Of a stretch of 64,000 nucleotides of DNA, positions 1 through 64,000 are shown piece by piece. This stretch comes from Massiliimicrobium timonense. GTDB taxonomy: Bacteria; Bacillota_I; Bacilli_A; Erysipelotrichales; Coprobacillaceae. The notes under the pieces were generated by a model. The model did not search any database. It saw nothing but the letters and a program-made list of their open reading frames with translations, and was not told the DNA's origin. The stretch covers positions 1 to 64,000 of the forward strand of contig NZ_NFLJ01000012.1 in the NCBI RefSeq assembly GCF_002160865.1, read 5' to 3'. The translations under genes and the position numbers were made by a program. Position 1 is the stretch's first letter, and the number at the start of each line of letters is the position of its first letter.

Positions 1-1
1 T

Positions 2-76
2 ACGGATACACATTATGTTTTAGCAACAGATGAAGAATTGAAAGATTTCTTAAAACACCAAAATGATTTGTTCTAA
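2..76 (+). CDS. C-terminal end of an unidentified protein
   Basis: Only the last 24 codons lie in the window. They end in LKHQNDLF and a TAA stop, followed within 10 bases by a good terminator, which supports a real gene end. The visible tail is hydrophilic and contains no recognisable motif, so no function is assigned. The gene starts left of the window. Confidence 0.6.
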   Translation, partial: TDTHYVLATDEELKDFLKHQNDLF

Positions 77-83
77 TATAAAT

Positions 84-112
84 AAATCTCTCATTTTTTG
101 AGAGATTTTATT
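84..112 (+). terminator. Intrinsic terminator of the left-edge gene
   Basis: AAATCTCTC (84-92) pairs perfectly with GAGAGATTT (100-108) around an A/T loop and runs into a T-rich tract. Confidence 0.75.
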
Positions 113-150
113 AATTTAAAAACCCAATCATGCAATGCATCATTGGGTTT
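112..150 (-). terminator. Terminator of the perR-rubrerythrin operon
   Basis: On the minus strand AACCCAAT and ATTGGGTT enclose an inner palindrome (ATGCATTGCAT), followed by five T residues. It lies just behind the rubrerythrin stop. Confidence 0.75.
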
Positions 151-155
151 CAATA

Positions 156-746
156 TTATCCTTTAAAGAAAGTATATGCTTCAAAATGAGCTTGTGGATG
201 ATCACATGCAGGACATCTTTCAGGTGCTTCTTTTCCTTCAAAAATAAATCCACAGTTATTACATTTCCACATCACAATTTCATCTTTTTTGAAAACTGTA
301 CCATTTTCAAGATTTTCTAATAATTTTAAATATCTTGCTTCATGCATTTTTTCAGCAACAGCAATGCTTCTACAAACATTAGCAATTTCAGGGAAACCTT
401 CTTCATCAGCAATTTTTGCAAATTCTGGATACATATCAGTCCATTCTTCATTTTCTCCAGCAGCAGCAGCTTTTAAACATTCAGCAGTTGTTCCAAGCAT
501 GATTGGGAAATCACCTTCAACATGTAAAGCTTCACCTTTTAATTCAGCATTTAATAGTTTCATTAATCTTTTTGCATGTTCTTTTTCTTGATTAGCTGTT
601 TCTTCAAAAATATTAGCAATTTGTACGTATCCTTCTTTTTTAGCGATTGAAGAATAATAAGTGTAACGATTTCTTGCTTGAGATTCTCCAGCAAAAGCAT
701 GTAATAAGTTGTTAGCAGTTTTTGTTCCTTTTAATGTAGGCATCAT
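156..746 (-). CDS. rbr: Rubrerythrin
   Basis: Cytosolic non-haem iron protein of 196 residues that reduces hydrogen peroxide in anaerobes. The N-terminal two thirds is a ferritin-like four-helix bundle with the carboxylate ligands expected of the di-iron site ([12 protein letters not shown] near residue 20, then [14 protein letters not shown]). The C-terminus is a rubredoxin-type iron site with two CxxC knuckles (CNNCGF and CPACDH). Length matches the family. The start has a strong GGAAGGAGG site; two adjacent ATG codons are possible, and the second would give MPTLKG. It is the second gene of an operon, 13 bases behind a PerR-type regulator, which implies peroxide-induced expression from the promoter at 1198-1225. 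Confidence 0.95.
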
Positions 747-759
747 GATGCCCTCCTTC

Positions 760-1164
760 CTATGATTTTTGTTTTAAACAATGTAAACATGTTCCATGAA
801 AAAGAATTTGTGCACTCTCAACAACATGTTCAGATTGTTCATTGACCTTATTAATAAGTTCTTCAAGTATTGCTGGTTGACAAACAATATCTTGAATTGA
901 TCCACATTGTTTACAAATCATATGAAAATGTGAATCCATACGTGCATCAAAACGAATCACTCCATCACCAATATCTAAGCGTGTAATTCTATGATGATCG
1001 GCCAGTAAATTCAAATTACGATAAACTGTTCCTAAACTAATGTCTGGAAGTAATTGTTTGACTTTTGTATAAATATCATCAACACAGGGATGGGTACAAT
1101 CATTTTTTAAAACATCATAAATTGTTTCCCTTTGTTTAGAATATCTTAATTTTGTTTCAGACAT
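760..1164 (-). CDS. perR: Fur-family peroxide repressor, PerR type
   Basis: A 134-residue Fur-family DNA-binding metalloregulator: N-terminal winged helix (residues 1-80, [12 protein letters not shown] recognition helix) and C-terminal dimerisation domain. Both structural zinc CxxC pairs are visible (CKQCG and CLHCL), as is the regulatory-metal HFH motif (DSHFHMIC). PerR is favoured over Fur or Zur because the gene sits in an operon with rubrerythrin and is preceded by a Fur-type palindrome overlapping its own -10 region, consistent with autoregulation. The peroxide-sensing assignment is inferred from context; the fold is certain. ATG at 1164 follows a modest ribosome-binding site (TAAGGGGTTGAGCGT). 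Confidence 0.88.
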
Positions 1165-1180
1165 ACGCTCAACCCCTTAT

Positions 1181-1225
1181 TAATAATGGTTACTATTATT
1201 ATAGCATACATCTTTATATTGTCAA
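1181..1225 (-). promoter_or_regulatory. perR-rbr promoter with Fur/PerR-type operator
   Basis: Minus strand: -35 TTGACA (1220-1225), 16-bp spacer, -10 TATAAT (1198-1203). Directly on and behind the -10 lies a 21-bp palindrome (1181-1201): TAATAATGGT, centre T, ACTATTATTA, with one mismatched pair. Size and position fit a Fur-family operator for autorepression. The -35 lies about 6 bp upstream of the end of the preceding gene, i.e. inside its 3' coding region. Confidence 0.75.
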
Positions 1226-2131
1226 ATATTGTAAACCTAAACAAATAAAAAATGAACATACACCATGCAATAATCTTGATAAGACATATGATTTAAATGA
1301 ATAAGGAATACCATCTAATATATTATCAACTTGCATTAAAACAGATAATCCCGAAAAAGATAAATAAAAACTGACAAAAGGATAAACTAAAAAATGCTGA
1401 TATTGTAAAAGTTGAATGGAACCAGAACTAAACTCTAAAAATCCTTTGATAATACTTAATAAAAATGGATCATGAATAATGGCTTGAAGACTATAACCAA
1501 CAAATTGAAAGACAAGCATATAACCTAAAATAAAAATAAACGCAGTTAAAGAAGTCGTGATGCTTTTTTTTAATGCCTCAACAAAGCGTATATGAGGATG
1601 AATAATGGGAGTTAAACTTTGTTGAAAAGACATCCATTGATAATCATGGTGATAAAAAAGTGCTTTGAAAATGCTAGGAAGAATATGACTGAAATAAATC
1701 ATCAAAGCGATAGAAAAAGGAAGTTTTAAAGAAACAAAGATAAAACTTAATGATGAAAAAGAGGCAATGGAAAGAAGATGCTGAAGTTGAGAAATATTGA
1801 TATATCCTAGTTCATAAGATTCCTTTAACATTTTCGCGTTGGTTGGATAACCACAAAAAAATGACATAAAATATAAAGAGGACATATGAGGTGTTAGATG
1901 AAAGAGGGGAGAAAAGAGAAATTGGATAAAATAACTGATGAGTTGAAAGATTCCTAAGGATAAACATAAAGAAATGAGAATCATAAAGGGTAATAAAGAA
2001 GGTAATAAATTGGTGAGGACTATTTGAATGACTTGAGAAGATATTTTAACAATTTGAAACATATTAAAAAAAGAAAAAAGAGTTGTAAAAAGAACAAGGC
2101 AAAGTGTAAAATAATAATTAGCTTTTTTCAT
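1214..2131 (-). CDS. YlbJ-like nucleoside-recognition/gate-domain membrane protein
   Basis: A 305-residue polytopic membrane protein with about eight hydrophobic segments throughout. The SFFCGYPTNAKML motif near residue 90-100 corresponds to the GYP-x-GAK signature of the YlbJ/SpoIIM-neighbour 'nucleoside recognition' (Gate) family, which includes the sporulation protein YlbJ. It is a little shorter than YlbJ (about 400 residues), so a specific sporulation role is not certain. An AAGGAG site precedes ATG at 2131. It is divergent from hflX with only 31 bases between the start codons, so the promoters of both genes must overlap. Transport substrate is unknown. Confidence 0.6.
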   Translation of the reverse strand: MKKANYYFTLCLVLFTTLFSFFNMFQIVKISSQVIQIVLTNLLPSLLPFMILISLCLSLGIFQLISYFIQFLFSPLFHLTPHMSSLYFMSFFCGYPTNAKMLKESYELGYINISQLQHLLSIASFSSLSFIFVSLKLPFSIALMIYFSHILPSIFKALFYHHDYQWMSFQQSLTPIIHPHIRFVEALKKSITTSLTAFIFILGYMLVFQFVGYSLQAIIHDPFLLSIIKGFLEFSSGSIQLLQYQHFLVYPFVSFYLSFSGLSVLMQVDNILDGIPYSFKSYVLSRLLHGVCSFFICLGLQYLTI

Positions 2132-2162
2132 AAAGACTCCTTATTGAAAGTGGTGAATACAT

Positions 2163-3383
2163 ATGAAAGGAATATTAGTCGGTGTCAAATATCCTCAAAT
2201 GACTTATGATTTTGAGGTTTCTATGCAGGAATTAGAACAGTTAGCTTTTGCTTGTGATATAGAAGTGAAGACAGTTGTTATTCAAAATTTAGAAGTGATT
2301 TCTCCTAAATATTATATTGGAAAAGGAAAAGTCATGGACATTGGGGAACTTTTAGAAACGGATGATATTGTTATCTTCAATGAAGAATTAACACCTTTAC
2401 AAATGAAAAATCTAACAGATATCTGGCAGGTTGAAGTGACGGATCGCAGTGATTTGATATTACGTATATTTGCTTTAAGAGCTAAAACAAAAGAAGCCAA
2501 GTTACAGGTAGAAATGGCAAGACTGGAATATACTTTACCAAGACTGGCAGGAATGAAACAGAACCTTTATTCACAACAGGGAGGAATGGGATTTCGTGGT
2601 GCTGGGGAAAAGCAGATTGAATTGGATCGTCGCCGTATTCACCGTCAATTGACACAAGCCAAAAAAGAATTGGAAGCTATTGAAAAACAACGTCAAACAC
2701 AAAGACAGTTAAGAAAACATCATCAAGAAAAGGTTGTTTGCCTTGTTGGTTATACTAATAGTGGAAAATCGTCTTTATTAAATCATTTTACAAAGAAAAA
2801 AGTAGACGCTAAGGATATGCTTTTTGCTTCGCTTCAAACAGCATCAAGACGAATTTATTTTAAAAAACATCATTTGATTATGAATGATACAGTAGGTTTT
2901 ATACATCAATTGCCTCATTCTTTTGTACAGGCCTTTCGTTCTACATTAGAAGAAGTCAAAGAAGCAGATTTACTTTTACATATCATTGATGTTTCTTCAC
3001 CATATTATCATAATCAAATAGAAACAACCTTATCTGTATTAAAAGATATTGGTGCTCATCATATTCCTATGATTTATGTGTATAATAAAATAGATTTGCT
3101 TCCTCAATTACCCATCTTTGAACAAGAAAACAGTATCGGAATATCAGTCAAAGAAAACTTATATTTCAACGAATTAGAAGATATGATTATTCATACTCTC
3201 TTTAAAGATTATGAATTAATACATGTATATATTCCCTATGAACAAGGAGATATTTTTAGTAATATTGAATATCAATATGAGATTGTTCAATTAGAATATT
3301 TAGACAACGGCATTGATGTGAGTTTCTATGTGAATCAGGCTCATAAATCACGTTATCTTCCTTTTATAAAAACTGACGGTTAA
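2163..3383 (+). CDS. hflX: Ribosome-associated GTPase HflX
   Basis: Cytosolic GTPase of 406 residues that splits or rescues stalled 70S ribosomes under stress. Order of domains: N-terminal HflX domain (residues 1-180) with the glycine-rich GGMGFRGAGEKQIE loop and the preceding helical linker; G domain with P-loop GYTNSGKSSL near residue 196, switch I TASRR, DTVGFI (G3) and NKID (G4); short C-terminal domain. All motifs are intact and length is typical of Bacillota. The ribosome-binding site is modest (AAGTGGTG). Its stop codon lies inside the terminator stem shared with the convergent arylsulfotransferase-like gene. Confidence 0.95.
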   Translation: MKGILVGVKYPQMTYDFEVSMQELEQLAFACDIEVKTVVIQNLEVISPKYYIGKGKVMDIGELLETDDIVIFNEELTPLQMKNLTDIWQVEVTDRSDLILRIFALRAKTKEAKLQVEMARLEYTLPRLAGMKQNLYSQQGGMGFRGAGEKQIELDRRRIHRQLTQAKKELEAIEKQRQTQRQLRKHHQEKVVCLVGYTNSGKSSLLNHFTKKKVDAKDMLFASLQTASRRIYFKKHHLIMNDTVGFIHQLPHSFVQAFRSTLEEVKEADLLLHIIDVSSPYYHNQIETTLSVLKDIGAHHIPMIYVYNKIDLLPQLPIFEQENSIGISVKENLYFNELEDMIIHTLFKDYELIHVYIPYEQGDIFSNIEYQYEIVQLEYLDNGIDVSFYVNQAHKSRYLPFIKTDG

Positions 3384-3395
3384 TCCGTCAGTTTT
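3369..3395. terminator. Bidirectional terminator between hflX and the arylsulfotransferase-like gene
   Basis: AACTGACGG (3371-3379) and CCGTCAGTT (3385-3393) form a 9-bp stem flanked by A and T tracts on both sides. The hairpin contains the stop codons of both convergent genes. Confidence 0.85.
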
Positions 3396-4989
3396 CATCT
3401 TGAAACCAGAAATGATTATAAGTATATTTAAAGACACGGTACCACCAAGTATCACCTGTTCCTTTGATTGTTTGTATGATATTGTTTTGATCGTCTAATT
3501 CCACTGTTTCAAAAGCACTGCCACTATCAATAATTTTATGATTTTCATGTTCCTGTACAGAACTCACATAACCAGAATAAGTGACAGGAATACTTTCAAC
3601 TAATTCAAATGTTCTTTCATTTTCATCAATGAGATATTTATAGTAGTATGATTGTTTACCTTTATTCCCTTCTCCTGTATCATAATAATAAGGATCATTT
3701 TTATAGTCATAATCACGTGTCGTAGAAATCGTGTTATTATTGTTGTAGAAGTACAAATAATATTGTCCATCAGCAAGTTTGTCATCTTGTTGATAAGTCA
3801 CACAATGTTGACCCGCATTTAAAGAAAAATCACCGATTTGTGTTAAAAGGAATTCATCATAGCCACTTTCCTGCCAAAAAAGAGGAGAACCAATCATATA
3901 GTCTATAGTGGGAGAATCATAAATAGAATTGATTTTAATGATTGTTGATGTTTCTCTTGAACTGATGATTAAACTGTCTTTATCGACCAGCTGCAGGGCA
4001 TTAATATGCATCCAGTCCAGAGCTTTATCTTGTGATGAATCTAAATTCTGACGATAGTTGATAAAGAGTTCTTCAAGATCAATAACTTTTTTGATTTCAT
4101 GTGTTTCTTTATCAATACTGATGATTTTATCTTCTTCAGTATCTGTATTGCTTTGTGTTGCTAGAACAAGAAAATCATTGTTTGAACCATTAATATAATC
4201 ATGATGTAAACGATAATGCCCTGTATCATAGAACTGTGTGATTTGTCCCAGTCTGTTCATTCCAGCTAAAAGTGAAGATGAAACACTATAATACATTGCA
4301 TCATCATCAAAGAGTAAACGATGAGCACGATAGGAAATGATAGGAATTTCACTTCGAATGACACCATTATTATCATATAAGAAAATATAATCAATATCAT
4401 CATCGTTTTCACTTGTGTCATTACCCAGTATTGTATAAAGACCATTGCTGAGTTGTTGTGTACTGTTTCCTTTTTCAATGGAAACATAGGCATTTTCATG
4501 ACCACTTAATAATGCAGGAGCATCATAAGTCCATTGATAACTGGTAATAATGTCACCATCTTGATTTGTAGCAGTGAGCGTTAATGTGTTTTTTCGATTT
4601 GGAACAATACCGATTAATTGATATTCATGTTCAGTTGTATAATCACCGTACAGTTTACGGGAAAAATCTTCTAATCCATCTACATGAACTTGATAGGAAA
4701 TAACGGCTGGTTCTTTTGTATAAAAATAAACATATAGACTGGTTGTATTTGTTTGGAAAGGATTTTCTAATATTAAAGGATCATCGAGTGTATAATTCTT
4801 ATTTTTCATCACATTAATATTGTCTTTGATTTGATTTTGATAGGTTGGGGTATAGACTTCTTGAATATGTGATAATAATTCACTGGAGTGTGTTTGTACA
4901 TTATCTAATTTTTGATAAATAAAAAAGGATGTGATAAGAATACAAATAAGAATTATTGTACATATAATGAGTTTTTTTCTATTCATCAT
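3388..4989 (-). CDS. Membrane-anchored arylsulfate sulfotransferase (AssT) family protein
   Basis: Predicted surface enzyme of 533 residues: a signal-anchor helix (residues 7-25) followed by a large outward-facing domain. AssT enzymes move sulfate from one phenol to another through a sulfo-histidine on a six-bladed propeller. Residues that appear to match the family's catalytic set are H262/H263 (LHHD), H328 in DWMHINAL, R345 in SSRETS and H395 in AGQHCV; this mapping is by eye. The N-terminal 70-160 segment looks like the family's beta-sandwich domain. Two adjacent ATG codons start the gene behind AAGGAGAG, which lies inside the upstream 29-codon gene. Substrate unknown; phenolic sulfates of gut origin are plausible. 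Confidence 0.75.
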   Translation of the reverse strand: MMNRKKLIICTIILICILITSFFIYQKLDNVQTHSSELLSHIQEVYTPTYQNQIKDNINVMKNKNYTLDDPLILENPFQTNTTSLYVYFYTKEPAVISYQVHVDGLEDFSRKLYGDYTTEHEYQLIGIVPNRKNTLTLTATNQDGDIITSYQWTYDAPALLSGHENAYVSIEKGNSTQQLSNGLYTILGNDTSENDDDIDYIFLYDNNGVIRSEIPIISYRAHRLLFDDDAMYYSVSSSLLAGMNRLGQITQFYDTGHYRLHHDYINGSNNDFLVLATQSNTDTEEDKIISIDKETHEIKKVIDLEELFINYRQNLDSSQDKALDWMHINALQLVDKDSLIISSRETSTIIKINSIYDSPTIDYMIGSPLFWQESGYDEFLLTQIGDFSLNAGQHCVTYQQDDKLADGQYYLYFYNNNNTISTTRDYDYKNDPYYYDTGEGNKGKQSYYYKYLIDENERTFELVESIPVTYSGYVSSVQEHENHKIIDSGSAFETVELDDQNNIIQTIKGTGDTWWYRVFKYTYNHFWFQDEN

Positions 4990-5068
4990 ATTCTCTCCTT
5001 ACAATAAAGAAAATGATGTATCCTAATAAGAAAATAAATATAAAAATAAGTGGTATTATCTTTTTCAT
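4979..5068 (-). CDS. 29-residue single-span membrane peptide upstream of the AssT-like gene
   Basis: A short reading frame starts at ATG 5068 after an unusually strong AGGAGGAG site and encodes MKK, then about 20 strongly hydrophobic residues (IIPLIFIFIFLLGYIIFFIV) and the charged tail RREYDE. It ends 11 bases inside the next gene, whose ribosome-binding site lies within it, so translational coupling is likely. The composition fits a small membrane protein with a positive-inside tail. Function unknown: it could be a partner or chaperone of the AssT-like protein, or a leader peptide. Confidence 0.6.
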   Translation of the reverse strand: MKKIIPLIFIFIFLLGYIIFFIVRREYDE

Positions 5069-5143
5069 AGTATCTCCTCCTTATTAAAAGTATAAGGATA
5101 TAATAACGAAAAAGATTGTGATAAAATATGGAAATTGTGGAGA

Positions 5144-5178
5144 ATAAAAAAATCCAAGTTTTATGATTGAACTTGGAT
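5144..5178 (-). terminator. Terminator of the EIIB-like gene
   Basis: ATCCAAGTT and AACTTGGAT form a 9-bp stem (5152-5178) with six T residues following on the minus strand. The stem overlaps the last codons and the stop. Confidence 0.8.
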
Positions 5179-5802
5179 ATTTTTTTGAATTGTTTGAATA
5201 ATAGCACGATAATTCTTTGTCGCAAAGAGTGTAGCATCAATACGATAAACAGGAATCTGATGTTTTGTGAATGCTAAAATATCAGGCTCTAAATGAGCAA
5301 TTTGGGGAGCCAGATATAAAGCATCATAATCTTGGTAATGTTTATAGAGTTGATCTAAAGATAAGGATACAAGCTGAAAATGAATGTTTTCTAATTCACA
5401 GACTTGTTGCATTTCTTCGATAAAAACAGATGTTGATAATCCACCCGTACAACATAATGCAATTTTCCATTCTTTTTGCTGAGTATATTGAACCATCGTC
5501 TGATAAAATTCTTTAAATAAATGGGTACATTGGGCTAAATCTGTCATTGTAAAATGTAAGTAAAAAATGAGTTTATCATCACTTAAACGTGAAATTTCTT
5601 CTTCTATAATGTGATTATACCAGATTGTGATTTTCCCTTTGACTTTTACAGATTCAAAACAAATAATTTGATGTTTTTCATTGTCCGTTTCAACAAAACA
5701 GTGAATATAGTCTTTTTGATATTGTTTTTGATATGAGAGAATCCATCGAAAGAAAAGTTGATTATAAACAGAAAGATAGAATTCATTGAACATGCTAATC
5801 AC
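5161..5802 (-). CDS. Protein with unknown N-terminal domain and PTS EIIB (lactose/cellobiose)-like C-terminal domain
   Basis: Residues 112-205 read like a lactose/cellobiose PTS EIIB domain: beta strand then CCTGGLSTS, matching the phosphorylatable loop C-x-x-G-M-S-T-S with Cys118 in the phospho-cysteine place, followed by the FQLVSLSL strand and DALYLAPQIAHL, equivalent to the family's LGPQV loop. Residues 1-110 are a predicted soluble alpha/beta segment I do not recognise. Free EIIB proteins are about 105 residues, so this is about twice the usual size. No EIIA or EIIC gene is in the window. It may be a sensor or orphan phosphocarrier rather than a transporter subunit. Confidence 0.6.
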   Translation of the reverse strand: MISMFNEFYLSVYNQLFFRWILSYQKQYQKDYIHCFVETDNEKHQIICFESVKVKGKITIWYNHIIEEEISRLSDDKLIFYLHFTMTDLAQCTHLFKEFYQTMVQYTQQKEWKIALCCTGGLSTSVFIEEMQQVCELENIHFQLVSLSLDQLYKHYQDYDALYLAPQIAHLEPDILAFTKHQIPVYRIDATLFATKNYRAIIQTIQKNIQVQS

Positions 5803-5929
5803 CTACTGCTTTTATCATATACTATTTTGATGAAGATGGCTAGTTTTTACCGAAATTGAAAAGAAACGTTGTAAACAAACAGAACAACTTTGAAAAGTGA
5901 CATAAATTATAGAGAAAGGAGGGTGCTAT

Positions 5930-6298
5930 ATGGAATGTAGTCGAGTATATAATATTGCTCAAGTGGATACAGGTTGTCATATTAGTGTGAGTAATGGTGT
6001 AGAAACAGCTATTAAAAAACCACTTCAAATTACCAAAACAGTGGATAAAGAAAAGGCGTGTACAGGAGAAATTTTAACGTATACTATTTTTATTCAAAAC
6101 ACATCATTAGTGGAAGAAACACAAGTGGTCTTTAGTGATGAACTAGATGAAAATGTTGTTTATGTCAATGAGTCATTTACTGTCAATGGACAAGCACAAA
6201 CACCAGCACTTGACAATCGTACACTTTATTATGTGATTTCAACTATTGAACCAATGTCCAGTGTTGAAATTATTTTCCAAGTGCGTATTATTGAATAG
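5930..6298 (+). CDS. Small single-domain DUF11-type protein
   Basis: A 122-residue protein with one DUF11-like beta-sandwich (residues 33-120): ITKTVDKEKACTGEILTYTI, then a predicted FSDELDENVVYVNESFTVNG strand pair and closing strands, as in repeats of bacterial surface proteins. There is no signal peptide, transmembrane segment or sorting signal, so a single cytosolic or non-classically located domain is unusual. The first 30 residues carry two cysteines (MECSRVYNIAQVDTGC). The start is supported by AAAGGAGGG seven bases before ATG. Function unknown; related small proteins in spore-formers might sit on the spore surface, which is speculation here. Confidence 0.6.
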   Translation: MECSRVYNIAQVDTGCHISVSNGVETAIKKPLQITKTVDKEKACTGEILTYTIFIQNTSLVEETQVVFSDELDENVVYVNESFTVNGQAQTPALDNRTLYYVISTIEPMSSVEIIFQVRIIE

Positions 6299-6318
6299 AG
6301 GCTTAAGCCTCTATTTTA
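6294..6318 (+). terminator. Terminator after the DUF11-type gene
   Basis: Perfect 22-base palindrome (6294-6315, AATAGAGGCTT and complement) ending in four T residues; it includes the stop codon. Confidence 0.85.
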
Positions 6319-6415
6319 CATAGAAATTATTTTGAATAGAGATTTTTTTAAAATAAAGATGGGTTTAGTTTATAAAAAAATATAATTATGATAGAATGTA
6401 ATGGGGTGATGATAT

Positions 6416-7177
6416 ATGGAAAAAAGAATATTTGTTATATCAGATCTTCATGGACAATTTGTATTACTTCAATTGTTGTTGGAACGTATTGGTTTTACAG
6501 AAAATGATGAACTTTATATATTAGGGGATATTATGGATCGTGGACCTAATAGTATTGATATTTATTATTTTGTGAAGGCTATGGATAATATTCATATGAT
6601 TAAAGGAAATCATGAAATCATGATGCGTCAATCTATGTTGGCAGCTTTGAAATATAATGATTTAGATTCTGAACGTTCTAATCCTTATCGTTTATGGAAG
6701 CAAAATGGGGGACATAAAACAGTTGATAGTATTCGAGAATATTTACAAAAAGATTACATTCCCTATGAAGAATATTTTGATTTAAAACGTATGTTTATTA
6801 AAGAATTGATTTCGTTTATTGATTCATTACCAAGTTATTATGAATTAGATTTGAATGGAAAACATTATGTTTTAGTACATGCAGGTGTTGATCCGGAAAT
6901 TCCTTTAGAAGAAAATGATGAAGAAATTTTAGCTTGGATTCGTGAATACTTCTATTTGAATGAAGCTAATCCGGATTATACGTATATCTTTGGGCATACA
7001 CCTTGTTGTTTTATTAATGAAGATCATTCTTTTAATATTTGGTATGATCCAGATTATCATAATAAGATTGCAATAGATGGTGGCTTAGCTGTTGGTAATA
7101 AAGGACAATTAAATTGTTTATGTCTGACAACTGGAGAAGTCACAGTCTTAAAATATGATGAGGGGCAACCTCAATGA
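6416..7177 (+). CDS. PPP-family metallophosphatase (serine/threonine phosphatase or Ap4A hydrolase type)
   Basis: A 253-residue cytosolic phosphoesterase of the PPP superfamily. The full metal-binding set is present: SDLHGQ (residue 8 on), GDIMDRGPNS, KGNHE, then HAGVD and FGHTP. Such proteins dephosphorylate Ser/Thr phosphoproteins or split diadenosine tetraphosphate; the sequence alone does not decide. Its stop overlaps the start of the next gene (ATGA), so it is translationally coupled to an RpiR-type regulator. A GGGGTGATG site precedes the ATG. Confidence 0.85.
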   Translation: MEKRIFVISDLHGQFVLLQLLLERIGFTENDELYILGDIMDRGPNSIDIYYFVKAMDNIHMIKGNHEIMMRQSMLAALKYNDLDSERSNPYRLWKQNGGHKTVDSIREYLQKDYIPYEEYFDLKRMFIKELISFIDSLPSYYELDLNGKHYVLVHAGVDPEIPLEENDEEILAWIREYFYLNEANPDYTYIFGHTPCCFINEDHSFNIWYDPDYHNKIAIDGGLAVGNKGQLNCLCLTTGEVTVLKYDEGQPQ

Positions 7178-8007
7178 GAAGTGCTTTCTATAATCTCATC
7201 AATTTCATTAATATGACCAGTATTCATGATGTGTACTGGGGTGCTGCCAAAACGATTTTAAAGAATATTTATAAGATACCTGATAGTAGTATTACAGATG
7301 TCGCCAAAATGTGCTATGTTTCTACCGCAACGATTTCCAGACTTTGTCGTAAACTCAGTTATGAATCATTTACTGATTTTAAAAAAGATGTCACAATGAA
7401 TTTGCATTTTTTTAATCAAGATGCGAAAAGATTACTGTTTGATCATCAGTTACCTGCACCTGAAACAATTGATGAAGGTAAGGATATTTTTAAAAATCAT
7501 TTTCAAAACGTGATTCATAATTTACAGGATACTTATGATAATCTACGTTATGAGGATTTAATCTATATTGTTGATAAAATTCATGAAGCGAAACATATCT
7601 GTTTTGCAGGTAATTTCTTTACCCAGTCTGTATCTATGCAATTACAGATTGAACTTTCCTATTTAGGAAAAGACTGTGTTGCTATGTATCCTTTAGAACA
7701 ACAAAAAAATATCTATAAAACATTAAAAGACTATGATTTGATTATTGTTTCATCTATTGCTGGGGGATTCTTTAAAGATCATATTGAAACAATGCGAGAA
7801 TTGGTGAAAACAGAAGCTTATATTATTGCGATTACACAATTAGATGAGTTTCCATATAGTGATAAGGTAGATATGATATTGAAAGTGGGTAATGATCATC
7901 ATTCATTGATTGGAAAGTTTTCTGTAACATATATTTTTGAAGTTTTAGAAGCGTTATATCATTTAAAATATGGAATGAAAAATAATGAGAAAAGCAACGA
8001 TGATTAA
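7174..8007 (+). CDS. MurR/RpiR-family transcriptional regulator
   Basis: A 277-residue regulator with an N-terminal HTH_6 domain (residues 1-75, SITDVAKMCYVSTATISRLC) and a C-terminal SIS sugar-phosphate binding domain (residues 110-250, ICFAGNFFTQSVS and LIIVSSIAGGFF). Members sense phosphosugars and usually control nearby sugar genes; none is adjacent here except the coupled phosphatase, so the regulon is unknown. The HTH residues look intact, but the SIS domain lacks the common S-x-S-G pattern (SSIAGG instead), so ligand specificity is unclear. Confidence 0.85.
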   Translation: MRSAFYNLINFINMTSIHDVYWGAAKTILKNIYKIPDSSITDVAKMCYVSTATISRLCRKLSYESFTDFKKDVTMNLHFFNQDAKRLLFDHQLPAPETIDEGKDIFKNHFQNVIHNLQDTYDNLRYEDLIYIVDKIHEAKHICFAGNFFTQSVSMQLQIELSYLGKDCVAMYPLEQQKNIYKTLKDYDLIIVSSIAGGFFKDHIETMRELVKTEAYIIAITQLDEFPYSDKVDMILKVGNDHHSLIGKFSVTYIFEVLEALYHLKYGMKNNEKSNDD

Positions 8008-8023
8008 ACATCGTTGCTTTTTG
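7991..8023. terminator. Bidirectional terminator between RpiR and metallophosphoesterase genes
   Basis: AAAGCAACGATG (7991-8002) pairs with CATCGTTGCTTT (8009-8020), 12 bp, six-base loop, with T residues on the plus side. It contains both stop codons of the convergent genes. Confidence 0.9.
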
Positions 8024-8819
8024 AGTAGAAAGAAACAAGAAGCACTTGATTAGGACAGAAAACTTTATATGGGAATGATGAAGGACCACTGATTCCATTA
8101 GATACAATTAATGTAGCATTTTTTTCTTCATATGTTCCATGATTATATGTTTTTGCTCCTTCAATAGGGAACATACTGCCAAGATATGGGAAATACACAG
8201 AACCACCATAACTATGACCGGAGAGTTGTAAATCTACATAGTTTTTGGCTTGAATAAAAGTATCAGGTTGATGTGAAATGCCAACAACCAGTTTATCCTG
8301 TGTTTCTTTGAGTTTTGAGAAGTCGTATTCATCGTCATAGGCGACAAGTGTAAGTGATGTATCTTTGTAATATAATGGACGTGTTTCATTATTGAGCACT
8401 TCAAAACCACCATTGTTAAGCACTTGTGTGACTTCTAATGAAGATTTTTCATCTCGTTCACCAAGTATAGCAAGTTTTCCATATTGACATTGAATACTTT
8501 TTAAAATTTGTGAAACTTCATCAGTTTTAAAGACCTGATCATCATATAAATCCCCACCAAAAATAACCATATCAAAAGGATAATTGTTTAATTCTTTAAC
8601 AATTTCTTGAAAACGAGTTATGCTTTCTTGGTTTGTTAAATTGATATCGGATAAAAAGGCAATCTTTAAACCATTGAGTTGTGAAGAAATTTGTGAATTG
8701 ATATAATTTTGTTCATGAAATTCGTAATCTTTAGGTGAAACAGCATAGACATAATATCCCAGAAAACATAAACCAAAGACGATTAATAAAATCATTAATC
8801 GTCTGATGAGCTTTTTCAT
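8004..8819 (-). CDS. Membrane-anchored metallophosphoesterase with altered active-site motifs
   Basis: A 271-residue protein with an N-terminal anchor (residues 5-27) and a YkuE/YaeI-like calcineurin fold outside the membrane. Motif I is SDIN (residues 57-60) where the family has D-x-H; motif II GGDLYDD keeps both Asp; motif III is GERD (120-123) instead of GNHD/E; SHQPD is kept; the last motif is GHSYGG instead of GHTHGG. Three metal-binding histidines therefore appear replaced, and activity or metal use is probably changed. Its start overlaps the RNase J stop by four bases (ATGA), so the two are co-translated. Confidence 0.75.
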   Translation of the reverse strand: MKKLIRRLMILLIVFGLCFLGYYVYAVSPKDYEFHEQNYINSQISSQLNGLKIAFLSDINLTNQESITRFQEIVKELNNYPFDMVIFGGDLYDDQVFKTDEVSQILKSIQCQYGKLAILGERDEKSSLEVTQVLNNGGFEVLNNETRPLYYKDTSLTLVAYDDEYDFSKLKETQDKLVVGISHQPDTFIQAKNYVDLQLSGHSYGGSVYFPYLGSMFPIEGAKTYNHGTYEEKNATLIVSNGISGPSSFPYKVFCPNQVLLVSFYSKSNDV

Positions 8820-10561
8820 ACTTTTTTATTCATAATGACAGGAATAATCATTGGATTTCTTTTTGTTTTTTGATAAAAATAAGGAGCCAATGTATCCCTG
8901 ATTGTATTCTTGATTTCACCAAAAGTTGTCTTTCTCTTTAATAAATGAGAAAGTTCACGACTCACTAATAACTCTGCTTCACGAATCATTTCTTTACTAT
9001 CCTGCATATAAACAAAACCACGTGACATAATAATAGGTTTATTTAATAAACATCCTGCACGAGAATCCATTGAAATAAGTACAGATACCATGCCATCTTC
9101 ACTTAAAATCTGACGATCTCTTAATACAGCAGTTGATAAACCGGTAATATCATTACCATCAACATAAATATCATCAACATGAATACGTGGTCCTAAACGA
9201 GCTTCTCCATTATGCAATAAGATAGAATCACCATTTGATAAAACAAAAGCATTACCTTTTGTCAGTCCCACTTCTTCAAATAATTTAGCATGAATCTTCA
9301 ACATACGATATTCACCATGCACTGGGAAAAAATACTTAGGACGTGTCAACAACAACATTAATTTCTGTTCTTCCTGTGAAGCATGTCCAGAAGTATGCAA
9401 GTTATTAATAGCCTCGTTTGTTAAAACTCTGGCACCCGCACGATAGAGTTTATTGATAACTTTGCTGACACTACTTGCATTACCGGGAATAGGGTTAGAT
9501 GAAAAGACAACAGTATCACCCGGTTTAATAGATACTTGACGATGTGTTCCATTAGCAATTCGACTTAATGCAGCCAGTGCTTCTCCTTGACTTCCGGTAC
9601 ATAAAATAAGAATTTCATTATCGGGTAAATTCTTTGCTTCATCATTTTTGATAAAGAAACGGTCTGGACATTTGATGTAACCAAGTTTACGAGAAACTTG
9701 AATATTGTTTTCCATAGAACGTCCAAATACTAGAATCTTACGATTGAATTTCACAGCTGCATCAATAATCTGTTGAACACGATGGACGTTAGAAGCAAAT
9801 GTCGCTACGATTAAACGACCTTCAGTTTTTCTAAATTCTTCCTGTACACTATAAGCCACTTGCTTTTCACTAATCGAAAAGTTAGGTACTTCAGCATTGG
9901 TAGAATCACTTAACAATAAAGTAACACCTGTTTCGCCAAGAAAAGACATCACTTGGAAATCAGCTGGATCACCAACCGGTGTTAAATCGAATTTAAAGTC
10001 ACCTGTTGAAACAATGCGTCCATTAGGTGTATTAATAACGATTCCTAATGATTCAGGAATAGAATGATTTGTCTTAAAGAAACCAATATTAAAATATTTT
10101 GTTTTGACTTGAGATAAATTATTAATTTGAATTAATTTTGTTGCTTGAGTTAAACGTTTTTCTTCAAGCTTTCTTCGAATCATTGCACAAGCTAAAGGAG
10201 ATGCATAGATAAAAGGAATATGAACAACCTGTAAAAGGAAAGGAATTCCTCCAATATGATCTTCATGACCATGTGTAATCAATAAAGCTTTGATTTTTTT
10301 CTGATTACGTTTTAAATATGTATAATCAGGAATAACATAATCGATACCAGGTAATCCATCTTCTGCAAATTTTACACCAGCATCAATAATGACTAATTCA
10401 TCCTGATGTTCAATACAATACATATTTTTTCCAACTTCATTTAAACCTCCTAATGCAAATACCTTTGTATCAGAAGATAATGTTTCATTTTTCATTTGTC
10501 TGTTTTTATTATTATAGGGTGTTCTTCTTTGATAAGAACGTTTTTGAGGCATATCCGCCAT
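8816..10561 (-). CDS. rnj: Ribonuclease J
   Basis: A 581-residue metallo-beta-lactamase/beta-CASP ribonuclease with both endo- and 5'-exonuclease activity in mRNA turnover and rRNA maturation. HGHEDHIGG (residues 97-105) gives the zinc ligands; the beta-CASP domain follows (GRSMENN, TGSQGE, GNASSV), then SGHASQEE and FPVHGEYRM, and the C-terminal domain (LLKRKTTFGEIKN). The first 30 residues are a basic extension (RRTPYNNKNRQMK). Whether it is the J1 or J2 paralogue cannot be told. A GAAAGGTGAAAG site precedes ATG 10561. Confidence 0.95.
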   Translation of the reverse strand: MADMPQKRSYQRRTPYNNKNRQMKNETLSSDTKVFALGGLNEVGKNMYCIEHQDELVIIDAGVKFAEDGLPGIDYVIPDYTYLKRNQKKIKALLITHGHEDHIGGIPFLLQVVHIPFIYASPLACAMIRRKLEEKRLTQATKLIQINNLSQVKTKYFNIGFFKTNHSIPESLGIVINTPNGRIVSTGDFKFDLTPVGDPADFQVMSFLGETGVTLLLSDSTNAEVPNFSISEKQVAYSVQEEFRKTEGRLIVATFASNVHRVQQIIDAAVKFNRKILVFGRSMENNIQVSRKLGYIKCPDRFFIKNDEAKNLPDNEILILCTGSQGEALAALSRIANGTHRQVSIKPGDTVVFSSNPIPGNASSVSKVINKLYRAGARVLTNEAINNLHTSGHASQEEQKLMLLLTRPKYFFPVHGEYRMLKIHAKLFEEVGLTKGNAFVLSNGDSILLHNGEARLGPRIHVDDIYVDGNDITGLSTAVLRDRQILSEDGMVSVLISMDSRAGCLLNKPIIMSRGFVYMQDSKEMIREAELLVSRELSHLLKRKTTFGEIKNTIRDTLAPYFYQKTKRNPMIIPVIMNKKV

Positions 10562-10583
10562 TCACTTTCACCTTTCTTTCATT

Positions 10584-10613
10584 ATAATATATGTCTTTTT
10601 CATGATTTTTCAA
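10584..10613 (-). promoter_or_regulatory. Possible RNase J operon promoter
   Basis: Minus strand: TTGAAA (10608-10613), 18-bp spacer, TATTAT (10584-10589). A second TATAAT-like box lies further upstream near 10646-10651. AT-rich context weakens either choice. The rest of the 240-base interval up to the DegV terminator shows no gene. Confidence 0.35.
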
Positions 10614-10770
10614 TAAAATAAAAGTATTGATATGTATTTATATTATACCATTTTTTATATATTTTTTCATTAAAGCATATGATTTTTATCTGTGATTAAC
10701 AATAAAAATTTATGATTTATCATGTTGACATACTGTATCATAACTGAAAATAAAGTGAAATGCAAGAATT

Positions 10771-10798
10771 TAACAAAAAAGCTACTCGATGAGTAGCT
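10771..10798 (-). terminator. Terminator of degV (10802-11671)
   Basis: AGCTACTC (10780-10787), GAT loop, GAGTAGCT (10791-10798), followed on the minus strand by six T residues. Confidence 0.85.
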
Positions 10799-10801
10799 GG
10801 G

Positions 10802-11671
10802 TTAAATCTTTTTACATGCAGCAATGGCTAAAGAATGAGGACCAATATGGCAGGCTACACTTAAAGAAAGTGGATCACAGATAATGTCATGATTTGGGAA
10901 GGCTTCTTCGACTTCTTTTTTGAATTCTAAAGCCTGATCTCTATCATAAGTGTAGGCAATCATAATACGTGCATCAGACATATCTTCATGAGTTGGGTCA
11001 ATACGTTCTTGGATGTCATGACGTAAAGCTTCAATCATGATTTTAGCGGCTTTTTGCATTGTACGTGTCTTTTGGAAAGAGTCTAGTTTTTCACCTTGAA
11101 TTGTTAAAATTGGTTTGATTTTTAATAATCCTCCAAGTGTTGCAGCGGCAGGAGTAATACGTCCTCCTTTTTTTAAGTATTCTAGTGTATTCACTGTTAT
11201 ATAAATAGAAGCATTTAATTTGTTTTCCATTAAAATATCATAAATTTCTTGAGCGCTTTTGCCTTGTTTGGCCAAAGTCATAGCATCTAATACATCCCAT
11301 TTTTGAGTGACAGAAATACGTTGAGAATCAACAACAAAAACTTTTCCTTTATAGGCTTCATCATCTGCCAACATCATAGCAGTCTGACAAGAACCACTTA
11401 ATCCACTTGACATCGGAATATGCACAATCTGATCATAATCTTTTAAAATACGATCAAAGAAAGCTGTGACTTCTCCTGTGGCAGGTTGTGAAGTAAAGAC
11501 TTCAGCACCATTCATTAACTTATCATAAAACTCATCTTGTGTGAGATTAATATCTTCTTTATATTCTTGACCATCTATTGTAAAAGGCATAGGTAAAACA
11601 AAGATTCCAAGTTCTTTTGCTTCACTTTGAGTGATACCACTATTACTGTCGGTCATGATTGCTACTTTCAT
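10802..11671 (-). CDS. DegV family fatty-acid-binding protein
   Basis: A 289-residue DegV-fold protein. Family members bind a fatty acid and present it to fatty-acid kinase FakA for incorporation into phospholipid. Signature elements: MTDSNSGIT at the N-terminus, FTSQPATGEV, IPMSSGLSGSCQTA with the lipid-headgroup serine context, GGRITPAAATLG, and the C-terminal HIGPHSLA segment with the conserved His. AAGGAGGT precedes ATG. It is monocistronic between a terminator and a divergent mscS. A second, diverged DegV protein is encoded at 44953-45816; which one partners FakA is unknown. Confidence 0.9.
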   Translation of the reverse strand: MKVAIMTDSNSGITQSEAKELGIFVLPMPFTIDGQEYKEDINLTQDEFYDKLMNGAEVFTSQPATGEVTAFFDRILKDYDQIVHIPMSSGLSGSCQTAMMLADDEAYKGKVFVVDSQRISVTQKWDVLDAMTLAKQGKSAQEIYDILMENKLNASIYITVNTLEYLKKGGRITPAAATLGGLLKIKPILTIQGEKLDSFQKTRTMQKAAKIMIEALRHDIQERIDPTHEDMSDARIMIAYTYDRDQALEFKKEVEEAFPNHDIICDPLSLSVACHIGPHSLAIAACKKI

Positions 11672-11821
11672 GAAATAACCTCCTTATAACAATAATACCA
11701 TTTTATCTCAATATAAAAATAATGCAACAATTTTTGTGAATTGAAGCTATAAATTCATAAAAAATTTAACTATATCAAATAAAATATGATAAAATAACGA
11801 AAAAAGAAAAGAGGAATAAAA

Positions 11822-12628
11822 ATGGTAGAACAATTGATTCATAAATATGCAGATGCAGGTATAAATTTTTTAGAAGCAGCTATTCTTTTTGTTGTGGGAT
11901 GGTATGTAGTGAAAATGATTTTACGTATTTTATCAAAAATGATGAAAAGAAGTCAGATTGATGCAATTATTGAAAACTTTGTGATATCTATATTAAACAT
12001 TGGATTAAAGATTATTGTCATTATTACTGTGATTGCTAAATTAGGTGTTCCTACAACATCGTTAGTCGCTGTTTTAACAACAGCAGGAGCAGCAATCGCT
12101 TTAGGGTTGCAAGATTCTTTAAAAGGAATTGCTTCTGGTATCACAATTTTGTTTTCTAAGCCTTTTGTCAAAGGGGATATTATTGAAATTGATGGATATG
12201 TGGGAACAGTCCAAGAAATACAGCTCTTATATACGATTGTCATGACATTTGATAATAAGATGGTAGTGATTCCTAATAATGATTTAGTATCATCTAGCTT
12301 CGTCAATTATTCACATGAAGATGTACGTAGAGTGACAATGACTGTAGAACTTCATCCAGATAATGATATTCCCCAATTTAAAGCAGCACTTATGCAAGTC
12401 ATTCAACAGCATCCCTATGCTTTAAAAGAACCAGCACCAGTCATTAAAATTGGTGAATATAAGGAAAGAAGTGTATCAATGCAAATATGGGTATGGGCAG
12501 AAAATGATCATTTTTATGATTTGAATGATGACTTATGGGTTGCTATTAGAAAGATATTTAAAGAACAAAATATCAAGATTCCAGCCCAACAAATTGATGT
12601 TCGTATCCAAAATTCTGATATAAAATAA
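11822..12628 (+). CDS. mscS: Small-conductance mechanosensitive channel, MscS family
   Basis: A 268-residue channel that opens on hypo-osmotic shock. Three N-terminal membrane helices; the pore-lining TM3 shows the small-residue pattern TTAGAAIALGLQDSLKGIASG (split about residues 83-103), followed by the beta domain (FSKPFVKGDIIEIDGYVGTV, PNNDLVSS) and the alpha/beta cytoplasmic cage. Length is that of E. coli MscS (286). GAGGAAT precedes ATG; an extended -10 (TGATAAAAT, 11787-11795) lies upstream. Confidence 0.92.
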   Translation: MVEQLIHKYADAGINFLEAAILFVVGWYVVKMILRILSKMMKRSQIDAIIENFVISILNIGLKIIVIITVIAKLGVPTTSLVAVLTTAGAAIALGLQDSLKGIASGITILFSKPFVKGDIIEIDGYVGTVQEIQLLYTIVMTFDNKMVVIPNNDLVSSSFVNYSHEDVRRVTMTVELHPDNDIPQFKAALMQVIQQHPYALKEPAPVIKIGEYKERSVSMQIWVWAENDHFYDLNDDLWVAIRKIFKEQNIKIPAQQIDVRIQNSDIK

Positions 12629-12633
12629 GATGA

Positions 12634-12663
12634 AAATTGTATAAACTTTCGTACAATTTTTAC
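12634..12663 (+). terminator. Terminator after mscS
   Basis: AAAATTGTA (12634-12642) pairs with TACAATTTT (12653-12661), then further T. The stem is AT-rich, so efficiency may be moderate. Confidence 0.6.
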
Positions 12664-12807
12664 ATAATTGTATACATCATTAAAAAAACATATCATATAT
12701 TTCTTTAAAACAGAAATAACGTATTGAATTGGTCGTATAATTACAAAAAAGAAAAAAATAATAAAAAAAACTATTCCCATATCAAAGAAGTTGTGATATA
12801 TTAGTAG

Positions 12808-12834
12808 AAAATAACTGACGTGATTGGTTATTTT
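12808..12834 (+). promoter_or_regulatory. Hairpin abutting the oppA ribosome-binding site
   Basis: AAAATAAC (12808-12815) and GTTATTTT (12827-12834) form an 8-bp stem that ends one base before GGAGGAGGG. A second inverted repeat (ATATCA/TGATAT) lies about 20 bases upstream. It could stabilise the abundant oppA mRNA or affect initiation. No single promoter in 12664-12807 stands out. Confidence 0.35.
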
Positions 12835-12853
12835 GGAGGAGGGAAATTAAATA

Positions 12854-14524
12854 ATGAAAAAGAATTGGTTTGCAAAAGCTGCCGCTTCTGTAACATGCTT
12901 AGCTATGTTAGTTGGATGTGGTAGTGGTGGATCAGCTGGTGCTAATGAGATTACTATCAATTTAGGAGCAGAACCACCTGAAATGGATTCTATTTTAACA
13001 ACATCTGCAGGATCAATGAACGTTTTACGTCACTGTGTTGAAGGTTTAGTTAGCTTAGATGCCAATGATGAAGCTGTACCTGGTATGGCAGAAAGCTGGG
13101 ATGTATCAGATGATCAAAAAACTTATACATTCCATTTAAGAAAAGGAGCAAAATGGAGTAACGGAGAAGAAGTTACTGCTGAAGACTTCGTATTTGCATG
13201 GAATCAACATTTCAATGCAAGAACTGGTGCACCTTATGCATCAACTTGGATGACTAAAATTGCAGGGGCTGAAGATATTTTCAATGCAACTGCTGAAAAA
13301 GTAGATCCAAAAGATGAAAAATCAGATTACAAGATGGCTGAGGCAGATATTCCTAAATATATGGAAGAACATGCTGGATGGAAAGCAGTAGATAAATATA
13401 CATTCCAAGTAACATTTACTGGTCCATTCCAATACGCTGTTGTATTGATGGCATTCCCATCATTCTTCCCAGTAAATAAAAAGGCTTATGACGCAGCTGG
13501 TGGAAACAACAACTATGGTACTGATGCTGATAAATTAGCATATAATGGTCCATTTACAATTACTTCATGGGCTCATGAAGACAGTATTGTCTTAGAAAAA
13601 AATCCAGATTACTGGAACGCTGAAAATATTAAATTAGACAAAATCACTATGAGAATGATCAGTCAAGAAACAACTGCTATTAATGAATTTAATAATGGTT
13701 CTATTGACATGATTGGTTTAACTGGTGATAATATTAAACAATTTAAAAATGCTCAAGGATTTGATGATGGTGGAGCTTGGTATTTTGAATTCAATTCAAA
13801 AGTCAATCCATTTAACAATGCTAAAGTTCGTAAAGCTTTAACTTTAGGTGTAGATGCTCAAGCAATGATTGATACAATTGTAAAAAATGATTCCAAAGTA
13901 GCAACTACATTCACACCACCAGCAGTAGCTCAAGGTGAATTTACTGAATACTGTGGTGATCTTTTCAAACATATCACTAATAATGATTACAGTGAAGCAA
14001 AAGCATTATTAGAAGAAGGATTAAAAGAAGAAGGATTAACACTTGCAGAATTCTCACCAGAATTACTTTGTGATGATTCAAGTGCTGCAAAACAACAAGC
14101 AGAATTCCTTCAAGCACAATTAAAAGAACATTTAGGTGTGACTCTAAATATTAGACAAGTCACTTACAATGCAAGATTAGATGCAATGGATCAAGGTGAT
14201 TTCGAAATCGTATTCGCTGGATGGTCACCAGATTACAATGACCCAATGACTTATCTTGATATGTGGGTAACTGGAAATGGTAATAATCATGGTAAATGGT
14301 CTAATGCTGAATATGATAAGATTATCAAAGAAGCTTCTCAAATTGCTGATAAAGAAGCATATTATGCTAAATTAAAAGAAGCTGAAGAAATCTTAGCTGA
14401 AGAATGTCCAATTGGATTCATTTATGATAGACAAACAAGTTATGTAACAAGCGATAGATTAAAAGGTGTTATTAGAACTGCATTCCAAGACATCAATTTA
14501 AACTATGCGTATGTTGAAGAATAG
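12854..14524 (+). CDS. oppA: Oligopeptide ABC transporter substrate-binding lipoprotein
   Basis: A 556-residue extracellular binding protein of the SBP family 5. The signal sequence ends in the lipobox LVGC, with Cys22 lipidated. The body has the family signature region VPGMAESWDVSDDQKTYTFH and the KWSNGE segment, plus the typical C-terminal lobe (QVTYNARLDAMDQGDFEIVF; GWSPDYNDP). It captures peptides for OppBCDF encoded behind it. Codon choice is noticeably more uniform than in the neighbours, fitting high expression. An intercistronic hairpin separates it from oppB, which usually gives more binding protein than permease. Confidence 0.95.
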   Translation: MKKNWFAKAAASVTCLAMLVGCGSGGSAGANEITINLGAEPPEMDSILTTSAGSMNVLRHCVEGLVSLDANDEAVPGMAESWDVSDDQKTYTFHLRKGAKWSNGEEVTAEDFVFAWNQHFNARTGAPYASTWMTKIAGAEDIFNATAEKVDPKDEKSDYKMAEADIPKYMEEHAGWKAVDKYTFQVTFTGPFQYAVVLMAFPSFFPVNKKAYDAAGGNNNYGTDADKLAYNGPFTITSWAHEDSIVLEKNPDYWNAENIKLDKITMRMISQETTAINEFNNGSIDMIGLTGDNIKQFKNAQGFDDGGAWYFEFNSKVNPFNNAKVRKALTLGVDAQAMIDTIVKNDSKVATTFTPPAVAQGEFTEYCGDLFKHITNNDYSEAKALLEEGLKEEGLTLAEFSPELLCDDSSAAKQQAEFLQAQLKEHLGVTLNIRQVTYNARLDAMDQGDFEIVFAGWSPDYNDPMTYLDMWVTGNGNNHGKWSNAEYDKIIKEASQIADKEAYYAKLKEAEEILAEECPIGFIYDRQTSYVTSDRLKGVIRTAFQDINLNYAYVEE

Positions 14525-14559
14525 TCAAATGTAATACTGATATTTTTTGAAAAAAGATG

Positions 14560-14594
14560 GGCTATATAATATTGTCTATATAGCCTTTCTTTAT
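14560..14594 (+). terminator. Intercistronic terminator/stabiliser between oppA and oppB
   Basis: GGCTATATA (14560-14568) pairs with TATATAGCC (14577-14585), followed by TTTCTTTATTTT. Partial read-through would explain coupled but lower oppBCDF expression. Confidence 0.8.
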
Positions 14595-14632
14595 TTTAAT
14601 GTAGAGAAAAATGTCTAGAAAGGTGTGAATTT

Positions 14633-15577
14633 ATGAAAAAGTATGTATTAAAAAGACTTATATATGCTCTAATCACTATTTTTGTCCTTCTAGCATTGAC
14701 ATTTGTAATGATGCATATGTTACCGGGTGATCCATTTAATACGGGTAAAGCAATGAGTGAGAGTACAAAACAGGCTTTACGTGAGTTTTATGGGTTAGAT
14801 AAACCTTTGGTAGAGCAATTTATTATGTATGTTAAAAATGCTTGTATAGGCGATTTAGGTGTATCTATTAAATATAATAGACCTGTTATGGATATTATCT
14901 TAGATACATTCCCAGTTTCATTCCAGTTAGGGATGTTCTCATTAATTTTTGCAGTTATTGCAGGAGTGGCTCTAGGGGCAATTGCAGCTATTCGTCGAGG
15001 AAAAGCTGCTGATACTATTGCTATGACTTTATCTGTTATTGGAGTTTCAATTCCTAGTTTTATTGTTGCAGCGTTACTTCAATATTTTATAGCATTAAAG
15101 TTGAATCAGCTGCTGGGAACCCAGATTTTTGCGATTACAGGATGGGGTAATTTGAATCAGATTATTTTACCTGCTTTGGCATTGAGTTTCAGTTCACTAG
15201 CAACAGTTTCACGTTTAATGCGTACAAGTATGCTGGATGTTTTAAGTTCTGATTATATCAAAACAGCGAAAGCAAAAGGATTGTCAGAACGTCAGATTTT
15301 ATGGAAACATGCTTTAAGAAATGCAATTATGCCAGTTATTACGGTTTTAGGTCCAATTGCGGCTGCTGTATTAACAGGAGGATTTGTTGTTGAAAATATC
15401 TTTAATATTCCTGGTATGGGGAAATTCTTCGTATTGGCTATTAAAGAAAATGATTATACGTTAATTGCTGGAACAACATTGTTCTATGGTGCATTCTTAA
15501 TTATTGCTGTATTAATTGTCGATTTATTATATGGTGTTATTGATCCTCGTATCAATTTAGCAAGTGAAAAGGAGTAG
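14633..15577 (+). CDS. oppB: Oligopeptide ABC transporter permease OppB
   Basis: A 314-residue inner-membrane permease of the DppB/OppB type with six predicted helices. The N-terminus MKKYVLKRLIYALITIFVLL is typical, as are MLPGDPF and FYGLDKPL. The EAA loop that contacts the ATPases is AKGLSERQILWKHALRNA, followed by MPVITVLGPIAA. AGAAAGGTG precedes ATG. oppC starts six bases after the stop. Confidence 0.93.
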   Translation: MKKYVLKRLIYALITIFVLLALTFVMMHMLPGDPFNTGKAMSESTKQALREFYGLDKPLVEQFIMYVKNACIGDLGVSIKYNRPVMDIILDTFPVSFQLGMFSLIFAVIAGVALGAIAAIRRGKAADTIAMTLSVIGVSIPSFIVAALLQYFIALKLNQLLGTQIFAITGWGNLNQIILPALALSFSSLATVSRLMRTSMLDVLSSDYIKTAKAKGLSERQILWKHALRNAIMPVITVLGPIAAAVLTGGFVVENIFNIPGMGKFFVLAIKENDYTLIAGTTLFYGAFLIIAVLIVDLLYGVIDPRINLASEKE

Positions 15578-15583
15578 TGTAGA

Positions 15584-16573
15584 ATGAAAAAGAAAGAAAT
15601 ATTAAAACAAGAATTCGTTCCAGAAGAAGCATTATCTCCAGATTGTCATGTTGATGCAGCAGATTTTGAATGGGTTGGACAAGATAGTGAGAAAATGCAA
15701 TCTATCACACGTCCAAGCATTAGTTTCTGGAAAGACGCATTTTCAAGAATTAAAAAGGATAAAGTGGCGATTACATTTTTAGCTATTTTAGCTGTAATGG
15801 TTGTTTTAGCGATTATTATTCCAGCTGTTTACCCATACAAATTTGATATGACAGATGATCTTCATAAACATGTAGGTATGTTTTTCTCTGGTGATGGTCA
15901 CTTCCATCTCTTTGGAACTGATTATTTAGGTAGAGATATGTTTGCCAGAATTTGGCGTGGAGCACGTATTTCATTATTTATTGCATTTGCTGCCGTTATT
16001 ATCAATGTTATTATTGGTGTTATTTATGGTGGTATTGCTGGATATTTTGGTGGTATGGTTGATAATATTTTAATGCGTATTGCCGAAATTATTAATGGTA
16101 TTCCATACTTATTAATCGTTATTTTATTAATGGTTATTATGACTGGTGGGGTATTTACAATTATCGTTGCTTACTCGCTTGTTGGTTGGGTAGGAACCGC
16201 CAGGCTGGTACGTGGTGAAGTTATGCGTTTAAAGGAACAGGAGTTTGTTGTTTCTGCTAAGAGTATGGGGGCTTCTTCTGCACGTATTATTAGAAAGCAT
16301 TTAATTCCAAATATTTTATCTATCATTATTGTTAACTTAACATTAGCAATCCCTAATGCTATTTTTACTGAAGCATTCTTGTCTTTCTTAGGTTTAGGGG
16401 TACCTTTACCTGAAGCTTCATGGGGAACTTTAGCAAATGATGGAATTCAATATTTCCAACAATATCCTATTGAATTGATTATTCCTGCTATTTTCATTAG
16501 TATTACAATGTTAAGCTTTAACTTATTGGGTGATAAGCTTAGAGATGCTTTTGATCCTAAATTAAGGAGGTAA
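15584..16573 (+). CDS. oppC: Oligopeptide ABC transporter permease OppC
   Basis: A 329-residue permease partner of OppB. A roughly 60-residue hydrophilic N-terminal extension precedes the first helix (KVAITFLAILAVMVVLAII). The DppC-type features HLFGTDYLGRDMFARIWRGA and the EAA loop SMGASSARIIRKHLIPNI are present, as is FLGLGVPLPEASWG. It forms the translocation channel with OppB. The ribosome-binding site for oppD (AAGGAGG) lies across its stop codon. Confidence 0.93.
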   Translation: MKKKEILKQEFVPEEALSPDCHVDAADFEWVGQDSEKMQSITRPSISFWKDAFSRIKKDKVAITFLAILAVMVVLAIIIPAVYPYKFDMTDDLHKHVGMFFSGDGHFHLFGTDYLGRDMFARIWRGARISLFIAFAAVIINVIIGVIYGGIAGYFGGMVDNILMRIAEIINGIPYLLIVILLMVIMTGGVFTIIVAYSLVGWVGTARLVRGEVMRLKEQEFVVSAKSMGASSARIIRKHLIPNILSIIIVNLTLAIPNAIFTEAFLSFLGLGVPLPEASWGTLANDGIQYFQQYPIELIIPAIFISITMLSFNLLGDKLRDAFDPKLRR

Positions 16574-16579
16574 CGGATA

Positions 16580-17581
16580 ATGGCAAAAGTATTAGACATC
16601 AAAGATTTATATGTTTCATTCGACACATATGCTGGAGAAGTACAGGCTGTAAGAGGTGTTTCTTATTCTGTGGATGAAGGACAAGTTCTTGCAGTTGTTG
16701 GTGAATCTGGTTGTGGTAAGAGTGTAACTGCTCAAACAATCATGAAATTAAATCCTATGCCTCCTGCACGTATCAAATATGGAACTTTAACTTTAGGTGA
16801 TATTGATATTATTAATACACCAGAAGAAGACATGCAAAAGATTCGTGGAAAAGAAGTGAGTATGATTTTCCAAGATCCTATGACATGTTTAAATCCAACA
16901 ATGAAAGTTGGTAAACAAATTGTTGAAGCAATTGTTCATCATCAACATTTATCTAAAGAAGAAGCACAAAAGAAAGCTATTGAAATGTTGAAATTAGTAC
17001 AAATTCCCAATGCTGAAGAAAGAGCTAATCAATATCCTCATCAATTCTCTGGTGGGATGCGTCAACGTGCAATGATTGCAATGGCTCTATCATGTAATCC
17101 AAAATTATTGATTGCTGATGAACCAACAACAGCATTAGATGTAACAATTCAAGCACAGATTATTGATTTATTGGATGATATTAGAAAGAAAACAGGAACA
17201 GCAATTGTTTTAATTACTCATGACTTAGGAGTTGTTGCTTCTTTAGCAGATAAAATTGCAGTTATGTATGCAGGAAAAGTTGTTGAAACGGGAACTGCAA
17301 ATGATATTTTCTATAATCCATCTCATCCATATACAAGTGCATTATTAAACAGTTTACCTAAACACGATACAAATAAATCTGATAAATTATCTTCAATTCC
17401 AGGAACACCACCTGATTTATTAGATCCACCAAAAGGTTGTGCTTTTGCATCACGTTGTGAAAAATGTATGAAGATTTGTCAAAAGAAACAACCACCTATT
17501 TTCAAATTAAATGATGGTCATGAAGCTTCTTGCTGGTTATTGCATAAAGATTGTCCATCATCTCAAGGAGGAAAATCATAA
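16580..17581 (+). CDS. oppD: Oligopeptide ABC transporter ATPase OppD
   Basis: A 333-residue cytosolic ATPase. Walker A GESGCGKS (about residue 41), Q-loop FQDPMT, signature SGGMRQR, Walker B LLIADEPTTALD, and H-loop THDLG are intact. The C-terminal oligopeptide/dipeptide domain carries the four-cysteine cluster (GCAFASRCEKCMKIC and SCWL) that binds an iron-sulfur cluster in related proteins. Its TAA stop overlaps the oppF ATG by one base. Confidence 0.95.
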   Translation: MAKVLDIKDLYVSFDTYAGEVQAVRGVSYSVDEGQVLAVVGESGCGKSVTAQTIMKLNPMPPARIKYGTLTLGDIDIINTPEEDMQKIRGKEVSMIFQDPMTCLNPTMKVGKQIVEAIVHHQHLSKEEAQKKAIEMLKLVQIPNAEERANQYPHQFSGGMRQRAMIAMALSCNPKLLIADEPTTALDVTIQAQIIDLLDDIRKKTGTAIVLITHDLGVVASLADKIAVMYAGKVVETGTANDIFYNPSHPYTSALLNSLPKHDTNKSDKLSSIPGTPPDLLDPPKGCAFASRCEKCMKICQKKQPPIFKLNDGHEASCWLLHKDCPSSQGGKS

Positions 17582-18546
17582 TGGCTGATGAAAATATTTT
17601 ATTAAAAATTGATAATGTTTCTAAACATTTTAGAGTCAGTGGAGGAATTTTAAAGGCTGTTAATGGTGTAAGTCTTGAAATTAAAAAAGGGGAAACTTTA
17701 GGTTTAGTTGGTGAATCTGGTTGTGGTAAATCAACATTAGGTCGTGTTGTTATGGGAATTTATGAACCTACAAAAGGTAAGATTGTTTATAATGGAAAAG
17801 AAGTTCATATTAATAATGCAAAAAATCGTTTAGCATATGCAAAACATGCACAGATGATTTTCCAAGATCCATATGCGTCATTGAATCCACGTATGACAGT
17901 TGAATCAATTATTGCTGAAGGTATGGAAATTCATGGAATGTACACACCTGAAAAAAGAAAACAAAGAGTTCATGAATTACTTGAACTTGTTGGTTTAAAT
18001 AAAGAACATGCAAACCGTTTCCCTCATGAGTTCTCAGGTGGTCAACGTCAACGTATTGGTATTGCAAGAGCACTGGCTATTGAACCAGAATTCTTAGTAT
18101 GTGATGAACCAATCTCTGCTTTGGACGTTTCTATCCAATCACAGGTTATTAACTTATTAATTGATTTACAAAAGAAATTAGGATTAACATATTTATTTAT
18201 TGCTCATGATTTGGATATTGTAAAATATATTTCTGATCGTATTGCAGTTATGTATTTAGGACATTTGGTTGAATTAGGTTCTAGTGAAGAAGTTTATTCT
18301 CACTCTTTACACCCATATTCAGAAGCTTTATTATCAGCTGTACCAATTCCTGATCCAAACTTAGAAAAAGAGAAAAAACGTATTATTCTTGAAGGAGATG
18401 TTCCAAGTCCAATTGACTTACCAGCTGGATGTCCATTTGCTGGTAGATGTCGTTATGCTACTGAAGAATGTAGAACAACAAAACCAGAACTTGTTGAAGC
18501 AAAACCAGGACATTTTGTGGCTTGTCATCATCCTGTGAAAAGATAA
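17581..18546 (+). CDS. oppF: Oligopeptide ABC transporter ATPase OppF
   Basis: A 321-residue ATPase, partner of OppD. Walker A GESGCGKST, Q-loop FQDPYASLNPRM, signature SGGQRQRIGIARAL, Walker B and H-loop IAHDLD are present; the C-terminal domain again has GCPFAGRC and a distal Cys-His segment. I chose ATG 17581, which follows CAAGGAGG by nine bases; an in-frame ATG 30 bases upstream lies inside oppD and has no ribosome-binding site. Confidence 0.95.
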   Translation: MADENILLKIDNVSKHFRVSGGILKAVNGVSLEIKKGETLGLVGESGCGKSTLGRVVMGIYEPTKGKIVYNGKEVHINNAKNRLAYAKHAQMIFQDPYASLNPRMTVESIIAEGMEIHGMYTPEKRKQRVHELLELVGLNKEHANRFPHEFSGGQRQRIGIARALAIEPEFLVCDEPISALDVSIQSQVINLLIDLQKKLGLTYLFIAHDLDIVKYISDRIAVMYLGHLVELGSSEEVYSHSLHPYSEALLSAVPIPDPNLEKEKKRIILEGDVPSPIDLPAGCPFAGRCRYATEECRTTKPELVEAKPGHFVACHHPVKR

Positions 18547-18578
18547 AAAAAGTTTATGAAAATTCATAAACTTTTTTT
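18545..18578. terminator. Terminator of the opp operon, shared with the convergent gene
   Basis: A tract plus GTTTATGAA (18552-18560) pairs with TTCATAAAC (18563-18571) plus T tract, symmetrical for both strands. Confidence 0.85.
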
Positions 18579-19638
18579 ATGCATAAAATTGTGAAATGAT
18601 TTGGATATTTTCTTCTGTTAATGGAAATGAAGGGATAATGATTGTAACAGACTGATTATGTAAAAGTGTTAATGAAACAATTTCATCATCATAATACCCA
18701 TATAATAATGATCCATCAATAACAGCATGATTTCCAGCATATAAACTTGGTAAACCTTTTATTTCAGTAAATCTTTGTTTGGCTTTTTCTGGAGATGAAA
18801 ATTTAAATTCTTTGACATAAAGAGCTTCTTTCCCATCTTTTGCTTCTTCTAATGAAATATATGTATGTGGGATGGTAAAACTTGAATAACTTTGACTTGA
18901 GAAGGATGTTTCCTTATCAATTTGAAAATCACTTAATTGAATGAGTTGATGATCTTGTTGATGAAATGATTTTTGATTGAATACATCTTCAATTAATCCA
19001 CCAAAGATAAGAATAATTGTTAGTAATGATAAAAAGAAATAAACGATTCTCATTGATTTGAATGTTTTTAAAGAAAAGCGAGGTGCTCCATTTTTGAGTT
19101 GATGATGCATCGTACTCATTTGATGAAAACTAAAGTAATTTCTAAAAATAGAAGTTATAAAAAGGAGAAGAATACCAATATAGGCGAGTGTAATTCCATA
19201 ACTCATAAACTTATCAAAACTGGCATTATATAAATACTGAGAAAATAAGGTTAAAGCAACGAGAGATATAAAAAATCCAATAAATGAAAGAATTTTAAAT
19301 GAACCAGTTGCTATATCTTTTTTATCTTCCCAAGAAAAAGGAAGGTCTTTTTGTTTTTTAGAAACAAAAACAAACATATGATGTTTTGCATAAATAGGTT
19401 GATATCCTTTTTGTTGATATTTTCTAGCAAAAGCATCTTTATCTTTTTGGCGTTCTATTTTTGTAGAACCTATAGTTTTGTGAAAATCTATATGATAATA
19501 AACAGGATAATCAACTTTATTAAAGATTGTAACGAATGATAGTTCTTGAGTTATGTAACCCTGTTGACCAAGTTTATTAAGTTTGGTTTGTAATAATTCA
19601 TATTCGTATGGTTTATAGTTCATAATCATAAATTTCAT
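18577..19638 (-). CDS. DUF2812-type membrane protein
   Basis: A 353-residue protein of unknown function. Residues 1-110 form a soluble domain resembling DUF2812 (LNKLGQQGYITQELS, then a YYHIDFHKT strand), a module often found beside PadR-type regulators. Four hydrophobic segments follow (about residues 117-135, 146-165, 195-220). The C-terminal 130 residues (LIQLSDFQIDKETSF onwards) look like an exposed domain. An AAGGAGGTTACACAACC segment precedes ATG, with MKFMIM offering two starts. No regulator partner is adjacent. Confidence 0.65.
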   Translation of the reverse strand: MKFMIMNYKPYEYELLQTKLNKLGQQGYITQELSFVTIFNKVDYPVYYHIDFHKTIGSTKIERQKDKDAFARKYQQKGYQPIYAKHHMFVFVSKKQKDLPFSWEDKKDIATGSFKILSFIGFFISLVALTLFSQYLYNASFDKFMSYGITLAYIGILLLFITSIFRNYFSFHQMSTMHHQLKNGAPRFSLKTFKSMRIVYFFLSLLTIILIFGGLIEDVFNQKSFHQQDHQLIQLSDFQIDKETSFSSQSYSSFTIPHTYISLEEAKDGKEALYVKEFKFSSPEKAKQRFTEIKGLPSLYAGNHAVIDGSLLYGYYDDEIVSLTLLHNQSVTIIIPSFPLTEENIQIISQFYA

Positions 19639-19695
19639 GGTTGTGTAACCTCCTTAATGGGCTTATTATATCAAAGAGATAATCACTTGTCTATG

Positions 19696-19723
19696 AAAGA
19701 AAAAAAGCTCATGATGAGCTTTT
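19696..19723 (-). terminator. Terminator of the peptidase operon
   Basis: AAAAGCTCAT and ATGAGCTTTT enclose one base on the minus strand (19703-19723), followed by a T-rich tract. Confidence 0.85.
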
Positions 19724-21092
19724 ATAATTGAAGTAAGAATTGTGTATAAGCTAAGTAAGCTTCATAAACATCGACTTTTGATACAATTTCATGAGGAGCA
19801 TGCATGTTTAAAACAGCAATTCCTGCATCAATAACATTCATATCATAATTTCCTAAGATGTAGGCAATAGTACCTCCACCACCTTGATCAACTTTACCAA
19901 GTTCAGCAGTTTGGAAATGAATACCGTTTTGATCCATAACATTTCTTATTTTAGCAAAGTATTCAGGATTAGCATCATTGCTACCACTCTTACCACGAGC
20001 ACCTGTATATTTATTGAAAACAATACCATTTCCTAAATAAGCAGCATTTTTAGGGTCATTCACTTCCTTATAAAGTGGATCAAAACCAGCACTGACATCA
20101 CTTGATAACATCATAGAATTTGCTAATGCTTTTCTCACAGACAAGAAAGTATCATCACCACATAAATGTAAGATTTGTGCAATTGTGTTTTCAAAGAATA
20201 AAGATTGCGCACCAGTTGCCCCAACACTACCGATTTCTTCTTTATCTACCAAAATACAACAAGATGTATATTGAGGAATATCTTGAATATCTAGAATTGC
20301 TTTTAATGATGTATAGGCACATACACGGTCATCATGACCATATCCCATCACCATACTTCTATCTAATCCATAATCTCTGGCTTTTCCACTAGGAACAACT
20401 TCTATTTCAGCACTTAAGAAATCTTCTTCTTCAATATCATATTTTTCTTTAAGAAGTCTTAAAACATTCGCTTTCACAGCATCTTTTTCAGTATCTTTTA
20501 AAGGAATGCTTCCTAATGTTACATCTAAGTTTTCACCTTCAATGACTTTAGCAGCAGTTTTTTGTAATTGATCAGCAGATAAGTGAATCAATAAATCTGT
20601 GATACCCACAACTGGATCATTATCATCTTCACCAATCACAACATCAACCTTTGTTCCATCTTTTTTAATGACAACACCATATAAAGATAAAGGAATAGTC
20701 ACCCATTGATATTTTTTAACCCCACCATAATAATGAGTATCTAATAAAGCAAATCCGTCACTTTCATAAAGAGGATTTTGTTTTAAATCTAAGCGTGGTG
20801 AATCAATATGAGCACCTAAAATTCTCATTCCATCAGTTAAAGGTTTTTCACCCATAATAAATAAAGCCAAATTTTTATCTTTATTAACAACATAAAATTT
20901 ATCACCAGCTTTTAAGCTCTGTAAATCTTGGATATCTTGAAAACCAGCTTTTTGAGCTAATTCAACAGATTCTTTGACACAAGCTCTTTCTGTTTTACTT
21001 GAAGATAAAAATGTTTTATATCCTTCATTAAAATCCATAACATCTTTATATTGATTATCTTCGTATTTATTCCATGCATTTTTTGCGTACAT
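19722..21092 (-). CDS. M18 family metallo-aminopeptidase
   Basis: A 456-residue cytosolic, probably dodecameric aminopeptidase with two zinc ions. Metal-site segments are visible: LGAHIDSPRLDLK, LVDKEEIGS with the catalytic Glu, SSDVSAGFDP and MHAPHEIVSK near the C-terminus. Family members prefer acidic or neutral N-terminal residues. It starts directly behind pepT, with GAGGTAATGTAA overlapping the pepT end, so the two form an operon that frees amino acids from peptides imported by the neighbouring Opp system. Confidence 0.92.
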   Translation of the reverse strand: MYAKNAWNKYEDNQYKDVMDFNEGYKTFLSSSKTERACVKESVELAQKAGFQDIQDLQSLKAGDKFYVVNKDKNLALFIMGEKPLTDGMRILGAHIDSPRLDLKQNPLYESDGFALLDTHYYGGVKKYQWVTIPLSLYGVVIKKDGTKVDVVIGEDDNDPVVGITDLLIHLSADQLQKTAAKVIEGENLDVTLGSIPLKDTEKDAVKANVLRLLKEKYDIEEEDFLSAEIEVVPSGKARDYGLDRSMVMGYGHDDRVCAYTSLKAILDIQDIPQYTSCCILVDKEEIGSVGATGAQSLFFENTIAQILHLCGDDTFLSVRKALANSMMLSSDVSAGFDPLYKEVNDPKNAAYLGNGIVFNKYTGARGKSGSNDANPEYFAKIRNVMDQNGIHFQTAELGKVDQGGGGTIAYILGNYDMNVIDAGIAVLNMHAPHEIVSKVDVYEAYLAYTQFLLQL

Positions 21093-22316
21093 TTACATTA
21101 CCTCATTTCTTTCAATCATTTTTAATAATACTTCTACTTGTTTTTTCATCATTGTGATAGATACATATTCAAAAGGTCCATGAAAATTATATCCACCAGT
21201 TCCTAGATTTGGACAAGGAAGTCCCATATATGTGAGATTAGCACCATCAGTTCCTCCACGAATAGGAACAGCATAAGGCTCAATACCACATTCCTTCATG
21301 GCTGTCATAGCGTTATCGACAATATACATGTGTTGTTCAATATGTTCACGCATATTCAAATAGTCTTGTTGAATAGTGACTTTGATCATATCATACCCAT
21401 ATTTTTGATTGAGAAAACTAGCAATATTTTCAAAATCCTGACATTGTTTTTTCGCTAATGCAAGGTCATGATTTCTAATGATATACCCCATGACTGTTTT
21501 TTCACAATTACCTTGAATATCATGCAAATGATTAAAACCTTCATAACCTTCAGTATATTCTGGTCTAGCATGAACAGGTAACATCGCATCAAATTCTTGA
21601 GCAATATGAATAGAATTAATCATCGCATTTTTGGCACTGCCAGGATGAATACTTTTTCCTGTAATTTCAACAACGGCACTAAAAGCATTAAAGTTTTCAT
21701 ATTCAATTTCAGCAATATTACCTCCATCAATTGTATAGGCATAATCTGCTTTAAAACCATCTATATCAAAATTTTCAGTTCCTCTACCCACTTCTTCATC
21801 AGGCGTAAAGGCAATTTTAATATCACTATGGTTGAATTCTGGATGCTGGTATAAATATTCAGCCATACTCATGATAATTGCAACACCTGCTTTATCATCT
21901 GCACCAAGTAGCGTTGTTCCATCCGTTGTGATTAAATCATGATGAATGACATTCAACAATTCAGGGAATTCATGAGGATCAAGATATAAGTTTTTTTCCT
22001 GATTTAAACAGATTGTATCTCCCTGATAATCTCTGATGACCTGTGGCTTTACATTTTGCCCAGAAGCATCTGGTGATGTATCCATATGAGCTACAAATCC
22101 AATCACTGGACCATGATGCTCTCCACGAGCTGGAATTGTTCCATAAACAATACCACTTTGATCTAAACGTGCATCTTCAATACCAATCTTTTTCATTTCT
22201 TCAACAAGATACTTTCCTAATTCTAATTGTTTCATAGAAGAAGGTGTTGTTGTTGATTGAGGATCAGATTGTGTATCAAAACTAATATATTTCAAAAATC
22301 TTTCTTCTATATTCAT
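21093..22316 (-). CDS. pepT: Tripeptide aminopeptidase PepT
   Basis: A 407-residue M20 peptidase that removes the N-terminal residue of tripeptides. Two-zinc site residues: AHMDTSPDASG, LLGADDKAG, TPDEEVGRGTENFD and the dimerisation domain between. The RGGTDGANLTY and GGYNFHGPFE segments near the C-terminus are PepT-specific. Length matches the family (about 410). It is the first gene of the two-gene peptidase operon. A GAGGGACG site precedes the ATG. Confidence 0.95.
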   Translation of the reverse strand: MNIEERFLKYISFDTQSDPQSTTTPSSMKQLELGKYLVEEMKKIGIEDARLDQSGIVYGTIPARGEHHGPVIGFVAHMDTSPDASGQNVKPQVIRDYQGDTICLNQEKNLYLDPHEFPELLNVIHHDLITTDGTTLLGADDKAGVAIIMSMAEYLYQHPEFNHSDIKIAFTPDEEVGRGTENFDIDGFKADYAYTIDGGNIAEIEYENFNAFSAVVEITGKSIHPGSAKNAMINSIHIAQEFDAMLPVHARPEYTEGYEGFNHLHDIQGNCEKTVMGYIIRNHDLALAKKQCQDFENIASFLNQKYGYDMIKVTIQQDYLNMREHIEQHMYIVDNAMTAMKECGIEPYAVPIRGGTDGANLTYMGLPCPNLGTGGYNFHGPFEYVSITMMKKQVEVLLKMIERNEVM

Positions 22317-22411
22317 TCATCGTCCCTCGCTTTCTTTTTATTATTATACATGCATTTGTTTAAATAATCCATGATTATGATATAATTAAATGGATGTAGG
22401 AGGAAGAAAAA

Positions 22412-23146
22412 ATGAACCAGATTATCAAAGAACTTATAGAAAGAAAATCTGTTCGTGCTTATCGTGATGAAAAGATAACTTTAGAAGAAAAGAATATGAT
22501 TTTACAATCAGCTATTCAAGCTCCAACAGCTGGAAATATGGCACTCTATTCAATTATTGATGTTCAAGATCAACAACTTAAAGATCAACTAGCTAATACC
22601 TGTGATCATCAGCCTTTTATCAGTCAGGCACCACTTGTTTTATTGTTTTTAGCAGATTATCAAAAATGGTATGATATGTATTGTGCCTATCATGATGAAG
22701 ACTTTAAACTTGAAGAAGCTGATATGATATTAGCTCTAGAAGATGCGATGATTGCAGCTCAAAACGCTGTTATGGGAGCATGGTCATTAGGTATTGGTTC
22801 TTGTTATATTGGGGATATATTGGAAAACTTTGAAATTCATCAAGAACTTTTTGATTTACCAAAATATGCTGTACCTGCGACACTTGTTGTTTTTGGAAAA
22901 CCAACACCACAACAACAAAATCGTCAAAAACCACCACGTTTTGATATCAATGATATGGTGAGTGTCAATACTTATCATCATAAAAGTATGGATGAAACAA
23001 AACAAATGTTTATCAAACAAAGTGGAAGAAGTGAACAACAATTACAAAGCTATATTCAAGCTTTTGCAAAAAGAAAGTTTTTTGCTCAATATCATCAAGA
23101 AATGAATCGTTCTGTTCGAAAAATCATTGAATCATGGACAAAATAA
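22412..23146 (+). CDS. NADPH-dependent FMN nitroreductase family protein
   Basis: A 244-residue flavoprotein of the NfsA/FRP-like nitroreductase class. FMN-binding RKSVRAYRDEKIT at the N-terminus, AIQAPTAGNMALYS and the GIGSCYIGDI segment are typical. The C-terminal 70 residues (FIKQSGRSEQQLQSYIQAFAKRK) extend beyond minimal nitroreductases. Natural substrate unknown. GTAGGAGGAAG precedes ATG; it is monocistronic. Confidence 0.88.
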   Translation: MNQIIKELIERKSVRAYRDEKITLEEKNMILQSAIQAPTAGNMALYSIIDVQDQQLKDQLANTCDHQPFISQAPLVLLFLADYQKWYDMYCAYHDEDFKLEEADMILALEDAMIAAQNAVMGAWSLGIGSCYIGDILENFEIHQELFDLPKYAVPATLVVFGKPTPQQQNRQKPPRFDINDMVSVNTYHHKSMDETKQMFIKQSGRSEQQLQSYIQAFAKRKFFAQYHQEMNRSVRKIIESWTK

Positions 23147-23173
23147 AAAACAGACAATTTTGTCTGCTTTTTA
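23145..23173. terminator. Bidirectional terminator between nitroreductase and AI-2E-type genes
   Basis: CAGACAA (23151-23157) and TTGTCTG (23160-23166) with A tract before and T tract after. Confidence 0.8.
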
Positions 23174-24340
23174 ATCAAATTTTTTAATCGTTTTATCCGT
23201 AATTTCAATATGGTTACGATATAAAGAAATATTAACAACACGACTTCCAACAGCATAAATTAAAGCCATGCTTGGTACAGCTATCAATAGTCCAAAGAAA
23301 CCAAAGAGATTTCCAAAAATAACTAATGAAAGTAAGACATATAATCCAGAAATACCAACGGCTCCACCGACAACACGAGGATAAATGATATTAGCTTCAA
23401 ACTGTTGAATAATCACAAAACAGATTGTAAAGATGATTGCTTGAGTAGAATTGATAGCTAAGACAAGGATAAAGCCAACCGCAAAACCAAAATATCCTCC
23501 AAACATTGGAATTAAACTAGCAAGTCCAATAATAAAAGCAATTAATTCTGGAAAAGGAAGTCCTGTTATTTTAAAACCAACATACATTAAAAACATTAAA
23601 ATGCAGCTTTCTAATAATTGTCCAGAAACAAAACCATTAAAGTAATGATTAGCTTCTGCTCCAATATCAAAGATGACTAAGGAACGATGATAGCCAAAGA
23701 GAAAAGTAACAATTTTCTTTAATTGTCTAAGATGTGCTTCTTTATTGGCGAGTAAATAAATCGCCATAATAAAAGATGTAATTGTATTAATAAAAACACC
23801 AAAAATGCCAATAGACTGGAAAATAATATTAATACCGGCATTTCCTAACAGATTTCCACTTTGTGAAAGAAGATGATTCAAATCAAGATTTGTCAGTGCT
23901 TCTTGAATAGAATCATAGTTAATAGCGTAATTAATATTAAAATGGGCTAATGCATCATTAATCATTGTCACTAAACGATCAGCATAATTAAAGATATTTG
24001 TGATAATTAAAGCAATACTTTCACCAAGTCTAGGGATAATAAATGAAGAAAAGAGAATAATTAAGATAATAGCTAATAATAATGTTGTCGCAATACTTAA
24101 ACCTCTTTTTAAACCATGACGTTTTATTTTCTTACCATACAAATGTTCGATATTACGCATAGGGATATTTAAAACAAATGCTATGATTATCGCAATATAA
24201 AATGGTGTTGCAAGAGATAATATATCACTTAGCATAGAAAATACTGTTTCATAGTTAAACACAATAAATGCTAATATAATAGCATACGTTAAATAAAAAA
24301 TTGTTTTATTCTTTTTGACAATATGGGTTTTGTCAATCAT
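23171..24340 (-). CDS. AI-2E family transporter (PF01594)
   Basis: A 389-residue polytopic membrane protein. Two N-terminal helices, then a helical extracytosolic segment (LVTMINDALAHFNINYAINY), then five or six helices with the family motif VSGQLLESCILMFLMY, GLASLIPMFGGYFG and the FEANIIYPRVVG segment. Members export signalling molecules or act as Na/H antiporters; the substrate here is unknown. I chose ATG 24340 behind GAAGGTGAATCT; an in-frame ATG 60 bases upstream lacks a ribosome-binding site and would add a non-conserved extension. Confidence 0.85.
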   Translation of the reverse strand: MIDKTHIVKKNKTIFYLTYAIILAFIVFNYETVFSMLSDILSLATPFYIAIIIAFVLNIPMRNIEHLYGKKIKRHGLKRGLSIATTLLLAIILIILFSSFIIPRLGESIALIITNIFNYADRLVTMINDALAHFNINYAINYDSIQEALTNLDLNHLLSQSGNLLGNAGINIIFQSIGIFGVFINTITSFIMAIYLLANKEAHLRQLKKIVTFLFGYHRSLVIFDIGAEANHYFNGFVSGQLLESCILMFLMYVGFKITGLPFPELIAFIIGLASLIPMFGGYFGFAVGFILVLAINSTQAIIFTICFVIIQQFEANIIYPRVVGGAVGISGLYVLLSLVIFGNLFGFFGLLIAVPSMALIYAVGSRVVNISLYRNHIEITDKTIKKFD

Positions 24341-24448
24341 AGATTCACCTTCTTTTATGGTTATAATCATAACATAATTACATATAAAAGTGTAGTTCAT
24401 TGTTTATTTAAAAAAATGTGATAAAATAATAAAGAAGGAGGCAGTTAA

Positions 24449-24994
24449 ATGAAAGTTGTAGTTTTATTAAAAGATGGTTTTGAAGAATTAGAAGCATTAA
24501 GTGTTGTAGATGTTTTAAGACGTGCAAATATTACATGTCAAATGATAGGAATGGATGCTTTGTCAGTGACAAGTTCTCATGGTATTGAGATAAAAGTTGA
24601 TCAAATGTTTGATGAAAGTGTTTATGAAGCTGATATGGTTGTGTTGCCAGGAGGATTACCGGGAGCGACTTCACTTTGTGATGATGAAAGAGTTATTGAT
24701 ATTTTGAAGACATTTAATCAACAAAAGAAATGGATTGCTGCCATTTGTGCAGGACCTATTTCATTAGAAAAAGCAGATGTTGTTGCAGGAAAAAAATTTA
24801 CATGTTATCCAGGATTTGAAAAAGAAATCCCTTCAGGGATTTATCAGGATGTATTAGTATGTTGTGATCAGAATATCATTACTGGACGTGGACCAGCTGC
24901 TGCTTTAGAATTTGCTTATACTATTTTAGAAAAACTTGGTCAACCTTCAAAAGATATTCGTGAAGGTATGCAGTATCATTATTTAGTGAAATAA
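24449..24994 (+). CDS. DJ-1/PfpI family protein
   Basis: A 181-residue flavodoxin-like protein of the DJ-1/ThiJ/YajL clade. The nucleophile elbow AAICAGP (Cys about residue 103) and the upstream Glu (DGFEELEALS) are in place; GGLPGATSL and GRGPAAALEFA complete the family pattern. Related proteins act as glyoxalase, deglycase or chaperone; the sequence does not decide. An AGGAGGCAG site precedes ATG. Confidence 0.9.
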   Translation: MKVVVLLKDGFEELEALSVVDVLRRANITCQMIGMDALSVTSSHGIEIKVDQMFDESVYEADMVVLPGGLPGATSLCDDERVIDILKTFNQQKKWIAAICAGPISLEKADVVAGKKFTCYPGFEKEIPSGIYQDVLVCCDQNIITGRGPAAALEFAYTILEKLGQPSKDIREGMQYHYLVK

Positions 24995-25026
24995 AAAACG
25001 ACTTCTCTCATAGAAAGTCGTTAAAA
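24993..25026. terminator. Bidirectional terminator after the DJ-1 gene
   Basis: AACGACTT (24997-25004) pairs with AAGTCGTT (25015-25022); A tract before and the minus-strand continuation give U tracts for both directions. It covers the stop of the convergent gene. Confidence 0.7.
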
Positions 25027-25350
25027 ATGTGGAATCATCATTTCAATTTCATATTCAAAGAATTGTTCTTGGAAATAGACATAGTGTTCTATTTCTTTTT
25101 TTGTATAGGTTTTTGATGTAGGAGCAACAACCCATTTATCTTCATTATCATTCAAACGATGAATAATCGCAATGACTTCTCCTGTAAAATGAGATAAAGG
25201 TGTATCAATACCAATGACATAAGCATCTTGATACTCTCCATCACCACCCATGATTCCTTCGATGTATCCATAGTTAATAGGATAATATAGATTTTTATGT
25301 TGAGGGTGAAAACTACCCATAGGACGATCAATAGTCACAGTAACTTGCAT
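25021..25350 (-). CDS. Short inorganic-pyrophosphatase-like protein
   Basis: A 109-residue protein that resembles a compact family I pyrophosphatase: DRPMGSFHPQHKNLYYPINYGYIEG matches the substrate-binding strand pair (split at about residues 8-32), and GDGEYQDAYVIGIDTPL corresponds to the DGDPLDVL metal loop, here with QDAY. Classical enzymes have about 170 residues and three metal Asp; at least one of these is not obvious, so activity is uncertain. It is the last gene of the yaaA operon, two bases behind the GNAT gene. Confidence 0.65.
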   Translation of the reverse strand: MQVTVTIDRPMGSFHPQHKNLYYPINYGYIEGIMGGDGEYQDAYVIGIDTPLSHFTGEVIAIIHRLNDNEDKWVVAPTSKTYTKKEIEHYVYFQEQFFEYEIEMMIPHF

Positions 25351-25352
25351 GT

Positions 25353-25988
25353 TTATTCTATAAATGAGCGACTGATAATCGCAAATTCATCTTGACTGGC
25401 AAGATGTTTCTTTTCTATTTTTTCTAAGGAATCATCAAAATCTTTCGCAACTTGAGGGTCAAATGCCATAGCTGGGCTTTCATAAAAAGTCCATGAGTGA
25501 TGATCTAAAGCATGAGGAACGAAAGTTTTCACCAGCAAAGCAGTAGGATATTTTCCATTTTCCAGACTGACATGTAAATCTTTACAACTTTGAAATCCAA
25601 AACGAACATATGTTCGAGGATGTCCCATAATCACAATGGTATCATATCCAAGCTGATAGGCTTCTTTCATTGAATATTCAATCAGTCTTTTCCCATAGCC
25701 CTGTTTTTGATATTCAGGTAAAATGCAGACAGGACCAAAAGTGAGAACAACTTTTTCATTTTTATTTTCATCTATAAGTTTTGCTTTGGTATACATGATT
25801 TGACCAATAATTTTTCCATCTTTTTCTAAAACAAAGTCTAGTTCATGGATAAAATCTTCATGTTGACGTATAATATGGGCTAAATAATGTTCATAACATC
25901 CGGGCATATAAACATTATAAAAGGATTGTCTAATGATATTTTCTACGGTTGTGTAATCATCAGGTGTTTCATGACGGATTGTTATCAC
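25353..25988 (-). CDS. GNAT family N-acetyltransferase
   Basis: A 211-residue acyltransferase. The acetyl-CoA pyrophosphate loop is visible as PEYQKQGYGKRLI (about residues 93-105), preceded by strand VVLTFGPVCIL and followed by VIMGHPRTYVRFGF, which is typical of the YhbS-like subgroup. A C-terminal helical extension of about 45 residues follows. Substrate unknown. Its ATG overlaps the stop of the upstream 79-codon gene by four bases. Confidence 0.85.
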   Translation of the reverse strand: MITIRHETPDDYTTVENIIRQSFYNVYMPGCYEHYLAHIIRQHEDFIHELDFVLEKDGKIIGQIMYTKAKLIDENKNEKVVLTFGPVCILPEYQKQGYGKRLIEYSMKEAYQLGYDTIVIMGHPRTYVRFGFQSCKDLHVSLENGKYPTALLVKTFVPHALDHHSWTFYESPAMAFDPQVAKDFDDSLEKIEKKHLASQDEFAIISRSFIE

Positions 25989-26224
25989 TTGTTTATTTCC
26001 TCCCTCAGTTGATTTATTTTTTTAATAATAACATAGCTACAACAAATAATAATAGCCCCAATAAGAGCAATCCCACTATATATGGGCATCAGATAGGAGA
26101 GTACATATTCATCTCCACCTACAATAAGAAATGATAGAATATAAGATAAAAAATAAGAGTTCAAGATAAACAACCCTATAAAAGATCCAATTCCAATAAC
26201 GATAACTTTTTCACTTTTTAACAT
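25985..26224 (-). CDS. Small two-helix membrane protein
   Basis: A 79-residue protein not recognised. Two long hydrophobic stretches (residues 7-35 and 44-68) are separated by GGDEYVLSYLMP, and the tail KKINQLREEINK is a short charged amphipathic helix. It is in the yaaA operon, overlapping the GNAT start by four bases, with GGAGACTATT before its ATG. Confidence 0.6.
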   Translation of the reverse strand: MLKSEKVIVIGIGSFIGLFILNSYFLSYILSFLIVGGDEYVLSYLMPIYSGIALIGAIIICCSYVIIKKINQLREEINK

Positions 26225-26235
26225 AATAGTCTCCT

Positions 26236-26940
26236 TTACATATTTTTGACGAAGGCAAGAGTACCTTCTTGATTATAATCTGGCTGATATGTAAAACCAT
26301 CAATATTGAGTGTTTTCAATTCATCCAATGTTTTGATCTCATTTAAAATCATCTGATTTAACATTTGACCTCTGGCTTTTTTGATAATCATAGCGTTTCT
26401 TTTCATTTTCCCATGATCGTTGATAATGAAATCTATAAAATAAATATGAGGATGTCTTAACATATTGCTAAATTCTTTAGAAGCTAAAGAAATAATGAAA
26501 TCAACTTGTTCAAAATATTGATATAAAGGTGTATACCAATAATCATATAAGTTGATATGATCAGGTTTCATTGTCATATCTAAACGATAAGGCGTTATTA
26601 AAGTATTGTATTTTAAAACACCATAGTAAGCATCTAAAATACATAAGTGTTCAGATAAGTAGTCTTGATGATTCATGTAAGATGCTAATTCAAGTTGTTT
26701 AAAAACTGTTCCTTGATAAAAAGCTAAAGCAGGATGAGCAGTCTGTTCTTCATGAAAATACTGATAAACTTGAGTTGCCTGTTTATAAGATATTTTCATG
26801 AGCTGACATAACTGTTCATCATTATATTGTTTTAAAATGTTTGTAAGATATTGTGTTTCTTCTTGAAACAAAGGTTCACTACCAACAAAAGGAACCTTTT
26901 GATATTTCATTGTTTTACTTGGGGCAATGACAATTTTCAT
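26236..26940 (-). CDS. yaaA: Peroxide-stress protein YaaA family
   Basis: A 234-residue DUF328 protein. It begins MKIVIAPSKTMKY, the family's ISPAKT-type start, and carries YYGVLKYNTLITPYRLDM, typical of the central YGVLRP-LD-I-YRLEM block, plus FIDFIINDHGKMKR at the site of the family's H-x-K-R motif. E. coli YaaA limits iron-driven DNA damage under peroxide; the fold binds DNA. The segment DEQLCQLMKISYKQATQVY agrees as well. It is the first gene of a four-gene operon and is divergent from the NdpA gene. Confidence 0.85.
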   Translation of the reverse strand: MKIVIAPSKTMKYQKVPFVGSEPLFQEETQYLTNILKQYNDEQLCQLMKISYKQATQVYQYFHEEQTAHPALAFYQGTVFKQLELASYMNHQDYLSEHLCILDAYYGVLKYNTLITPYRLDMTMKPDHINLYDYWYTPLYQYFEQVDFIISLASKEFSNMLRHPHIYFIDFIINDHGKMKRNAMIIKKARGQMLNQMILNEIKTLDELKTLNIDGFTYQPDYNQEGTLAFVKNM

Positions 26941-27017
26941 AATTTCACCTCGAGATTATTATAAAGTATTTAATGTCATAGATAAAGAAATATGTTATAA
27001 TCTTTGCGGGTGGTAAG

Positions 27018-28004
27018 ATGAATACAATAGTCATAAATAAAATTTTAATGCATATGTTAGATTTTGAACATCGTAAGATTTATCATTCTACTGACTTTGT
27101 CGATATGAATGAAACATCTATTGATTATTATCGTAAGAAAGTAGAAAAAGCTTTAAATTCTCCTTCACTTAAAGAATTAACAGTTGGTTCTTTACATGAG
27201 ATGATGTTAAGAAGTGAAAAAATGATTGAAAGTCAAGAAGAATTTATCAAACAGGCTCATGAAATGACGGACAAATTATTTGCTTTAGGCTCAGTGATTG
27301 AAGAAATGCCTAATAGTAATGTTTTATTTGTAGATTGTTATAAAAATGGGGAAAGATATGTGGCAGCATTAAAGCTCAACTATCGTTATATTCCTATGAG
27401 TGTGATTGATGAAGAAAACATTCGTATTACCAAAAAACAGGTTTTACCAACAATGGGTTCACCGGTAGATGAAGCGATTATTGTGAATGTGGATGCGAAA
27501 AAGTTATTTTTAATTGAAAAGAAATATAACATTGATGGGAAATTGGATTTTTATTTAAATGCACAGTGGATTAAAGGTGAAGAAAAGCTAACAGATAAGC
27601 AGAAAATATCAACCATGAAAAAAGTTGTGAGAAAGATGGATGATATTTATAATGTTAATGATGGAAAAGCGTTGCCTTTAATGAAACATGAAATACAGGA
27701 AAAAATTGATACCAATCAACCTGTTAAACCTTTAGAAATTGTCAAAAAGGTATTAGAAAAAGATGGACAGGCACAAGAAGAAAGTGAAATTATGATGAAA
27801 GACTTAGGAATTGGTGAAGAAGATCAGATTGAAAGTTTATCATTAACAGCTATGGATAAATGTAAACTTGTATTGGATGATGAAATTGAGATTAGTTTAC
27901 CAATTGAGGAATATTTATCTGGTGATAAGGTGGAAAAGGTTAAACAGGAAGATGGAACATATTCTATTTTATTAAAAGATGTTAGTGAAGTGATTGTAAA
28001 ATAA
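27018..28004 (+). CDS. NdpA-type nucleoid-associated protein
   Basis: A 328-residue protein of the 37-kDa nucleoid-associated (NdpA/YejK) family. It starts in the family manner with a short strand (TIVINKILMHMLDFEH) and contains VLFVDCYKNGERYVAALKLNY and the DAKKLFLIEKKYNIDGK segment, with the ISTMKKVVRKMDD helix. The C-terminal 90 residues are acidic. Some members are carried near phage-defence or mobile genes; here it sits in ordinary chromosome. The ribosome-binding site is weak (GGGTGG). Confidence 0.7.
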   Translation: MNTIVINKILMHMLDFEHRKIYHSTDFVDMNETSIDYYRKKVEKALNSPSLKELTVGSLHEMMLRSEKMIESQEEFIKQAHEMTDKLFALGSVIEEMPNSNVLFVDCYKNGERYVAALKLNYRYIPMSVIDEENIRITKKQVLPTMGSPVDEAIIVNVDAKKLFLIEKKYNIDGKLDFYLNAQWIKGEEKLTDKQKISTMKKVVRKMDDIYNVNDGKALPLMKHEIQEKIDTNQPVKPLEIVKKVLEKDGQAQEESEIMMKDLGIGEEDQIESLSLTAMDKCKLVLDDEIEISLPIEEYLSGDKVEKVKQEDGTYSILLKDVSEVIVK

Positions 28005-28017
28005 TCTAAAGGACAAC

Positions 28018-28122
28018 ATGAATCCAGTTTTGCATTGGATTGTAAAAATGTATCTGTTGTAGTCATTGCATTGACACATGTCCACAACAGACTATTACAA
28101 TTCAAAATGAATGTTTTGATAG
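28018..28122 (+). other. Intergenic stretch with a 14-codon frame and inverted repeats
   Basis: After the NdpA stop an ATG (28018) with AAAGGACAAC before it opens a 14-codon frame (MNPVLHWIVKMYLL). It ends at the left arm of TCTGTTGT...ACAACAGA (28052-28092), followed by TCAAAA...TTTTGA (28102-28119). Coding is possible but unproven; the structure may simply be the 3' end of the ndpA transcript. Confidence 0.25.
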
Positions 28123-28150
28123 AAAGTATGATTTGAAATCATGCTTTTTA
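28123..28150 (+). terminator. Terminator before the XRE gene
   Basis: AAAGTATGATTT (28123-28134) pairs with AAATCATGCTTT with one G-T pair, then a T run. Confidence 0.7.
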
Positions 28151-28236
28151 TTATTGTCTTGATATTTTATAGTTACTTTTTTCAATATATTCATCATCTT
28201 AAGAAATGGGCATAATAGTATAAAGGTTGTGATACG

Positions 28237-28452
28237 ATGATCAGTTATGCTCCATTATTTAAGACAATGAAAGATAAATCCATAACAACATATACTTTGA
28301 TTCATGTGCATGGATTGAATTCAAGAACAATTCATAATATTAAACATGGCAAAGGAATTTCAACTTTTACTTTGGAAAAACTATGTGTGGCATTGGATTG
28401 TACACCTAATGATGTTATTGAATTTATTAAAGAAGATAATCAAAAAATATAA
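28237..28452 (+). CDS. Small Cro/CI-type HTH regulator (YozG-like)
   Basis: A 71-residue protein consisting of one XRE helix-turn-helix: KSITTYTLIHVHGLNSRTIH and NIKHGKGISTFTLEKLCVAL give the five-helix pattern, ending CTPNDVIEFI as in YozG/HTH_26 proteins. No signal-binding domain. Target unknown; the following glycogen operon is the nearest plus-strand candidate, but a terminator intervenes. Confidence 0.85.
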   Translation: MISYAPLFKTMKDKSITTYTLIHVHGLNSRTIHNIKHGKGISTFTLEKLCVALDCTPNDVIEFIKEDNQKI

Positions 28453-28469
28453 GAGTTTATGAATACTAT

Positions 28470-28504
28470 AAGGATTCGATATTCAAATTTCGAATCTTTT
28501 TTTT
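28470..28504 (+). terminator. Terminator of the XRE gene
   Basis: AAGGATTCGA (28470-28479) pairs with TCGAATCTTT (28490-28499), one G-T pair, followed by a run of T. Confidence 0.85.
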
Positions 28505-28636
28505 GTACAAACTTATATCAAAGTATATATTGATTTTTTTAATTGATAATGAAACAGTTATGATTATTTTAATAGTATACTCAATAGGCAACAAAAAAAA
28601 CTTTAAAATATGAGTTATTGTTTGTTATGAGAGGAT

Positions 28637-28686
28637 AAAAGAAATATTAAGAATTTGCATATATATTCTTGTATTTCTTTTTTTGT
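28637..28686 (+). terminator. Long hairpin terminator upstream of glgB
   Basis: Two stacked stems: AAAAGAAATA (28637-28646) with TATTTCTTTT (28672-28681), and AAGAAT (28649-28654) with ATTCTT (28665-28670), then T residues. A possible -10 TATACT lies at 28576-28581, so a transcript of about 95 bases may end here before the glgB promoter. 28505-28636 holds no other clear feature. Confidence 0.55.
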
Positions 28687-28731
28687 TTATTCGCTATAAA
28701 TAAAAAGAGTGCTTTTTTAAGCGTTTTCATG

Positions 28732-28737
28732 TATAAT
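28732..28737 (+). promoter_or_regulatory. Probable -10 of the glgB-glgP promoter
   Basis: TATAAT lies 25 bases before the glgB start. No good -35 is seen at the right distance (GTGCTT at about 28710), which suggests activator dependence or a weak promoter. Confidence 0.45.
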
Positions 28738-28761
28738 AAAAACTATGAAAGGGGTTTGACT

Positions 28762-30633
28762 ATGGCACAATTAGATAACTTTTTGATTCAGCTTTTCCAT
28801 GAAGGAAACTGTTTAGAGATGTATAAAGTTTTTGGTGCACATTTTGAAGAAATGGATGGGCAAAAAGGTGTAAGATTTACTGTTTATGCTCCAAATGCTA
28901 GAAGTGTGCAGGTTGTAGGTGATTTCAACAAATGGGATGGTGAAAATCACTATATGGAAAAATATACAGATGGTGGTATATATACTTTATTTATTCCTAA
29001 AATCAAACAATATGATACATATAAATATCGTATTGAAACACCTAATGGTTCTTGGGTGGATCGTGCTGATCCTTATGCTTTCTTTAGTGAATTAAGACCG
29101 GGAACAGCTTCTAAGGTTTATAAAATTGATGGTTTTAGATGGGCTGATAAACGTTGGTTAAATAAGCGCACAAAGAATTTTGATAAAGTTTTGAATATCT
29201 ATGAAGCTAATATTGGTTCATGGAAAATGAAAAAAGATTTTACTGATGAAGAAGATGGTGAATATTACAGCTATGAAGAAATGATTGATCAGATCATTCC
29301 TTATGTTGTAGAAAATGGGTTCTCACATATTGAATTAATGCCTTTAACTGAATTTCCTTTTGATGGGTCATGGGGATATCAGGCAACAGGATATTTTAGT
29401 GCAACAAGTCGTTACGGTAATCCAAAACAATTAATGGCATTTATCAATGCTTGTCATAAAAATAATATTGGCGTGATTATGGATTTTGTACCTGCTCATT
29501 TTGTAAAAGATGGACATGGATTGCATCAATTTGATGGTGGCTTTGTTTACGAATATCCAGATATCAATTTAAGATATACAGAATGGGATAGCTGTTATTT
29601 TGATTTGGGCAGAGAAGAAGTACGTAGTTTCTTGATGTCTTCTGTTCATTTCTGGGCAAATTACTTTCATGTGGATGGTATTCGTTTTGATGCGATTAGT
29701 AATTTGATTTATTGGAAAGGAAATAAAGAACGTGGTGTCAATGATGGTGCCATTGAATTCATGAAACGTATGAATTCGCATATGAATGGATTATTTCCTG
29801 GTGTCATGTTGATTGCGGAAGATTCAACTGATTATCCAAATGTCACAACAGCTCCACAATCTGGAGGACTTGGATTTGATTATAAATGGGATTTAGGTTG
29901 GATGAATGATACATTGGCTTATTTTAAAAAGGATCCAATTTATCGACAATATCCAGATGTTCACAATAAACTGACTTTTTCTATGATGTATTTCTATCGT
30001 GAAAATTATATTTTGCCTTTCTCACATGATGAAGTGGTTCATAGTAAAGGAACAATTCTAGATAAAATGTGGGGGAATAATGATCAGAAATTCGCTCAGT
30101 GTAAGTCTTTATACTTATATATGATGACACATCCTGGTAAGAAATTGAACTTTATGGGAAATGAGCTGGCTGAATATAAAGAATGGGATGAAAAGAAAGC
30201 TTTAGGATGGGTATTATTAAAATATCCACAACATGATTCATTCCATAGATATTTTAGTGATTTAAATCATCTGATTTTAAAACATCCGGCTTTATATCAA
30301 TATGATTACTATCCAGAAGGATTTGAATGGTTAGTTGTGGATGATATGAAACAAAGTGTCTTTGCTTATGCACGTTATGCACCGGATGGGGAAGTGCTTG
30401 TTTGTGTTATGAATTTTGTAGGAAATACACATCATGGTTATCGTATTCCTGTTCCTGTAGAAGGAACTTATAAGGAAATCATTAACACAGATACAGATTA
30501 TTACACTGGTAGCAATTTTACGAATAAACGTGCTATTAAATCACAAAAAATACACGCTGTAAACAAAGAAAATTCGATTTTGGTTGACATTGCACCATTT
30601 TCGAGTATGATATTTGAATTGAAAAGAAAATAG
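28762..30633 (+). CDS. glgB: 1,4-alpha-glucan branching enzyme
   Basis: A 623-residue GH13 enzyme that makes alpha-1,6 branches in glycogen. One N-terminal CBM48 (VRFTVYAPNARSVQVVGDFN), then the barrel with DFVPAHF, GIRFDAI (nucleophile Asp near 310), LIAEDSTDYP (acid Glu near 353) and FSHDEV (near 420), and a C-terminal beta domain. The shorter single-N-domain form is common in Bacillota. I chose ATG 28762 behind AAAGGGG; an in-frame ATG 93 bases upstream has no ribosome-binding site and overlaps the promoter. glgP follows after 16 bases. Confidence 0.95.
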   Translation: MAQLDNFLIQLFHEGNCLEMYKVFGAHFEEMDGQKGVRFTVYAPNARSVQVVGDFNKWDGENHYMEKYTDGGIYTLFIPKIKQYDTYKYRIETPNGSWVDRADPYAFFSELRPGTASKVYKIDGFRWADKRWLNKRTKNFDKVLNIYEANIGSWKMKKDFTDEEDGEYYSYEEMIDQIIPYVVENGFSHIELMPLTEFPFDGSWGYQATGYFSATSRYGNPKQLMAFINACHKNNIGVIMDFVPAHFVKDGHGLHQFDGGFVYEYPDINLRYTEWDSCYFDLGREEVRSFLMSSVHFWANYFHVDGIRFDAISNLIYWKGNKERGVNDGAIEFMKRMNSHMNGLFPGVMLIAEDSTDYPNVTTAPQSGGLGFDYKWDLGWMNDTLAYFKKDPIYRQYPDVHNKLTFSMMYFYRENYILPFSHDEVVHSKGTILDKMWGNNDQKFAQCKSLYLYMMTHPGKKLNFMGNELAEYKEWDEKKALGWVLLKYPQHDSFHRYFSDLNHLILKHPALYQYDYYPEGFEWLVVDDMKQSVFAYARYAPDGEVLVCVMNFVGNTHHGYRIPVPVEGTYKEIINTDTDYYTGSNFTNKRAIKSQKIHAVNKENSILVDIAPFSSMIFELKRK

Positions 30634-30649
30634 TTGAGGGAGACGAGAT

Positions 30650-33046
30650 ATGTTTAAGACAAAAGAAGAATTTAAATATGAATTTTCAAGAAGAATTATC
30701 GAATCTTACGGACGTACAGTTGAGGAGTCACATATTACTGAAAAATTTATGACACTTGAAAGAATGGTTCGTGACTATGCTTCTGTCAATTGGGCTATGA
30801 CAAAAATGGCAACAAGAACAAATTATCAAAAACAGGTTCATTATTTCTCTATGGAGTTTTTGATTGGACGTTTACTAGTCAACAACATGATGAATTTAGG
30901 AATTTATGAAATCGCTAAAGAAGGATTAGCTGATTATGGTATTAATATTCATGATTTGGAAGAATTGGAATCTGATGCAGGTCTTGGAAATGGTGGTTTA
31001 GGAAGATTGGCTGCTTGTTTCATGGATTCATTGGCTTCACTTTCTTATCCAGCTTTTGGAAATACCATTCGCTATGAATATGGTTTATTTAAACAGAAAA
31101 TTGAAAATGGATATCAAGTTGAAGTTCCTGATCAATGGTTAAAATTAGGAAATATGTGGGAAGTGAGAAAACCTAAACATGCTGTTGATGTTAAATTCTG
31201 GGGACGTGTTGTATGGAATGAAGAAACTGGAAAGTGGGATCATGTGGATGCTGAATGTGTCAAGGCTGTTCCTTATGATATGCCAATTGTTGGTAATGAT
31301 ACAACTGTCACAAATACACTTCGTTTATGGTCTTCAGAACCAAGTGATGAAATTCCATCTAATAAAGATTTTAGACAATATGCTCAAGAAGTCAGAGATA
31401 TTTGTCAGACATTATATCCAGATGATTCAACACTTGCTGGACGTACATTACGTTTAAAACAACAATATTTCTTTGTATCAGCAGGATTACGTGCTATTAT
31501 TAAAAATCATTTAAGAGTTTATCCATCATTATCTAATTTCCATGAAAAGAATGTTATTCAGTTAAATGATACACATCCAGTATTGGTGATTCCTGAATTG
31601 ATGAGAATCTTAATTGATGAATATGATATGGATTGGGATGAAGCATGGCATATTACAACACAAACATGTGCCTATACAAATCATACAATCTTATCAGAAG
31701 CCCTGGAAAAATGGCCAATTTCAACAATGCAGGCATTACTTCCAAGAGTTTATCAGATTATTGAAGAAATCAATAGAAGATTTATTGGTTATGTGAAACA
31801 TATCAGTGATAACGATGAAGATTTATTAAATCGTGTGATGATTTTAAAAGATGGACAAGTGCATATGGCACACCTTGCGATTGTTGGAAGCTTTAGTGTC
31901 AATGGTGTTGCCAGACTTCATACACAAATTTTAATGGAACAGGAAATGAAAGACTTCTATTTCTTATATCCAAAGAAATTCAATAACAAAACAAATGGAA
32001 TTACACATCGTAGATGGTTGGCTTACTCTAATCCGGAATTAACTTCATTATTAAATGAAACAATTGGTGATGATTGGATTAAACATCCAGAAGAATTAGA
32101 AAAACTCATGGATTATGTAGATGATTCCATTGTTCAAGGTAAATTCTACAATGTGAAACAACAAAGAAAACAAGTTTTAGCTGATTATATTTATAAACAC
32201 AATGGTATCAAAGTAGATGTAAACAGTATTTTCGATATTCAAGTCAAAAGACTACATGCCTATAAACGTCAGTTATTAAATATTATGCATGTGATTTACT
32301 TATATCAACAAATGAAGATGAATCCTGAATTTAAGATTTATCCAAGAACATTTATCTTTGGTGCAAAAGCAGCTCCTGCTTACTATTTTGCAAAGAAAGT
32401 TATCAAATTAATCAACAGTGTTGCTGATGTTGTGAATAATGATCCAGATACAAATGCTTATTTAAAGGTTGTCTTTATTGAAAACTATGGTGTTACAATT
32501 GCTGAAAAGATTATGCCTGCTGCAGATGTTTCTGAACAGATTTCTACAGCTGGAAAAGAAGCAAGTGGAACAGGTAACATGAAGTTCATGATGAATGGTG
32601 CTGTCACTGTAGGGACACTTGATGGTGCAAATGTAGAAATTGCTGAACGTGTTGGCGATGACAATGTGATTATCTTTGGTTTAAAAGATAATGAAATCAA
32701 TGAATTAAGATGGAATGGACAATATAATGCATGGGATTATTATAATAATGATCCTCGTATTAAAAATGTTGTTGATTCATTAGTTGATGGAACATTCCAT
32801 GCTTCAAGAGAAGAATTTAGAATGATTTTTGATGAATTGATGAATCGTAATGATGAATACTTCTTATTTGCAGATTTTGAAGCTTACTTAAAAGCACAGG
32901 CAAAAGTTGATGAATTGTATCGTGATCGCGCAAAATGGTCTAAGATGTGTCTTGTCAATATTGCACAGTCTGGATATTTCTCATCAGATCGTACAATTGA
33001 AGAATATGTAAAAGATATCTGGAAATTAGATAGAGTGAAAAGATAA
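30650..33046 (+). CDS. glgP: Glycogen/starch/maltodextrin phosphorylase
   Basis: A 798-residue GT35 enzyme that releases glucose 1-phosphate from alpha-1,4-glucans with inorganic phosphate. SMEFLIGRLLVNN and LGNGGLGRLAACFMDS lie in the N-terminal half; the pyridoxal phosphate site is EASGTGNMKFMMNGA with the Lys near residue 645; LDGANVEIAE follows. Full length. In operon with glgB, so branching and breakdown are expressed together; no glgC, glgD or glgA is in the window. Confidence 0.96.
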   Translation: MFKTKEEFKYEFSRRIIESYGRTVEESHITEKFMTLERMVRDYASVNWAMTKMATRTNYQKQVHYFSMEFLIGRLLVNNMMNLGIYEIAKEGLADYGINIHDLEELESDAGLGNGGLGRLAACFMDSLASLSYPAFGNTIRYEYGLFKQKIENGYQVEVPDQWLKLGNMWEVRKPKHAVDVKFWGRVVWNEETGKWDHVDAECVKAVPYDMPIVGNDTTVTNTLRLWSSEPSDEIPSNKDFRQYAQEVRDICQTLYPDDSTLAGRTLRLKQQYFFVSAGLRAIIKNHLRVYPSLSNFHEKNVIQLNDTHPVLVIPELMRILIDEYDMDWDEAWHITTQTCAYTNHTILSEALEKWPISTMQALLPRVYQIIEEINRRFIGYVKHISDNDEDLLNRVMILKDGQVHMAHLAIVGSFSVNGVARLHTQILMEQEMKDFYFLYPKKFNNKTNGITHRRWLAYSNPELTSLLNETIGDDWIKHPEELEKLMDYVDDSIVQGKFYNVKQQRKQVLADYIYKHNGIKVDVNSIFDIQVKRLHAYKRQLLNIMHVIYLYQQMKMNPEFKIYPRTFIFGAKAAPAYYFAKKVIKLINSVADVVNNDPDTNAYLKVVFIENYGVTIAEKIMPAADVSEQISTAGKEASGTGNMKFMMNGAVTVGTLDGANVEIAERVGDDNVIIFGLKDNEINELRWNGQYNAWDYYNNDPRIKNVVDSLVDGTFHASREEFRMIFDELMNRNDEYFLFADFEAYLKAQAKVDELYRDRAKWSKMCLVNIAQSGYFSSDRTIEEYVKDIWKLDRVKR

Positions 33047-33052
33047 AAACAG

Positions 33053-33094
33053 AAAACCAATGAAGTAAGGTCACTTATTTTGTTGGTTTTTTAT
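33053..33094 (+). terminator. Terminator of glgBP
   Basis: AAAACCAA (33053-33060) pairs with TTGGTTTT (33083-33090) around an inner AAGT/ACTT stem, then TT. Confidence 0.7.
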
Positions 33095-33120
33095 ATTTCT
33101 AAAAAATTGAAAAGTCATGA

Positions 33121-33282
33121 AAAAATATAGCTAATATTATTGAAAGTTTTAATTCTATAAACTATTTACATTCATTGTGGAGAGTGAAGTCTGGAAAAGA
33201 TTATACAGTTTATTATAGTGCATTGAATAACTTATTAAAAAATGAAAGCTATCATATTCAAAAAAGCTTATGGTTTATCTAA
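33121..33282 (+). other. Intergenic stretch with a 53-codon open frame lacking a start
   Basis: In the 445-base gap between glgP and the Na/Pi gene one frame stays open for 53 codons without ATG and reads in a protein-like way (SGKDYTVYYSALNNLLKN in the middle). It could be a gene remnant or chance. 33283-33424 shows AAGGAATATTC-type inverted repeats only. Confidence 0.2.
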
Positions 33283-33424
33283 TGAAAGACAAATAAAAGT
33301 CAAAAGGAAAATTATTTATATACTCATATATTTTATAATATTCTTTTAGAAAGGAATATTCAAAGCAGTTATTGTGCCTGCTTTGTTTTATGTACAAATA
33401 ATCAACATTTATTGTCTAGAAATG

Positions 33425-33474
33425 TTAAAATTATGTTTACAATATATTAAGATTATGTTAAGTTTTATTTGTAT
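33425..33474 (+). promoter_or_regulatory. Candidate Pho-type box: five TT-hexamers at 11-bp phase
   Basis: Hexamers TTAAAA (33425), TTTACA (33436), TTAAGA (33447), TTAAGT (33458) and TTGTAT (33469) are spaced exactly 11 bp apart, like the TT-A/C/T-A-C/T-A repeats with 5-bp gaps bound by PhoP in Bacillus. The gene behind is a phosphate cotransporter. The last two copies fit poorly and the DNA is AT-rich, so this is a candidate only. A gap of 17 bases remains to the start codon. Confidence 0.4.
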
Positions 33475-33491
33475 GTAAATAGGAGGAACAG

Positions 33492-35159
33492 ATGGAACTG
33501 ACAAATATATTCTCAATGTTAGGTGGTTTGGCTTTATTCCTTTATGGGATGACAATGATGTCAAATGGTTTAGAGCTGGCTGCCGGGAATAAGATGAAGT
33601 CAATTTTAGAAAAATTGACAACAAATCGTTTTTTAGGAACAATAGTTGGTGCTTTAACGACAGCGATTATGCAATCATCTTCAGCAACAACAGTTATGGC
33701 AGTAGGATTTGTGAATGCTGGATTGATGCAGTTGAAAAATGCTGTATGGGTGATTATGGGAGCTAATATTGGAACAACCATTACAGGACAGCTGATTGCC
33801 TTGGATATTACAGCATTAGCACCGATTATTGCTTTTGTTGGGGTTGTTTTGATAGCATTCTTTAAAAGCAAGAAACTTGATGCTTTTGGAGAAATCATTG
33901 CTGGTTTAGGTATTTTATTTATGGGAATGGAAATGATGTCAACGGCGATGATACCTTTACGTGATTCTCCAGAATTTGCGAGTCTTGTTGCAAACTTCCA
34001 GAACCCATTGATTGGTATTCTTGTGGGGGCAGTCTTTACAGCAATCATTCAATCATCTTCAGCATCAGTTGGTATTTTACAGGCTTTAGCGATGAGTGGC
34101 GTTGTCACACTCCCATCAGCAATCTATGTTTTATTTGGACAAAACATTGGAACATGTATCACGGCTGTATTGGCTTCAATTGGTGCTAATCGTAATGCGA
34201 AACGTACAACAATCATTCATTTATCATTTAATATCATTGGAACAATTATCTTTGTGATTGTTAGTATGTTGACACCATTTGCATCGTTTATGGCATCATT
34301 GACACCAACAAATGTTGTTGCTCAAATTGCTAATGTTCATACGGTCTTTAATGTTGTTACAACAATCATTTTATTACCTATTGGTGAAAAGCTGGTTGAT
34401 TTATCATTTATTATCTTACCAGAAAAACCAGAACTGGAAGGAAAGATGCAGTTGAGATATCTGGATTTTGGTATCTTTACAAATGATTATCATATTGGGA
34501 CAAGTGCAATAGCGAATACACAATTATTCAATGAAACACAAAACATGTTGAATGTAGCAATTGATAATGTCAGAAAATCATTTGAACTTTTGATAGAGTT
34601 CAAGGAAGACAAATATGAAAAGCTACAAAAGAATGAAGAATATATCAACTATCTCAATAAAAATATTGTAGACTTTACAACAAATGCGATTTCAACAGAA
34701 TTTCCAATAGAAGGATCACAGGCTATTGGTTTATTCATGAAGATATCATCAGACATTGAAAGAATTGGAGATCATGCGGTGAACATAGCTCAAAGGGCCG
34801 AGCTGCTTCAAAGTGAAGACAGACGATTCTCACATGAAGCCATGGATGAGATAGGAATCATGAGCAGTCTTTGTGTCAATATACTAGATGAGCTGAGAAT
34901 CATGAACTATGATGAGTTCAGTAGCATTGTAGACAAAGTTGATGTAATAGAAGAGAACATAGACAAGACACATCATCAGTTTACAGTGAATCAGTTAAGC
35001 CGATTAAAGGATAAAAGATGTACAACAGAGAACAGTGTTGTCTATACAAAGATTCTTACAGATTTTGAAAGAATTGGAGATCATGGATTGAACATAGCCG
35101 AAGGTTTCTATAAAGCCAGAGAAGCAATGAAAGCTATGAAGATGATAGAACATCAATAA
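33492..35159 (+). CDS. Na/Pi cotransporter with C-terminal PhoU domain
   Basis: A 555-residue NptA-type importer. Two inverted Na/Pi repeats carry the hallmark QSSSATTV (about residue 60) and QSSSASVG (about 190), with the FLYGMTMMSNGLE start and FGQNIGTCITA. Eight or so helices end near residue 320. Residues 345-550 form a PhoU-like helical domain with two ERIGDHA/G copies. Placed between phosphorylase (which consumes phosphate) and pullulanase, it may supply phosphate for glycogen breakdown. AGGAGGAAC precedes ATG. Confidence 0.92.
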   Translation: MELTNIFSMLGGLALFLYGMTMMSNGLELAAGNKMKSILEKLTTNRFLGTIVGALTTAIMQSSSATTVMAVGFVNAGLMQLKNAVWVIMGANIGTTITGQLIALDITALAPIIAFVGVVLIAFFKSKKLDAFGEIIAGLGILFMGMEMMSTAMIPLRDSPEFASLVANFQNPLIGILVGAVFTAIIQSSSASVGILQALAMSGVVTLPSAIYVLFGQNIGTCITAVLASIGANRNAKRTTIIHLSFNIIGTIIFVIVSMLTPFASFMASLTPTNVVAQIANVHTVFNVVTTIILLPIGEKLVDLSFIILPEKPELEGKMQLRYLDFGIFTNDYHIGTSAIANTQLFNETQNMLNVAIDNVRKSFELLIEFKEDKYEKLQKNEEYINYLNKNIVDFTTNAISTEFPIEGSQAIGLFMKISSDIERIGDHAVNIAQRAELLQSEDRRFSHEAMDEIGIMSSLCVNILDELRIMNYDEFSSIVDKVDVIEENIDKTHHQFTVNQLSRLKDKRCTTENSVVYTKILTDFERIGDHGLNIAEGFYKAREAMKAMKMIEHQ

Positions 35160-35163
35160 AAAG

Positions 35164-35199
35164 CAGATATACCTATTGAAAGGTATATTTGTTTTTTTA
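35164..35199 (+). terminator. Terminator of the Na/Pi cotransporter gene
   Basis: CAGATATACCT pairs with AGGTATATTTG (35164-35191), one G-T pair, then seven T. Confidence 0.85.
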
Positions 35200-35331
35200 T
35201 ATGACAATTGATATAAAGTATCAAACCTAAACAAGAAAAGTAAAGGGGTTACATTCTTTGATAGTTTTTTAGATTTGTTTATGTTATACTTGGAATGGTT
35301 AATAGTCGTGTTAAAGAGAAAGGATGGTTAT

Positions 35332-37428
35332 ATGGAAGAAAGTGCAGTAAGGATGAAAGCTTATGCAGTTGCTTTTGACGAGATTAGAGTTTACTTATCT
35401 AAAGGATATTATAATGGCATTAGTAGCCAATTTTATATTAAAAATATTGAAAATGATGAATTGATACCACTGAATGGAGATTCGTTGAATAATAGTAGTC
35501 AGGACGGATTTCAGGAATATGTATTTCATACCAATTTTACAATGGGAAAAGTTTATAAGATTGTTGATGCCTATGGTTTAAGCTGTTATTTAGATTTTTC
35601 AAAACTATCTATGTGTGAGCAATTTGATGAATTATATTTTTATGATCGTGATGATTTAGGAAGCCAATATACAAAAGAAAAAACAACATTTAAAGTATGG
35701 GCACCACTTGCGACAGGTGTTATTTTAAAAATCATGAAGTGGAATGGAGAAACAGAACTGTTTCCAATGAAAAGACAAAAGAAAGGTGTATATTTTGTTG
35801 AAGTTCATGAAGATTTAGAGTTAGAACAATATGTTTATTTGATTCGTCATACAAATAGTTATGAAGTGACATTGGATCCCTATGCTTATTCTTCATCTTC
35901 TAATGGACATGCGAGTATCATTGTTGATTTAAATACCGTTCCATGTCGTCGTTTCCAGTTACCATCATTAGAAAAAATGACTGATATGATTATTTATGAA
36001 ACAAGTGTCAGAGATTTTTCTATGTCATCAACAAGTGGAATGAAAAATAAAGGAAAATTTTTAGCTTTTACTGAACTCAATACATCAACAGATAGTGGTA
36101 ATCCAACAGGATTAGATTATTTATCATGTCTGGGAATTACTCATTTACAGTTGATGCCAATTGCTGATTTTGCGACAGTGGATGAAAAGAATCCTATAGA
36201 ACTTTATAATTGGGGATATGATCCTCTAGCGTACAATGTGACAGAGGGAAGTTATGTCACAGATCCAGATGATGGATATATGCGTATTACAGAAGCTCAG
36301 CGTATGATTGAAGCTTTACATTCACGTGGTATTCGTGTTGTCATGGATGTTGTGTTTAATCATATGCATGATGTCAATATCAATGCTTTAGAAAGAACGG
36401 TTCCACATTATTTCTTTAGAAGAAATCAAGATGGAACACTATCTAATGGCTCATGGTGTGGTAATGATTTAAATACAACAGCTTTAATGTGTCGTAAATA
36501 TATTCTAGATATGTGTAAACGTTGGCAGGTTTTATATGGTATTGATGGTTTCCGTTTTGATTTAATGGGGATTATTGATCAAGAAACAATCAAACTTGTA
36601 GATGCTCAAGGGAAAGCTTTAGATCCATCCTTTGTTGTTTATGGAGAAGGGTGGAATATGGCAACAGCATTAGATGAATCCATGCGTACAACCATTCAAA
36701 ATAATCATAAGACACCTTATATTGGTTTCTTCAATGATTTCTTTAGAGATACTTTAAGAGGAACAAACCAGATGGAAACAAAAGGATATTTTTCTGGTGA
36801 TACGTATAAAACAAATGATGCAATGAAAGCTATATGTAATCTAAATATGTTTGCGAAAATTACGCAATCAATTAATTATGTAGAATGTCATGATAATGCA
36901 ACATGTTATGATAAATTACAGATTTCTAATTATGATGAGTCTGAAAAAATGCGAAAAAGACGTGCTCGTCTAATGATGGCTGCTGTTATCTTATCACAGG
37001 GTGTTCCTTTCTTGCATAGTGGACAGGAGTTTTTTAGGACAAAAGGTGGTCTTTCCAATACATATAATGCGGGAGATCAAGTCAATGCTTTGGATTGGAA
37101 CCGTAAGGATATGGAAATTGATACAACACAGTTTGTACAGTTTTTAATTCATTTAAGAAAAAATAATCCTTGTTTTAGATATGGAAGTTATGATATGATA
37201 CGTAAAAATGTCAAAACAGAAAATATTGATCATCGTATGATTAAATATTCATTGCATCAAAATGATGGTGAGTATAAAGATTTTATCATTTATTTTAATG
37301 CTTCTTTAGAAACGATTTCTGTTGAGGTAGAAGATGGTTTTACACTTCTATATCATAGTGAAAAAGGTAAAATACTAGATCATCATCTAGATGTCAATGG
37401 TGTTTGTTGTGCGATATTAGTAAGATAG
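35332..37428 (+). CDS. pulA: Type I pullulanase
   Basis: A 698-residue GH13_14 debranching enzyme that cuts alpha-1,6 bonds of pullulan and glycogen. N-terminal beta domain, CBM48 (TTFKVWAPLATGV), then YETSVRDFS, the pullulanase mark YNWGYDP (near residue 291), VVMDVVFNH, GFRFDLMG (Asp about 410), YGEGWN (Glu about 439) and VECHDN. No signal peptide, so it works inside the cell on stored or imported glucans. I chose ATG 35332 behind GAAAGGATGG; the frame is open upstream without a good site. An extended -10 TGTTATACT lies at 35282-35290. Confidence 0.94.
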   Translation: MEESAVRMKAYAVAFDEIRVYLSKGYYNGISSQFYIKNIENDELIPLNGDSLNNSSQDGFQEYVFHTNFTMGKVYKIVDAYGLSCYLDFSKLSMCEQFDELYFYDRDDLGSQYTKEKTTFKVWAPLATGVILKIMKWNGETELFPMKRQKKGVYFVEVHEDLELEQYVYLIRHTNSYEVTLDPYAYSSSSNGHASIIVDLNTVPCRRFQLPSLEKMTDMIIYETSVRDFSMSSTSGMKNKGKFLAFTELNTSTDSGNPTGLDYLSCLGITHLQLMPIADFATVDEKNPIELYNWGYDPLAYNVTEGSYVTDPDDGYMRITEAQRMIEALHSRGIRVVMDVVFNHMHDVNINALERTVPHYFFRRNQDGTLSNGSWCGNDLNTTALMCRKYILDMCKRWQVLYGIDGFRFDLMGIIDQETIKLVDAQGKALDPSFVVYGEGWNMATALDESMRTTIQNNHKTPYIGFFNDFFRDTLRGTNQMETKGYFSGDTYKTNDAMKAICNLNMFAKITQSINYVECHDNATCYDKLQISNYDESEKMRKRRARLMMAAVILSQGVPFLHSGQEFFRTKGGLSNTYNAGDQVNALDWNRKDMEIDTTQFVQFLIHLRKNNPCFRYGSYDMIRKNVKTENIDHRMIKYSLHQNDGEYKDFIIYFNASLETISVEVEDGFTLLYHSEKGKILDHHLDVNGVCCAILVR

Positions 37429-37437
37429 GAGTTGTTT

Positions 37438-37992
37438 ATGAAATTAATTGTTGGATTAGGAAATCCGGGCAAAGAATATACATCGACAAGACATAATGTA
37501 GGATTTATGGTGATGGATGCTTTAGCAGATTATTGGCATGTATCAATCAACACAAAGAAATTTAAAGGTGAATATGTCAAAGTGAAGTATCAAGGTGAGG
37601 ATGTCATATTATTAAAACCATTAACATATATGAATAATTCCGGTGAATCTGTGATTCAAGTCATGAATTATTTTAAAATAGATGTTGATGATTTAATTGT
37701 GATTTATGATGATATGGACATGCCAACTGGAAAATTACGTTTAAGACAAAGTGGCAGTGCTGGAGGGCATAATGGGATGAAAAGCATTATTGCTCATGTG
37801 GGGACACAGAATTTTAAACGTATTCGAGTGGGCATTGATAAACATGCTTATATACCTGTTGTTGATTATGTTTTGGGGCGTTTTACAAAGGAGCAGCAGC
37901 CATTGATTGAAAAAGGAATTCAAGATGCAAAAGAGGCTGTCATAACCATTCTTGATAAAGATTTTACTGCTGCTATGAATGCCTATAATTAG
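37438..37992 (+). CDS. pth: Peptidyl-tRNA hydrolase
   Basis: A 184-residue enzyme that recycles peptidyl-tRNA. GLGNPGKEYTSTRHNVGFM with the catalytic His, MNNSGE and DDMDMPTGKLRLRQSGS with GGHNGMKSI are all present. ATG 37438 follows AGGAG by six bases; an in-frame TTG six bases earlier is less likely. The pth-mfd order is common in Bacillota. Confidence 0.96.
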   Translation: MKLIVGLGNPGKEYTSTRHNVGFMVMDALADYWHVSINTKKFKGEYVKVKYQGEDVILLKPLTYMNNSGESVIQVMNYFKIDVDDLIVIYDDMDMPTGKLRLRQSGSAGGHNGMKSIIAHVGTQNFKRIRVGIDKHAYIPVVDYVLGRFTKEQQPLIEKGIQDAKEAVITILDKDFTAAMNAYN

Positions 37993-38005
37993 GAGATGAT
38001 AAGAT

Positions 38006-41000
38006 ATGAAGAAGATTATTCAGATTTTGAAAAATAATCCAGCATATCTTGCAATGCTTAAAGGAAAAGGCGAGATTGTTGTATCTCACGCTAGTGATGA
38101 GGCGATTCTTATTGCTAGTGCTTTTTTCACTTGCCCAAAAATGATGCTGGTTATTAAAGATAGTTTATATCAGGCACAACTTTTATATCAGGAGCTTTAC
38201 CCTTTGCTTCATCAAAAAGTTGTCTTTTTTCCATGTGATGAATCTTTGCGTGTTGAAGCTCTGGCTTCTTCTCAAGAACTTGTAGGAGAACGTATTCATG
38301 CATTGTCAAGGATTTCTTCACAACAGCCACTTGTTGTGATTTGTCATACCCAAAGTTATTTACGTTATTTACCACATCCTCAAATCTTTAAAAAACATAC
38401 TCTGCATTTAGAAGTAGGAATGACGATTGATCCACTTTTTTTAAGAGAAAAGTTGATATATAGTGGTTATCAGATGATACAGAGGGTGGATGAACCTTTC
38501 TATTATTCTAAACGTGGTGGAGTTATTGATGTTTATTCTATTCAATATGATAATCCTATTCGTATAGAATTTTTTGATGATGAAATTGAAAGTTTACGTT
38601 TCTTTGACAAGAATACGCAACGCTCTTTAGAAAACGTGAAAGATGTTCTGATTTTACCAGCTACAGATATTCTTTATGATGATCAGGATATTGAAAATGT
38701 GATTTCACAGATAGAAATGATGAAAGAACAGACAGATTGTGAAGAGTATCAAGATGAACTGGATGAGGACATTTCTATTGATATAGAAGCGATTAAAAAT
38801 CATCAAAGTACATCCCGTCTGTATCAATATATGGGATTGTTTCCAACATCTACGACGTTACGTTCTTATTTTGATGATGTTCTGATTTTAACATCTAGCC
38901 AAGAAAAAATAAAAACTGTCTATCATCAATATGTAGAAGAAACATTTTATTATTCTCATGAATTACAAAGTATGGGGAAAATGGTTAAAGGACTTTCTTT
39001 ATATCATGAATTACCTTCACTATTAACGAAATCAGACATAGATTTTCTAGATTTTAGAGAAAATGAAAAACAAATTGTCTTTTTCACTAGAGAAGTTCAA
39101 TTATCTTTATTAAATGAAGCACAACTGATTCAACAGATTAAAGATTATTTAGTTCAAAATACCATTTTAATGTGTCTGGAAAATAGTCATCAGATTCAAA
39201 TGATGACGGATTTACTAGAACAACACCAACTGAGTTATACTTTGATTGGTCATGATGATCATATTTATCAAGGTATTAATATTTATATGGGGGAACTTTC
39301 AACAGGGATTGATTTTTGTGAAGAACATGTTGTCTTAATGACAGAAAAAGAATTATTTAAAGTCAATACCCAAAAGAAAAAAGGTTATATTAAATATAAA
39401 GATGCTAAAATTATTAATGATTATACGGAATTAAATATTGGTGACTATGTTGTTCATGATATTCATGGGATTGGACAATACATGGGAATTAAAACATTGG
39501 AAGTTAAAGGTTCTAAGAAAGATTATTTATATATTGCTTATAAAGGAAATGATACTTTATACATACCTGTAGAAAACTTTAAGCTAGTCAGAAAATACGC
39601 ATCGAGAGATGGAAAAGTACCAAAGATTCATTCATTAAATAGTACTGAATGGCAAAAGGCGAAACAAAAAGTCAGAAAGAAAGTGGATGATCTGGCAGAT
39701 CGTTTAATTGAAATTTATTCTCAAAGAATGAAACAGCCCGGTTTTGCTTTTCCAAAAGACGATGCTTTGCAGATACAGTTTGAAGAATGCTTTGGATATG
39801 AATTAACTCCAGATCAAAAAGAAGCTGTTAAAGAAATTAAGGCAGATATGGAAATGCCTCGTCCTATGGATAGATTATTGTGTGGAGATGTGGGATTTGG
39901 AAAAACTGAAGTTGCTTTACGTGCTTGTTTTAAAGCTATTTTAGGTGGTAAGCAAGTTGCTTTTCTATGTCCAACAACAATATTATCTTCACAGCATTAT
40001 CATACGATGATCAAACGATTTGAAAATTTCCCTGTTCAAGTTGCTTTATTAAATCGTTTTACTTCTACCAAACAAAGAAAACAGATTTTAGAAGATGTGA
40101 AAGAGGGAAAAATTGATTTATTAGTAGGAACACATCGTATTTTATCTAATGATGTTGTATTTAAAGATTTAGGATTGTTATGTATTGATGAAGAACAACG
40201 CTTTGGTGTCAAACAAAAAGAAAAGATTAAAGAAATACGAAAAACAATAGATGTCTTGACCTTAACAGCAACACCCATACCGAGAACTCTACAAATGTCT
40301 TTAATGGGGATTCGTGGTTTATCACAAATTGAAACACCTCCATTAAATCGTTTGCCAGTTCAGACTTATGTCATGGAAAAGAACCCACAATTAGTGAAAC
40401 AAGTGATTGAAAGAGAGTTAGGAAGAAAAGGGCAAGTATTCTATTTACATAACCAGACTGCCAATATTGAAAGTGTCGCTAATGAAATTGCCAGATTAGT
40501 GCCACAGGCTCGTATTGGAATTGGACATGGAAGAATGAGTAAGGATGAACTTGAAAAAGTCATGCAGTCATTTGTTGATCATGAATATGATATTCTTGTG
40601 TGTACAACGATTATTGAAACGGGAATTGATATTCCTAATGCAAATACAATTATTATTGAAAATGCCGATCGCTTTGGATTATCTCAATTGTATCAGATTA
40701 AAGGACGTGTGGGGCGTAGTGAACGTTTAGCCTATGCTTATCTATTATATGCGAAAAACAAACAAATGAATGAAGAAGCAACAAAACGTTTAAAAGCAAT
40801 CAAAGAATTTGCTCAATTAGGTAGTGGTTATAAAATCGCTATGCGTGACTTATCGATTCGAGGATCAGGCGATATACTAGGAGGAGAACAGGCTGGTTTT
40901 ATTGATACAGTTGGATTTGACATGTATATGAAGATTCTTCAGGAAGCCATTGATGAAAAAACGGGTGAGAAAAAAGAAGAACAGGAAGTACCAGTTCAAA

Positions 41001-41437
41001 ATGTTCCTGTAGATGGGTATATACCAGAAAACTATGTGGAAAATGATATGGAAAAATTAAATCTGTATCAACGTATTTATAAAGCGCAGCATTTAACACA
41101 GTTACAGGCACTTGAAAGTGAGTTAAAGGATTTATATGGAACATTACCAAGAGAAGTTCAAAATATTGTATTCAAACGTCAATATGAAATCTTATGTACT
41201 GAACCATTTATTGATGAGGTCAAGGAAACGGGTAATGATGTTCAATTAATGCTGACACAGGAATTTTCTTCACATGTTGCAGGTGATCAGCTTTTTGAAT
41301 TAGTCAATCGTTTATATGACAAACCACAATTAAAATATATTAAAAATGAAATTGTCATTGTTATATCTACAACTGGAAAATGGTTACCACATACAATAGA
41401 ATTATTGAATGAATTAAAGAAAATGAATGAACAATAA
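38006..41437 (+). CDS. mfd: Transcription-repair coupling factor Mfd
   Basis: A 1143-residue ATPase that removes stalled RNA polymerase and recruits UvrA. Order: UvrB-like N-terminal domains (RVDEPFYYSKRGGVIDVYS), RNA-polymerase-interacting CarD-like domain (IGDYVVHDIHGIGQYMG, about residue 480), RecG-like helicase with Walker A GDVGFGKTE near residue 627, IDEEQRFG, GRVGRSE, and the TRCF C-terminal domain (YIPENYVENDMEKLNLYQ). Full length. Confidence 0.97.
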   Translation: MKKIIQILKNNPAYLAMLKGKGEIVVSHASDEAILIASAFFTCPKMMLVIKDSLYQAQLLYQELYPLLHQKVVFFPCDESLRVEALASSQELVGERIHALSRISSQQPLVVICHTQSYLRYLPHPQIFKKHTLHLEVGMTIDPLFLREKLIYSGYQMIQRVDEPFYYSKRGGVIDVYSIQYDNPIRIEFFDDEIESLRFFDKNTQRSLENVKDVLILPATDILYDDQDIENVISQIEMMKEQTDCEEYQDELDEDISIDIEAIKNHQSTSRLYQYMGLFPTSTTLRSYFDDVLILTSSQEKIKTVYHQYVEETFYYSHELQSMGKMVKGLSLYHELPSLLTKSDIDFLDFRENEKQIVFFTREVQLSLLNEAQLIQQIKDYLVQNTILMCLENSHQIQMMTDLLEQHQLSYTLIGHDDHIYQGINIYMGELSTGIDFCEEHVVLMTEKELFKVNTQKKKGYIKYKDAKIINDYTELNIGDYVVHDIHGIGQYMGIKTLEVKGSKKDYLYIAYKGNDTLYIPVENFKLVRKYASRDGKVPKIHSLNSTEWQKAKQKVRKKVDDLADRLIEIYSQRMKQPGFAFPKDDALQIQFEECFGYELTPDQKEAVKEIKADMEMPRPMDRLLCGDVGFGKTEVALRACFKAILGGKQVAFLCPTTILSSQHYHTMIKRFENFPVQVALLNRFTSTKQRKQILEDVKEGKIDLLVGTHRILSNDVVFKDLGLLCIDEEQRFGVKQKEKIKEIRKTIDVLTLTATPIPRTLQMSLMGIRGLSQIETPPLNRLPVQTYVMEKNPQLVKQVIERELGRKGQVFYLHNQTANIESVANEIARLVPQARIGIGHGRMSKDELEKVMQSFVDHEYDILVCTTIIETGIDIPNANTIIIENADRFGLSQLYQIKGRVGRSERLAYAYLLYAKNKQMNEEATKRLKAIKEFAQLGSGYKIAMRDLSIRGSGDILGGEQAGFIDTVGFDMYMKILQEAIDEKTGEKKEEQEVPVQNVPVDGYIPENYVENDMEKLNLYQRIYKAQHLTQLQALESELKDLYGTLPREVQNIVFKRQYEILCTEPFIDEVKETGNDVQLMLTQEFSSHVAGDQLFELVNRLYDKPQLKYIKNEIVIVISTTGKWLPHTIELLNELKKMNEQ

Positions 41438-41500
41438 TTTGATATCAAAGAATAGTCAACGATTAGGATAAGTGTCATATCTTTCAATATGATAATGTAA

Positions 41501-41536
41501 AAAACGGAATCAAAACAATGATTCCGTTTTTATATA
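41501..41536 (+). terminator. Terminator of pth-mfd
   Basis: AAAACGGAAT (41501-41510) pairs with ATTCCGTTTT (41521-41530), then T. Confidence 0.88.
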
Positions 41537-41543
41537 ACAAGTT

Positions 41544-41690
41544 TTATTGAATTTTTCTATCTTTTAGAAATCTTTTCAAAAAGAAAGCTAAAAAATAGGG
41601 GAAAGTATAGAAATATTCATTGAATCCAATGTTTTTGTTTGCAAACTTGATTGCATAATGAATATCTAAATATTGATCATCTCGAATCAT
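41544..41690 (-). CDS. Possible 48-residue protein of unknown function
   Basis: An ATG at 41690 on the minus strand opens 48 codons with sensible composition: MIRDDQYLDIHYAIKFANKN, then aromatic FNEYFYTFPYFLAFFLKRFL and a basic end KDRKIQ. No good ribosome-binding site precedes it (AAGG is 20 bases away). It could be a small amphipathic protein, the 3' remnant of a longer gene, or chance. A promoter-like TTGAAA-18-TAAGAT (about 41729-41758) and a repeat array lie upstream. Confidence 0.3.
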   Translation of the reverse strand: MIRDDQYLDIHYAIKFANKNIGFNEYFYTFPYFLAFFLKRFLKDRKIQ

Positions 41691-41738
41691 AGAATTTATT
41701 TTGTGAGATTGCCTTATTTAACTATAAGTTTATCTTAT

Positions 41739-41848
41739 CACAAAATTCAGGCTATTTTCAATGAGATACACACATTTTTCCAGCTGTTTATAGACTTTAT
41801 ATTCACATTTTTCCAACAATATTTTCTATTATCTATCACAATTTTCCA
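41739..41848. repeat. Four-copy 12-nt repeat array with 33-nt period
   Basis: Plus-strand copies: CACATTTTTCCA at 41771 and 41804, CACAATTTTCCA at 41837 (exact 33-nt steps), and a degenerate CACAAAATTCAG at 41739 (32-nt step). The 21-nt stretches between differ completely. Read on the minus strand the repeat is TGGAAAAATGTG. It looks like a set of helically phased protein-binding sites upstream of the possible minus-strand gene at 41544-41690. Confidence 0.6.
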
Positions 41849-41907
41849 ATTATAATCAAAAAAACTGTTGAATTAATAGATTTCCATATAAAATATAACA
41901 GTTTATT

Positions 41908-41961
41908 ACAAAAAAAGAGCTTAAGGAAATAACTCATAAAAAGTTATTTCGTATCGCTCTA
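41908..41961 (-). terminator. Long terminator hairpin of the dUTPase gene
   Basis: Inner stem GAAATAACT (41926-41934) with AGTTATTTC (41942-41950), outer stem AGAGC (41916-41920) with GCTCT (41956-41960), followed on the minus strand by seven T. It overlaps the gene's stop. Confidence 0.85.
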
Positions 41962-42411
41962 ATCATTTTGATAATTATCAATGATTTCGTCAATATCAAT
42001 ACCTAATTGAAAACCTAAAGTGAAGTAATCATCAATTGCATCTTGATAATCATCACTAGAATATTGATTTTGTACATTTAAAATAGATCGATGAATTTTA
42101 AAGAATAAAGAATAGATATCTAAATCTTCGGGAATTTCTGTATGATTTTTAATACTATCAATACGAAGTTCATATCCTATTGACATCAACATTGTTAAAC
42201 CTTCAAGATATTTTTCTAATAGTTGTTGATGATTGATAGGTTCTTCTTTTTCCCAAAATAAATAGCAGCGAGATTCTAAAGAGACTTCTGATAAATCATG
42301 TAAAAAAGCAAGGATTTTCTGATTGATTCTTTTTGTATTCAGGATCTCATTTTTTGCTGTTTGAATTTCTCTGTTGACATAAACTTGATAGAGTTTAGCG
42401 ACATCATTCAT
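41959..42411 (-). CDS. Dimeric (all-alpha) dUTP diphosphatase family protein
   Basis: A 150-residue helical protein resembling dUTPase_2 (PF08761), which hydrolyses dUTP to dUMP. The metal-binding helices appear as LHDLSEVSLESRCYLFWEKE (about residues 37-56) and LLEKYLEGLTMLMSIGYELR (about 64-83), like the family's E-x-x-E and E-x-x-D motifs; the second reads EKYLEG, with a Glu in place of the usual Asp. Length is slightly short. It is monocistronic. Confidence 0.7.
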   Translation of the reverse strand: MNDVAKLYQVYVNREIQTAKNEILNTKRINQKILAFLHDLSEVSLESRCYLFWEKEEPINHQQLLEKYLEGLTMLMSIGYELRIDSIKNHTEIPEDLDIYSLFFKIHRSILNVQNQYSSDDYQDAIDDYFTLGFQLGIDIDEIIDNYQND

Positions 42412-42562
42412 ATTTTACCACCCCTTATTATTATCATACTCCAATATGAATAAAATTTGAATTGCTGATATTTAAAAAATTATAATATATGAAATTAATA
42501 TAAACTATTTGAAAATGAAAAAATCTTAATATATACTGTTGAAATGAAAGAGGGGAAACACT

Positions 42563-43477
42563 ATGATAAGAATTTTTATTAATATCTCTATTTATATCAT
42601 TGTTATAGCGTTAATTATGTATATTATATATTGCTTATATAATTACATATTAAAAAAAGATTTTTTAAATACATACCATATTGGAAAATTGCCATCGGGC
42701 ATTGTAATCAGAAAATGCAATAATGAAAACGAAAAGAATCATTATGAATTGGAGTATCCTTATTGGTCAGTAAGTAAAAAAGATGGTACAGCTGATAAAA
42801 GGGTTAAGAATAATTCTATTATTTGGAGAAAAAGCAAATTATATATTGGACATTATTTAGTTTATTCAAAAAAACCTTATGAATTGCTTGTGGTTGTGAA
42901 AGATTTACGTCATTTAGGAATAGAAATATCTATGTGTAAAGAAGAAAAGGAAAAATATTTTCGTATTTTAAAAAGAAAACAGACTTTTTGTCTTAATAAT
43001 AGTGTTCAAAAGATTGTAGACTATTTTGTAAATAAGCCTACTGATTTTGAAAATCTTTGCGCTCAAGTATATGAAACTATGGGATATAATGTACAAATTA
43101 CACCTCCGACTAATGATGGAGGATATGATTTAGTAATGATGAAAGATGATGAAAAGACAATTGTTGAATGCAAATGTTATTCAATAAATCATAAAGTTGG
43201 ACGACCAAGTATTCAAAAAGTTGTAGGTGCAAATAATGTAGTATTAGCTGATCATGTTATTTTTATTACAACAAGTGACTATAGTGCGGCTGCAATTTCA
43301 TATGCAAAAGAAGCAGGGGTAGAACTTATCAATGGTATGGATTTTATAAATATTTTGGAGAAATATGGGTTTATGGATCAAAATGATATAGAGGTTGATG
43401 CTTCTGAGTATCAGCTGAAAAATATAGATTTATATCCTTATGTACCTAATGACATTTATGAAAAATTTTTTAGATAG
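42563..43477 (+). CDS. Membrane-anchored Mrr-like restriction endonuclease-fold protein
   Basis: A 304-residue protein. One N-terminal membrane helix (residues 5-30), a basic linker domain of about 100 residues, then an Mrr_cat domain (residues 160-270): FENLCAQVYETMGYNVQITP, GGYDLVM with the catalytic Asp, and VECKCYS giving the E-x-K motif, followed by VVGANNVVLADHVIFITTS. Such proteins cut modified or foreign DNA or act in DNA-damage response; the anchor suggests action at the membrane. No methyltransferase is nearby. AGAGGGGAAAC precedes ATG. Confidence 0.82.
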   Translation: MIRIFINISIYIIVIALIMYIIYCLYNYILKKDFLNTYHIGKLPSGIVIRKCNNENEKNHYELEYPYWSVSKKDGTADKRVKNNSIIWRKSKLYIGHYLVYSKKPYELLVVVKDLRHLGIEISMCKEEKEKYFRILKRKQTFCLNNSVQKIVDYFVNKPTDFENLCAQVYETMGYNVQITPPTNDGGYDLVMMKDDEKTIVECKCYSINHKVGRPSIQKVVGANNVVLADHVIFITTSDYSAAAISYAKEAGVELINGMDFINILEKYGFMDQNDIEVDASEYQLKNIDLYPYVPNDIYEKFFR

Positions 43478-43526
43478 AATGTAATAAAGAATATTTTATG
43501 TTTTAAGTTTTCAATTTGATATAGTC

Positions 43527-43607
43527 AATGCCGATATAAATTCTTTCATAATAATGTGAAAGTTTTATATCGGCATTTATGATAAAATGAGAATGAATTT
43601 ATCATAA
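43527..43607. repeat. Two back-to-back long hairpins
   Basis: Hairpin 1: AATGCCGATATAAA (43527-43540) with its perfect complement (43564-43577), plus inner CTTTCA/TGAAAG. Hairpin 2: TTATGATAAA (43577-43586) with TTTATCATAA (43598-43607), overlapping the mntP stop. Neither ends in a clear T tract. They may terminate both convergent genes or be a small mobile repeat. Confidence 0.6.
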
Positions 43608-44159
43608 TATATGAAGATGTTCCAATAAAATTTTTAATCCCATACAAATTAAAATGATACCACCAGCGATTTCTGCTTTGGCTTTATACTTCATTCCAAA
43701 GACATGTCCAATTTTGACACCAGCCATTGAAATGATAAAAGTTGTTAAAGCAATGATGGAAATCGCAATGAAAATATTAACATTTAAAAAAGCAAAAGTG
43801 ACACCAACAGCTAAGGCATCAATAGATGTTGCAATAGCAAGGGGTATCATGATTTTAGGTGAAAATTCTGTATTACAGCTTTCTTCATTTTCAAATGATT
43901 CTTTAATCATGTTGATACCAATCAAAGCTAATAAAATAAAAGCAATCCAATGGTCAATGCTTTCAATTTTATCTTTAAACTGAATGCCTAGAAGATAACC
44001 AAGTAAAGGCATGAAACCTTGAAAAAAACCAAAATAGCAACCACAAATGAGAGCATGTTTTAATTGAAGTTTTCTGGTTGATAATCCTTTACATATGCTT
44101 ACTGCGAAGGCATCCATTGATAAACCAATACCAATAATCAATATTTCTAAAAAACCCAT
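43602..44159 (-). CDS. mntP: Manganese efflux pump MntP
   Basis: A 185-residue membrane protein with six helices in two repeats. Functional Asp motifs are [10 protein letters not shown] (about residue 16) and [10 protein letters not shown] (about 118). It exports Mn(II). GGAGGACAT precedes ATG. The usual yybP-ykoY manganese riboswitch is not seen in its short leader; instead a strong promoter and a terminator-like hairpin are present. Confidence 0.93.
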
Positions 44160-44172
44160 ATGTCCTCCTTGT

Positions 44173-44208
44173 AATAAAAAAGACAGGCTGTAAAAACAGA
44201 CAAGTCTT
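44173..44208 (-). terminator. Terminator-like hairpin in the mntP leader
   Basis: Minus strand: AAGAC (44208-44204) with GTCTT (44184-44180), inner CTGT/ACAG, then TTTTTTATT. It lies between the mntP promoter and the mntP ribosome-binding site, so it could attenuate mntP as well as end the upstream yigZ-type transcript. Confidence 0.6.
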
Positions 44209-44229
44209 ATTTATTTTCATCACTTCCAA

Positions 44230-44258
44230 ATTATAACAAGTATCTATATACGTGTCAA
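44230..44258 (-). promoter_or_regulatory. Consensus promoter of mntP
   Basis: TTGACA (44253-44258), 17-bp spacer, TATAAT (44230-44235) on the minus strand, overlapping the last codons of the upstream gene. A short frame starting at ATG 44203 would run through the hairpin and into mntP out of frame. Confidence 0.85.
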
Positions 44259-44851
44259 ACGTCTTTTTTGATGTAATCAGTGCCGATTTTATGTGCTTCA
44301 AATTGATTATTTGTCAGTTCCTGAATCTGTTTCAAAAAGTCTAAATCCCTTATATAACATTGATAACAGACTTGTTCTAAATATTGAATGTCAATACATT
44401 GTATATGTTGGACTTTTAATAAATGTTCAAATTTACGTGTATAAGTATAATCAATAGTAATTGTGTATAAATCAACAGGCTCTTTTTCAACAATTTTAGC
44501 TTCTTTTAATGCTTGAGAGACACTTTGACTGTAAGCACGTGTTAAGCCACCAGCACCTAATTTAATGCCACCAAAATATCTAGTGACAATAGCGATGATA
44601 TTTGTTAAACCTTGCATTTTTAATACATTCAACATAGGCATCCCAGCAGTTCCAGAGGGTTCACCATCATCATATGCACGTTCGTGTGTTCCAATGATAT
44701 AAGCAACACAGTTATGTGTCGCTTGAGGATCACTGTATTTTTCAATGAGTTGTTTGGCTTGTTCAATTTGACTGCAAGGAATCAAATGACAAATAAATTC
44801 TGATTTTTTGATGACAAGAGTATGAGTAGTATAATTTTCTACGGATATCAT
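44255..44851 (-). CDS. YigZ/IMPACT family protein
   Basis: A 198-residue protein of the IMPACT/YigZ family, whose cellular role is unsettled (translation-related in eukaryotes). The N-terminal domain has the signature RAYDDGEPSGTAGMPML and VTRYFGGIKLGAGGLTRAYS; a C-terminal ferredoxin-like DUF1949 domain follows (VDLYTITIDYTYTRKFEHLL). ATG 44851 follows GAAAGGTGTG. An upstream in-frame ATG at 44968 would overlap the divergent promoter. Confidence 0.88.
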   Translation of the reverse strand: MISVENYTTHTLVIKKSEFICHLIPCSQIEQAKQLIEKYSDPQATHNCVAYIIGTHERAYDDGEPSGTAGMPMLNVLKMQGLTNIIAIVTRYFGGIKLGAGGLTRAYSQSVSQALKEAKIVEKEPVDLYTITIDYTYTRKFEHLLKVQHIQCIDIQYLEQVCYQCYIRDLDFLKQIQELTNNQFEAHKIGTDYIKKDV

Positions 44852-44904
44852 ATGGTCACACCTTTCTTTCTTTATTATATATGATTTCATTTTATTGTCA
44901 AAAG

Positions 44905-44913
44905 TGTTATAAT
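44905..44913 (+). promoter_or_regulatory. Extended -10 of the degV promoter
   Basis: TGTTATAAT matches TGnTATAAT; a weak -35 (TTTCAT) lies at about 44885. It sits in the divergent gap with the yigZ-type gene. Confidence 0.5.
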
Positions 44914-44952
44914 AGTTAGAGAAAATTAACTGCGAGAAAGAGGGAGAGTAAA

Positions 44953-45816
44953 ATGACTCGAATTGCAATATTAGCTGATAGTGGTTGCCAAATAGAATTA
45001 AAACAATATGAAAATCAAGGAATATATATTGTTCCTTTATGTATTACAATGAAAAATCATACATATTTAGATCAACAAGATATAACAAGTTTAAAAGTCT
45101 TTGAAACAATGGAAAAAGAAGATATTATGGTGATGACATCACAACCGGCAACAGGTGAACTTGTGAATATTTTACAAAGAATCAAGGATGCAGGATATGA
45201 TGAAGTGATTGGTTTACCTATTGCGACTGGCTTATCATCAACTTTAAATGGAATGAAAGTTGCTTCTGAGATGGTTGATATTCCAATCACATTAATTGAT
45301 ACAAAAGGGACAGCAGGGAATCAAAAATATCTGGTTTTTACTGCTGCCAAACTAGTTCAAGAAGGGAAAAGTATCAAAGAAATTCAAGTGATTCTTGAAG
45401 ACATGATTCAACATTCTGGAACAATTATCATGGCTCCTAATTTAGAACATTTGAAAAAAGGTGGACGTATTACACCAGCTGTAGCATTACTTGCTAGTAT
45501 GTTGAAAATTGTTCCAGTTATGGAACTCAATTATGATTTAGGTGGAAAGATAGATGTTCTTGGTAAAGTAAGAACCCTTTCTAAAGCAAAGGCAACACTT
45601 GTTAATCGTATGGTTGAATTAGGTGTCAATGCGAAAGAATATAAGATTACAATTGAACATGTTTTATGTGAAAGTTCTGCTTTAGATGTCAAACAGATGG
45701 TTTTAGATAAAATTGGTGAAGTAGAACTGGAATTAAGAGAACTTCCGGCAGTCGTAGGGGCCCATATGGGTGTTGGTGGTATCGGTGTTCAATATATTAA
45801 AAAATATATAGGATAG
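44953..45816 (+). CDS. Second DegV family protein
   Basis: A 287-residue DegV-fold fatty-acid-binding protein. It has LADSGCQIELKQ (Cys in place of the usual Ser-rich loop), MTSQPATGELV, LPIATGLSSTLNG, KKGGRITPAVALL and AHMGVGGIGVQY at the C-terminus, where many members have HxGPG. It is clearly diverged from the copy at 10802-11671. AGAGGGAGAG precedes ATG; a 91-codon gene follows after 11 bases. Confidence 0.88.
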   Translation: MTRIAILADSGCQIELKQYENQGIYIVPLCITMKNHTYLDQQDITSLKVFETMEKEDIMVMTSQPATGELVNILQRIKDAGYDEVIGLPIATGLSSTLNGMKVASEMVDIPITLIDTKGTAGNQKYLVFTAAKLVQEGKSIKEIQVILEDMIQHSGTIIMAPNLEHLKKGGRITPAVALLASMLKIVPVMELNYDLGGKIDVLGKVRTLSKAKATLVNRMVELGVNAKEYKITIEHVLCESSALDVKQMVLDKIGEVELELRELPAVVGAHMGVGGIGVQYIKKYIG

Positions 45817-45827
45817 GAGGAAGAAAG

Positions 45828-46103
45828 ATGCCTTTATTTGATGATTTCACAAAGAAAGCGGCGAAGTTTACAGAAGAAGCAATTGATAAAACACAGGAAC
45901 TGGCAGGGACTGCTAAGTTAAAATTAAAGATGAAAAACTTGGAATCAGATCGTGATGATGTTTTTCGTGAATTAGGAAAGTACTATTATCAACAAATTCA
46001 TGATTCTGGTGTTATTGATGATGAGGTTATGGAAATGTATCGTCATATTGGTGAATACAATGATAAAATTGAAGAATTAAAAAGACAACTCAATGAAAGC
46101 TAG
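45828..46103 (+). CDS. Small coiled-coil protein
   Basis: A 91-residue hydrophilic protein, almost fully helical, with heptad-like spacing at both ends (TKKAAKFTEEAIDKTQELAG and YNDKIEELKRQLNES). It has no cysteine or membrane segment. Not recognised beyond a general likeness to short helical proteins of Bacillota. Co-transcribed with degV behind TAGGAGGAAG. Confidence 0.65.
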   Translation: MPLFDDFTKKAAKFTEEAIDKTQELAGTAKLKLKMKNLESDRDDVFRELGKYYYQQIHDSGVIDDEVMEMYRHIGEYNDKIEELKRQLNES

Positions 46104-46128
46104 GATAAATCCTGGCTTTTCTTTTTTT
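46096..46128 (+). terminator. Terminator of the degV operon
   Basis: AAAGCTAGGAT (46096-46106) pairs with ATCCTGGCTTT (46109-46119), one G-T pair, then a T tract. Confidence 0.85.
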
Positions 46129-46141
46129 TATCTTTGTGCTT

Positions 46142-46150
46142 TGTTATAAT
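46142..46150 (+). promoter_or_regulatory. Extended -10 promoter of the gene at 46171
   Basis: TGTTATAAT, 21 bases before the start codon and just behind the degV terminator. Confidence 0.6.
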
Positions 46151-46170
46151 GTAAGAGAGGAGTGGTACAT

Positions 46171-47238
46171 ATGGATAAAAGATGGCATTATTTATTGGAA
46201 TATATAGGAGCGCTTTTATGTGCCTTTTTAGCCAATATGGAATATTCATTTTCATATATGAATGGTATTCATCTCTTTTTATGGATTATTTATTTTTGTA
46301 TGTTTTTATATTTTAGAGAGACTATCTTATATTGTTTTATTCATTTTTTTATGATATTTGCTATTTTGATATCATGGATCATTGGTATAACAACAAATCC
46401 TCAGATTGTTCCTATGATTTTTGATGTCATCATGATGATTGTTTTACTTGTTTTGGTTGTTGTAATGTTGATAAAACGAAAACATCTCCATCAAAAACAA
46501 AATGATTTTTTAATCAATGAATTTAAAGATACTTTGTTGAGAGGAAATGGAACAGCCCAATATCCTTATATTTTAGATGAAAAGAAATTATCCTCATCAT
46601 GGCAACAAATGGTTGATGAATATCATCATCAAGTCATTTATGCTTTAAATGGTGCCGGGCAAGAATATAAAGATGAGCATTTTGGCTTTGCTGATTGTAT
46701 TTTAGCTGGAAAAAAACATCAACAAGAATATCTAGGTGGTTACTGGATTTATCAAAGTGATAGACCAACTATTCAAAAGCAGGGAACATTATGGTTTCAA
46801 ACCGTTATTTATGTGTCTTATGAGGATTGTCAAATCATATATGAGTTATTACAGGACCATCAAAAATGGCAAACTATTCAAAAATTGAGTTCATCTTTAT
46901 CAAAAGCATCTTATCATCATGCAATGCAAATACTTAAAGAACATGAAATATCTAAAAAGCATAGCCAAGTTTTACTTAAAGTGATTGGCATACAGGATCA
47001 TTTTTTAGATTCAGAGATTATTTTGAAACTTTTAAAGTATCATTTTCAATTAACTCATTATCAAGAAGCTGTAGAATATCAATGTGGAATGATGTATTGT
47101 ATCTATTGTATGTCATATCAAGGACAATGGTTTCAATGGATTCTTGAGGAAAACTGGAATCTTTATCCAATCCTCTATGAACCATCTATTTATTATGGAA
47201 AAGGTATTTATCAGCCATTTCAAAAAGATTTTGTATAA
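46171..47238 (+). CDS. Unknown membrane protein with large cytosolic domain
   Basis: A 355-residue protein not recognised. Four hydrophobic segments in the first 105 residues (YIGALLCAFLANMEY, LFLWIIYFCMFLYF, IHFFMIFAILISWI, VIMMIVLLVLVVVM) are followed by KRKH and about 245 cytosolic residues rich in Tyr, Gln and His. ATG 46171 follows GAGAGGAG by eight bases; an upstream GTG is less likely. It ends at a terminator and precedes another unknown gene and a WYL regulator. Confidence 0.6.
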   Translation: MDKRWHYLLEYIGALLCAFLANMEYSFSYMNGIHLFLWIIYFCMFLYFRETILYCFIHFFMIFAILISWIIGITTNPQIVPMIFDVIMMIVLLVLVVVMLIKRKHLHQKQNDFLINEFKDTLLRGNGTAQYPYILDEKKLSSSWQQMVDEYHHQVIYALNGAGQEYKDEHFGFADCILAGKKHQQEYLGGYWIYQSDRPTIQKQGTLWFQTVIYVSYEDCQIIYELLQDHQKWQTIQKLSSSLSKASYHHAMQILKEHEISKKHSQVLLKVIGIQDHFLDSEIILKLLKYHFQLTHYQEAVEYQCGMMYCIYCMSYQGQWFQWILEENWNLYPILYEPSIYYGKGIYQPFQKDFV

Positions 47239-47254
47239 AGCAAAATCTTTTTTT
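47224..47254 (+). terminator. Terminator of the gene at 46171
   Basis: AAAGATTTTG (47224-47233) pairs with CAAAATCTTT (47241-47250), then T; the stop codon lies in the loop region. Confidence 0.88.
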
Positions 47255-47276
47255 AATGAAAAAATCAAAAAAAGTG

Positions 47277-47345
47277 TTTTAACTCCGTTTTTTCGGTGTT
47301 AAAATGGGTATAAAGTCATCTTCAAAATCATAAAATGGGTATAAT
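47277..47345 (+). promoter_or_regulatory. Twin promoter-like repeats behind an inverted repeat
   Basis: TTTTAACTCCG (47277-47287) and CGGTGTTAAAA (47294-47304) form a hairpin with one mismatch. The 14-mer TAAAATGGGTATAA occurs at 47300 and again at 47331 (31-bp period); the second runs into TATAAT (47340-47345), 24 bases before the start at 47369. Possible operator for the WYL regulator encoded in the same operon. Confidence 0.5.
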
Positions 47346-47368
47346 GAGAGTACAAGGAGATGACATAT

Positions 47369-47971
47369 ATGAAAAACAATTATCAAAAACAAGAAACGAT
47401 TACTTTTATTCAAAAGAAAAATTATGTATTAAACATTATGAAAGATGCATCTATATTAGATTTATTTGCTGGGTGTTTACGTGAAAAAGAATTCAATCAT
47501 TTGTTACATGATCAAAAAGTTTATCATCAACTTTTTATAGCTGCATTGAAGCATTTATATAGAGTTCAAAATTATCAGGATATGGAACATGATTTAATGA
47601 TGATGAATAGTTTGTTTTCACATCAAGATTATTTAAAATTGAAAGAAGATATTTTTAAAAGAATAACCAGAAAAACGATCACATTGCAAGAATATTGTGT
47701 GATACGTTATTTAATTCCTTTTGAAAAGATGACTTTTTCTCAAGTGATTTCTATTCTTGAACATCAATATCATGTTGGAATATTAGATTGTGCAAAAATA
47801 TGTCTATTAGAAGATGAATATCATTTGGCTTACCAATATTTATTACAATTAGATGACTGTCAAGATGATGTTGTTTTAGATTTACTTTGTAGTTACAGCA
47901 TGAAAGATTATCTTTCATTAATACGTCATTATAACAGGAAGAAAAGTTATCAGCTTGTTATGAGTCATTAG
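47369..47971 (+). CDS. Unknown helical protein upstream of the WYL regulator
   Basis: A 200-residue soluble protein, predicted all helical and rich in Leu, Tyr, His and Asp (LFIAALKHLYRVQNYQDMEH, DEYHLAYQYLLQLDDCQDD), with a rhythm like TPR or HEAT-type repeats but no clear motif. ATG 47369 follows AAGGAG by nine bases. The next gene starts nine bases after its stop, so both are one transcript; it may assist or modulate the WYL protein. Confidence 0.55.
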   Translation: MKNNYQKQETITFIQKKNYVLNIMKDASILDLFAGCLREKEFNHLLHDQKVYHQLFIAALKHLYRVQNYQDMEHDLMMMNSLFSHQDYLKLKEDIFKRITRKTITLQEYCVIRYLIPFEKMTFSQVISILEHQYHVGILDCAKICLLEDEYHLAYQYLLQLDDCQDDVVLDLLCSYSMKDYLSLIRHYNRKKSYQLVMSH

Positions 47972-47980
47972 GAGTCTATT

Positions 47981-48976
47981 ATGGGAAAAAGAATGTTTTG
48001 TGTATTAAAGATTATTTTACAAACACCACATAGAGCCATTACAGCTTTAGAAATACAAGAAAATTTAATGAAACAGGATATAAAAATTGAAATTAAGACT
48101 GTTTATTCTTGTATTAAACAAATCAATGATTTTTTTCACAGCTGGTTGGATAGAGATTTGATTATCTCTTATCATAAATTAGGTTATAAGATAGATGAAG
48201 ATATATTTGATGATGGTGAATTACAGTTTTTATTGGATCAAATAGCATTTCATCAAGATTTGAACAGAGAAGATCAACAACATTTACAAAATAAGCTTCT
48301 TATGTTGTCTTCTTTTCACCAACAACAACGTTTAGTCAATTTTCAACCAAGCCAACGTCAACATTCTTTTTCTTTATTTGTGAATCTTTCTGTTATTATG
48401 AAAGCTATTGAACACCAAAAAGCCATATCTTTTCAATATATTGATTATAATATCCAGCATGAACAATTGATAGAAGTGGCATCTCAAAGAGGAAATAAAG
48501 GTGACCAGTATATTGTTTCACCTTATTCATTGACTTCACAAAATAATCATTATTATATGATTGCTTATAATGAAAAACATCCTCAACAATTAACGAACTA
48601 TCGTATTGATCGTATGCGTCAAATACAGACATTAAATAAAGGGTACATTGATATTCAAGAACAATTTGATATTCAAAATGAAATAGAAAAAATGATGAAT
48701 ATGTTCATTTCTCATCATCGTGATACATTAGTGATTGAATGTGATTATAAGCAGCTAAGAGAAATGGTATCACGTTTTGGTCAACAGATGAAAGTACAAC
48801 GTTTATATCAAGACAGATTGTTGTTGACGATTGAAGATGTTTCAATATCAGAAGGACTCATTGGATGGATTATGATGATGCAGACACAGATTAAAGTGAT
48901 TTCTCCCCAATATCTTCAAGATGAAATGAAAGCACGAATAAAAGCTATGCACAACCTTTATCAAGATGTGATATAA
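47981..48976 (+). CDS. WYL-domain transcriptional regulator
   Basis: A 331-residue regulator: N-terminal winged HTH (KRMFCVLKIILQTPHRAITA, ALEIQENLMKQ, residues 1-65), central WYL domain (residues 135-220; AISFQYIDYN and QYIVSPYSLTSQNNHYYMIA with YRIDRM) and a C-terminal WCX-type extension. WYL proteins bind nucleotides or single-stranded DNA and often control defence or DNA-damage genes; here the target is unknown. It may act on its own promoter region (47277-47345). Confidence 0.85.
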   Translation: MGKRMFCVLKIILQTPHRAITALEIQENLMKQDIKIEIKTVYSCIKQINDFFHSWLDRDLIISYHKLGYKIDEDIFDDGELQFLLDQIAFHQDLNREDQQHLQNKLLMLSSFHQQQRLVNFQPSQRQHSFSLFVNLSVIMKAIEHQKAISFQYIDYNIQHEQLIEVASQRGNKGDQYIVSPYSLTSQNNHYYMIAYNEKHPQQLTNYRIDRMRQIQTLNKGYIDIQEQFDIQNEIEKMMNMFISHHRDTLVIECDYKQLREMVSRFGQQMKVQRLYQDRLLLTIEDVSISEGLIGWIMMMQTQIKVISPQYLQDEMKARIKAMHNLYQDVI

Positions 48977-48977
48977 T
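48969..48977 (+). promoter_or_regulatory. Extended -10 promoter for the two-component genes
   Basis: TGATATAAT overlaps the stop codon of the WYL gene and lies 19 bases before the response regulator start, so the latter can be expressed separately. Confidence 0.5.
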
Positions 48978-48995
48978 ACTAATTAGGTGATCAAA

Positions 48996-49673
48996 ATGCA
49001 AAAAATTATGATTGTAGAAGATGATGAAGTGATTGCTTCAGCAATTCAAAAACATTTAGAAACGTGGAACTATGAAGTTTATGTCATTGATGATTTTGAA
49101 CATGTTTTAGAAAAATATGTTCAAATACAACCAGAATTAATCTTATTAGATATTTCTTTACCCTTTTATAATGGTTATCACTGGTGTGAGCAGATTCGTA
49201 AGATTTCTTCTGTACCGATTATTTTCATTTCATCAGCCAGTGAAAATATGAATATTGTGATGGCTATCTCAATGGGGGCTGATGATTTTATTACGAAACC
49301 CTTTGATTTTTCTGTTTTAACGGCGAAAATACAGGCATTATTGCGTAGAACATATTCTTTTTCTAAATCTATGCAAGTATTAACTTATAAGGAACTTGTT
49401 TTAAATATTTTAGATGCAACAATTTCTTATCAAGAACAAACCATAGATTTAACAAAAAATGAATTAAAGATTTTACAGATTTTGTTTGAAAAATCTGAAA
49501 CATTTGTATCTCGTGATGATTTAATGATGGCATTATGGCAAAGTAATGAATTTATAGATGATAATACTTTAAGTGTGAATATGAACAGATTAAGAAAGAA
49601 ACTGGATGATTTTCATATTGAACATCTCATTCAAACAAAAAAAGGATTAGGATATAAACTTTATTATGAATAA
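48996..49673 (+). CDS. bceR: OmpR-family response regulator, BceR type
   Basis: A 225-residue regulator. Receiver domain with acidic pair VEDDE, phospho-acceptor Asp52 in LLDISLP, and KPFDF; C-terminal winged helix (TKNELKILQILFEKSETFVS to GLGYKLYYE). Family members answer to peptide antibiotics via a BceS kinase and activate a BceAB transporter. ATG 48996 follows TAGGTGATC; the GTG nine bases upstream overlaps this site. Its stop overlaps the kinase start by eight bases. Confidence 0.88.
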   Translation: MQKIMIVEDDEVIASAIQKHLETWNYEVYVIDDFEHVLEKYVQIQPELILLDISLPFYNGYHWCEQIRKISSVPIIFISSASENMNIVMAISMGADDFITKPFDFSVLTAKIQALLRRTYSFSKSMQVLTYKELVLNILDATISYQEQTIDLTKNELKILQILFEKSETFVSRDDLMMALWQSNEFIDDNTLSVNMNRLRKKLDDFHIEHLIQTKKGLGYKLYYE

Positions 49674-50649
49674 ATTATTTCATTATTTCTATGATAAAAA
49701 AGCTTTTTATATTCTTTCTTTATCTTTTATTGTGATATTTTATGTGATTCTTTATTTGTATGATGCTTTAATAGATGCTATTATCTATGCTACAATTTTA
49801 TGCCTAGTTTTGTTGTTTGTTTATTTTTGTATTGATTTTATATTATATGTACGTCGATTACATAATTTAAATGCTAATCAACAACTTAAAGATTATTATA
49901 CTTTGGATTTGCCTTCTTGTTCTTCATGGATTGAAAAAGAATATCAGTTGTTGTTATATCAAATAAATGACTTACTCAAAGAAACAAAAGAACTTGAAGA
50001 AAATAATCATCAAGAAATGCTAGAATATTTTACCATGTGGGTTCATCAAATCAAGACACCTATTTTTGCATTACGTTTATTGATTGATTCAAAGAATGCG
50101 TCGACGCATGATATGCTTTTACAAGTTTTAAAGATTGAACAATATGTAGATATGGCATTACATTATATGAAATTAGGGCAGATTTCATCAGATTTACATA
50201 TTCAATATTATTCACTTCATGATATTCTTCAAGACGTTTTAAAAAAACAGGCAACATTCTTTATTCATAAGAAACTGACATTGCAGTTAGATGACATTGA
50301 TCTAAAAGTTTTAACTGATGAAAAATGGTTATCTTTTGTTTTGGAACAGATTTTATCCAATGCGTTAAAATATACCAAGACAGGAGGTATTCATATTTAT
50401 GTTGAAGATGAAGTTTTGTATATTGAAGATACGGGTATTGGCATCAAAGCAGAAGATTTACCAAGAATATTTGAAAAGGGATTTACAGGATATAATGGGA
50501 GAGTGGATAAGAAAGCCAGTGGATTAGGTTTGTATCTGTGTGAGAGAATTTTAAAATATCTCGGTCATCCTATATCAATGGAATCATCACAAGGGAAAGG
50601 GACAACTGTAAAGATTGATTTTCATGTTCAGGATTTACAGGTTGAATAA
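49666..50649 (+). CDS. bceS: Intramembrane-sensing histidine kinase, BceS type
   Basis: A 327-residue sensor kinase with two close N-terminal helices (residues 13-35 and 38-60) and almost no extracellular loop, the mark of kinases that sense through their ABC partner. H-box WVHQIKTPIFAL (His about 127), N-box ILSNALKYT, then EDTGIGI, FEKGFTG and GLGLYLCERIL. All catalytic boxes are intact. It is followed by the BceAB genes behind a separate promoter region. Confidence 0.9.
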   Translation: MNKLFHYFYDKKAFYILSLSFIVIFYVILYLYDALIDAIIYATILCLVLLFVYFCIDFILYVRRLHNLNANQQLKDYYTLDLPSCSSWIEKEYQLLLYQINDLLKETKELEENNHQEMLEYFTMWVHQIKTPIFALRLLIDSKNASTHDMLLQVLKIEQYVDMALHYMKLGQISSDLHIQYYSLHDILQDVLKKQATFFIHKKLTLQLDDIDLKVLTDEKWLSFVLEQILSNALKYTKTGGIHIYVEDEVLYIEDTGIGIKAEDLPRIFEKGFTGYNGRVDKKASGLGLYLCERILKYLGHPISMESSQGKGTTVKIDFHVQDLQVE

Positions 50650-50651
50650 AT

Positions 50652-50688
50652 CTTACAAAGATGTAAGGTCATAAGGAGAAAATGTAAG
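50652..50688 (+). promoter_or_regulatory. BceR-type operator upstream of bceAB
   Basis: Perfect inverted repeat CTTACA-AAGA-TGTAAG (50652-50667) plus a second half site TGTAAG at 50683, 21 bp on. This matches the TNACA-N4-TGTAA pattern known for BceR-like regulators. Further down GTACATTT (50700) and AAATGTAC (50729) form another inverted repeat just before the ribosome-binding site AAAGGAGGG; a -10-like TATAAA lies between. Confidence 0.75.
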
Positions 50689-50752
50689 ATAAATCAATGG
50701 TACATTTTTCTCTTTTTTTATAAACTATAAATGTACAAAGGAGGGATGACAG

Positions 50753-51511
50753 ATGTCATTACTAGAAGTTAAAAATGTAAAGAAAATTTATACAACACGT
50801 TTTTCAAATCAACAAGTTCAAGCCTTATCCAATGTTACATTTAGTGTGGAAAAAGGAGAATATGTTGCGATTATGGGTGAATCTGGAAGTGGGAAAACAA
50901 CTTTATTAAATATTCTGGCTTCATTAGATCAGCCAACAAGTGGTCAGGTTCTATTGAATGGAAAAGATATTACACATTTAAAAGAAAAAGAAATTTCACA
51001 GTTTAGAAGACAAAATCTTGGTTTTGTTTTTCAGGAATTTAATTTATTAGATACTTTTTCAGTGAAAGATAATATCTTTTTACCTCTTGTTTTATCAAAA
51101 GAATCTTATCCTGAAATGAATCAGAAATTAAAAACATTAGTACCTCAATTAGGAATTGAAAACTTATTAGAAAAATATCCTTATGAAATATCTGGTGGTC
51201 AAAAACAAAGAGTTGCAGTTGCAAGAGCATTGATTACACAGCCACAACTGGTTCTGGCAGATGAGCCAACGGGGGCCCTTGATTCTAAATCAACCGATCA
51301 GTTGTTAGAAATCTTTGATCGTGTAAATAAGAAAGGACAAACAATCTTGATGGTAACACATAGTACAAAAGCAGCCAGTTGGGCATCTCGAGTTTTATTT
51401 ATTAGAGATGGTGAAGTCTTTCATCAAATCTATAGAGGAAATCAAACGTATCAACAAATGTATCAAAGTATTTCAGATACATTAACATTACTTGCTTCAG
51501 GAGGGAAATAA
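50753..51511 (+). CDS. bceA: Peptide-antibiotic resistance ABC transporter ATPase, BceA type
   Basis: A 252-residue ATPase of the MacB/BceA class. Walker A GESGSGKTTLL (about residue 43), FVFQEFNLLDTFSV (Q-loop), SGGQKQRVAVARAL, LADEPTGALDSKS and the H-loop VTHST are intact. With the permease behind it, it should expel or detach cell-wall-active peptides and signal to the kinase. Operator and kinase type support this. Confidence 0.92.
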   Translation: MSLLEVKNVKKIYTTRFSNQQVQALSNVTFSVEKGEYVAIMGESGSGKTTLLNILASLDQPTSGQVLLNGKDITHLKEKEISQFRRQNLGFVFQEFNLLDTFSVKDNIFLPLVLSKESYPEMNQKLKTLVPQLGIENLLEKYPYEISGGQKQRVAVARALITQPQLVLADEPTGALDSKSTDQLLEIFDRVNKKGQTILMVTHSTKAASWASRVLFIRDGEVFHQIYRGNQTYQQMYQSISDTLTLLASGGK

Positions 51512-51512
51512 G

Positions 51513-53531
51513 ATGAAATCATTCTTTTATCCTCGTCTGGCATTCACAAATTTAAAAAAGAATGCAAAACTTTATTTCCCGTATTTATTAACAAGTTCTT
51601 TTACTGTCATGATGTTTTATTTAATTAATTATCTTTCATCTCATGATGGGATTGATCAGATGTCTACAGGTTCAAGAACAATGCAGGTGATTTTAAATTT
51701 AGGAAAGATTGTCATTATTATATTTTCTGTGATTTTTCTCTTTTATATGAATAGTTTTTTAATGAAACGTCGTAAAAAAGAGATTGCTTTATATAATATC
51801 TTAGGATTAGAAAAGAAACATATTATGATTATGATGTTTTATGAAACATTTTTTACTACATTTGTTTCTTTGCTTGTAGGATTTCTTTTTGGGATTATAT
51901 TTAGTCAACTGGTTTCTTTATTGTTGATACGTTTAATGGGTATAACAACATTATTGACTTTTCATATTTCATGGTCATCATTATTGATAACAGTGATTAT
52001 ATTTTTACCAATTTATTTTATGACTTATTTAATTCATGTGATTCAAATTCAATTAGCAAACCCTATTGAATTATTAAGAGGATCACAAAGTGGAGAAAAA
52101 GAACCAAAAACAAAATGGTTAATGACTCTTGTTGGTATTTTGTCTTTAGGTATTGGCTATTATATTGCTGTGACTATAGATGATCCTTTGACAGCTGTAT
52201 ATTTATTCTTTATCGCAGTTATATTGGTTATTATTGGAACATATTGTTTGTTTACAGCAGGGTCTATTACAATTTTAAAATTCTTAAAAAAGAATAAACA
52301 TTTTTATTATCAGACAAAGCATTTTACTTCTGTTTCACAATTGATTTATCGTATGAAACAAAATGCTGTTGGACTAGCCAGTATATGTATTTTATGTACA
52401 TGTATTTTAGTCATGTTATCGAGTACAGTGTCACTATATTTTGGAATAGAAGATACAATCTCATCTTATCAACAAGATAGTTATCAGTTAAAAGTCTATG
52501 GTTATGAAGATGGGACATTACCAACAGAAAAACAGTTTCAGACATTTTATGCGGATATACAAGATCAGTTAAAAAGAAATGGTATAGGAATTGACAGTTT
52601 TATTCACTTACAAAGATATAGTGTATCAGTTCGTTTCAAAGATAATCAGCATATCATGATGGATAGAGAATCAGGCAATTTTACAGTAGGTTACTTAATT
52701 GGTGTGACGGAAGATGAATATAATCGAGCTTATCATCAAGATGTTCATTTGCAAGATGATGAAGTTCTTGTAACAAGTAATTTCTTTGAATTTGGTAAGA
52801 CTTTTGATATTGATAATACAAAATATCAAATCAAAGATGTTATTCATCAGCCATATTTATTACCTAATGAAAATTCAACTGCTGAAAAAAATATTATTGT
52901 TATTATGAAAGATGAAGCAGCAATTCAAAAGATGATGTCATCATTCTTTGGTGATGAAATCCAACCTACAGAAAATCTTTCAATTAAGTATAGTAACCAA
53001 TCTCAGGAAAAAGAAGCAGAAGATATTTTGGAAAGATGTTTAGAGAAATTTACGATCAGTGCCAATGCTTCTGGACAGGAACATGGTGAAATCTCTTTCT
53101 ATTATTCATCACAGTATACGGTTCGTTTAATGTTGATGGAATTATATGGTAGTTTATTCTTTTTAGGAATATTCTTAGGCATCTTATTTTTAATGGCTAC
53201 AATATTAATTATGTATTATAAACAATTATCTGAAGGATATGAAGATCAAAAACGTTTTGAAATCATGCAAAAAGTTGGAATGAGTACAAAAGAAGTCAAA
53301 CAGACGATTCGTTCACAAGTTTTAATTTTCTTCTTTTTACCACTCATTGTTTCTGTTATTCATATGGCATTTGCCTTCAATATGATTACAATGATGTTTA
53401 GCTTCCTTGTCACATCTGGTATTCAAATCTTTGTTATATGCACTGTTATTTCTGTAGTGACTGTAGCAATCATTTATGCTATTGTCTATGCAATTACTTC
53501 AAGAACGTATTATCGTATTGTGAAATATTAA
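51513..53531 (+). CDS. bceB: BceB-type ABC transporter permease
   Basis: A 672-residue permease with about ten helices and a large extracellular domain (about residues 310-540) between helices 7 and 8, as in BceB. FtsX-like motifs: MKRRKKEIALYNILGLEKKHI after helix 2 and FEIMQKVGMSTKEVKQTI before the last helices. The extracellular domain determines drug specificity and interaction with BceS. ATG 51513 follows CAGGAGGG, one base after the bceA stop. It ends in the hairpin that also forms the 3' end of the first small RNA copy. Confidence 0.92.
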   Translation: MKSFFYPRLAFTNLKKNAKLYFPYLLTSSFTVMMFYLINYLSSHDGIDQMSTGSRTMQVILNLGKIVIIIFSVIFLFYMNSFLMKRRKKEIALYNILGLEKKHIMIMMFYETFFTTFVSLLVGFLFGIIFSQLVSLLLIRLMGITTLLTFHISWSSLLITVIIFLPIYFMTYLIHVIQIQLANPIELLRGSQSGEKEPKTKWLMTLVGILSLGIGYYIAVTIDDPLTAVYLFFIAVILVIIGTYCLFTAGSITILKFLKKNKHFYYQTKHFTSVSQLIYRMKQNAVGLASICILCTCILVMLSSTVSLYFGIEDTISSYQQDSYQLKVYGYEDGTLPTEKQFQTFYADIQDQLKRNGIGIDSFIHLQRYSVSVRFKDNQHIMMDRESGNFTVGYLIGVTEDEYNRAYHQDVHLQDDEVLVTSNFFEFGKTFDIDNTKYQIKDVIHQPYLLPNENSTAEKNIIVIMKDEAAIQKMMSSFFGDEIQPTENLSIKYSNQSQEKEAEDILERCLEKFTISANASGQEHGEISFYYSSQYTVRLMLMELYGSLFFLGIFLGILFLMATILIMYYKQLSEGYEDQKRFEIMQKVGMSTKEVKQTIRSQVLIFFFLPLIVSVIHMAFAFNMITMMFSFLVTSGIQIFVICTVISVVTVAIIYAIVYAITSRTYYRIVKY

Positions 53532-53593
53532 AGAGAACTGTTGCCCCAGTTCTCTTTCTCATTTGAGTATTTTTACTTACTCAGATACTTCTC
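53530..53593 (-). ncRNA. Small antisense-type RNA, copy A
   Basis: Predicted minus-strand transcript of about 64 bases. Promoter: extended -10 TGGTATACT (-10 hexamer at 53600-53605) and TTTACA (53621-53626), spacer 15. Inside: stem GAGTA/TACTC, then terminator stem AAAGAGAACTG/CAGTTCTCTTT (53530-53557), which is also the bceB terminator. It is about 90 percent identical to copy B and complementary to 53806-53840 (28 Watson-Crick, 4 G-U of 34, one bulge, counted by eye). Confidence 0.55.
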
Positions 53594-53645
53594 GTTTATA
53601 GTATACCACAAAAAAAGTAATGTAAATTGAAAAGATATTAAAAAT
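53531..53645. repeat. Direct repeat, copy A (partner 53924-54039)
   Basis: About 115 bases comprising small-RNA gene and promoter recur 393 bases downstream with only scattered changes; the main ones are in the terminator loop (TGCCCC against GGCCAA) and near 53570 and 53592. The copies flank the plus-strand peptide transcript. Confidence 0.85.
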
Positions 53646-53669
53646 GAGCAAAATAATAAAAACAAAAAT

Positions 53670-53707
53670 CTGACTGGATAAAGATACTTTATTCAGTATA
53701 TTTTTTT
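53670..53707 (+). terminator. Terminator-like hairpin upstream of the peptide transcript
   Basis: CTGA...ATAAAG (53670-53683) pairs with CTTTATTCAG (53687-53696), then TATATTTTTTT. It contains AGATACTTTATTCAG, a shortened form of the target sequence at 53824-53845. Confidence 0.5.
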
Positions 53708-53716
53708 GTCGAATCA

Positions 53717-53725
53717 TGATAAAAT
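53717..53725 (+). promoter_or_regulatory. Extended -10 promoter of the peptide transcript
   Basis: TGATAAAAT. The RNA would start near 53732 and open with GGCCC...GGGC, a small hairpin just before the ribosome-binding site. No convincing -35. Confidence 0.45.
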
Positions 53726-53756
53726 AAAAAGGCCCTCAATGGGCGGAGGTGAAATC

Positions 53757-53894
53757 ATGCCTCAGTTTTATAGCACCGATAGCTTTAACATGGGAGAACG
53801 TGGCCGAGTATTTTTATTTATTCAAGATACTTTTTATGTATTCAGAAGTTTTAACATTAATTGTTATACTTTTGATAATCAAAGAATTACGTAA
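53757..53894 (+). CDS. 45-codon frame of the peptide transcript (leader or toxin)
   Basis: ATG 53757 stands seven bases behind GGCGGAGG, the best ribosome-binding site in the region. The peptide (MPQFYSTDSFNMGERGRVFL then aromatic FIQDTFYVF and polar tail) is not a convincing membrane peptide. Translation would pass over the overlapping hydrophobic frame below, as the Mok leader does in hok/mok. The context GGGCGGAGGTGAAA recalls 'holin-like' type I toxin genes. Frame and product need experiment. Confidence 0.4.
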   Translation: MPQFYSTDSFNMGERGRVFLFIQDTFYVFRSFNINCYTFDNQRIT

Positions 53895-53898
53895 GTAA
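53800..53898 (+). CDS. Overlapping hydrophobic peptide frame (candidate type I toxin)
   Basis: In another frame GTG 53800 (GGGAGAAC before it) opens 32 codons: AEYFYLFKILFMYSEVLTLI then VILLIIKELRK. An internal ATG 53836 would give a 20-residue single-span peptide with a basic tail, the usual form of membrane-active type I toxins. The frame is open back to GTG 53749. Both starts lie in or beside the segment complementary to the small RNAs, so pairing would block translation. Confidence 0.4.
   Translation: MAEYFYLFKILFMYSEVLTLIVILLIIKELRK
53806..53845 (+). promoter_or_regulatory. Target segment for the two small RNAs
   Basis: GAGTATTTTTAT and AGATACTTTT are shared exactly with copy B (53958-53984); the other differences are mostly T for C, which keep pairing as G-U. 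Against copy B RNA: about 30 Watson-Crick and 3 G-U pairs of 34, one bulge. Confidence 0.6.
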
Positions 53899-53918
53899 TA
53901 GATAAAAAGAAAGGTCAC

Positions 53919-53986
53919 GAAAAAAGAGAACTGGGCCAACAGTTCTCTTTCTCATTTGAGTATTTTTATCTACTCAGATACTTTTC
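53919..53986 (-). ncRNA. Small antisense-type RNA, copy B
   Basis: Predicted minus-strand transcript of about 68 bases. Extended -10 TGGTATACT (hexamer 53993-53998), TTTACA (54015-54020), spacer 16. It carries stem GAGTA/TACTC, then AAAGAGAACTG-loop-CAGTTCTCTTT (53923-53950) and six T. The same hairpin read on the plus strand ends the peptide transcript, so the two RNAs overlap tail to tail. The loop contains self-complementary GGCC. Confidence 0.6.
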
Positions 53987-54039
53987 ATCTATAGTATACC
54001 ACAAAAAAAAGTAATGTAAATTGAAAAGATGTTAAAATG
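53924..54039. repeat. Direct repeat, copy B (partner 53531-53645)
   Basis: Second copy of the small-RNA module. Beyond it, 54040-54175 is AT-rich sequence without a gene, ending in ACGCT/AGCGT (54166-54182), a possible terminator for the DUF2200 operon. Confidence 0.85.
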
Positions 54040-54175
54040 TTAATAACTTTTTAAATCACATCTTATTTTTTTGACCATCTTATAACATTTAAGAATCAAA
54101 TATAAATGAAGTTTTCCATTAGTTCATCATGTCCATCTTCTAATCAATTCTTATCATAGTAAGATAACGCTCTTT

Positions 54176-54520
54176 TTAGCGTAAAATTTTATCTAAACTC
54201 TTTCCTCTAGCAAGTTCATCAATGAGTTTATCAAGAAAACGTATATTTTGCATAAGAGGGTCTTCAATCATCTCCAGCTTAACACCACAGATACTGCCTT
54301 TAATTAAAAATCTGCGTTCATTTAAAGCTGGAGCATTTTCAAAGAACTGTTGATAATTGATATCTGTTTCTAACATATGGTGAATGTTATCAAAAGTATA
54401 ACCCGTTAACCACTGAATCACTGTATCTACTTCTTCTTGCGTACGTCCTTTTTTCAAGGCTTTTTGAAGAAGTAGAGGATAAATCTTTGAATAGGGCATT
54501 TGAAAGACTTTTTGACTCAT
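54176..54520 (-). CDS. DUF2200 family protein
   Basis: A 114-residue protein of the DUF2200 family: it begins KVFQMPYSKIYPLLLQKALK and continues TQEEVDTVIQWLTGYT, IKGSICGVKLEMIEDPLMQN, all typical. Function unknown in general. It is the last gene of the hom-lysC-asd operon; its ATG overlaps the asd stop by one base, so a link to that pathway or simple cotranscription is possible. Confidence 0.85.
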   Translation of the reverse strand: MSQKVFQMPYSKIYPLLLQKALKKGRTQEEVDTVIQWLTGYTFDNIHHMLETDINYQQFFENAPALNERRFLIKGSICGVKLEMIEDPLMQNIRFLDKLIDELARGKSLDKILR

Positions 54521-55554
54521 TATAACAAGTCCATTTCAATCATTTTTAATCCAATATCAATAGAGTTGTAAGCAGCACCTTTCATTAATTGATCAGCAAC
54601 AATCCATAAACTTAAAGCATGATCATTATCTAAATCTTTTCTTACACGTCCGACATGGACAAGTTCATCACCAATAAATAAAGTTGCCATTGGATAAATC
54701 TGATTTTCAATATCATCATAGAGTTCAACACCATGAGAATTTGATAATAATTCAAAGACTTTATCTATATCAATAGGTTTTTTCGTTTCAATATAAACAG
54801 ATTCACTATGACCTCTAAGTACAGGAACACGAACACAAGTCGCATTGACTTTAATATCTTTATTAAAGATTTTCTTTGTTTCATTGACCATTTTCATTTC
54901 TTCTTTTGTGAAATGATTGTCTAAATCAAATTTATCAACTTGTGGAATACAGTTGAAGGCAATTGGATAATGTTTTTTATCAGAAGCACAAGGCAAAGTT
55001 TTGGCTACTGGTTCTTTACCATCTAGCACTTCCTGTGATTGACGATATAATTCTTCCATACCAGCAACACCAGCCCCTGAAACAGCCTGATAAGTAGAAA
55101 CAATAATTCTTTCAATATCAAAATACTCATTTAAACGGTTTAATGCACTGACCATTTGAATTGTTGTACAGTTTGGATTAGCAATAATTCCTTTATGTTC
55201 CTTTAAAGCATAAGCATTGACTTCTGGAACAACTAATGGAACATCAGGATCCATTCTAAAATGTGATGTATTATCAATATTGATACATCCGGCCTTTACA
55301 GCATAAGGCATATACTTTTCTGAAATACTTCCTCCAGCACTCCAGAAAGCCACTTCAATACCTTCAAAAGAATTTTCAGTTAATTCTTCCACAACAAATT
55401 CATGTCCTTCATATTCAATGACTTTTCCTGCGCTTCTCGCAGAAGCTAATAATTTTAAACTTTCAAAAGGGAAGTGAAACTGAAAAATACATCTCAACAT
55501 TTCTCTCCCAACGGCACCAGTAGCACCTACAATTGCAACTTTATATTTCTTCAT
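54520..55554 (-). CDS. asd: Aspartate-semialdehyde dehydrogenase
   Basis: A 344-residue enzyme that reduces aspartyl phosphate to aspartate semialdehyde with NADPH. Nucleotide motif GATGAVGREML (residues 10-20), catalytic Cys129 in ANPNCTT, AVSGAG and RGHSESVYIE are present. Standard length. It works on the product of the aspartokinase encoded just upstream and feeds lysine, threonine and methionine synthesis. Confidence 0.96.
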   Translation of the reverse strand: MKKYKVAIVGATGAVGREMLRCIFQFHFPFESLKLLASARSAGKVIEYEGHEFVVEELTENSFEGIEVAFWSAGGSISEKYMPYAVKAGCINIDNTSHFRMDPDVPLVVPEVNAYALKEHKGIIANPNCTTIQMVSALNRLNEYFDIERIIVSTYQAVSGAGVAGMEELYRQSQEVLDGKEPVAKTLPCASDKKHYPIAFNCIPQVDKFDLDNHFTKEEMKMVNETKKIFNKDIKVNATCVRVPVLRGHSESVYIETKKPIDIDKVFELLSNSHGVELYDDIENQIYPMATLFIGDELVHVGRVRKDLDNDHALSLWIVADQLMKGAAYNSIDIGLKMIEMDLL

Positions 55555-55567
55555 TTTGATAATCCTC

Positions 55568-56797
55568 CTAACCTAAGAATGCTTCATGTAATAAAACTTG
55601 AGCTTTTTTGACATCATCTCGATCAATATAACAAGATATATTAATTTCACTACAAGATGTCATTTCGACATTAATATCATGACTCATCAATGTATTATAA
55701 ACTTTCTGGAACATGCCTTTATTATTTTTGATACCTACACCAATCACAGCGACTTTTCCAATATTTCCTCTGACAATTGTTTTCTTTGCCTGTAAAGTAT
55801 CTTTTAAATCATTAATGACTTCAACGACAGCAGGAACATCCTTATCATTAATAATTAAAGAAATATCCATTCTTCCACCACCAACTAAAGCCTGATTAAA
55901 GACATTGACGTTAACATTGGCATCAGAAATTTTTTCAAAAAGTTCACCAGCACCATTGATTTTGGCATCTACACCTACAAGAGTAATACGGGCTTCATTT
56001 TGTGAACCTGTAATACCTGATATAATAAATTGATTTAAATGATCTTTCATAATTTTTTCATCTCCTAATACATATGTTCCCTGACTTTCATCGAATGAAC
56101 TTCTGGCATGAATCACAATATCATGTTTAGCAGCCAGTTGTACACAACGATGATTTAAAACTTTTGCTCCATTGTTGGAAAGTTCCAGCATTTCGGCATA
56201 GCTGATATAGTTCAGTTTCTTCGCATCGGGAACAATACGGGGATCCGCTGTATAAATTCCATTGACATCACTATATATTTCTACTTCATTGGCATCAATG
56301 GCGACACCAATAGCGACGGCAGACAAGTCACTACCTCCACGTCCTAGAGTCGTAATCTTACCATTTTGAGAATATCCCTGAAATCCGGGACATATGACAA
56401 TATCAGCATTTTTCAGTTTATCTAATATATGTTTTCCTTCAACCGTTGTAATGGTAGCATTTTGATGATGAGAATCTGTCAAAATACCAAGTTCAGCATT
56501 TGTGACAGTTTCTACAGTATAGCCTTTTTTAGCCAGTTCACTTTTAACAACGAGTGTAGAAATTGTTTCACCAATACTTGTTAAACGATCAATTTCTTCA
56601 TCTGTCAATTGATCCGTATGCACAATGGATAAAAGGGTATCTGTCGCATAAGGGTCATCATAACGCCCCATCGCACTGACGACAGCGACCACTTTATTTC
56701 CTTTATCATGTTCACGAATAATATTTTTATACATATGTTCACGTGTTTCAATACTACGTGTTGAGGTTCCACCAAATTTTTGAACAATTATCTTCAT
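55568..56797 (-). CDS. lysC: Aspartate kinase
   Basis: A 409-residue aspartokinase. Catalytic domain starts KFGGTSTRS, with GRGGSDLSAVAIG and YSDVNGIYTADPR; two C-terminal ACT domains (ISGITGSQNEARITLVGV and AVIGVGIKNNKGMFQKVYNT) bind the feedback amino acid. Which end product inhibits cannot be read from the sequence. Six bases separate it from hom upstream. Confidence 0.96.
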   Translation of the reverse strand: MKIIVQKFGGTSTRSIETREHMYKNIIREHDKGNKVVAVVSAMGRYDDPYATDTLLSIVHTDQLTDEEIDRLTSIGETISTLVVKSELAKKGYTVETVTNAELGILTDSHHQNATITTVEGKHILDKLKNADIVICPGFQGYSQNGKITTLGRGGSDLSAVAIGVAIDANEVEIYSDVNGIYTADPRIVPDAKKLNYISYAEMLELSNNGAKVLNHRCVQLAAKHDIVIHARSSFDESQGTYVLGDEKIMKDHLNQFIISGITGSQNEARITLVGVDAKINGAGELFEKISDANVNVNVFNQALVGGGRMDISLIINDKDVPAVVEVINDLKDTLQAKKTIVRGNIGKVAVIGVGIKNNKGMFQKVYNTLMSHDINVEMTSCSEINISCYIDRDDVKKAQVLLHEAFLG

Positions 56798-56803
56798 GTT
56801 ATA

Positions 56804-57958
56804 TTAACCCCTTACCTTCAATAAATTATAAGATTCATTTTGAAGTTGATGTTTTAAATCATTCAGTTCAATAGGATTTGTAATATAGATATGATCATGA
56901 TCTTGAGAGTAATACATCTCATAATCAATATCTAATGGATGATCACATCTGATATAATATTTAGAATATGTAATTGGAAAAATATCTTCAACATATTGAT
57001 ATTGGTGCTGCCACATTGTTGGCTGATGTGTTTTCATAATATCGCTGACAACGGCACTGGCTGTGACATAACGTCCTGCACCTTTTCCATAAAAAATAAC
57101 ATTTTCTAAATAATTACAAGTGATTTCTACTACATTATATGCTTGATTGACATTAGCAACCATGTCTTTTATACCAATTAATGTTGGAGAAACATCAATA
57201 CCATAACCATTTTCTAATTTTTTAGCTTGAGCAATTAATTTGATACGATATCCTAATTTTTTAGCATAATCAATATCTTTCTTTGTTACACCACGAATAC
57301 CTGTACATTGAATCTTATGGAAATCAAAGAAAATTTCAAAAGCATTCATCGCCAGAATACAAATCTTATGAGCAGCATCCTTGCCATCTAAATCTAAACT
57401 GGCATCTGCTTCTACATATCCTAATCCATCAGCAATCGTTAAGGCTTCTTCAAAATCCAAATTATCTGTTTCCATTAACGTTAATATAAAATTTGTTGTT
57501 CCATTTAAAATACCTTCAATTTTTTCAATTTCATTAGCCACTAAATCTTCTTTGGCTGGAACAACAACGGGAATTCCACCACCTACAGCAGCTTCATAAT
57601 AAATTTTTGATTGATATTTCATAGCCATTTCAAAGATTTCCTGTCCGTCATGAGCAATCAAAGCTTTATTAGCGGTCACCACATTCTTTCCTTTTTTTAA
57701 GGCTTCTAAAATAATTGTTTTCGCAATTGTTGTGCCACCGATTAATTCTACCACAACATCCACTTCATCATCATTTAAAACATCATGAAAATCTTGGGTA
57801 TAGATGATACCATCTGGTAAAGTAACTTCATTTAAAGCACAACCATATTTAACGACAACTTCTTCTTGAATTAACTTTTCTAGTCTTTCCTTTTGTTGTG
57901 TTAAAATATCTACAACACCAAATCCAACTGTTCCTAAGCCAATGACACCTATTTTCAT
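56804..57958 (-). CDS. hom: Homoserine dehydrogenase with shortened regulatory tail
   Basis: A 384-residue NAD(P)H enzyme that makes homoserine. GLGTVGFGV at the N-terminus, VTANKALIAHDG, EAAVGGGIPVV, LNGTTNFILT, EADASLDLDGKDAAHK and YGKGAGRYVTASAVVSD are all intact. Typical Bacillota enzymes have about 430 residues with an ACT domain; here only about 55 residues follow the catalytic core, so threonine feedback may be lost or altered. First gene of the operon behind a leader with a terminator. Confidence 0.95.
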   Translation of the reverse strand: MKIGVIGLGTVGFGVVDILTQQKERLEKLIQEEVVVKYGCALNEVTLPDGIIYTQDFHDVLNDDEVDVVVELIGGTTIAKTIILEALKKGKNVVTANKALIAHDGQEIFEMAMKYQSKIYYEAAVGGGIPVVVPAKEDLVANEIEKIEGILNGTTNFILTLMETDNLDFEEALTIADGLGYVEADASLDLDGKDAAHKICILAMNAFEIFFDFHKIQCTGIRGVTKKDIDYAKKLGYRIKLIAQAKKLENGYGIDVSPTLIGIKDMVANVNQAYNVVEITCNYLENVIFYGKGAGRYVTASAVVSDIMKTHQPTMWQHQYQYVEDIFPITYSKYYIRCDHPLDIDYEMYYSQDHDHIYITNPIELNDLKHQLQNESYNLLKVRG

Positions 57959-57975
57959 ACGATACCCCTCTCTAA

Positions 57976-58001
57976 AGAAAAAATCTCATTCATCATGAGA
58001 T
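57976..58001 (-). terminator. Terminator in the hom leader (candidate attenuator)
   Basis: Minus strand: ATCTCAT (58001-57995), loop, ATGAGAT (57989-57983), then T residues, only about 20 bases before the hom start. A second hairpin AAGACAT-CTTC-ATGTCTT (58044-58061) lies upstream in the same leader. No T-box or lysine-riboswitch consensus is visible. Confidence 0.65.
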
Positions 58002-58079
58002 ATAGTTTTAAAAATCACCAAACATCCCCATATGATCTATAATTAAGACATGAAGATGTCTTTTTTTATTATTGCATTG

Positions 58080-58108
58080 ATAATATCATTTTTGTATATG
58101 TTTGTCAA
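58080..58108 (-). promoter_or_regulatory. Promoter of hom-lysC-asd
   Basis: TTGACA (58103-58108), 17-bp spacer, TATTAT (58080-58085) on the minus strand, about 120 bases before the hom start. Confidence 0.85.
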
Positions 58109-58171
58109 TTTATGAATAAATAATTTTGAAATAAGCGAAATAATATATTTTCTATTTCTTAAAAATAAAAA

Positions 58172-58921
58172 TTATTTCTCAATATCAAAAATACACTGAG
58201 CTAATGATGAAACCACTTTTTGAGCATGATTTTTGACTTCTTTTGGCGCATAATCAAAAGTATAACTATGCTTTATAACATCTAACATCGGTAAGTCATT
58301 ATAATTATCACCAATACCATAAATATTATCAATGGATAATTGAAAATAATCTTGAATGATTTTAATACCATGTCCTTTAGAACATCCTTTCATGGCTAAA
58401 TCTATATGTTGATTATTTTGATAGGCTTCAATCTGTTCACCATATTGATTGAGTATTTTTTGAGTCATTATTTGTGCCATATCTATTTCATTTTCCTGAT
58501 AATGAAAAGAAAATGCCTGTACATAGGGATAAGGAAATTCATCAAAAGAATGAATTTCATGATCAAAAATAAAATCATCAAATTTTGAATTAAGATGATA
58601 TGTGACATCATTATAAACAAGAGTTATGTTTTGTTTTTCTGTTAGTTCATAAATATCTTTCACTAATGATATAGGAATTTGACTCTCCAGAATAGGTTGA
58701 AAATCTTTGTTTAAAATCAAACCACCACTTAGTAAAATATAAAAATCATATTCAATACTATAAGGTTTTGAAGGACGTAAAATACCACTCAAACTTCTTC
58801 CAGTACATACACCAAAGAGATGTCCTTTCTTTTGAAATGATTGAATGGCTTCTACATCTTTTTTATTCATATGGTCTTGAAACCATAATGTATTATCAAA
58901 ATCACTCGCTAATAAATTCAT
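58172..58921 (-). CDS. Cof-type HAD hydrolase
   Basis: A 249-residue HAD phosphatase with a C2-type cap. Motif I DFDNT (residues 7-11), motif II TGRS, motif III Lys within CSKGHGI and motif IV GIGDNYNDLPML are present. Family members dephosphorylate sugar phosphates or flavin nucleotides; substrate unknown. GGGGTGAAAAT precedes ATG. Confidence 0.9.
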   Translation of the reverse strand: MNLLASDFDNTLWFQDHMNKKDVEAIQSFQKKGHLFGVCTGRSLSGILRPSKPYSIEYDFYILLSGGLILNKDFQPILESQIPISLVKDIYELTEKQNITLVYNDVTYHLNSKFDDFIFDHEIHSFDEFPYPYVQAFSFHYQENEIDMAQIMTQKILNQYGEQIEAYQNNQHIDLAMKGCSKGHGIKIIQDYFQLSIDNIYGIGDNYNDLPMLDVIKHSYTFDYAPKEVKNHAQKVVSSLAQCIFDIEK

Positions 58922-58939
58922 ATTTTCACCCCAAGTTTT

Positions 58940-58968
58940 ATTATAGGGGAAATGATAAAGAAATACAA
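58940..58968 (-). promoter_or_regulatory. Promoter of the HAD gene
   Basis: TTGTAT (58963-58968), 17-bp spacer, TATAAT (58940-58945) on the minus strand. Confidence 0.75.
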
Positions 58969-58999
58969 AGAGATTATCTTAAGTTTTGATAAAAAAGAC

Positions 59000-59030
59000 T
59001 TGCTTATGACGTTACGTCATCAATTATAAT
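59000..59030 (+). promoter_or_regulatory. MerR-type promoter with palindromic operator in a 19-bp spacer
   Basis: -35 TTGCTT (59000-59005) and -10 TATAAT (59025-59030) are 19 bp apart. The spacer holds the perfect palindrome ATGACGT-T-ACGTCAT (59006-59020). Over-long spacer plus dyad is the classic target that MerR-family activators untwist. Confidence 0.85.
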
Positions 59031-59049
59031 AAAAACAGGAGGGATGGAA

Positions 59050-59820
59050 ATGGATAAAGAATATATGACAATAGGACAATTAGCTAAAAAAATGAAAACA
59101 ACAGTAAGAACTTTACAATTTTATGATCAAAAGGGATTATTAAAACCATCAATGCAAAGTGAAGGAGGGCGTCGACTTTATACCTATCAGGATATGGTAC
59201 AGTTACATCAGATTCAATCATTAAAATCTTTAGGTTTTTCTTTAGACGAAATTAAAAATCAGTTAGAAGTATTAGATACACCCCAACAAGTCGCTCATGT
59301 TTTAAATCAACAAGCTTCATTAATTCAAGAAAAGATCAAACAATTGACAAAGGTTCTTCAAGATATAGAAAATCTAAAAGAAGAAGTGATACAGATGCAA
59401 AGTGTTGATTTTAAAAAATATGCAGATATTATTGTCAATTTACAGATGAATAATGACAATTATTGGGTGATAAAATATTTTGATGAAAAAACAATGGATC
59501 ATATTCGTCAGCATTTTAATCAAGAAAGTGGACAAGAATTTATTAATCGCTTTCAACAATTATCTCAAAAAATCTTAGACTTACAAGAGCAAGGGGTCGA
59601 TCCTTTAGACAAACGTGTTCGAGCATTAGCTGAGCAGTTCTGGAAAATGGTTGAAGAATTTACTAAGGGTGATATGAGTTTGTTGCCACAGTTGATGCAA
59701 TTTGAGCATTTGAATGATAATCATAATCTAGCAAAACAACAAAATAAAGTGAATGCCTATCTACAACCGGCATTAGGTTTATATTTTGAAAAAGCAGGAA
59801 TTAAGTTTGGAGATGAGTAA
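59050..59820 (+). CDS. MerR-family regulator with TipAS-like C-terminal domain
   Basis: A 256-residue activator: N-terminal MerR HTH and wing (MTIGQLAKKMKTTVRTLQFY, GGRRLYTYQDM), a long coiled coil (residues 75-120), and a C-terminal helical domain resembling TipAS (VRALAEQFWKMVEEFTKGDM). TipA-type proteins bind peptide or other drugs. It precedes an ABC exporter, so it probably activates its own operon from the 19-bp-spacer promoter. ATG 59050 lies seven bases behind AGGAGG; ATG 59044 is too close. Confidence 0.88.
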   Translation: MDKEYMTIGQLAKKMKTTVRTLQFYDQKGLLKPSMQSEGGRRLYTYQDMVQLHQIQSLKSLGFSLDEIKNQLEVLDTPQQVAHVLNQQASLIQEKIKQLTKVLQDIENLKEEVIQMQSVDFKKYADIIVNLQMNNDNYWVIKYFDEKTMDHIRQHFNQESGQEFINRFQQLSQKILDLQEQGVDPLDKRVRALAEQFWKMVEEFTKGDMSLLPQLMQFEHLNDNHNLAKQQNKVNAYLQPALGLYFEKAGIKFGDE

Positions 59821-60634
59821 TGTGAAGACAGTTATAAAAGTATCCCATGTCAGTCAAAGTTATGGTTCTTATCAAGTCTTAAATGATATTTCTTTTGAGG
59901 TTTATAAAGGGGAAATACTAGGTTTGTTAGGAATGAATGGTGCAGGGAAAACCACAACATTAGAGTGTCTGGAAGGATTTTTAAAATATGAAGGAAATAT
60001 TTCCATTGATGGTCAAATAGCTATTCAATCACAAAATGAATCACTTCCTGCTTATATGAAAGTATCAGAAGCTATCACTTTGTTTTCTAAGTGGAAAAAA
60101 GCATCTTTAGAACCCCAATTATTAAAAGCATTGGATCTTTTATCCATAATGAATAAACAATATCAACAACTTTCTACAGGACAAAAAAGACGTTTGCATT
60201 TGGCTTTGGCCTTAATTGGACAACCTGATATTTTAATATTAGATGAACCAACAGCTGGTTTAGATGTAGCAGGACGTTTTGCTTTACATCAAATCATTCG
60301 TCAACTACAAAAAAAGGGTGTTACTATTGTCATAGCAAGTCATGATATGAATGAAGTTGAAAGTTTATGTCAGCGTATTGGTATTTTAAAACAAGGAAAA
60401 ATGGTGTTTTTAGGAACGCTTGAGGATTTCACTTTATACATGGGAAAATGTTACCGTATTAAGGTTATCACGCAAGAGGGAGAAAATCTGTATACAACGC
60501 AAGATGTTCGACAGACTTTATCCCAGATTTTAGATAGTTATCAAAAACAAAATTTGGAGATTTTAGATATGAATGTGAGTCGAGGAACATTGGAACAGCA
60601 CTTTATATCTATGGCAGGAGGTATCGAAAAATGA
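59813..60634 (+). CDS. ABC exporter ATPase of the MerR operon
   Basis: A 273-residue ATPase. Walker A GMNGAGKTTTLE, signature LSTGQKRRLHLALAL, Walker B LILDEPTAGLD and H-loop ASHDMN are complete. The subtype is that of two-gene drug or peptide exporters. It overlaps the MerR gene by eight bases; start may be ATG 59813 or GTG 59822, the latter better spaced from TTTGGAG. The permease follows with a four-base overlap. Confidence 0.9.
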   Translation: MSNVKTVIKVSHVSQSYGSYQVLNDISFEVYKGEILGLLGMNGAGKTTTLECLEGFLKYEGNISIDGQIAIQSQNESLPAYMKVSEAITLFSKWKKASLEPQLLKALDLLSIMNKQYQQLSTGQKRRLHLALALIGQPDILILDEPTAGLDVAGRFALHQIIRQLQKKGVTIVIASHDMNEVESLCQRIGILKQGKMVFLGTLEDFTLYMGKCYRIKVITQEGENLYTTQDVRQTLSQILDSYQKQNLEILDMNVSRGTLEQHFISMAGGIEK

Positions 60635-61341
60635 AAGCATTTTGTTATGGGGTGTGGATTCAATTTTTAATGGATTTACGAAGTCGTTCATTATTCATCA
60701 CTTGTTATCTTGTACCGTTATTATTCTTTTTCATGATGGGAAGTGTTTTTACATCCATCATGCCCGAATATCAAGACACACTGATTGCATCTATGACCAT
60801 TATGAGTGTATCTATGGGTTCATTGTTAGGTTTATCATCATCTGTTGTTCAAATTTATGGAACAACTCTCCAAAAAACATATATGGCTAACTCTCTGCCT
60901 GTTTATTATGGACTCATGACACTATTTGTGTCTGCATTTTTTCATCTCATGATTGTCAGTACACTGATTCTGGTTTTATCACCCTTCCTCTTTCATGCAA
61001 CATTACCATCACATATAGGTATATATTATTTCCATCTTATTTTATTTATCATATCTTCCTTAGGTATTGCATCTGTACTTGGTTTATTCGTCAAAACACA
61101 AGGATTATTGACTATGATGAGTCAAATTATCTTTTTACCTTCTATCATTCTTTCTGGTATTATGTTTCCTGCTTCTATGTTGCCATCTTTTTTAGAAAAT
61201 TTAGGAAAACTTTTTCCAGCAACATGGGGTTATTTATTGTTAACACAATCACAGGGACAATATATTTTGATTTTGATTATGACTCTTGCTTTTTTGATTT
61301 GTTTTCAAAGAATGCGTTCTTTTTATTCTTTTATAAAATGA
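60631..61341 (+). CDS. ABC-2 type permease of the MerR operon
   Basis: A 236-residue membrane protein with six predicted helices (for example FITCYLVPLLFFFMMGSVF, VSAFFHLMIVSTLILVLSPF, IFLPSIILSGIMFPASMLP), the pattern of ABC-2 permeases; the ILSGIMFPASMLP segment and LFPATWGYLLL are typical. It should form the exporter with the ATPase. Substrate unknown, possibly the ligand of the MerR protein. Confidence 0.88.
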   Translation: MKAFCYGVWIQFLMDLRSRSLFITCYLVPLLFFFMMGSVFTSIMPEYQDTLIASMTIMSVSMGSLLGLSSSVVQIYGTTLQKTYMANSLPVYYGLMTLFVSAFFHLMIVSTLILVLSPFLFHATLPSHIGIYYFHLILFIISSLGIASVLGLFVKTQGLLTMMSQIIFLPSIILSGIMFPASMLPSFLENLGKLFPATWGYLLLTQSQGQYILILIMTLAFLICFQRMRSFYSFIK

Positions 61342-61347
61342 TATAAT
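61339..61347 (+). promoter_or_regulatory. Extended -10 promoter of the GNAT gene
   Basis: TGATATAAT overlaps the permease stop and lies 17 bases before the start at 61365. Confidence 0.5.
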
Positions 61348-61364
61348 GAATAAGGGTGATAAAA

Positions 61365-62054
61365 ATGTTATTGAATGAAATTGATGATATAGATTTTATT
61401 GAACCAATGCGTTTATGTACGGTAGATATTTTATATCATGAAGATGATGGCATCATTATGTTAGAAAAAGAAAGCCAATCATTGATGATTTCTATGAATG
61501 ATATGAATAAATTGAAAACATTATTTTCTGTTTTGCATTTAGAAAACTATGATTTGTATAATGTCAAACAAAAAGAGATTGTTGATTTATTAATGACTGA
61601 CTACCATAAAAAAGATTATTTTGCCTGTTATCAGGCAGTTTACCCTCATCAACAATTATTAGATCTGGCTATTCCTCAAGATGTTTCTATTCAACAGTTG
61701 AGCTTATCATATTTGGATGATGTTGATCAGATTTATCATCATATGGATGATAAAGATTATTTAAAAGAACGTATTGAACAAAAAGCCATGTGGGGTTTAT
61801 TTGTTGATGATGAATTGGCAGGATTTATAGGGATGCATCGAGAAGGCAGCATGGGTATTTTAGAAATAAAGAAAGCTTATCAACGTCATGGCTATGGTTA
61901 TTTATTAGAAGGATATCTTATCAATGAATTATTGAAACAAAAGAAAGTTCCTTATTGTCAAGTTATAGAAGGCAATGAGGCATCACTGGCTTTACAAAGA
62001 AAACTGCATATGAAAATATCATCACGCTATTCTTATTGGGTGTTTGATAACTAA
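61365..62054 (+). CDS. GNAT-fold acetyltransferase with extra N-terminal domain
   Basis: A 229-residue protein. The C-terminal half (residues 130-229) is a GNAT domain: WGLFVDDELAGFIGMHREG, GILEIKKAYQRHGYGYLLEG as acetyl-CoA loop, and EGNEASLALQRKLHM. The N-terminal 125 residues (EIDDIDFIEPMRLCTVDILY onwards) resemble a second, degenerate GNAT-like half. Substrate unknown. ATG 61365 follows AAGGGTG. Confidence 0.75.
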   Translation: MLLNEIDDIDFIEPMRLCTVDILYHEDDGIIMLEKESQSLMISMNDMNKLKTLFSVLHLENYDLYNVKQKEIVDLLMTDYHKKDYFACYQAVYPHQQLLDLAIPQDVSIQQLSLSYLDDVDQIYHHMDDKDYLKERIEQKAMWGLFVDDELAGFIGMHREGSMGILEIKKAYQRHGYGYLLEGYLINELLKQKKVPYCQVIEGNEASLALQRKLHMKISSRYSYWVFDN

Positions 62055-62082
62055 AAAAGCTGTTTTTCAACAGCTTTTTAAT
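62054..62082. terminator. Bidirectional terminator
   Basis: AAAAAGCTGTT (62054-62064) pairs with AACAGCTTTTT (62069-62079); it covers the stop of the convergent radical SAM gene. Confidence 0.9.
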
Positions 62083-62767
62083 CTCCTACACCAAAGTCAG
62101 TAGGTTCATATAAAAAATCATAACGTGGATCATCTTGTAAATAAGCATAGTTTTGCATAAACCATTGAACTAATTGATCATCTCTTTTCACTGGTGTTGA
62201 ATTATTACGATAGATACTAATAGTTCCATAATCAAAATGATGTGTCAGAATATCCATATCTCTTTGAATCATTTCTTTTGTTTGTCCTTGAATACCAACC
62301 ATTAAACATGGAGAATCAAAATACTGTTGGAGTTCTTTGATACTTGTAAAGGTTGCATTTTTATTCAAAACACGATTTCTAAAATCATCATCAAAAGTTT
62401 CAACACCAATTTTAATAATCATCTTGATCCCAAAAAAATCTCTGATGTCTTGAATGCGTTGATGATAAATCCAATGACTTTCTACAAATAATGTATGAAT
62501 GTGCTTATCTTGAATGATTTGTTTGATTTGTTGTAATGTCTGTTGAGGCAATTCAAAAATACTGGCAGAATCAATGACTTCTAAAACACCGTATTGTCCA
62601 GTGACATGATTTAAGGCTTCAGTATTGATTTGAATCATTTCTTCTAGACATGTAGAATTGTCTTCGATATAATCGCAAAATGTACATTTTGACCAGGCAC
62701 ATGGTCTGGCTTTTAAAAGAACGATTTCTCTTTTGTACTTGTTTTCAATACGGCTGTATCTTTCCAT
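62078..62767 (-). CDS. Radical SAM enzyme, probably in queuosine-precursor salvage
   Basis: A 229-residue radical SAM protein. The iron-sulfur motif reads CAWSKCTFC near residue 23, i.e. C-x4-C-x2-C rather than the common C-x3-C-x2-C. VESHWIYHQRIQDIRDF and IKIGVETFDD fit the partial barrel; TPVKRDD is near the end. It is translated from inside the upstream ECF gene (55-base overlap) and lies under a preQ1 riboswitch, so a role like the queuine lyase QueL of Clostridioides difficile is an attractive but untested inference. ATG 62767 follows GGGGGAT. Confidence 0.7.
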   Translation of the reverse strand: MERYSRIENKYKREIVLLKARPCAWSKCTFCDYIEDNSTCLEEMIQINTEALNHVTGQYGVLEVIDSASIFELPQQTLQQIKQIIQDKHIHTLFVESHWIYHQRIQDIRDFFGIKMIIKIGVETFDDDFRNRVLNKNATFTSIKELQQYFDSPCLMVGIQGQTKEMIQRDMDILTHHFDYGTISIYRNNSTPVKRDDQLVQWFMQNYAYLQDDPRYDFLYEPTDFGVGD

Positions 62768-63312
62768 GCTATCCCCCATTTCTCATAAAGATGTCCTCTT
62801 TCAATAATGGCTTTTGTCAAACAGACTGCAAAAAACTTATCCATGTAATCTGTAAAGACCTGTACAAGCAAAATACTTAAAATAAGTGGCATACCTAGAT
62901 GATGAAACACAACGACAAAGGTACTACTGGCCCCACTTGTGATTCCATTAAATAAACCAGCTGTAATACAGGCACTTAATAAAGAAGTCGGTACGCCAAC
63001 AAGGATTGAGCCAAGTGGTGTACGCCATCCTTTTAGCCATTTACCATGATAAAGTATTCCTGCAAAAAATCCTGTCAATAGCTGTACAGGAGCATAATAG
63101 AAAGAATACATATCAAACGTCATGCCACTTGTGATACTTCCTAAAACACCTGTCAGCATGGCATATTTAGGACCTAGAAGTCCTGCAACTAATATGGTTC
63201 CAATGGAATCCATATAAAATGGTATGGAGAATGTCATGGCTATAAAAGCTCCAAGTACGTTAAAAACAATACCCATGATAATCACCATTTGAATTTTTGT
63301 TTTCTTTTTCAT
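62713..63312 (-). CDS. ECF transporter S component, probably for a queuosine precursor
   Basis: A 199-residue membrane protein with six helices, the substrate-binding subunit of an energy-coupling-factor importer. It has YMDSIGTILVAGLLGPKYAM and FYYAPVQLLTGFFAG, typical of one uncharacterised S-component group. The preQ1 riboswitch upstream points to preQ1, preQ0, queuine or queuosine as substrate. The energising EcfAAT genes are elsewhere. ATG 63312 follows AAAGGAAAAG; the GTG six bases upstream is too near. Confidence 0.82.
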   Translation of the reverse strand: MKKKTKIQMVIIMGIVFNVLGAFIAMTFSIPFYMDSIGTILVAGLLGPKYAMLTGVLGSITSGMTFDMYSFYYAPVQLLTGFFAGILYHGKWLKGWRTPLGSILVGVPTSLLSACITAGLFNGITSGASSTFVVVFHHLGMPLILSILLVQVFTDYMDKFFAVCLTKAIIERGHLYEKWGIAWKDTAVLKTSTKEKSFF

Positions 63313-63352
63313 ATTCACTTTTCCTTTCTTCTAAAAAACAGTTAGAAGCCAG

Positions 63353-63378
63353 AAAAGAGATGGTGAGCCATCTCTTTT
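63353..63378 (-). terminator. Expression-platform hairpin of the preQ1 riboswitch
   Basis: AAAAGAGATGG and CCATCTCTTTT form an 11-bp stem with a four-base loop immediately behind the aptamer. The T tract is short (TTTTC), so it may act by termination or otherwise. Confidence 0.65.
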
Positions 63379-63415
63379 CCTTAGTTTTTTATACTGGGTT
63401 TGGCTCTCGAACCAG
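63379..63415 (-). promoter_or_regulatory. PreQ1 class I riboswitch aptamer
   Basis: Minus strand from 63415: CTGGTTC, GAGAGCC, AAACCCAG, then TATAAAAAACTAAGG. CTGG pairs with CCAG (63397-63394), and the A-rich tail with terminal CTAAGG matches the H-type pseudoknot consensus of preQ1-I aptamers (compare the Bacillus queC leader). It should switch off the ECF/radical SAM operon when preQ1 is plentiful. Confidence 0.88.
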
Positions 63416-63424
63416 TGTATGTTT

Positions 63425-63453
63425 ATTATAAAGAAAAAACAAAATGTCGTCAA
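63425..63453 (-). promoter_or_regulatory. Promoter of the preQ1-controlled operon
   Basis: TTGACG (63448-63453), 17-bp spacer, TATAAT (63425-63430). It lies inside the pstS terminator hairpin. Confidence 0.8.
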
Positions 63454-63466
63454 TAAGACATTTTGT
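63432..63466 (-). terminator. Terminator of pstS
   Basis: ACAAAATGTC and GACATTTTGT (63439-63466) followed by TTTTTTC on the minus strand; it overlaps the last pstS codons. Confidence 0.85.
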
Positions 63467-64000
63467 TTGATGTTGGAACAAGACCAACAGCACGAATGAT
63501 CTTTTGTCCATCTTCACTTTGAATATATTGAAATAATTTTTGAACTTCTTCATTTTGTTTTTCAATCGTATCCTTTGTCGCCATAACAAATGGTCTTTGT
63601 AAACTATATTGTCCATTTTGAATTGTTTCTTCACTTGCTTGAATGCCATCAATAGCTAATGGTTTAACTGTTTCATCAATCACATCTAATGATACATAAC
63701 CAATCGCTCCATGAATAGATTGAACTTTCGCAATGATTGGTCCCGTTTCATTCACTTCATTAGCATATTGACATTGTTCTTCAATATGTAATATTTCTTC
63801 AAAAGCACTGCGTGTTCCGGAACCTGCTTCACGACCAACAACAACTATAGGTAAATCTTCGCCTCCAACTTCTTTCCAGTTACGAATCTTTCCTGTATAA
63901 ATATCTATTAACTGTTGAGTTGTTAAATTATTGACTTTATTTTGTGTATCTGTCACAATCACAATCGCATCAATAGCGACAATATTTTCAATTAAACCTT
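63450..64000 (-). CDS. pstS: Phosphate-binding protein PstS, C-terminal part
   Basis: The frame is open to the right edge, so the N-terminus lies outside. About 183 residues are visible: VAIDAIVIVTDTQNKVNNLT, IYTGKIRNWKEVGGEDLPI, and the phosphate-binding loop GREAGSGTRSAFEE, then GAIGYVSLDVI and the C-terminal QRPFVMATKD region. This is the second lobe of a Pst-type phosphate-binding protein of the ABC importer. The pst permease and ATPase genes are not in the window. Confidence 0.92.
   Translation of the reverse strand, partial: GLIENIVAIDAIVIVTDTQNKVNNLTTQQLIDIYTGKIRNWKEVGGEDLPIVVVGREAGSGTRSAFEEILHIEEQCQYANEVNETGPIIAKVQSIHGAIGYVSLDVIDETVKPLAIDGIQASEETIQNGQYSLQRPFVMATKDTIEKQNEEVQKLFQYIQSEDGQKIIRAVGLVPTSNKMSY

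Follow-up and report, generated by a model that had tools for sequence, protein, structure and literature searches.

What is an array of short, strictly phased repeats doing in the gap between mfd and a dUTPase-type gene (dUTPase_2) of Massiliimicrobium timonense? The gap occupies positions 41437-41959 of the window, i.e., of the whole 64,000-nucleotide stretch of this genome (G000) that was analyzed. On the forward strand, CACATTTTTCCA is present at 41771-41782 and at 41804-41815, and CACAATTTTCCA at 41837-41848, with a pitch of exactly 33 nt, while a weaker copy, CACAAAATTCAG, is found 32 nt away, at 41739-41750. The preliminary description had reported this period and the weaker copy, and had noted that, in the minus-strand direction, a promoter-like element follows the array. 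Its coordinates were confirmed, no equal of the array was produced by shuffling, and hexamers resembling the -35 and -10 boxes were located at the expected side. The features of the region are as follows:

41837..41848, minus strand: array copy 4 (distal from the gene), TGGAAAATTGTG, identical in G001, a genome of the same genus
41804..41815, minus strand: array copy 3, TGGAAAAATGTG, also in G001
41771..41782, minus strand: array copy 2, TGGAAAAATGTG, also in G001
41756..41761, minus strand: -35-like hexamer TTGAAA (consensus match only)
41739..41750, minus strand: array copy 1 (proximal, weaker), CTGAATTTTGTG, with the same placement in orthologues
41732..41737, minus strand: extended (TG) -10-like hexamer TAAGAT (consensus match)
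41711..41712, minus strand: approximate deletion junction, about 1.19 kb lost, roughly codons 1-395 of an ATPase gene
41544..41690, minus strand: 48-codon frame, the leftover C-terminal end of a DUF4143 (PDC-S01) ATPase gene, near-identical to the 3' end of the G001 gene
41500..41531, no strand assigned: perfect 13-bp inverted repeat AAAAACGGAATCA/TGATTCCGTTTTT, conserved in G001

Array copy 1 is situated between the -35 and -10 hexamers and provides the TG of the extended -10. A promoter scan of the array region gave 18 sites, compared with 12.3 in shuffled sequences. Taken by itself, the 12-mer is no rarity in so AT-rich a window, where it has 25 matches at two mismatches or fewer (18.4 expected). 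A search for three equally spaced copies (spacing of 14-60 nt, at least 11 of 12 letters identical) indicated the array at 41739-41848 as the sole one in the 64 kb, and 20 dinucleotide shuffles of the whole window contained no comparable three-copy array. Moreover, its score was reached by none of 1000 local shuffles. Matches to all 11 letters of GGAAWWWTGTG are limited, on the window's minus strand, to the three array places; the plus strand has one, at 31148. The Rfam search revealed no match at the array; the sole Rfam match of the window is a PreQ1 riboswitch at 63375-63421 (minus strand). A CRISPR array was rejected, as the conserved core is 10-12 nt long (not more than 20 nt) and is present in two to four copies.

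The intergenic DNA was compared with the genomes of 40 relatives, nine of which gave any match. In G001 the same flanks and the same array were found, and there the array precedes an intact minus-strand gene of a 447-aa ATPase (P0001), whose start codon follows the array. The matches to G001 break at query position 272/273, where G001 has 1187 extra bases; as these complete the 447-aa gene, the genome of the window has undergone an internal deletion. It keeps the array, the promoter and the last 48 codons, and the array was orphaned by this event. The 48-codon frame, to which the preliminary description had drawn attention, is therefore not a functional gene, being the truncated 3' end of the 447-codon ATPase gene; it was recovered by a tblastn search with P0001, and in the Pfam search it had no match of its own. 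The 13-bp inverted repeat is likely a two-way terminator of mfd and the lost gene; the terminator scan of the region listed none.

No cassette separates mfd from the dUTPase-type gene in G003, a third genome of this genus, where the two are adjacent; the array and the gene therefore appear to have arrived together. The mfd-dUTPase_2 gap is a variable spot, nearly empty in G003, occupied by the PDC-S01 cassette in G000 and G001, and by a RelE-like toxin/antitoxin-like pair (frames read by eye) in G002, while in G004 the two flanking genes are about 29 kb apart. Just past dUTPase_2 of the window, at 42563-43477 (plus strand), a second defence-type gene is present, encoding a restriction-endonuclease-like protein (Mrr_cat, 5.4e-27). 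The loss of the ATPase gene is not unique to the window, since the orthologue L040 (G048:C108:4483-5772) is broken into three pieces. At another locus, L152 (G004:C1:1009500-1016500), the array is surrounded by elements with transposase-like frames, one of which lies between the array and the ATPase gene, now about 2 kb apart; this gene may therefore have lost its normal control.

For the analysis of intact loci, 80 orthologues (65-100% identical) from Bacillota, Bacteroidales and a Sphaerochaeta were collected, 79 of which had enough upstream DNA, and 250 bp upstream of each were scanned with GGAAWWWTGTG (at least 9 of 11 letters). This resulted in 261 matches (13.2 per kb), with at least two in each of the 79 upstream regions; the background, measured in antisense gene bodies and in DNA downstream or far upstream, was 0.9 to 1.5 per kb. 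All 261 face the gene, vs 16 matches in the reverse orientation, and the consecutive spacings are mostly 32 (89 times) or 33 nt (47 times). After prior removal of L115 (contig end) and L120 (array disrupted, as judged by eye), a phased chain at 30-35 nt was identified in 75 of 78 orthologues, with two (12), three (50) or four copies (13), and three orthologues were without a chain. Among the 65 non-Bacteroidales arrays, the proximal core is directly followed by a -10-like TAnnnT in 62, and preceded by TTGA/C within 16 nt in 42. In Bacteroidales, a TAnnTTTG box stands after the proximal core in 8 of 10 arrays, so the word is kept though the promoter type differs. Phased, conserved repeats were thus found at the gene's own promoter, as is expected of an autoregulatory operator. 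A loss of phase in relatives, which the preliminary description had named as evidence against its reading, was looked for and not found: motif, orientation and 32/33-nt phase are kept. Far from being an oddity of this one gap, the array is the usual control region of this gene family.

The association was also followed in the opposite direction, from the pattern to the gene. The strict two-copy pattern was found in 5 of 43 genomes of the bacterial family, in three of them before the gene, in G004 split from it by the insertion, and in G000 as the orphan, while the reversed control pattern gave one match across all 43. Within the flanks of the 80 loci, no neighbour gene family recurred in more than five; hence no separate regulator travels with the gene, and a separate regulator gene was rejected as the source of the binder.

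In the comparison of DUF4143 loci (nine loci without a gene call were dropped), the motif was private to each gene lineage and the pitch followed the protein clade. The genome of the window itself carries arrays of GGAAAAATGTG, TTGAAGAAATG and ATTGAAAAGTT before different DUF4143 genes, and GGAAAAATGTG is common to orthologues in other phyla. Word similarity rises with protein identity in both large clades (Mantel r 0.53 in the clade with the 33-nt pitch and 0.24 in the one with the 23-nt pitch, reached in 0 of 999 permutations in each), mainly among close relatives, i.e., above about 60% and 70% identity, respectively. Since the word is private to the gene lineage and tracks protein identity, its reader should travel with the gene, and as the only gene travelling with the array is that of the ATPase, this points to the ATPase as the reader. 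When motif similarity was correlated with sequence identity separately for each of four parts of the protein, neither the winged helix nor any other domain stood out.

To describe the family more widely, a motif-blind survey was applied, in which three-copy repeats were sought within 180 bp upstream, at lags of 14 to 60, with 200 shuffles per gene. Among 227 DUF4143 genes, 225 were usable (two had too little upstream sequence), and 142 of them had significant arrays (at 0.05), 94 at 31-34 nt, 43 at 23 or 46 nt and five elsewhere; these counts are not independent draws, because the surveyed genes are related and were found by similarity. Of 250 control upstream regions, drawn from 313 belonging to other genes of the same loci, 19 were significant. 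Once seven of the 19 that belonged to the same intergenic region or to the gene are set aside, 12 of 243 remain, as expected at the nominal rate. Real arrays do escape the motif-blind test: it found 54 of the 73 testable orthologues, compared with 79 of 79 for the motif scan with its at least two matches.

A tree built from 178 genes, for which one orthologue in three was kept, separates the pitches of 33 and 23 nt by one change. The 23-nt set is a single clade of 48 genes, 43 of them significant at 23 or 46 nt, and the 33-nt set a single clade of 95, in which 58 of the 94 testable genes were significant at that pitch, 34 were not significant and two had other lags. Among the 35 genes outside both clades, 31 were not significant, three had other lags and one had a 31-nt lag; this third group being mostly without arrays, the protein family can do without one. 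A separate look at 30 genes of the 23-nt clade (three were dropped) gave a best lag of 22-24 nt in all 27 analyzed, 24 of them at p 0.05, and the downstream regions of the same genes gave none at that level. At one locus with this pitch, L199, the look of the array suggests a recent expansion: at least seven whole 23-nt units (AAAAAGCAAAGCAAACTATCGCC) hardly differ from one another, and the letters between the cores are conserved as well.

Significant arrays were moreover detected in plasmid or phage records of Segatella, Prevotella, Vibrio and Collinsella, and in two further phage records; among the 12 plasmid and phage genes looked at, six were significant at 32-33 nt and six were not. Arrays of 22-23 nt were found in Collinsella, and before plasmid genes of Rhizobium etli and Mycobacterium riyadhense (p 0.005 and 0.01), whose products have N-termini resembling, by eye, those of the mostly array-less group. 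A Thermus gene from the same search showed a G-rich lag of 26-27, which we do not believe to be an array.

P0001 contains the DUF4143 (5.5e-29) and AAA_14 (3.2e-24) domains, both present also in five other proteins, and matches over its full length the PADLOC PDC-S01 models (PDLC04786, E 6e-147); PDC-S01 profiles were likewise matched by the proteins of L160 (1.6e-61) and L016 (3.1e-90). The PDB sequence search with P0001 returned chance matches to neuropilin only, NCBIfam held no model for it, and its PHROGs matches were weak and partial. Only two relatives were found on viral contigs, and homologues were found on 60 plasmid records.

The AlphaFold model of P0001 has a mean pLDDT of 91.6, and its first 324 residues resemble archaeal ATPases, i.e., PAB2304 (2qen; Z 16.4, rmsd 3.7, 260 aligned) and SSO1545 (2fna; Z 15.5, rmsd 3.8, 260 aligned), followed by CED-4/NLR proteins with Z of 12 to 13.6 (CED-4 itself 13.6, rmsd 5.4, 271 aligned). 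From this model we infer that the middle of the protein is a DNA-binding winged helix. The C-terminal part, modelled alone (pLDDT 81.5), gave its best score with 2czr, a TBP-interacting protein (Z 8.6), and matched the McrC chain of McrBC (6hz4_N; Z 8.3, rmsd 2.9, 106 aligned) and Can2 (8q41_B; Z 8.0, rmsd 4.1, 118 aligned); Foldseek matches were weak (best E 1.7e-3). Most of the structural matches of this part are entries that we take to be of the PD-(D/E)XK class, and 52 orthologues show little or no variation at E346, D373, E386 and K388. The modelled C-terminal domain thus resembles PD-(D/E)XK nucleases.

Taken at the level of sequence, the array is probably the self-operator of a single-gene candidate defence cassette, consisting of the AAA_14 + DUF4143 ATPase gene (PDC-S01), which has been lost here. 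Each gene of the two large clades has its own word of 10-12 nt, repeated head to tail and ending at or on the promoter, with a clade-specific pitch of 32/33 nt, roughly three helical turns, or 23 nt, roughly two (with 10.5 bp per turn, 3.1 turns for 33 nt and 2.2 for 23 nt). The encoded protein would bind these words cooperatively through its winged-helix region, on roughly one face of the DNA, and the bound protein would limit its own transcription. In the clade of the window the -35 and -10 boxes flank the proximal word, the placement expected of a repressor site, and because of this overlap with the promoter its occupancy should repress. In the 23-nt clade the array, inspected by eye, commonly stops on the 5' side of the -35 box and close to it, so that it may serve activation instead. 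That proteins bind the phased repeats cooperatively, as already suggested in the preliminary description, is well supported indirectly, because motif, orientation and 32/33-nt phase are conserved in relatives. The comparisons show the association of array and gene, with its phase, its orientation and its lineage-specific words, and they show the deletion; that the cognate protein is the binder, that it binds cooperatively and that repression is the effect, we infer.

Several other explanations have to be weighed against self-regulation. A host regulator, activator or repressor, might bind the array and control the defence gene together with other genes; arrays do sit at promoters, and such a protein would explain the control without self-binding. 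We regard this as quite unlikely, given that the paralogues within G000 differ in word, that orthologues in other phyla share one, and that in the 43 genomes the two-copy pattern occurs only at this gene's own array. Somewhat more room should be left for the array as a part of the defence itself, on which the ATPase-nuclease would be parked as on an oligomerisation scaffold or guard, infection causing its release or titration and thereby arming it, with expression control secondary. The head-to-tail, strictly phased and asymmetric sites would suit an oriented oligomer, the closest folds are those of STAND/Apaf-like and ORC/Cdc6 ATPases, which assemble into oligomers or on DNA, and the difference between 23 and 33 nt is about one helical turn. 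One DUF4143 group is nevertheless without arrays, and simple autoregulation accounts for the same data, so we consider the parked scaffold unlikely. Combining both ideas, PDC-S01 proteins could be self-addressed immune switches, defined by a private word, head-to-tail assembly and clade-set pitch, in which the parked complex would be the off state disturbed by infection. This we put forward tentatively, as a proposal with a small chance of being right; if true, the array would be a functional element of a candidate defence gene that ranks among the commonest.

On the evolutionary scale the cassette is mobile, being present in G000 and G001, absent from the gap of G003 and located elsewhere in G002 and G011, and the occurrence of homologues on plasmids would also fit repeats that are iteron-like or recombination sites of a replicating or moving cassette. 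This is highly improbable, because the array is one-sided and situated at the promoter, terminal repeats were not noticed, and no replication protein domain was found. An iteron-controlled replicon in particular was rejected, the adjacent gene being AAA_14 + DUF4143 with no Rep domain found. Least probable of all is that the copies are remnants of promoter duplication to which no dedicated protein binds. The proximal copy does run into the extended -10 in Bacillota (GGAATTTTGTGATATAAT), but the distal copies retain GGAAWWWTGTGA and not TATAAT, the word persists in Bacteroidales beside another promoter type, and the words of the 23-nt clade are unlike promoters.

A private array with a clade-set pitch before the gene provides a direct handle on the protein's target, its spacing and the possible switching of its expression, and the arrays may reveal how PDC-S01 genes are switched. 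In practice, the start of a PDC-S01 gene, whether it is intact and how it is related to others can be tested simply from DNA; orphan arrays, like that of the window, mark lost genes, and the naturally varied protein-word pairs are a source for reading a recognition code.

According to the published descriptions, PDC-S01 is a PADLOC phage defence candidate, an ATPase plus PD-(D/E)XK (PMC12988326). It is placed fourth by frequency among the defence systems (or candidates) of prokaryotes, is one of the loci met most often in rumen genomes (PMC12988326, PMC13356809), and the validation of most PDCs is said to be pending (PMC12988326). P0001 matches this system over its full length, and the window's own gene is deleted. 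Upstream arrays are not mentioned in the available text of these two papers. A description of them was not found in the literature searched, most subscription papers and preprints lying outside that search, nor did any paper there link PDC-S01 with direct repeats or deal with 23/33-bp repeats; the arrays before PDC-S01 genes have probably gone unnoticed so far. In one report, a Thermus DUF4143 gene was up 6.6-fold with a plasmid in an Argonaute-bearing strain (PMC4406477), which shows regulation, not its mechanism.

Among characterized regulators, IniR of mycobacteria, as described in the available part of its report, binds a promoter and shares with P0001 an SSO1545-like AAA+ ATPase domain (PMC5760070). 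It differs in having a separate C-terminal DNA-binding domain and in being a proposed activator of another operon, and neither a nuclease-like domain nor the term 'direct repeat' appears in that text (PMC5760070). The archaeal ATPases PAB2304 and SSO1545, as well as STAND/Apaf-like ATPases, share the arrangement of AAA and winged-helix domains with the P0001 model; the match of the two archaeal proteins extends only to about residue 324, and the nuclease-like C-terminal part of P0001 is extra. We know of no operator arrays of PAB2304 or SSO1545. Plasmid iterons are direct repeats that run head to tail in helical phase next to the gene for a replication initiator, a winged-helix protein regulating its own synthesis. 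Unlike them, the PDC-S01 arrays are not accompanied by a replication initiator, are mostly chromosomal, have words differing from gene to gene, and have cores of 10-12 nt separated by 11 or 21 nt; like them, they are placed head to tail, in helical phase, beside the gene.
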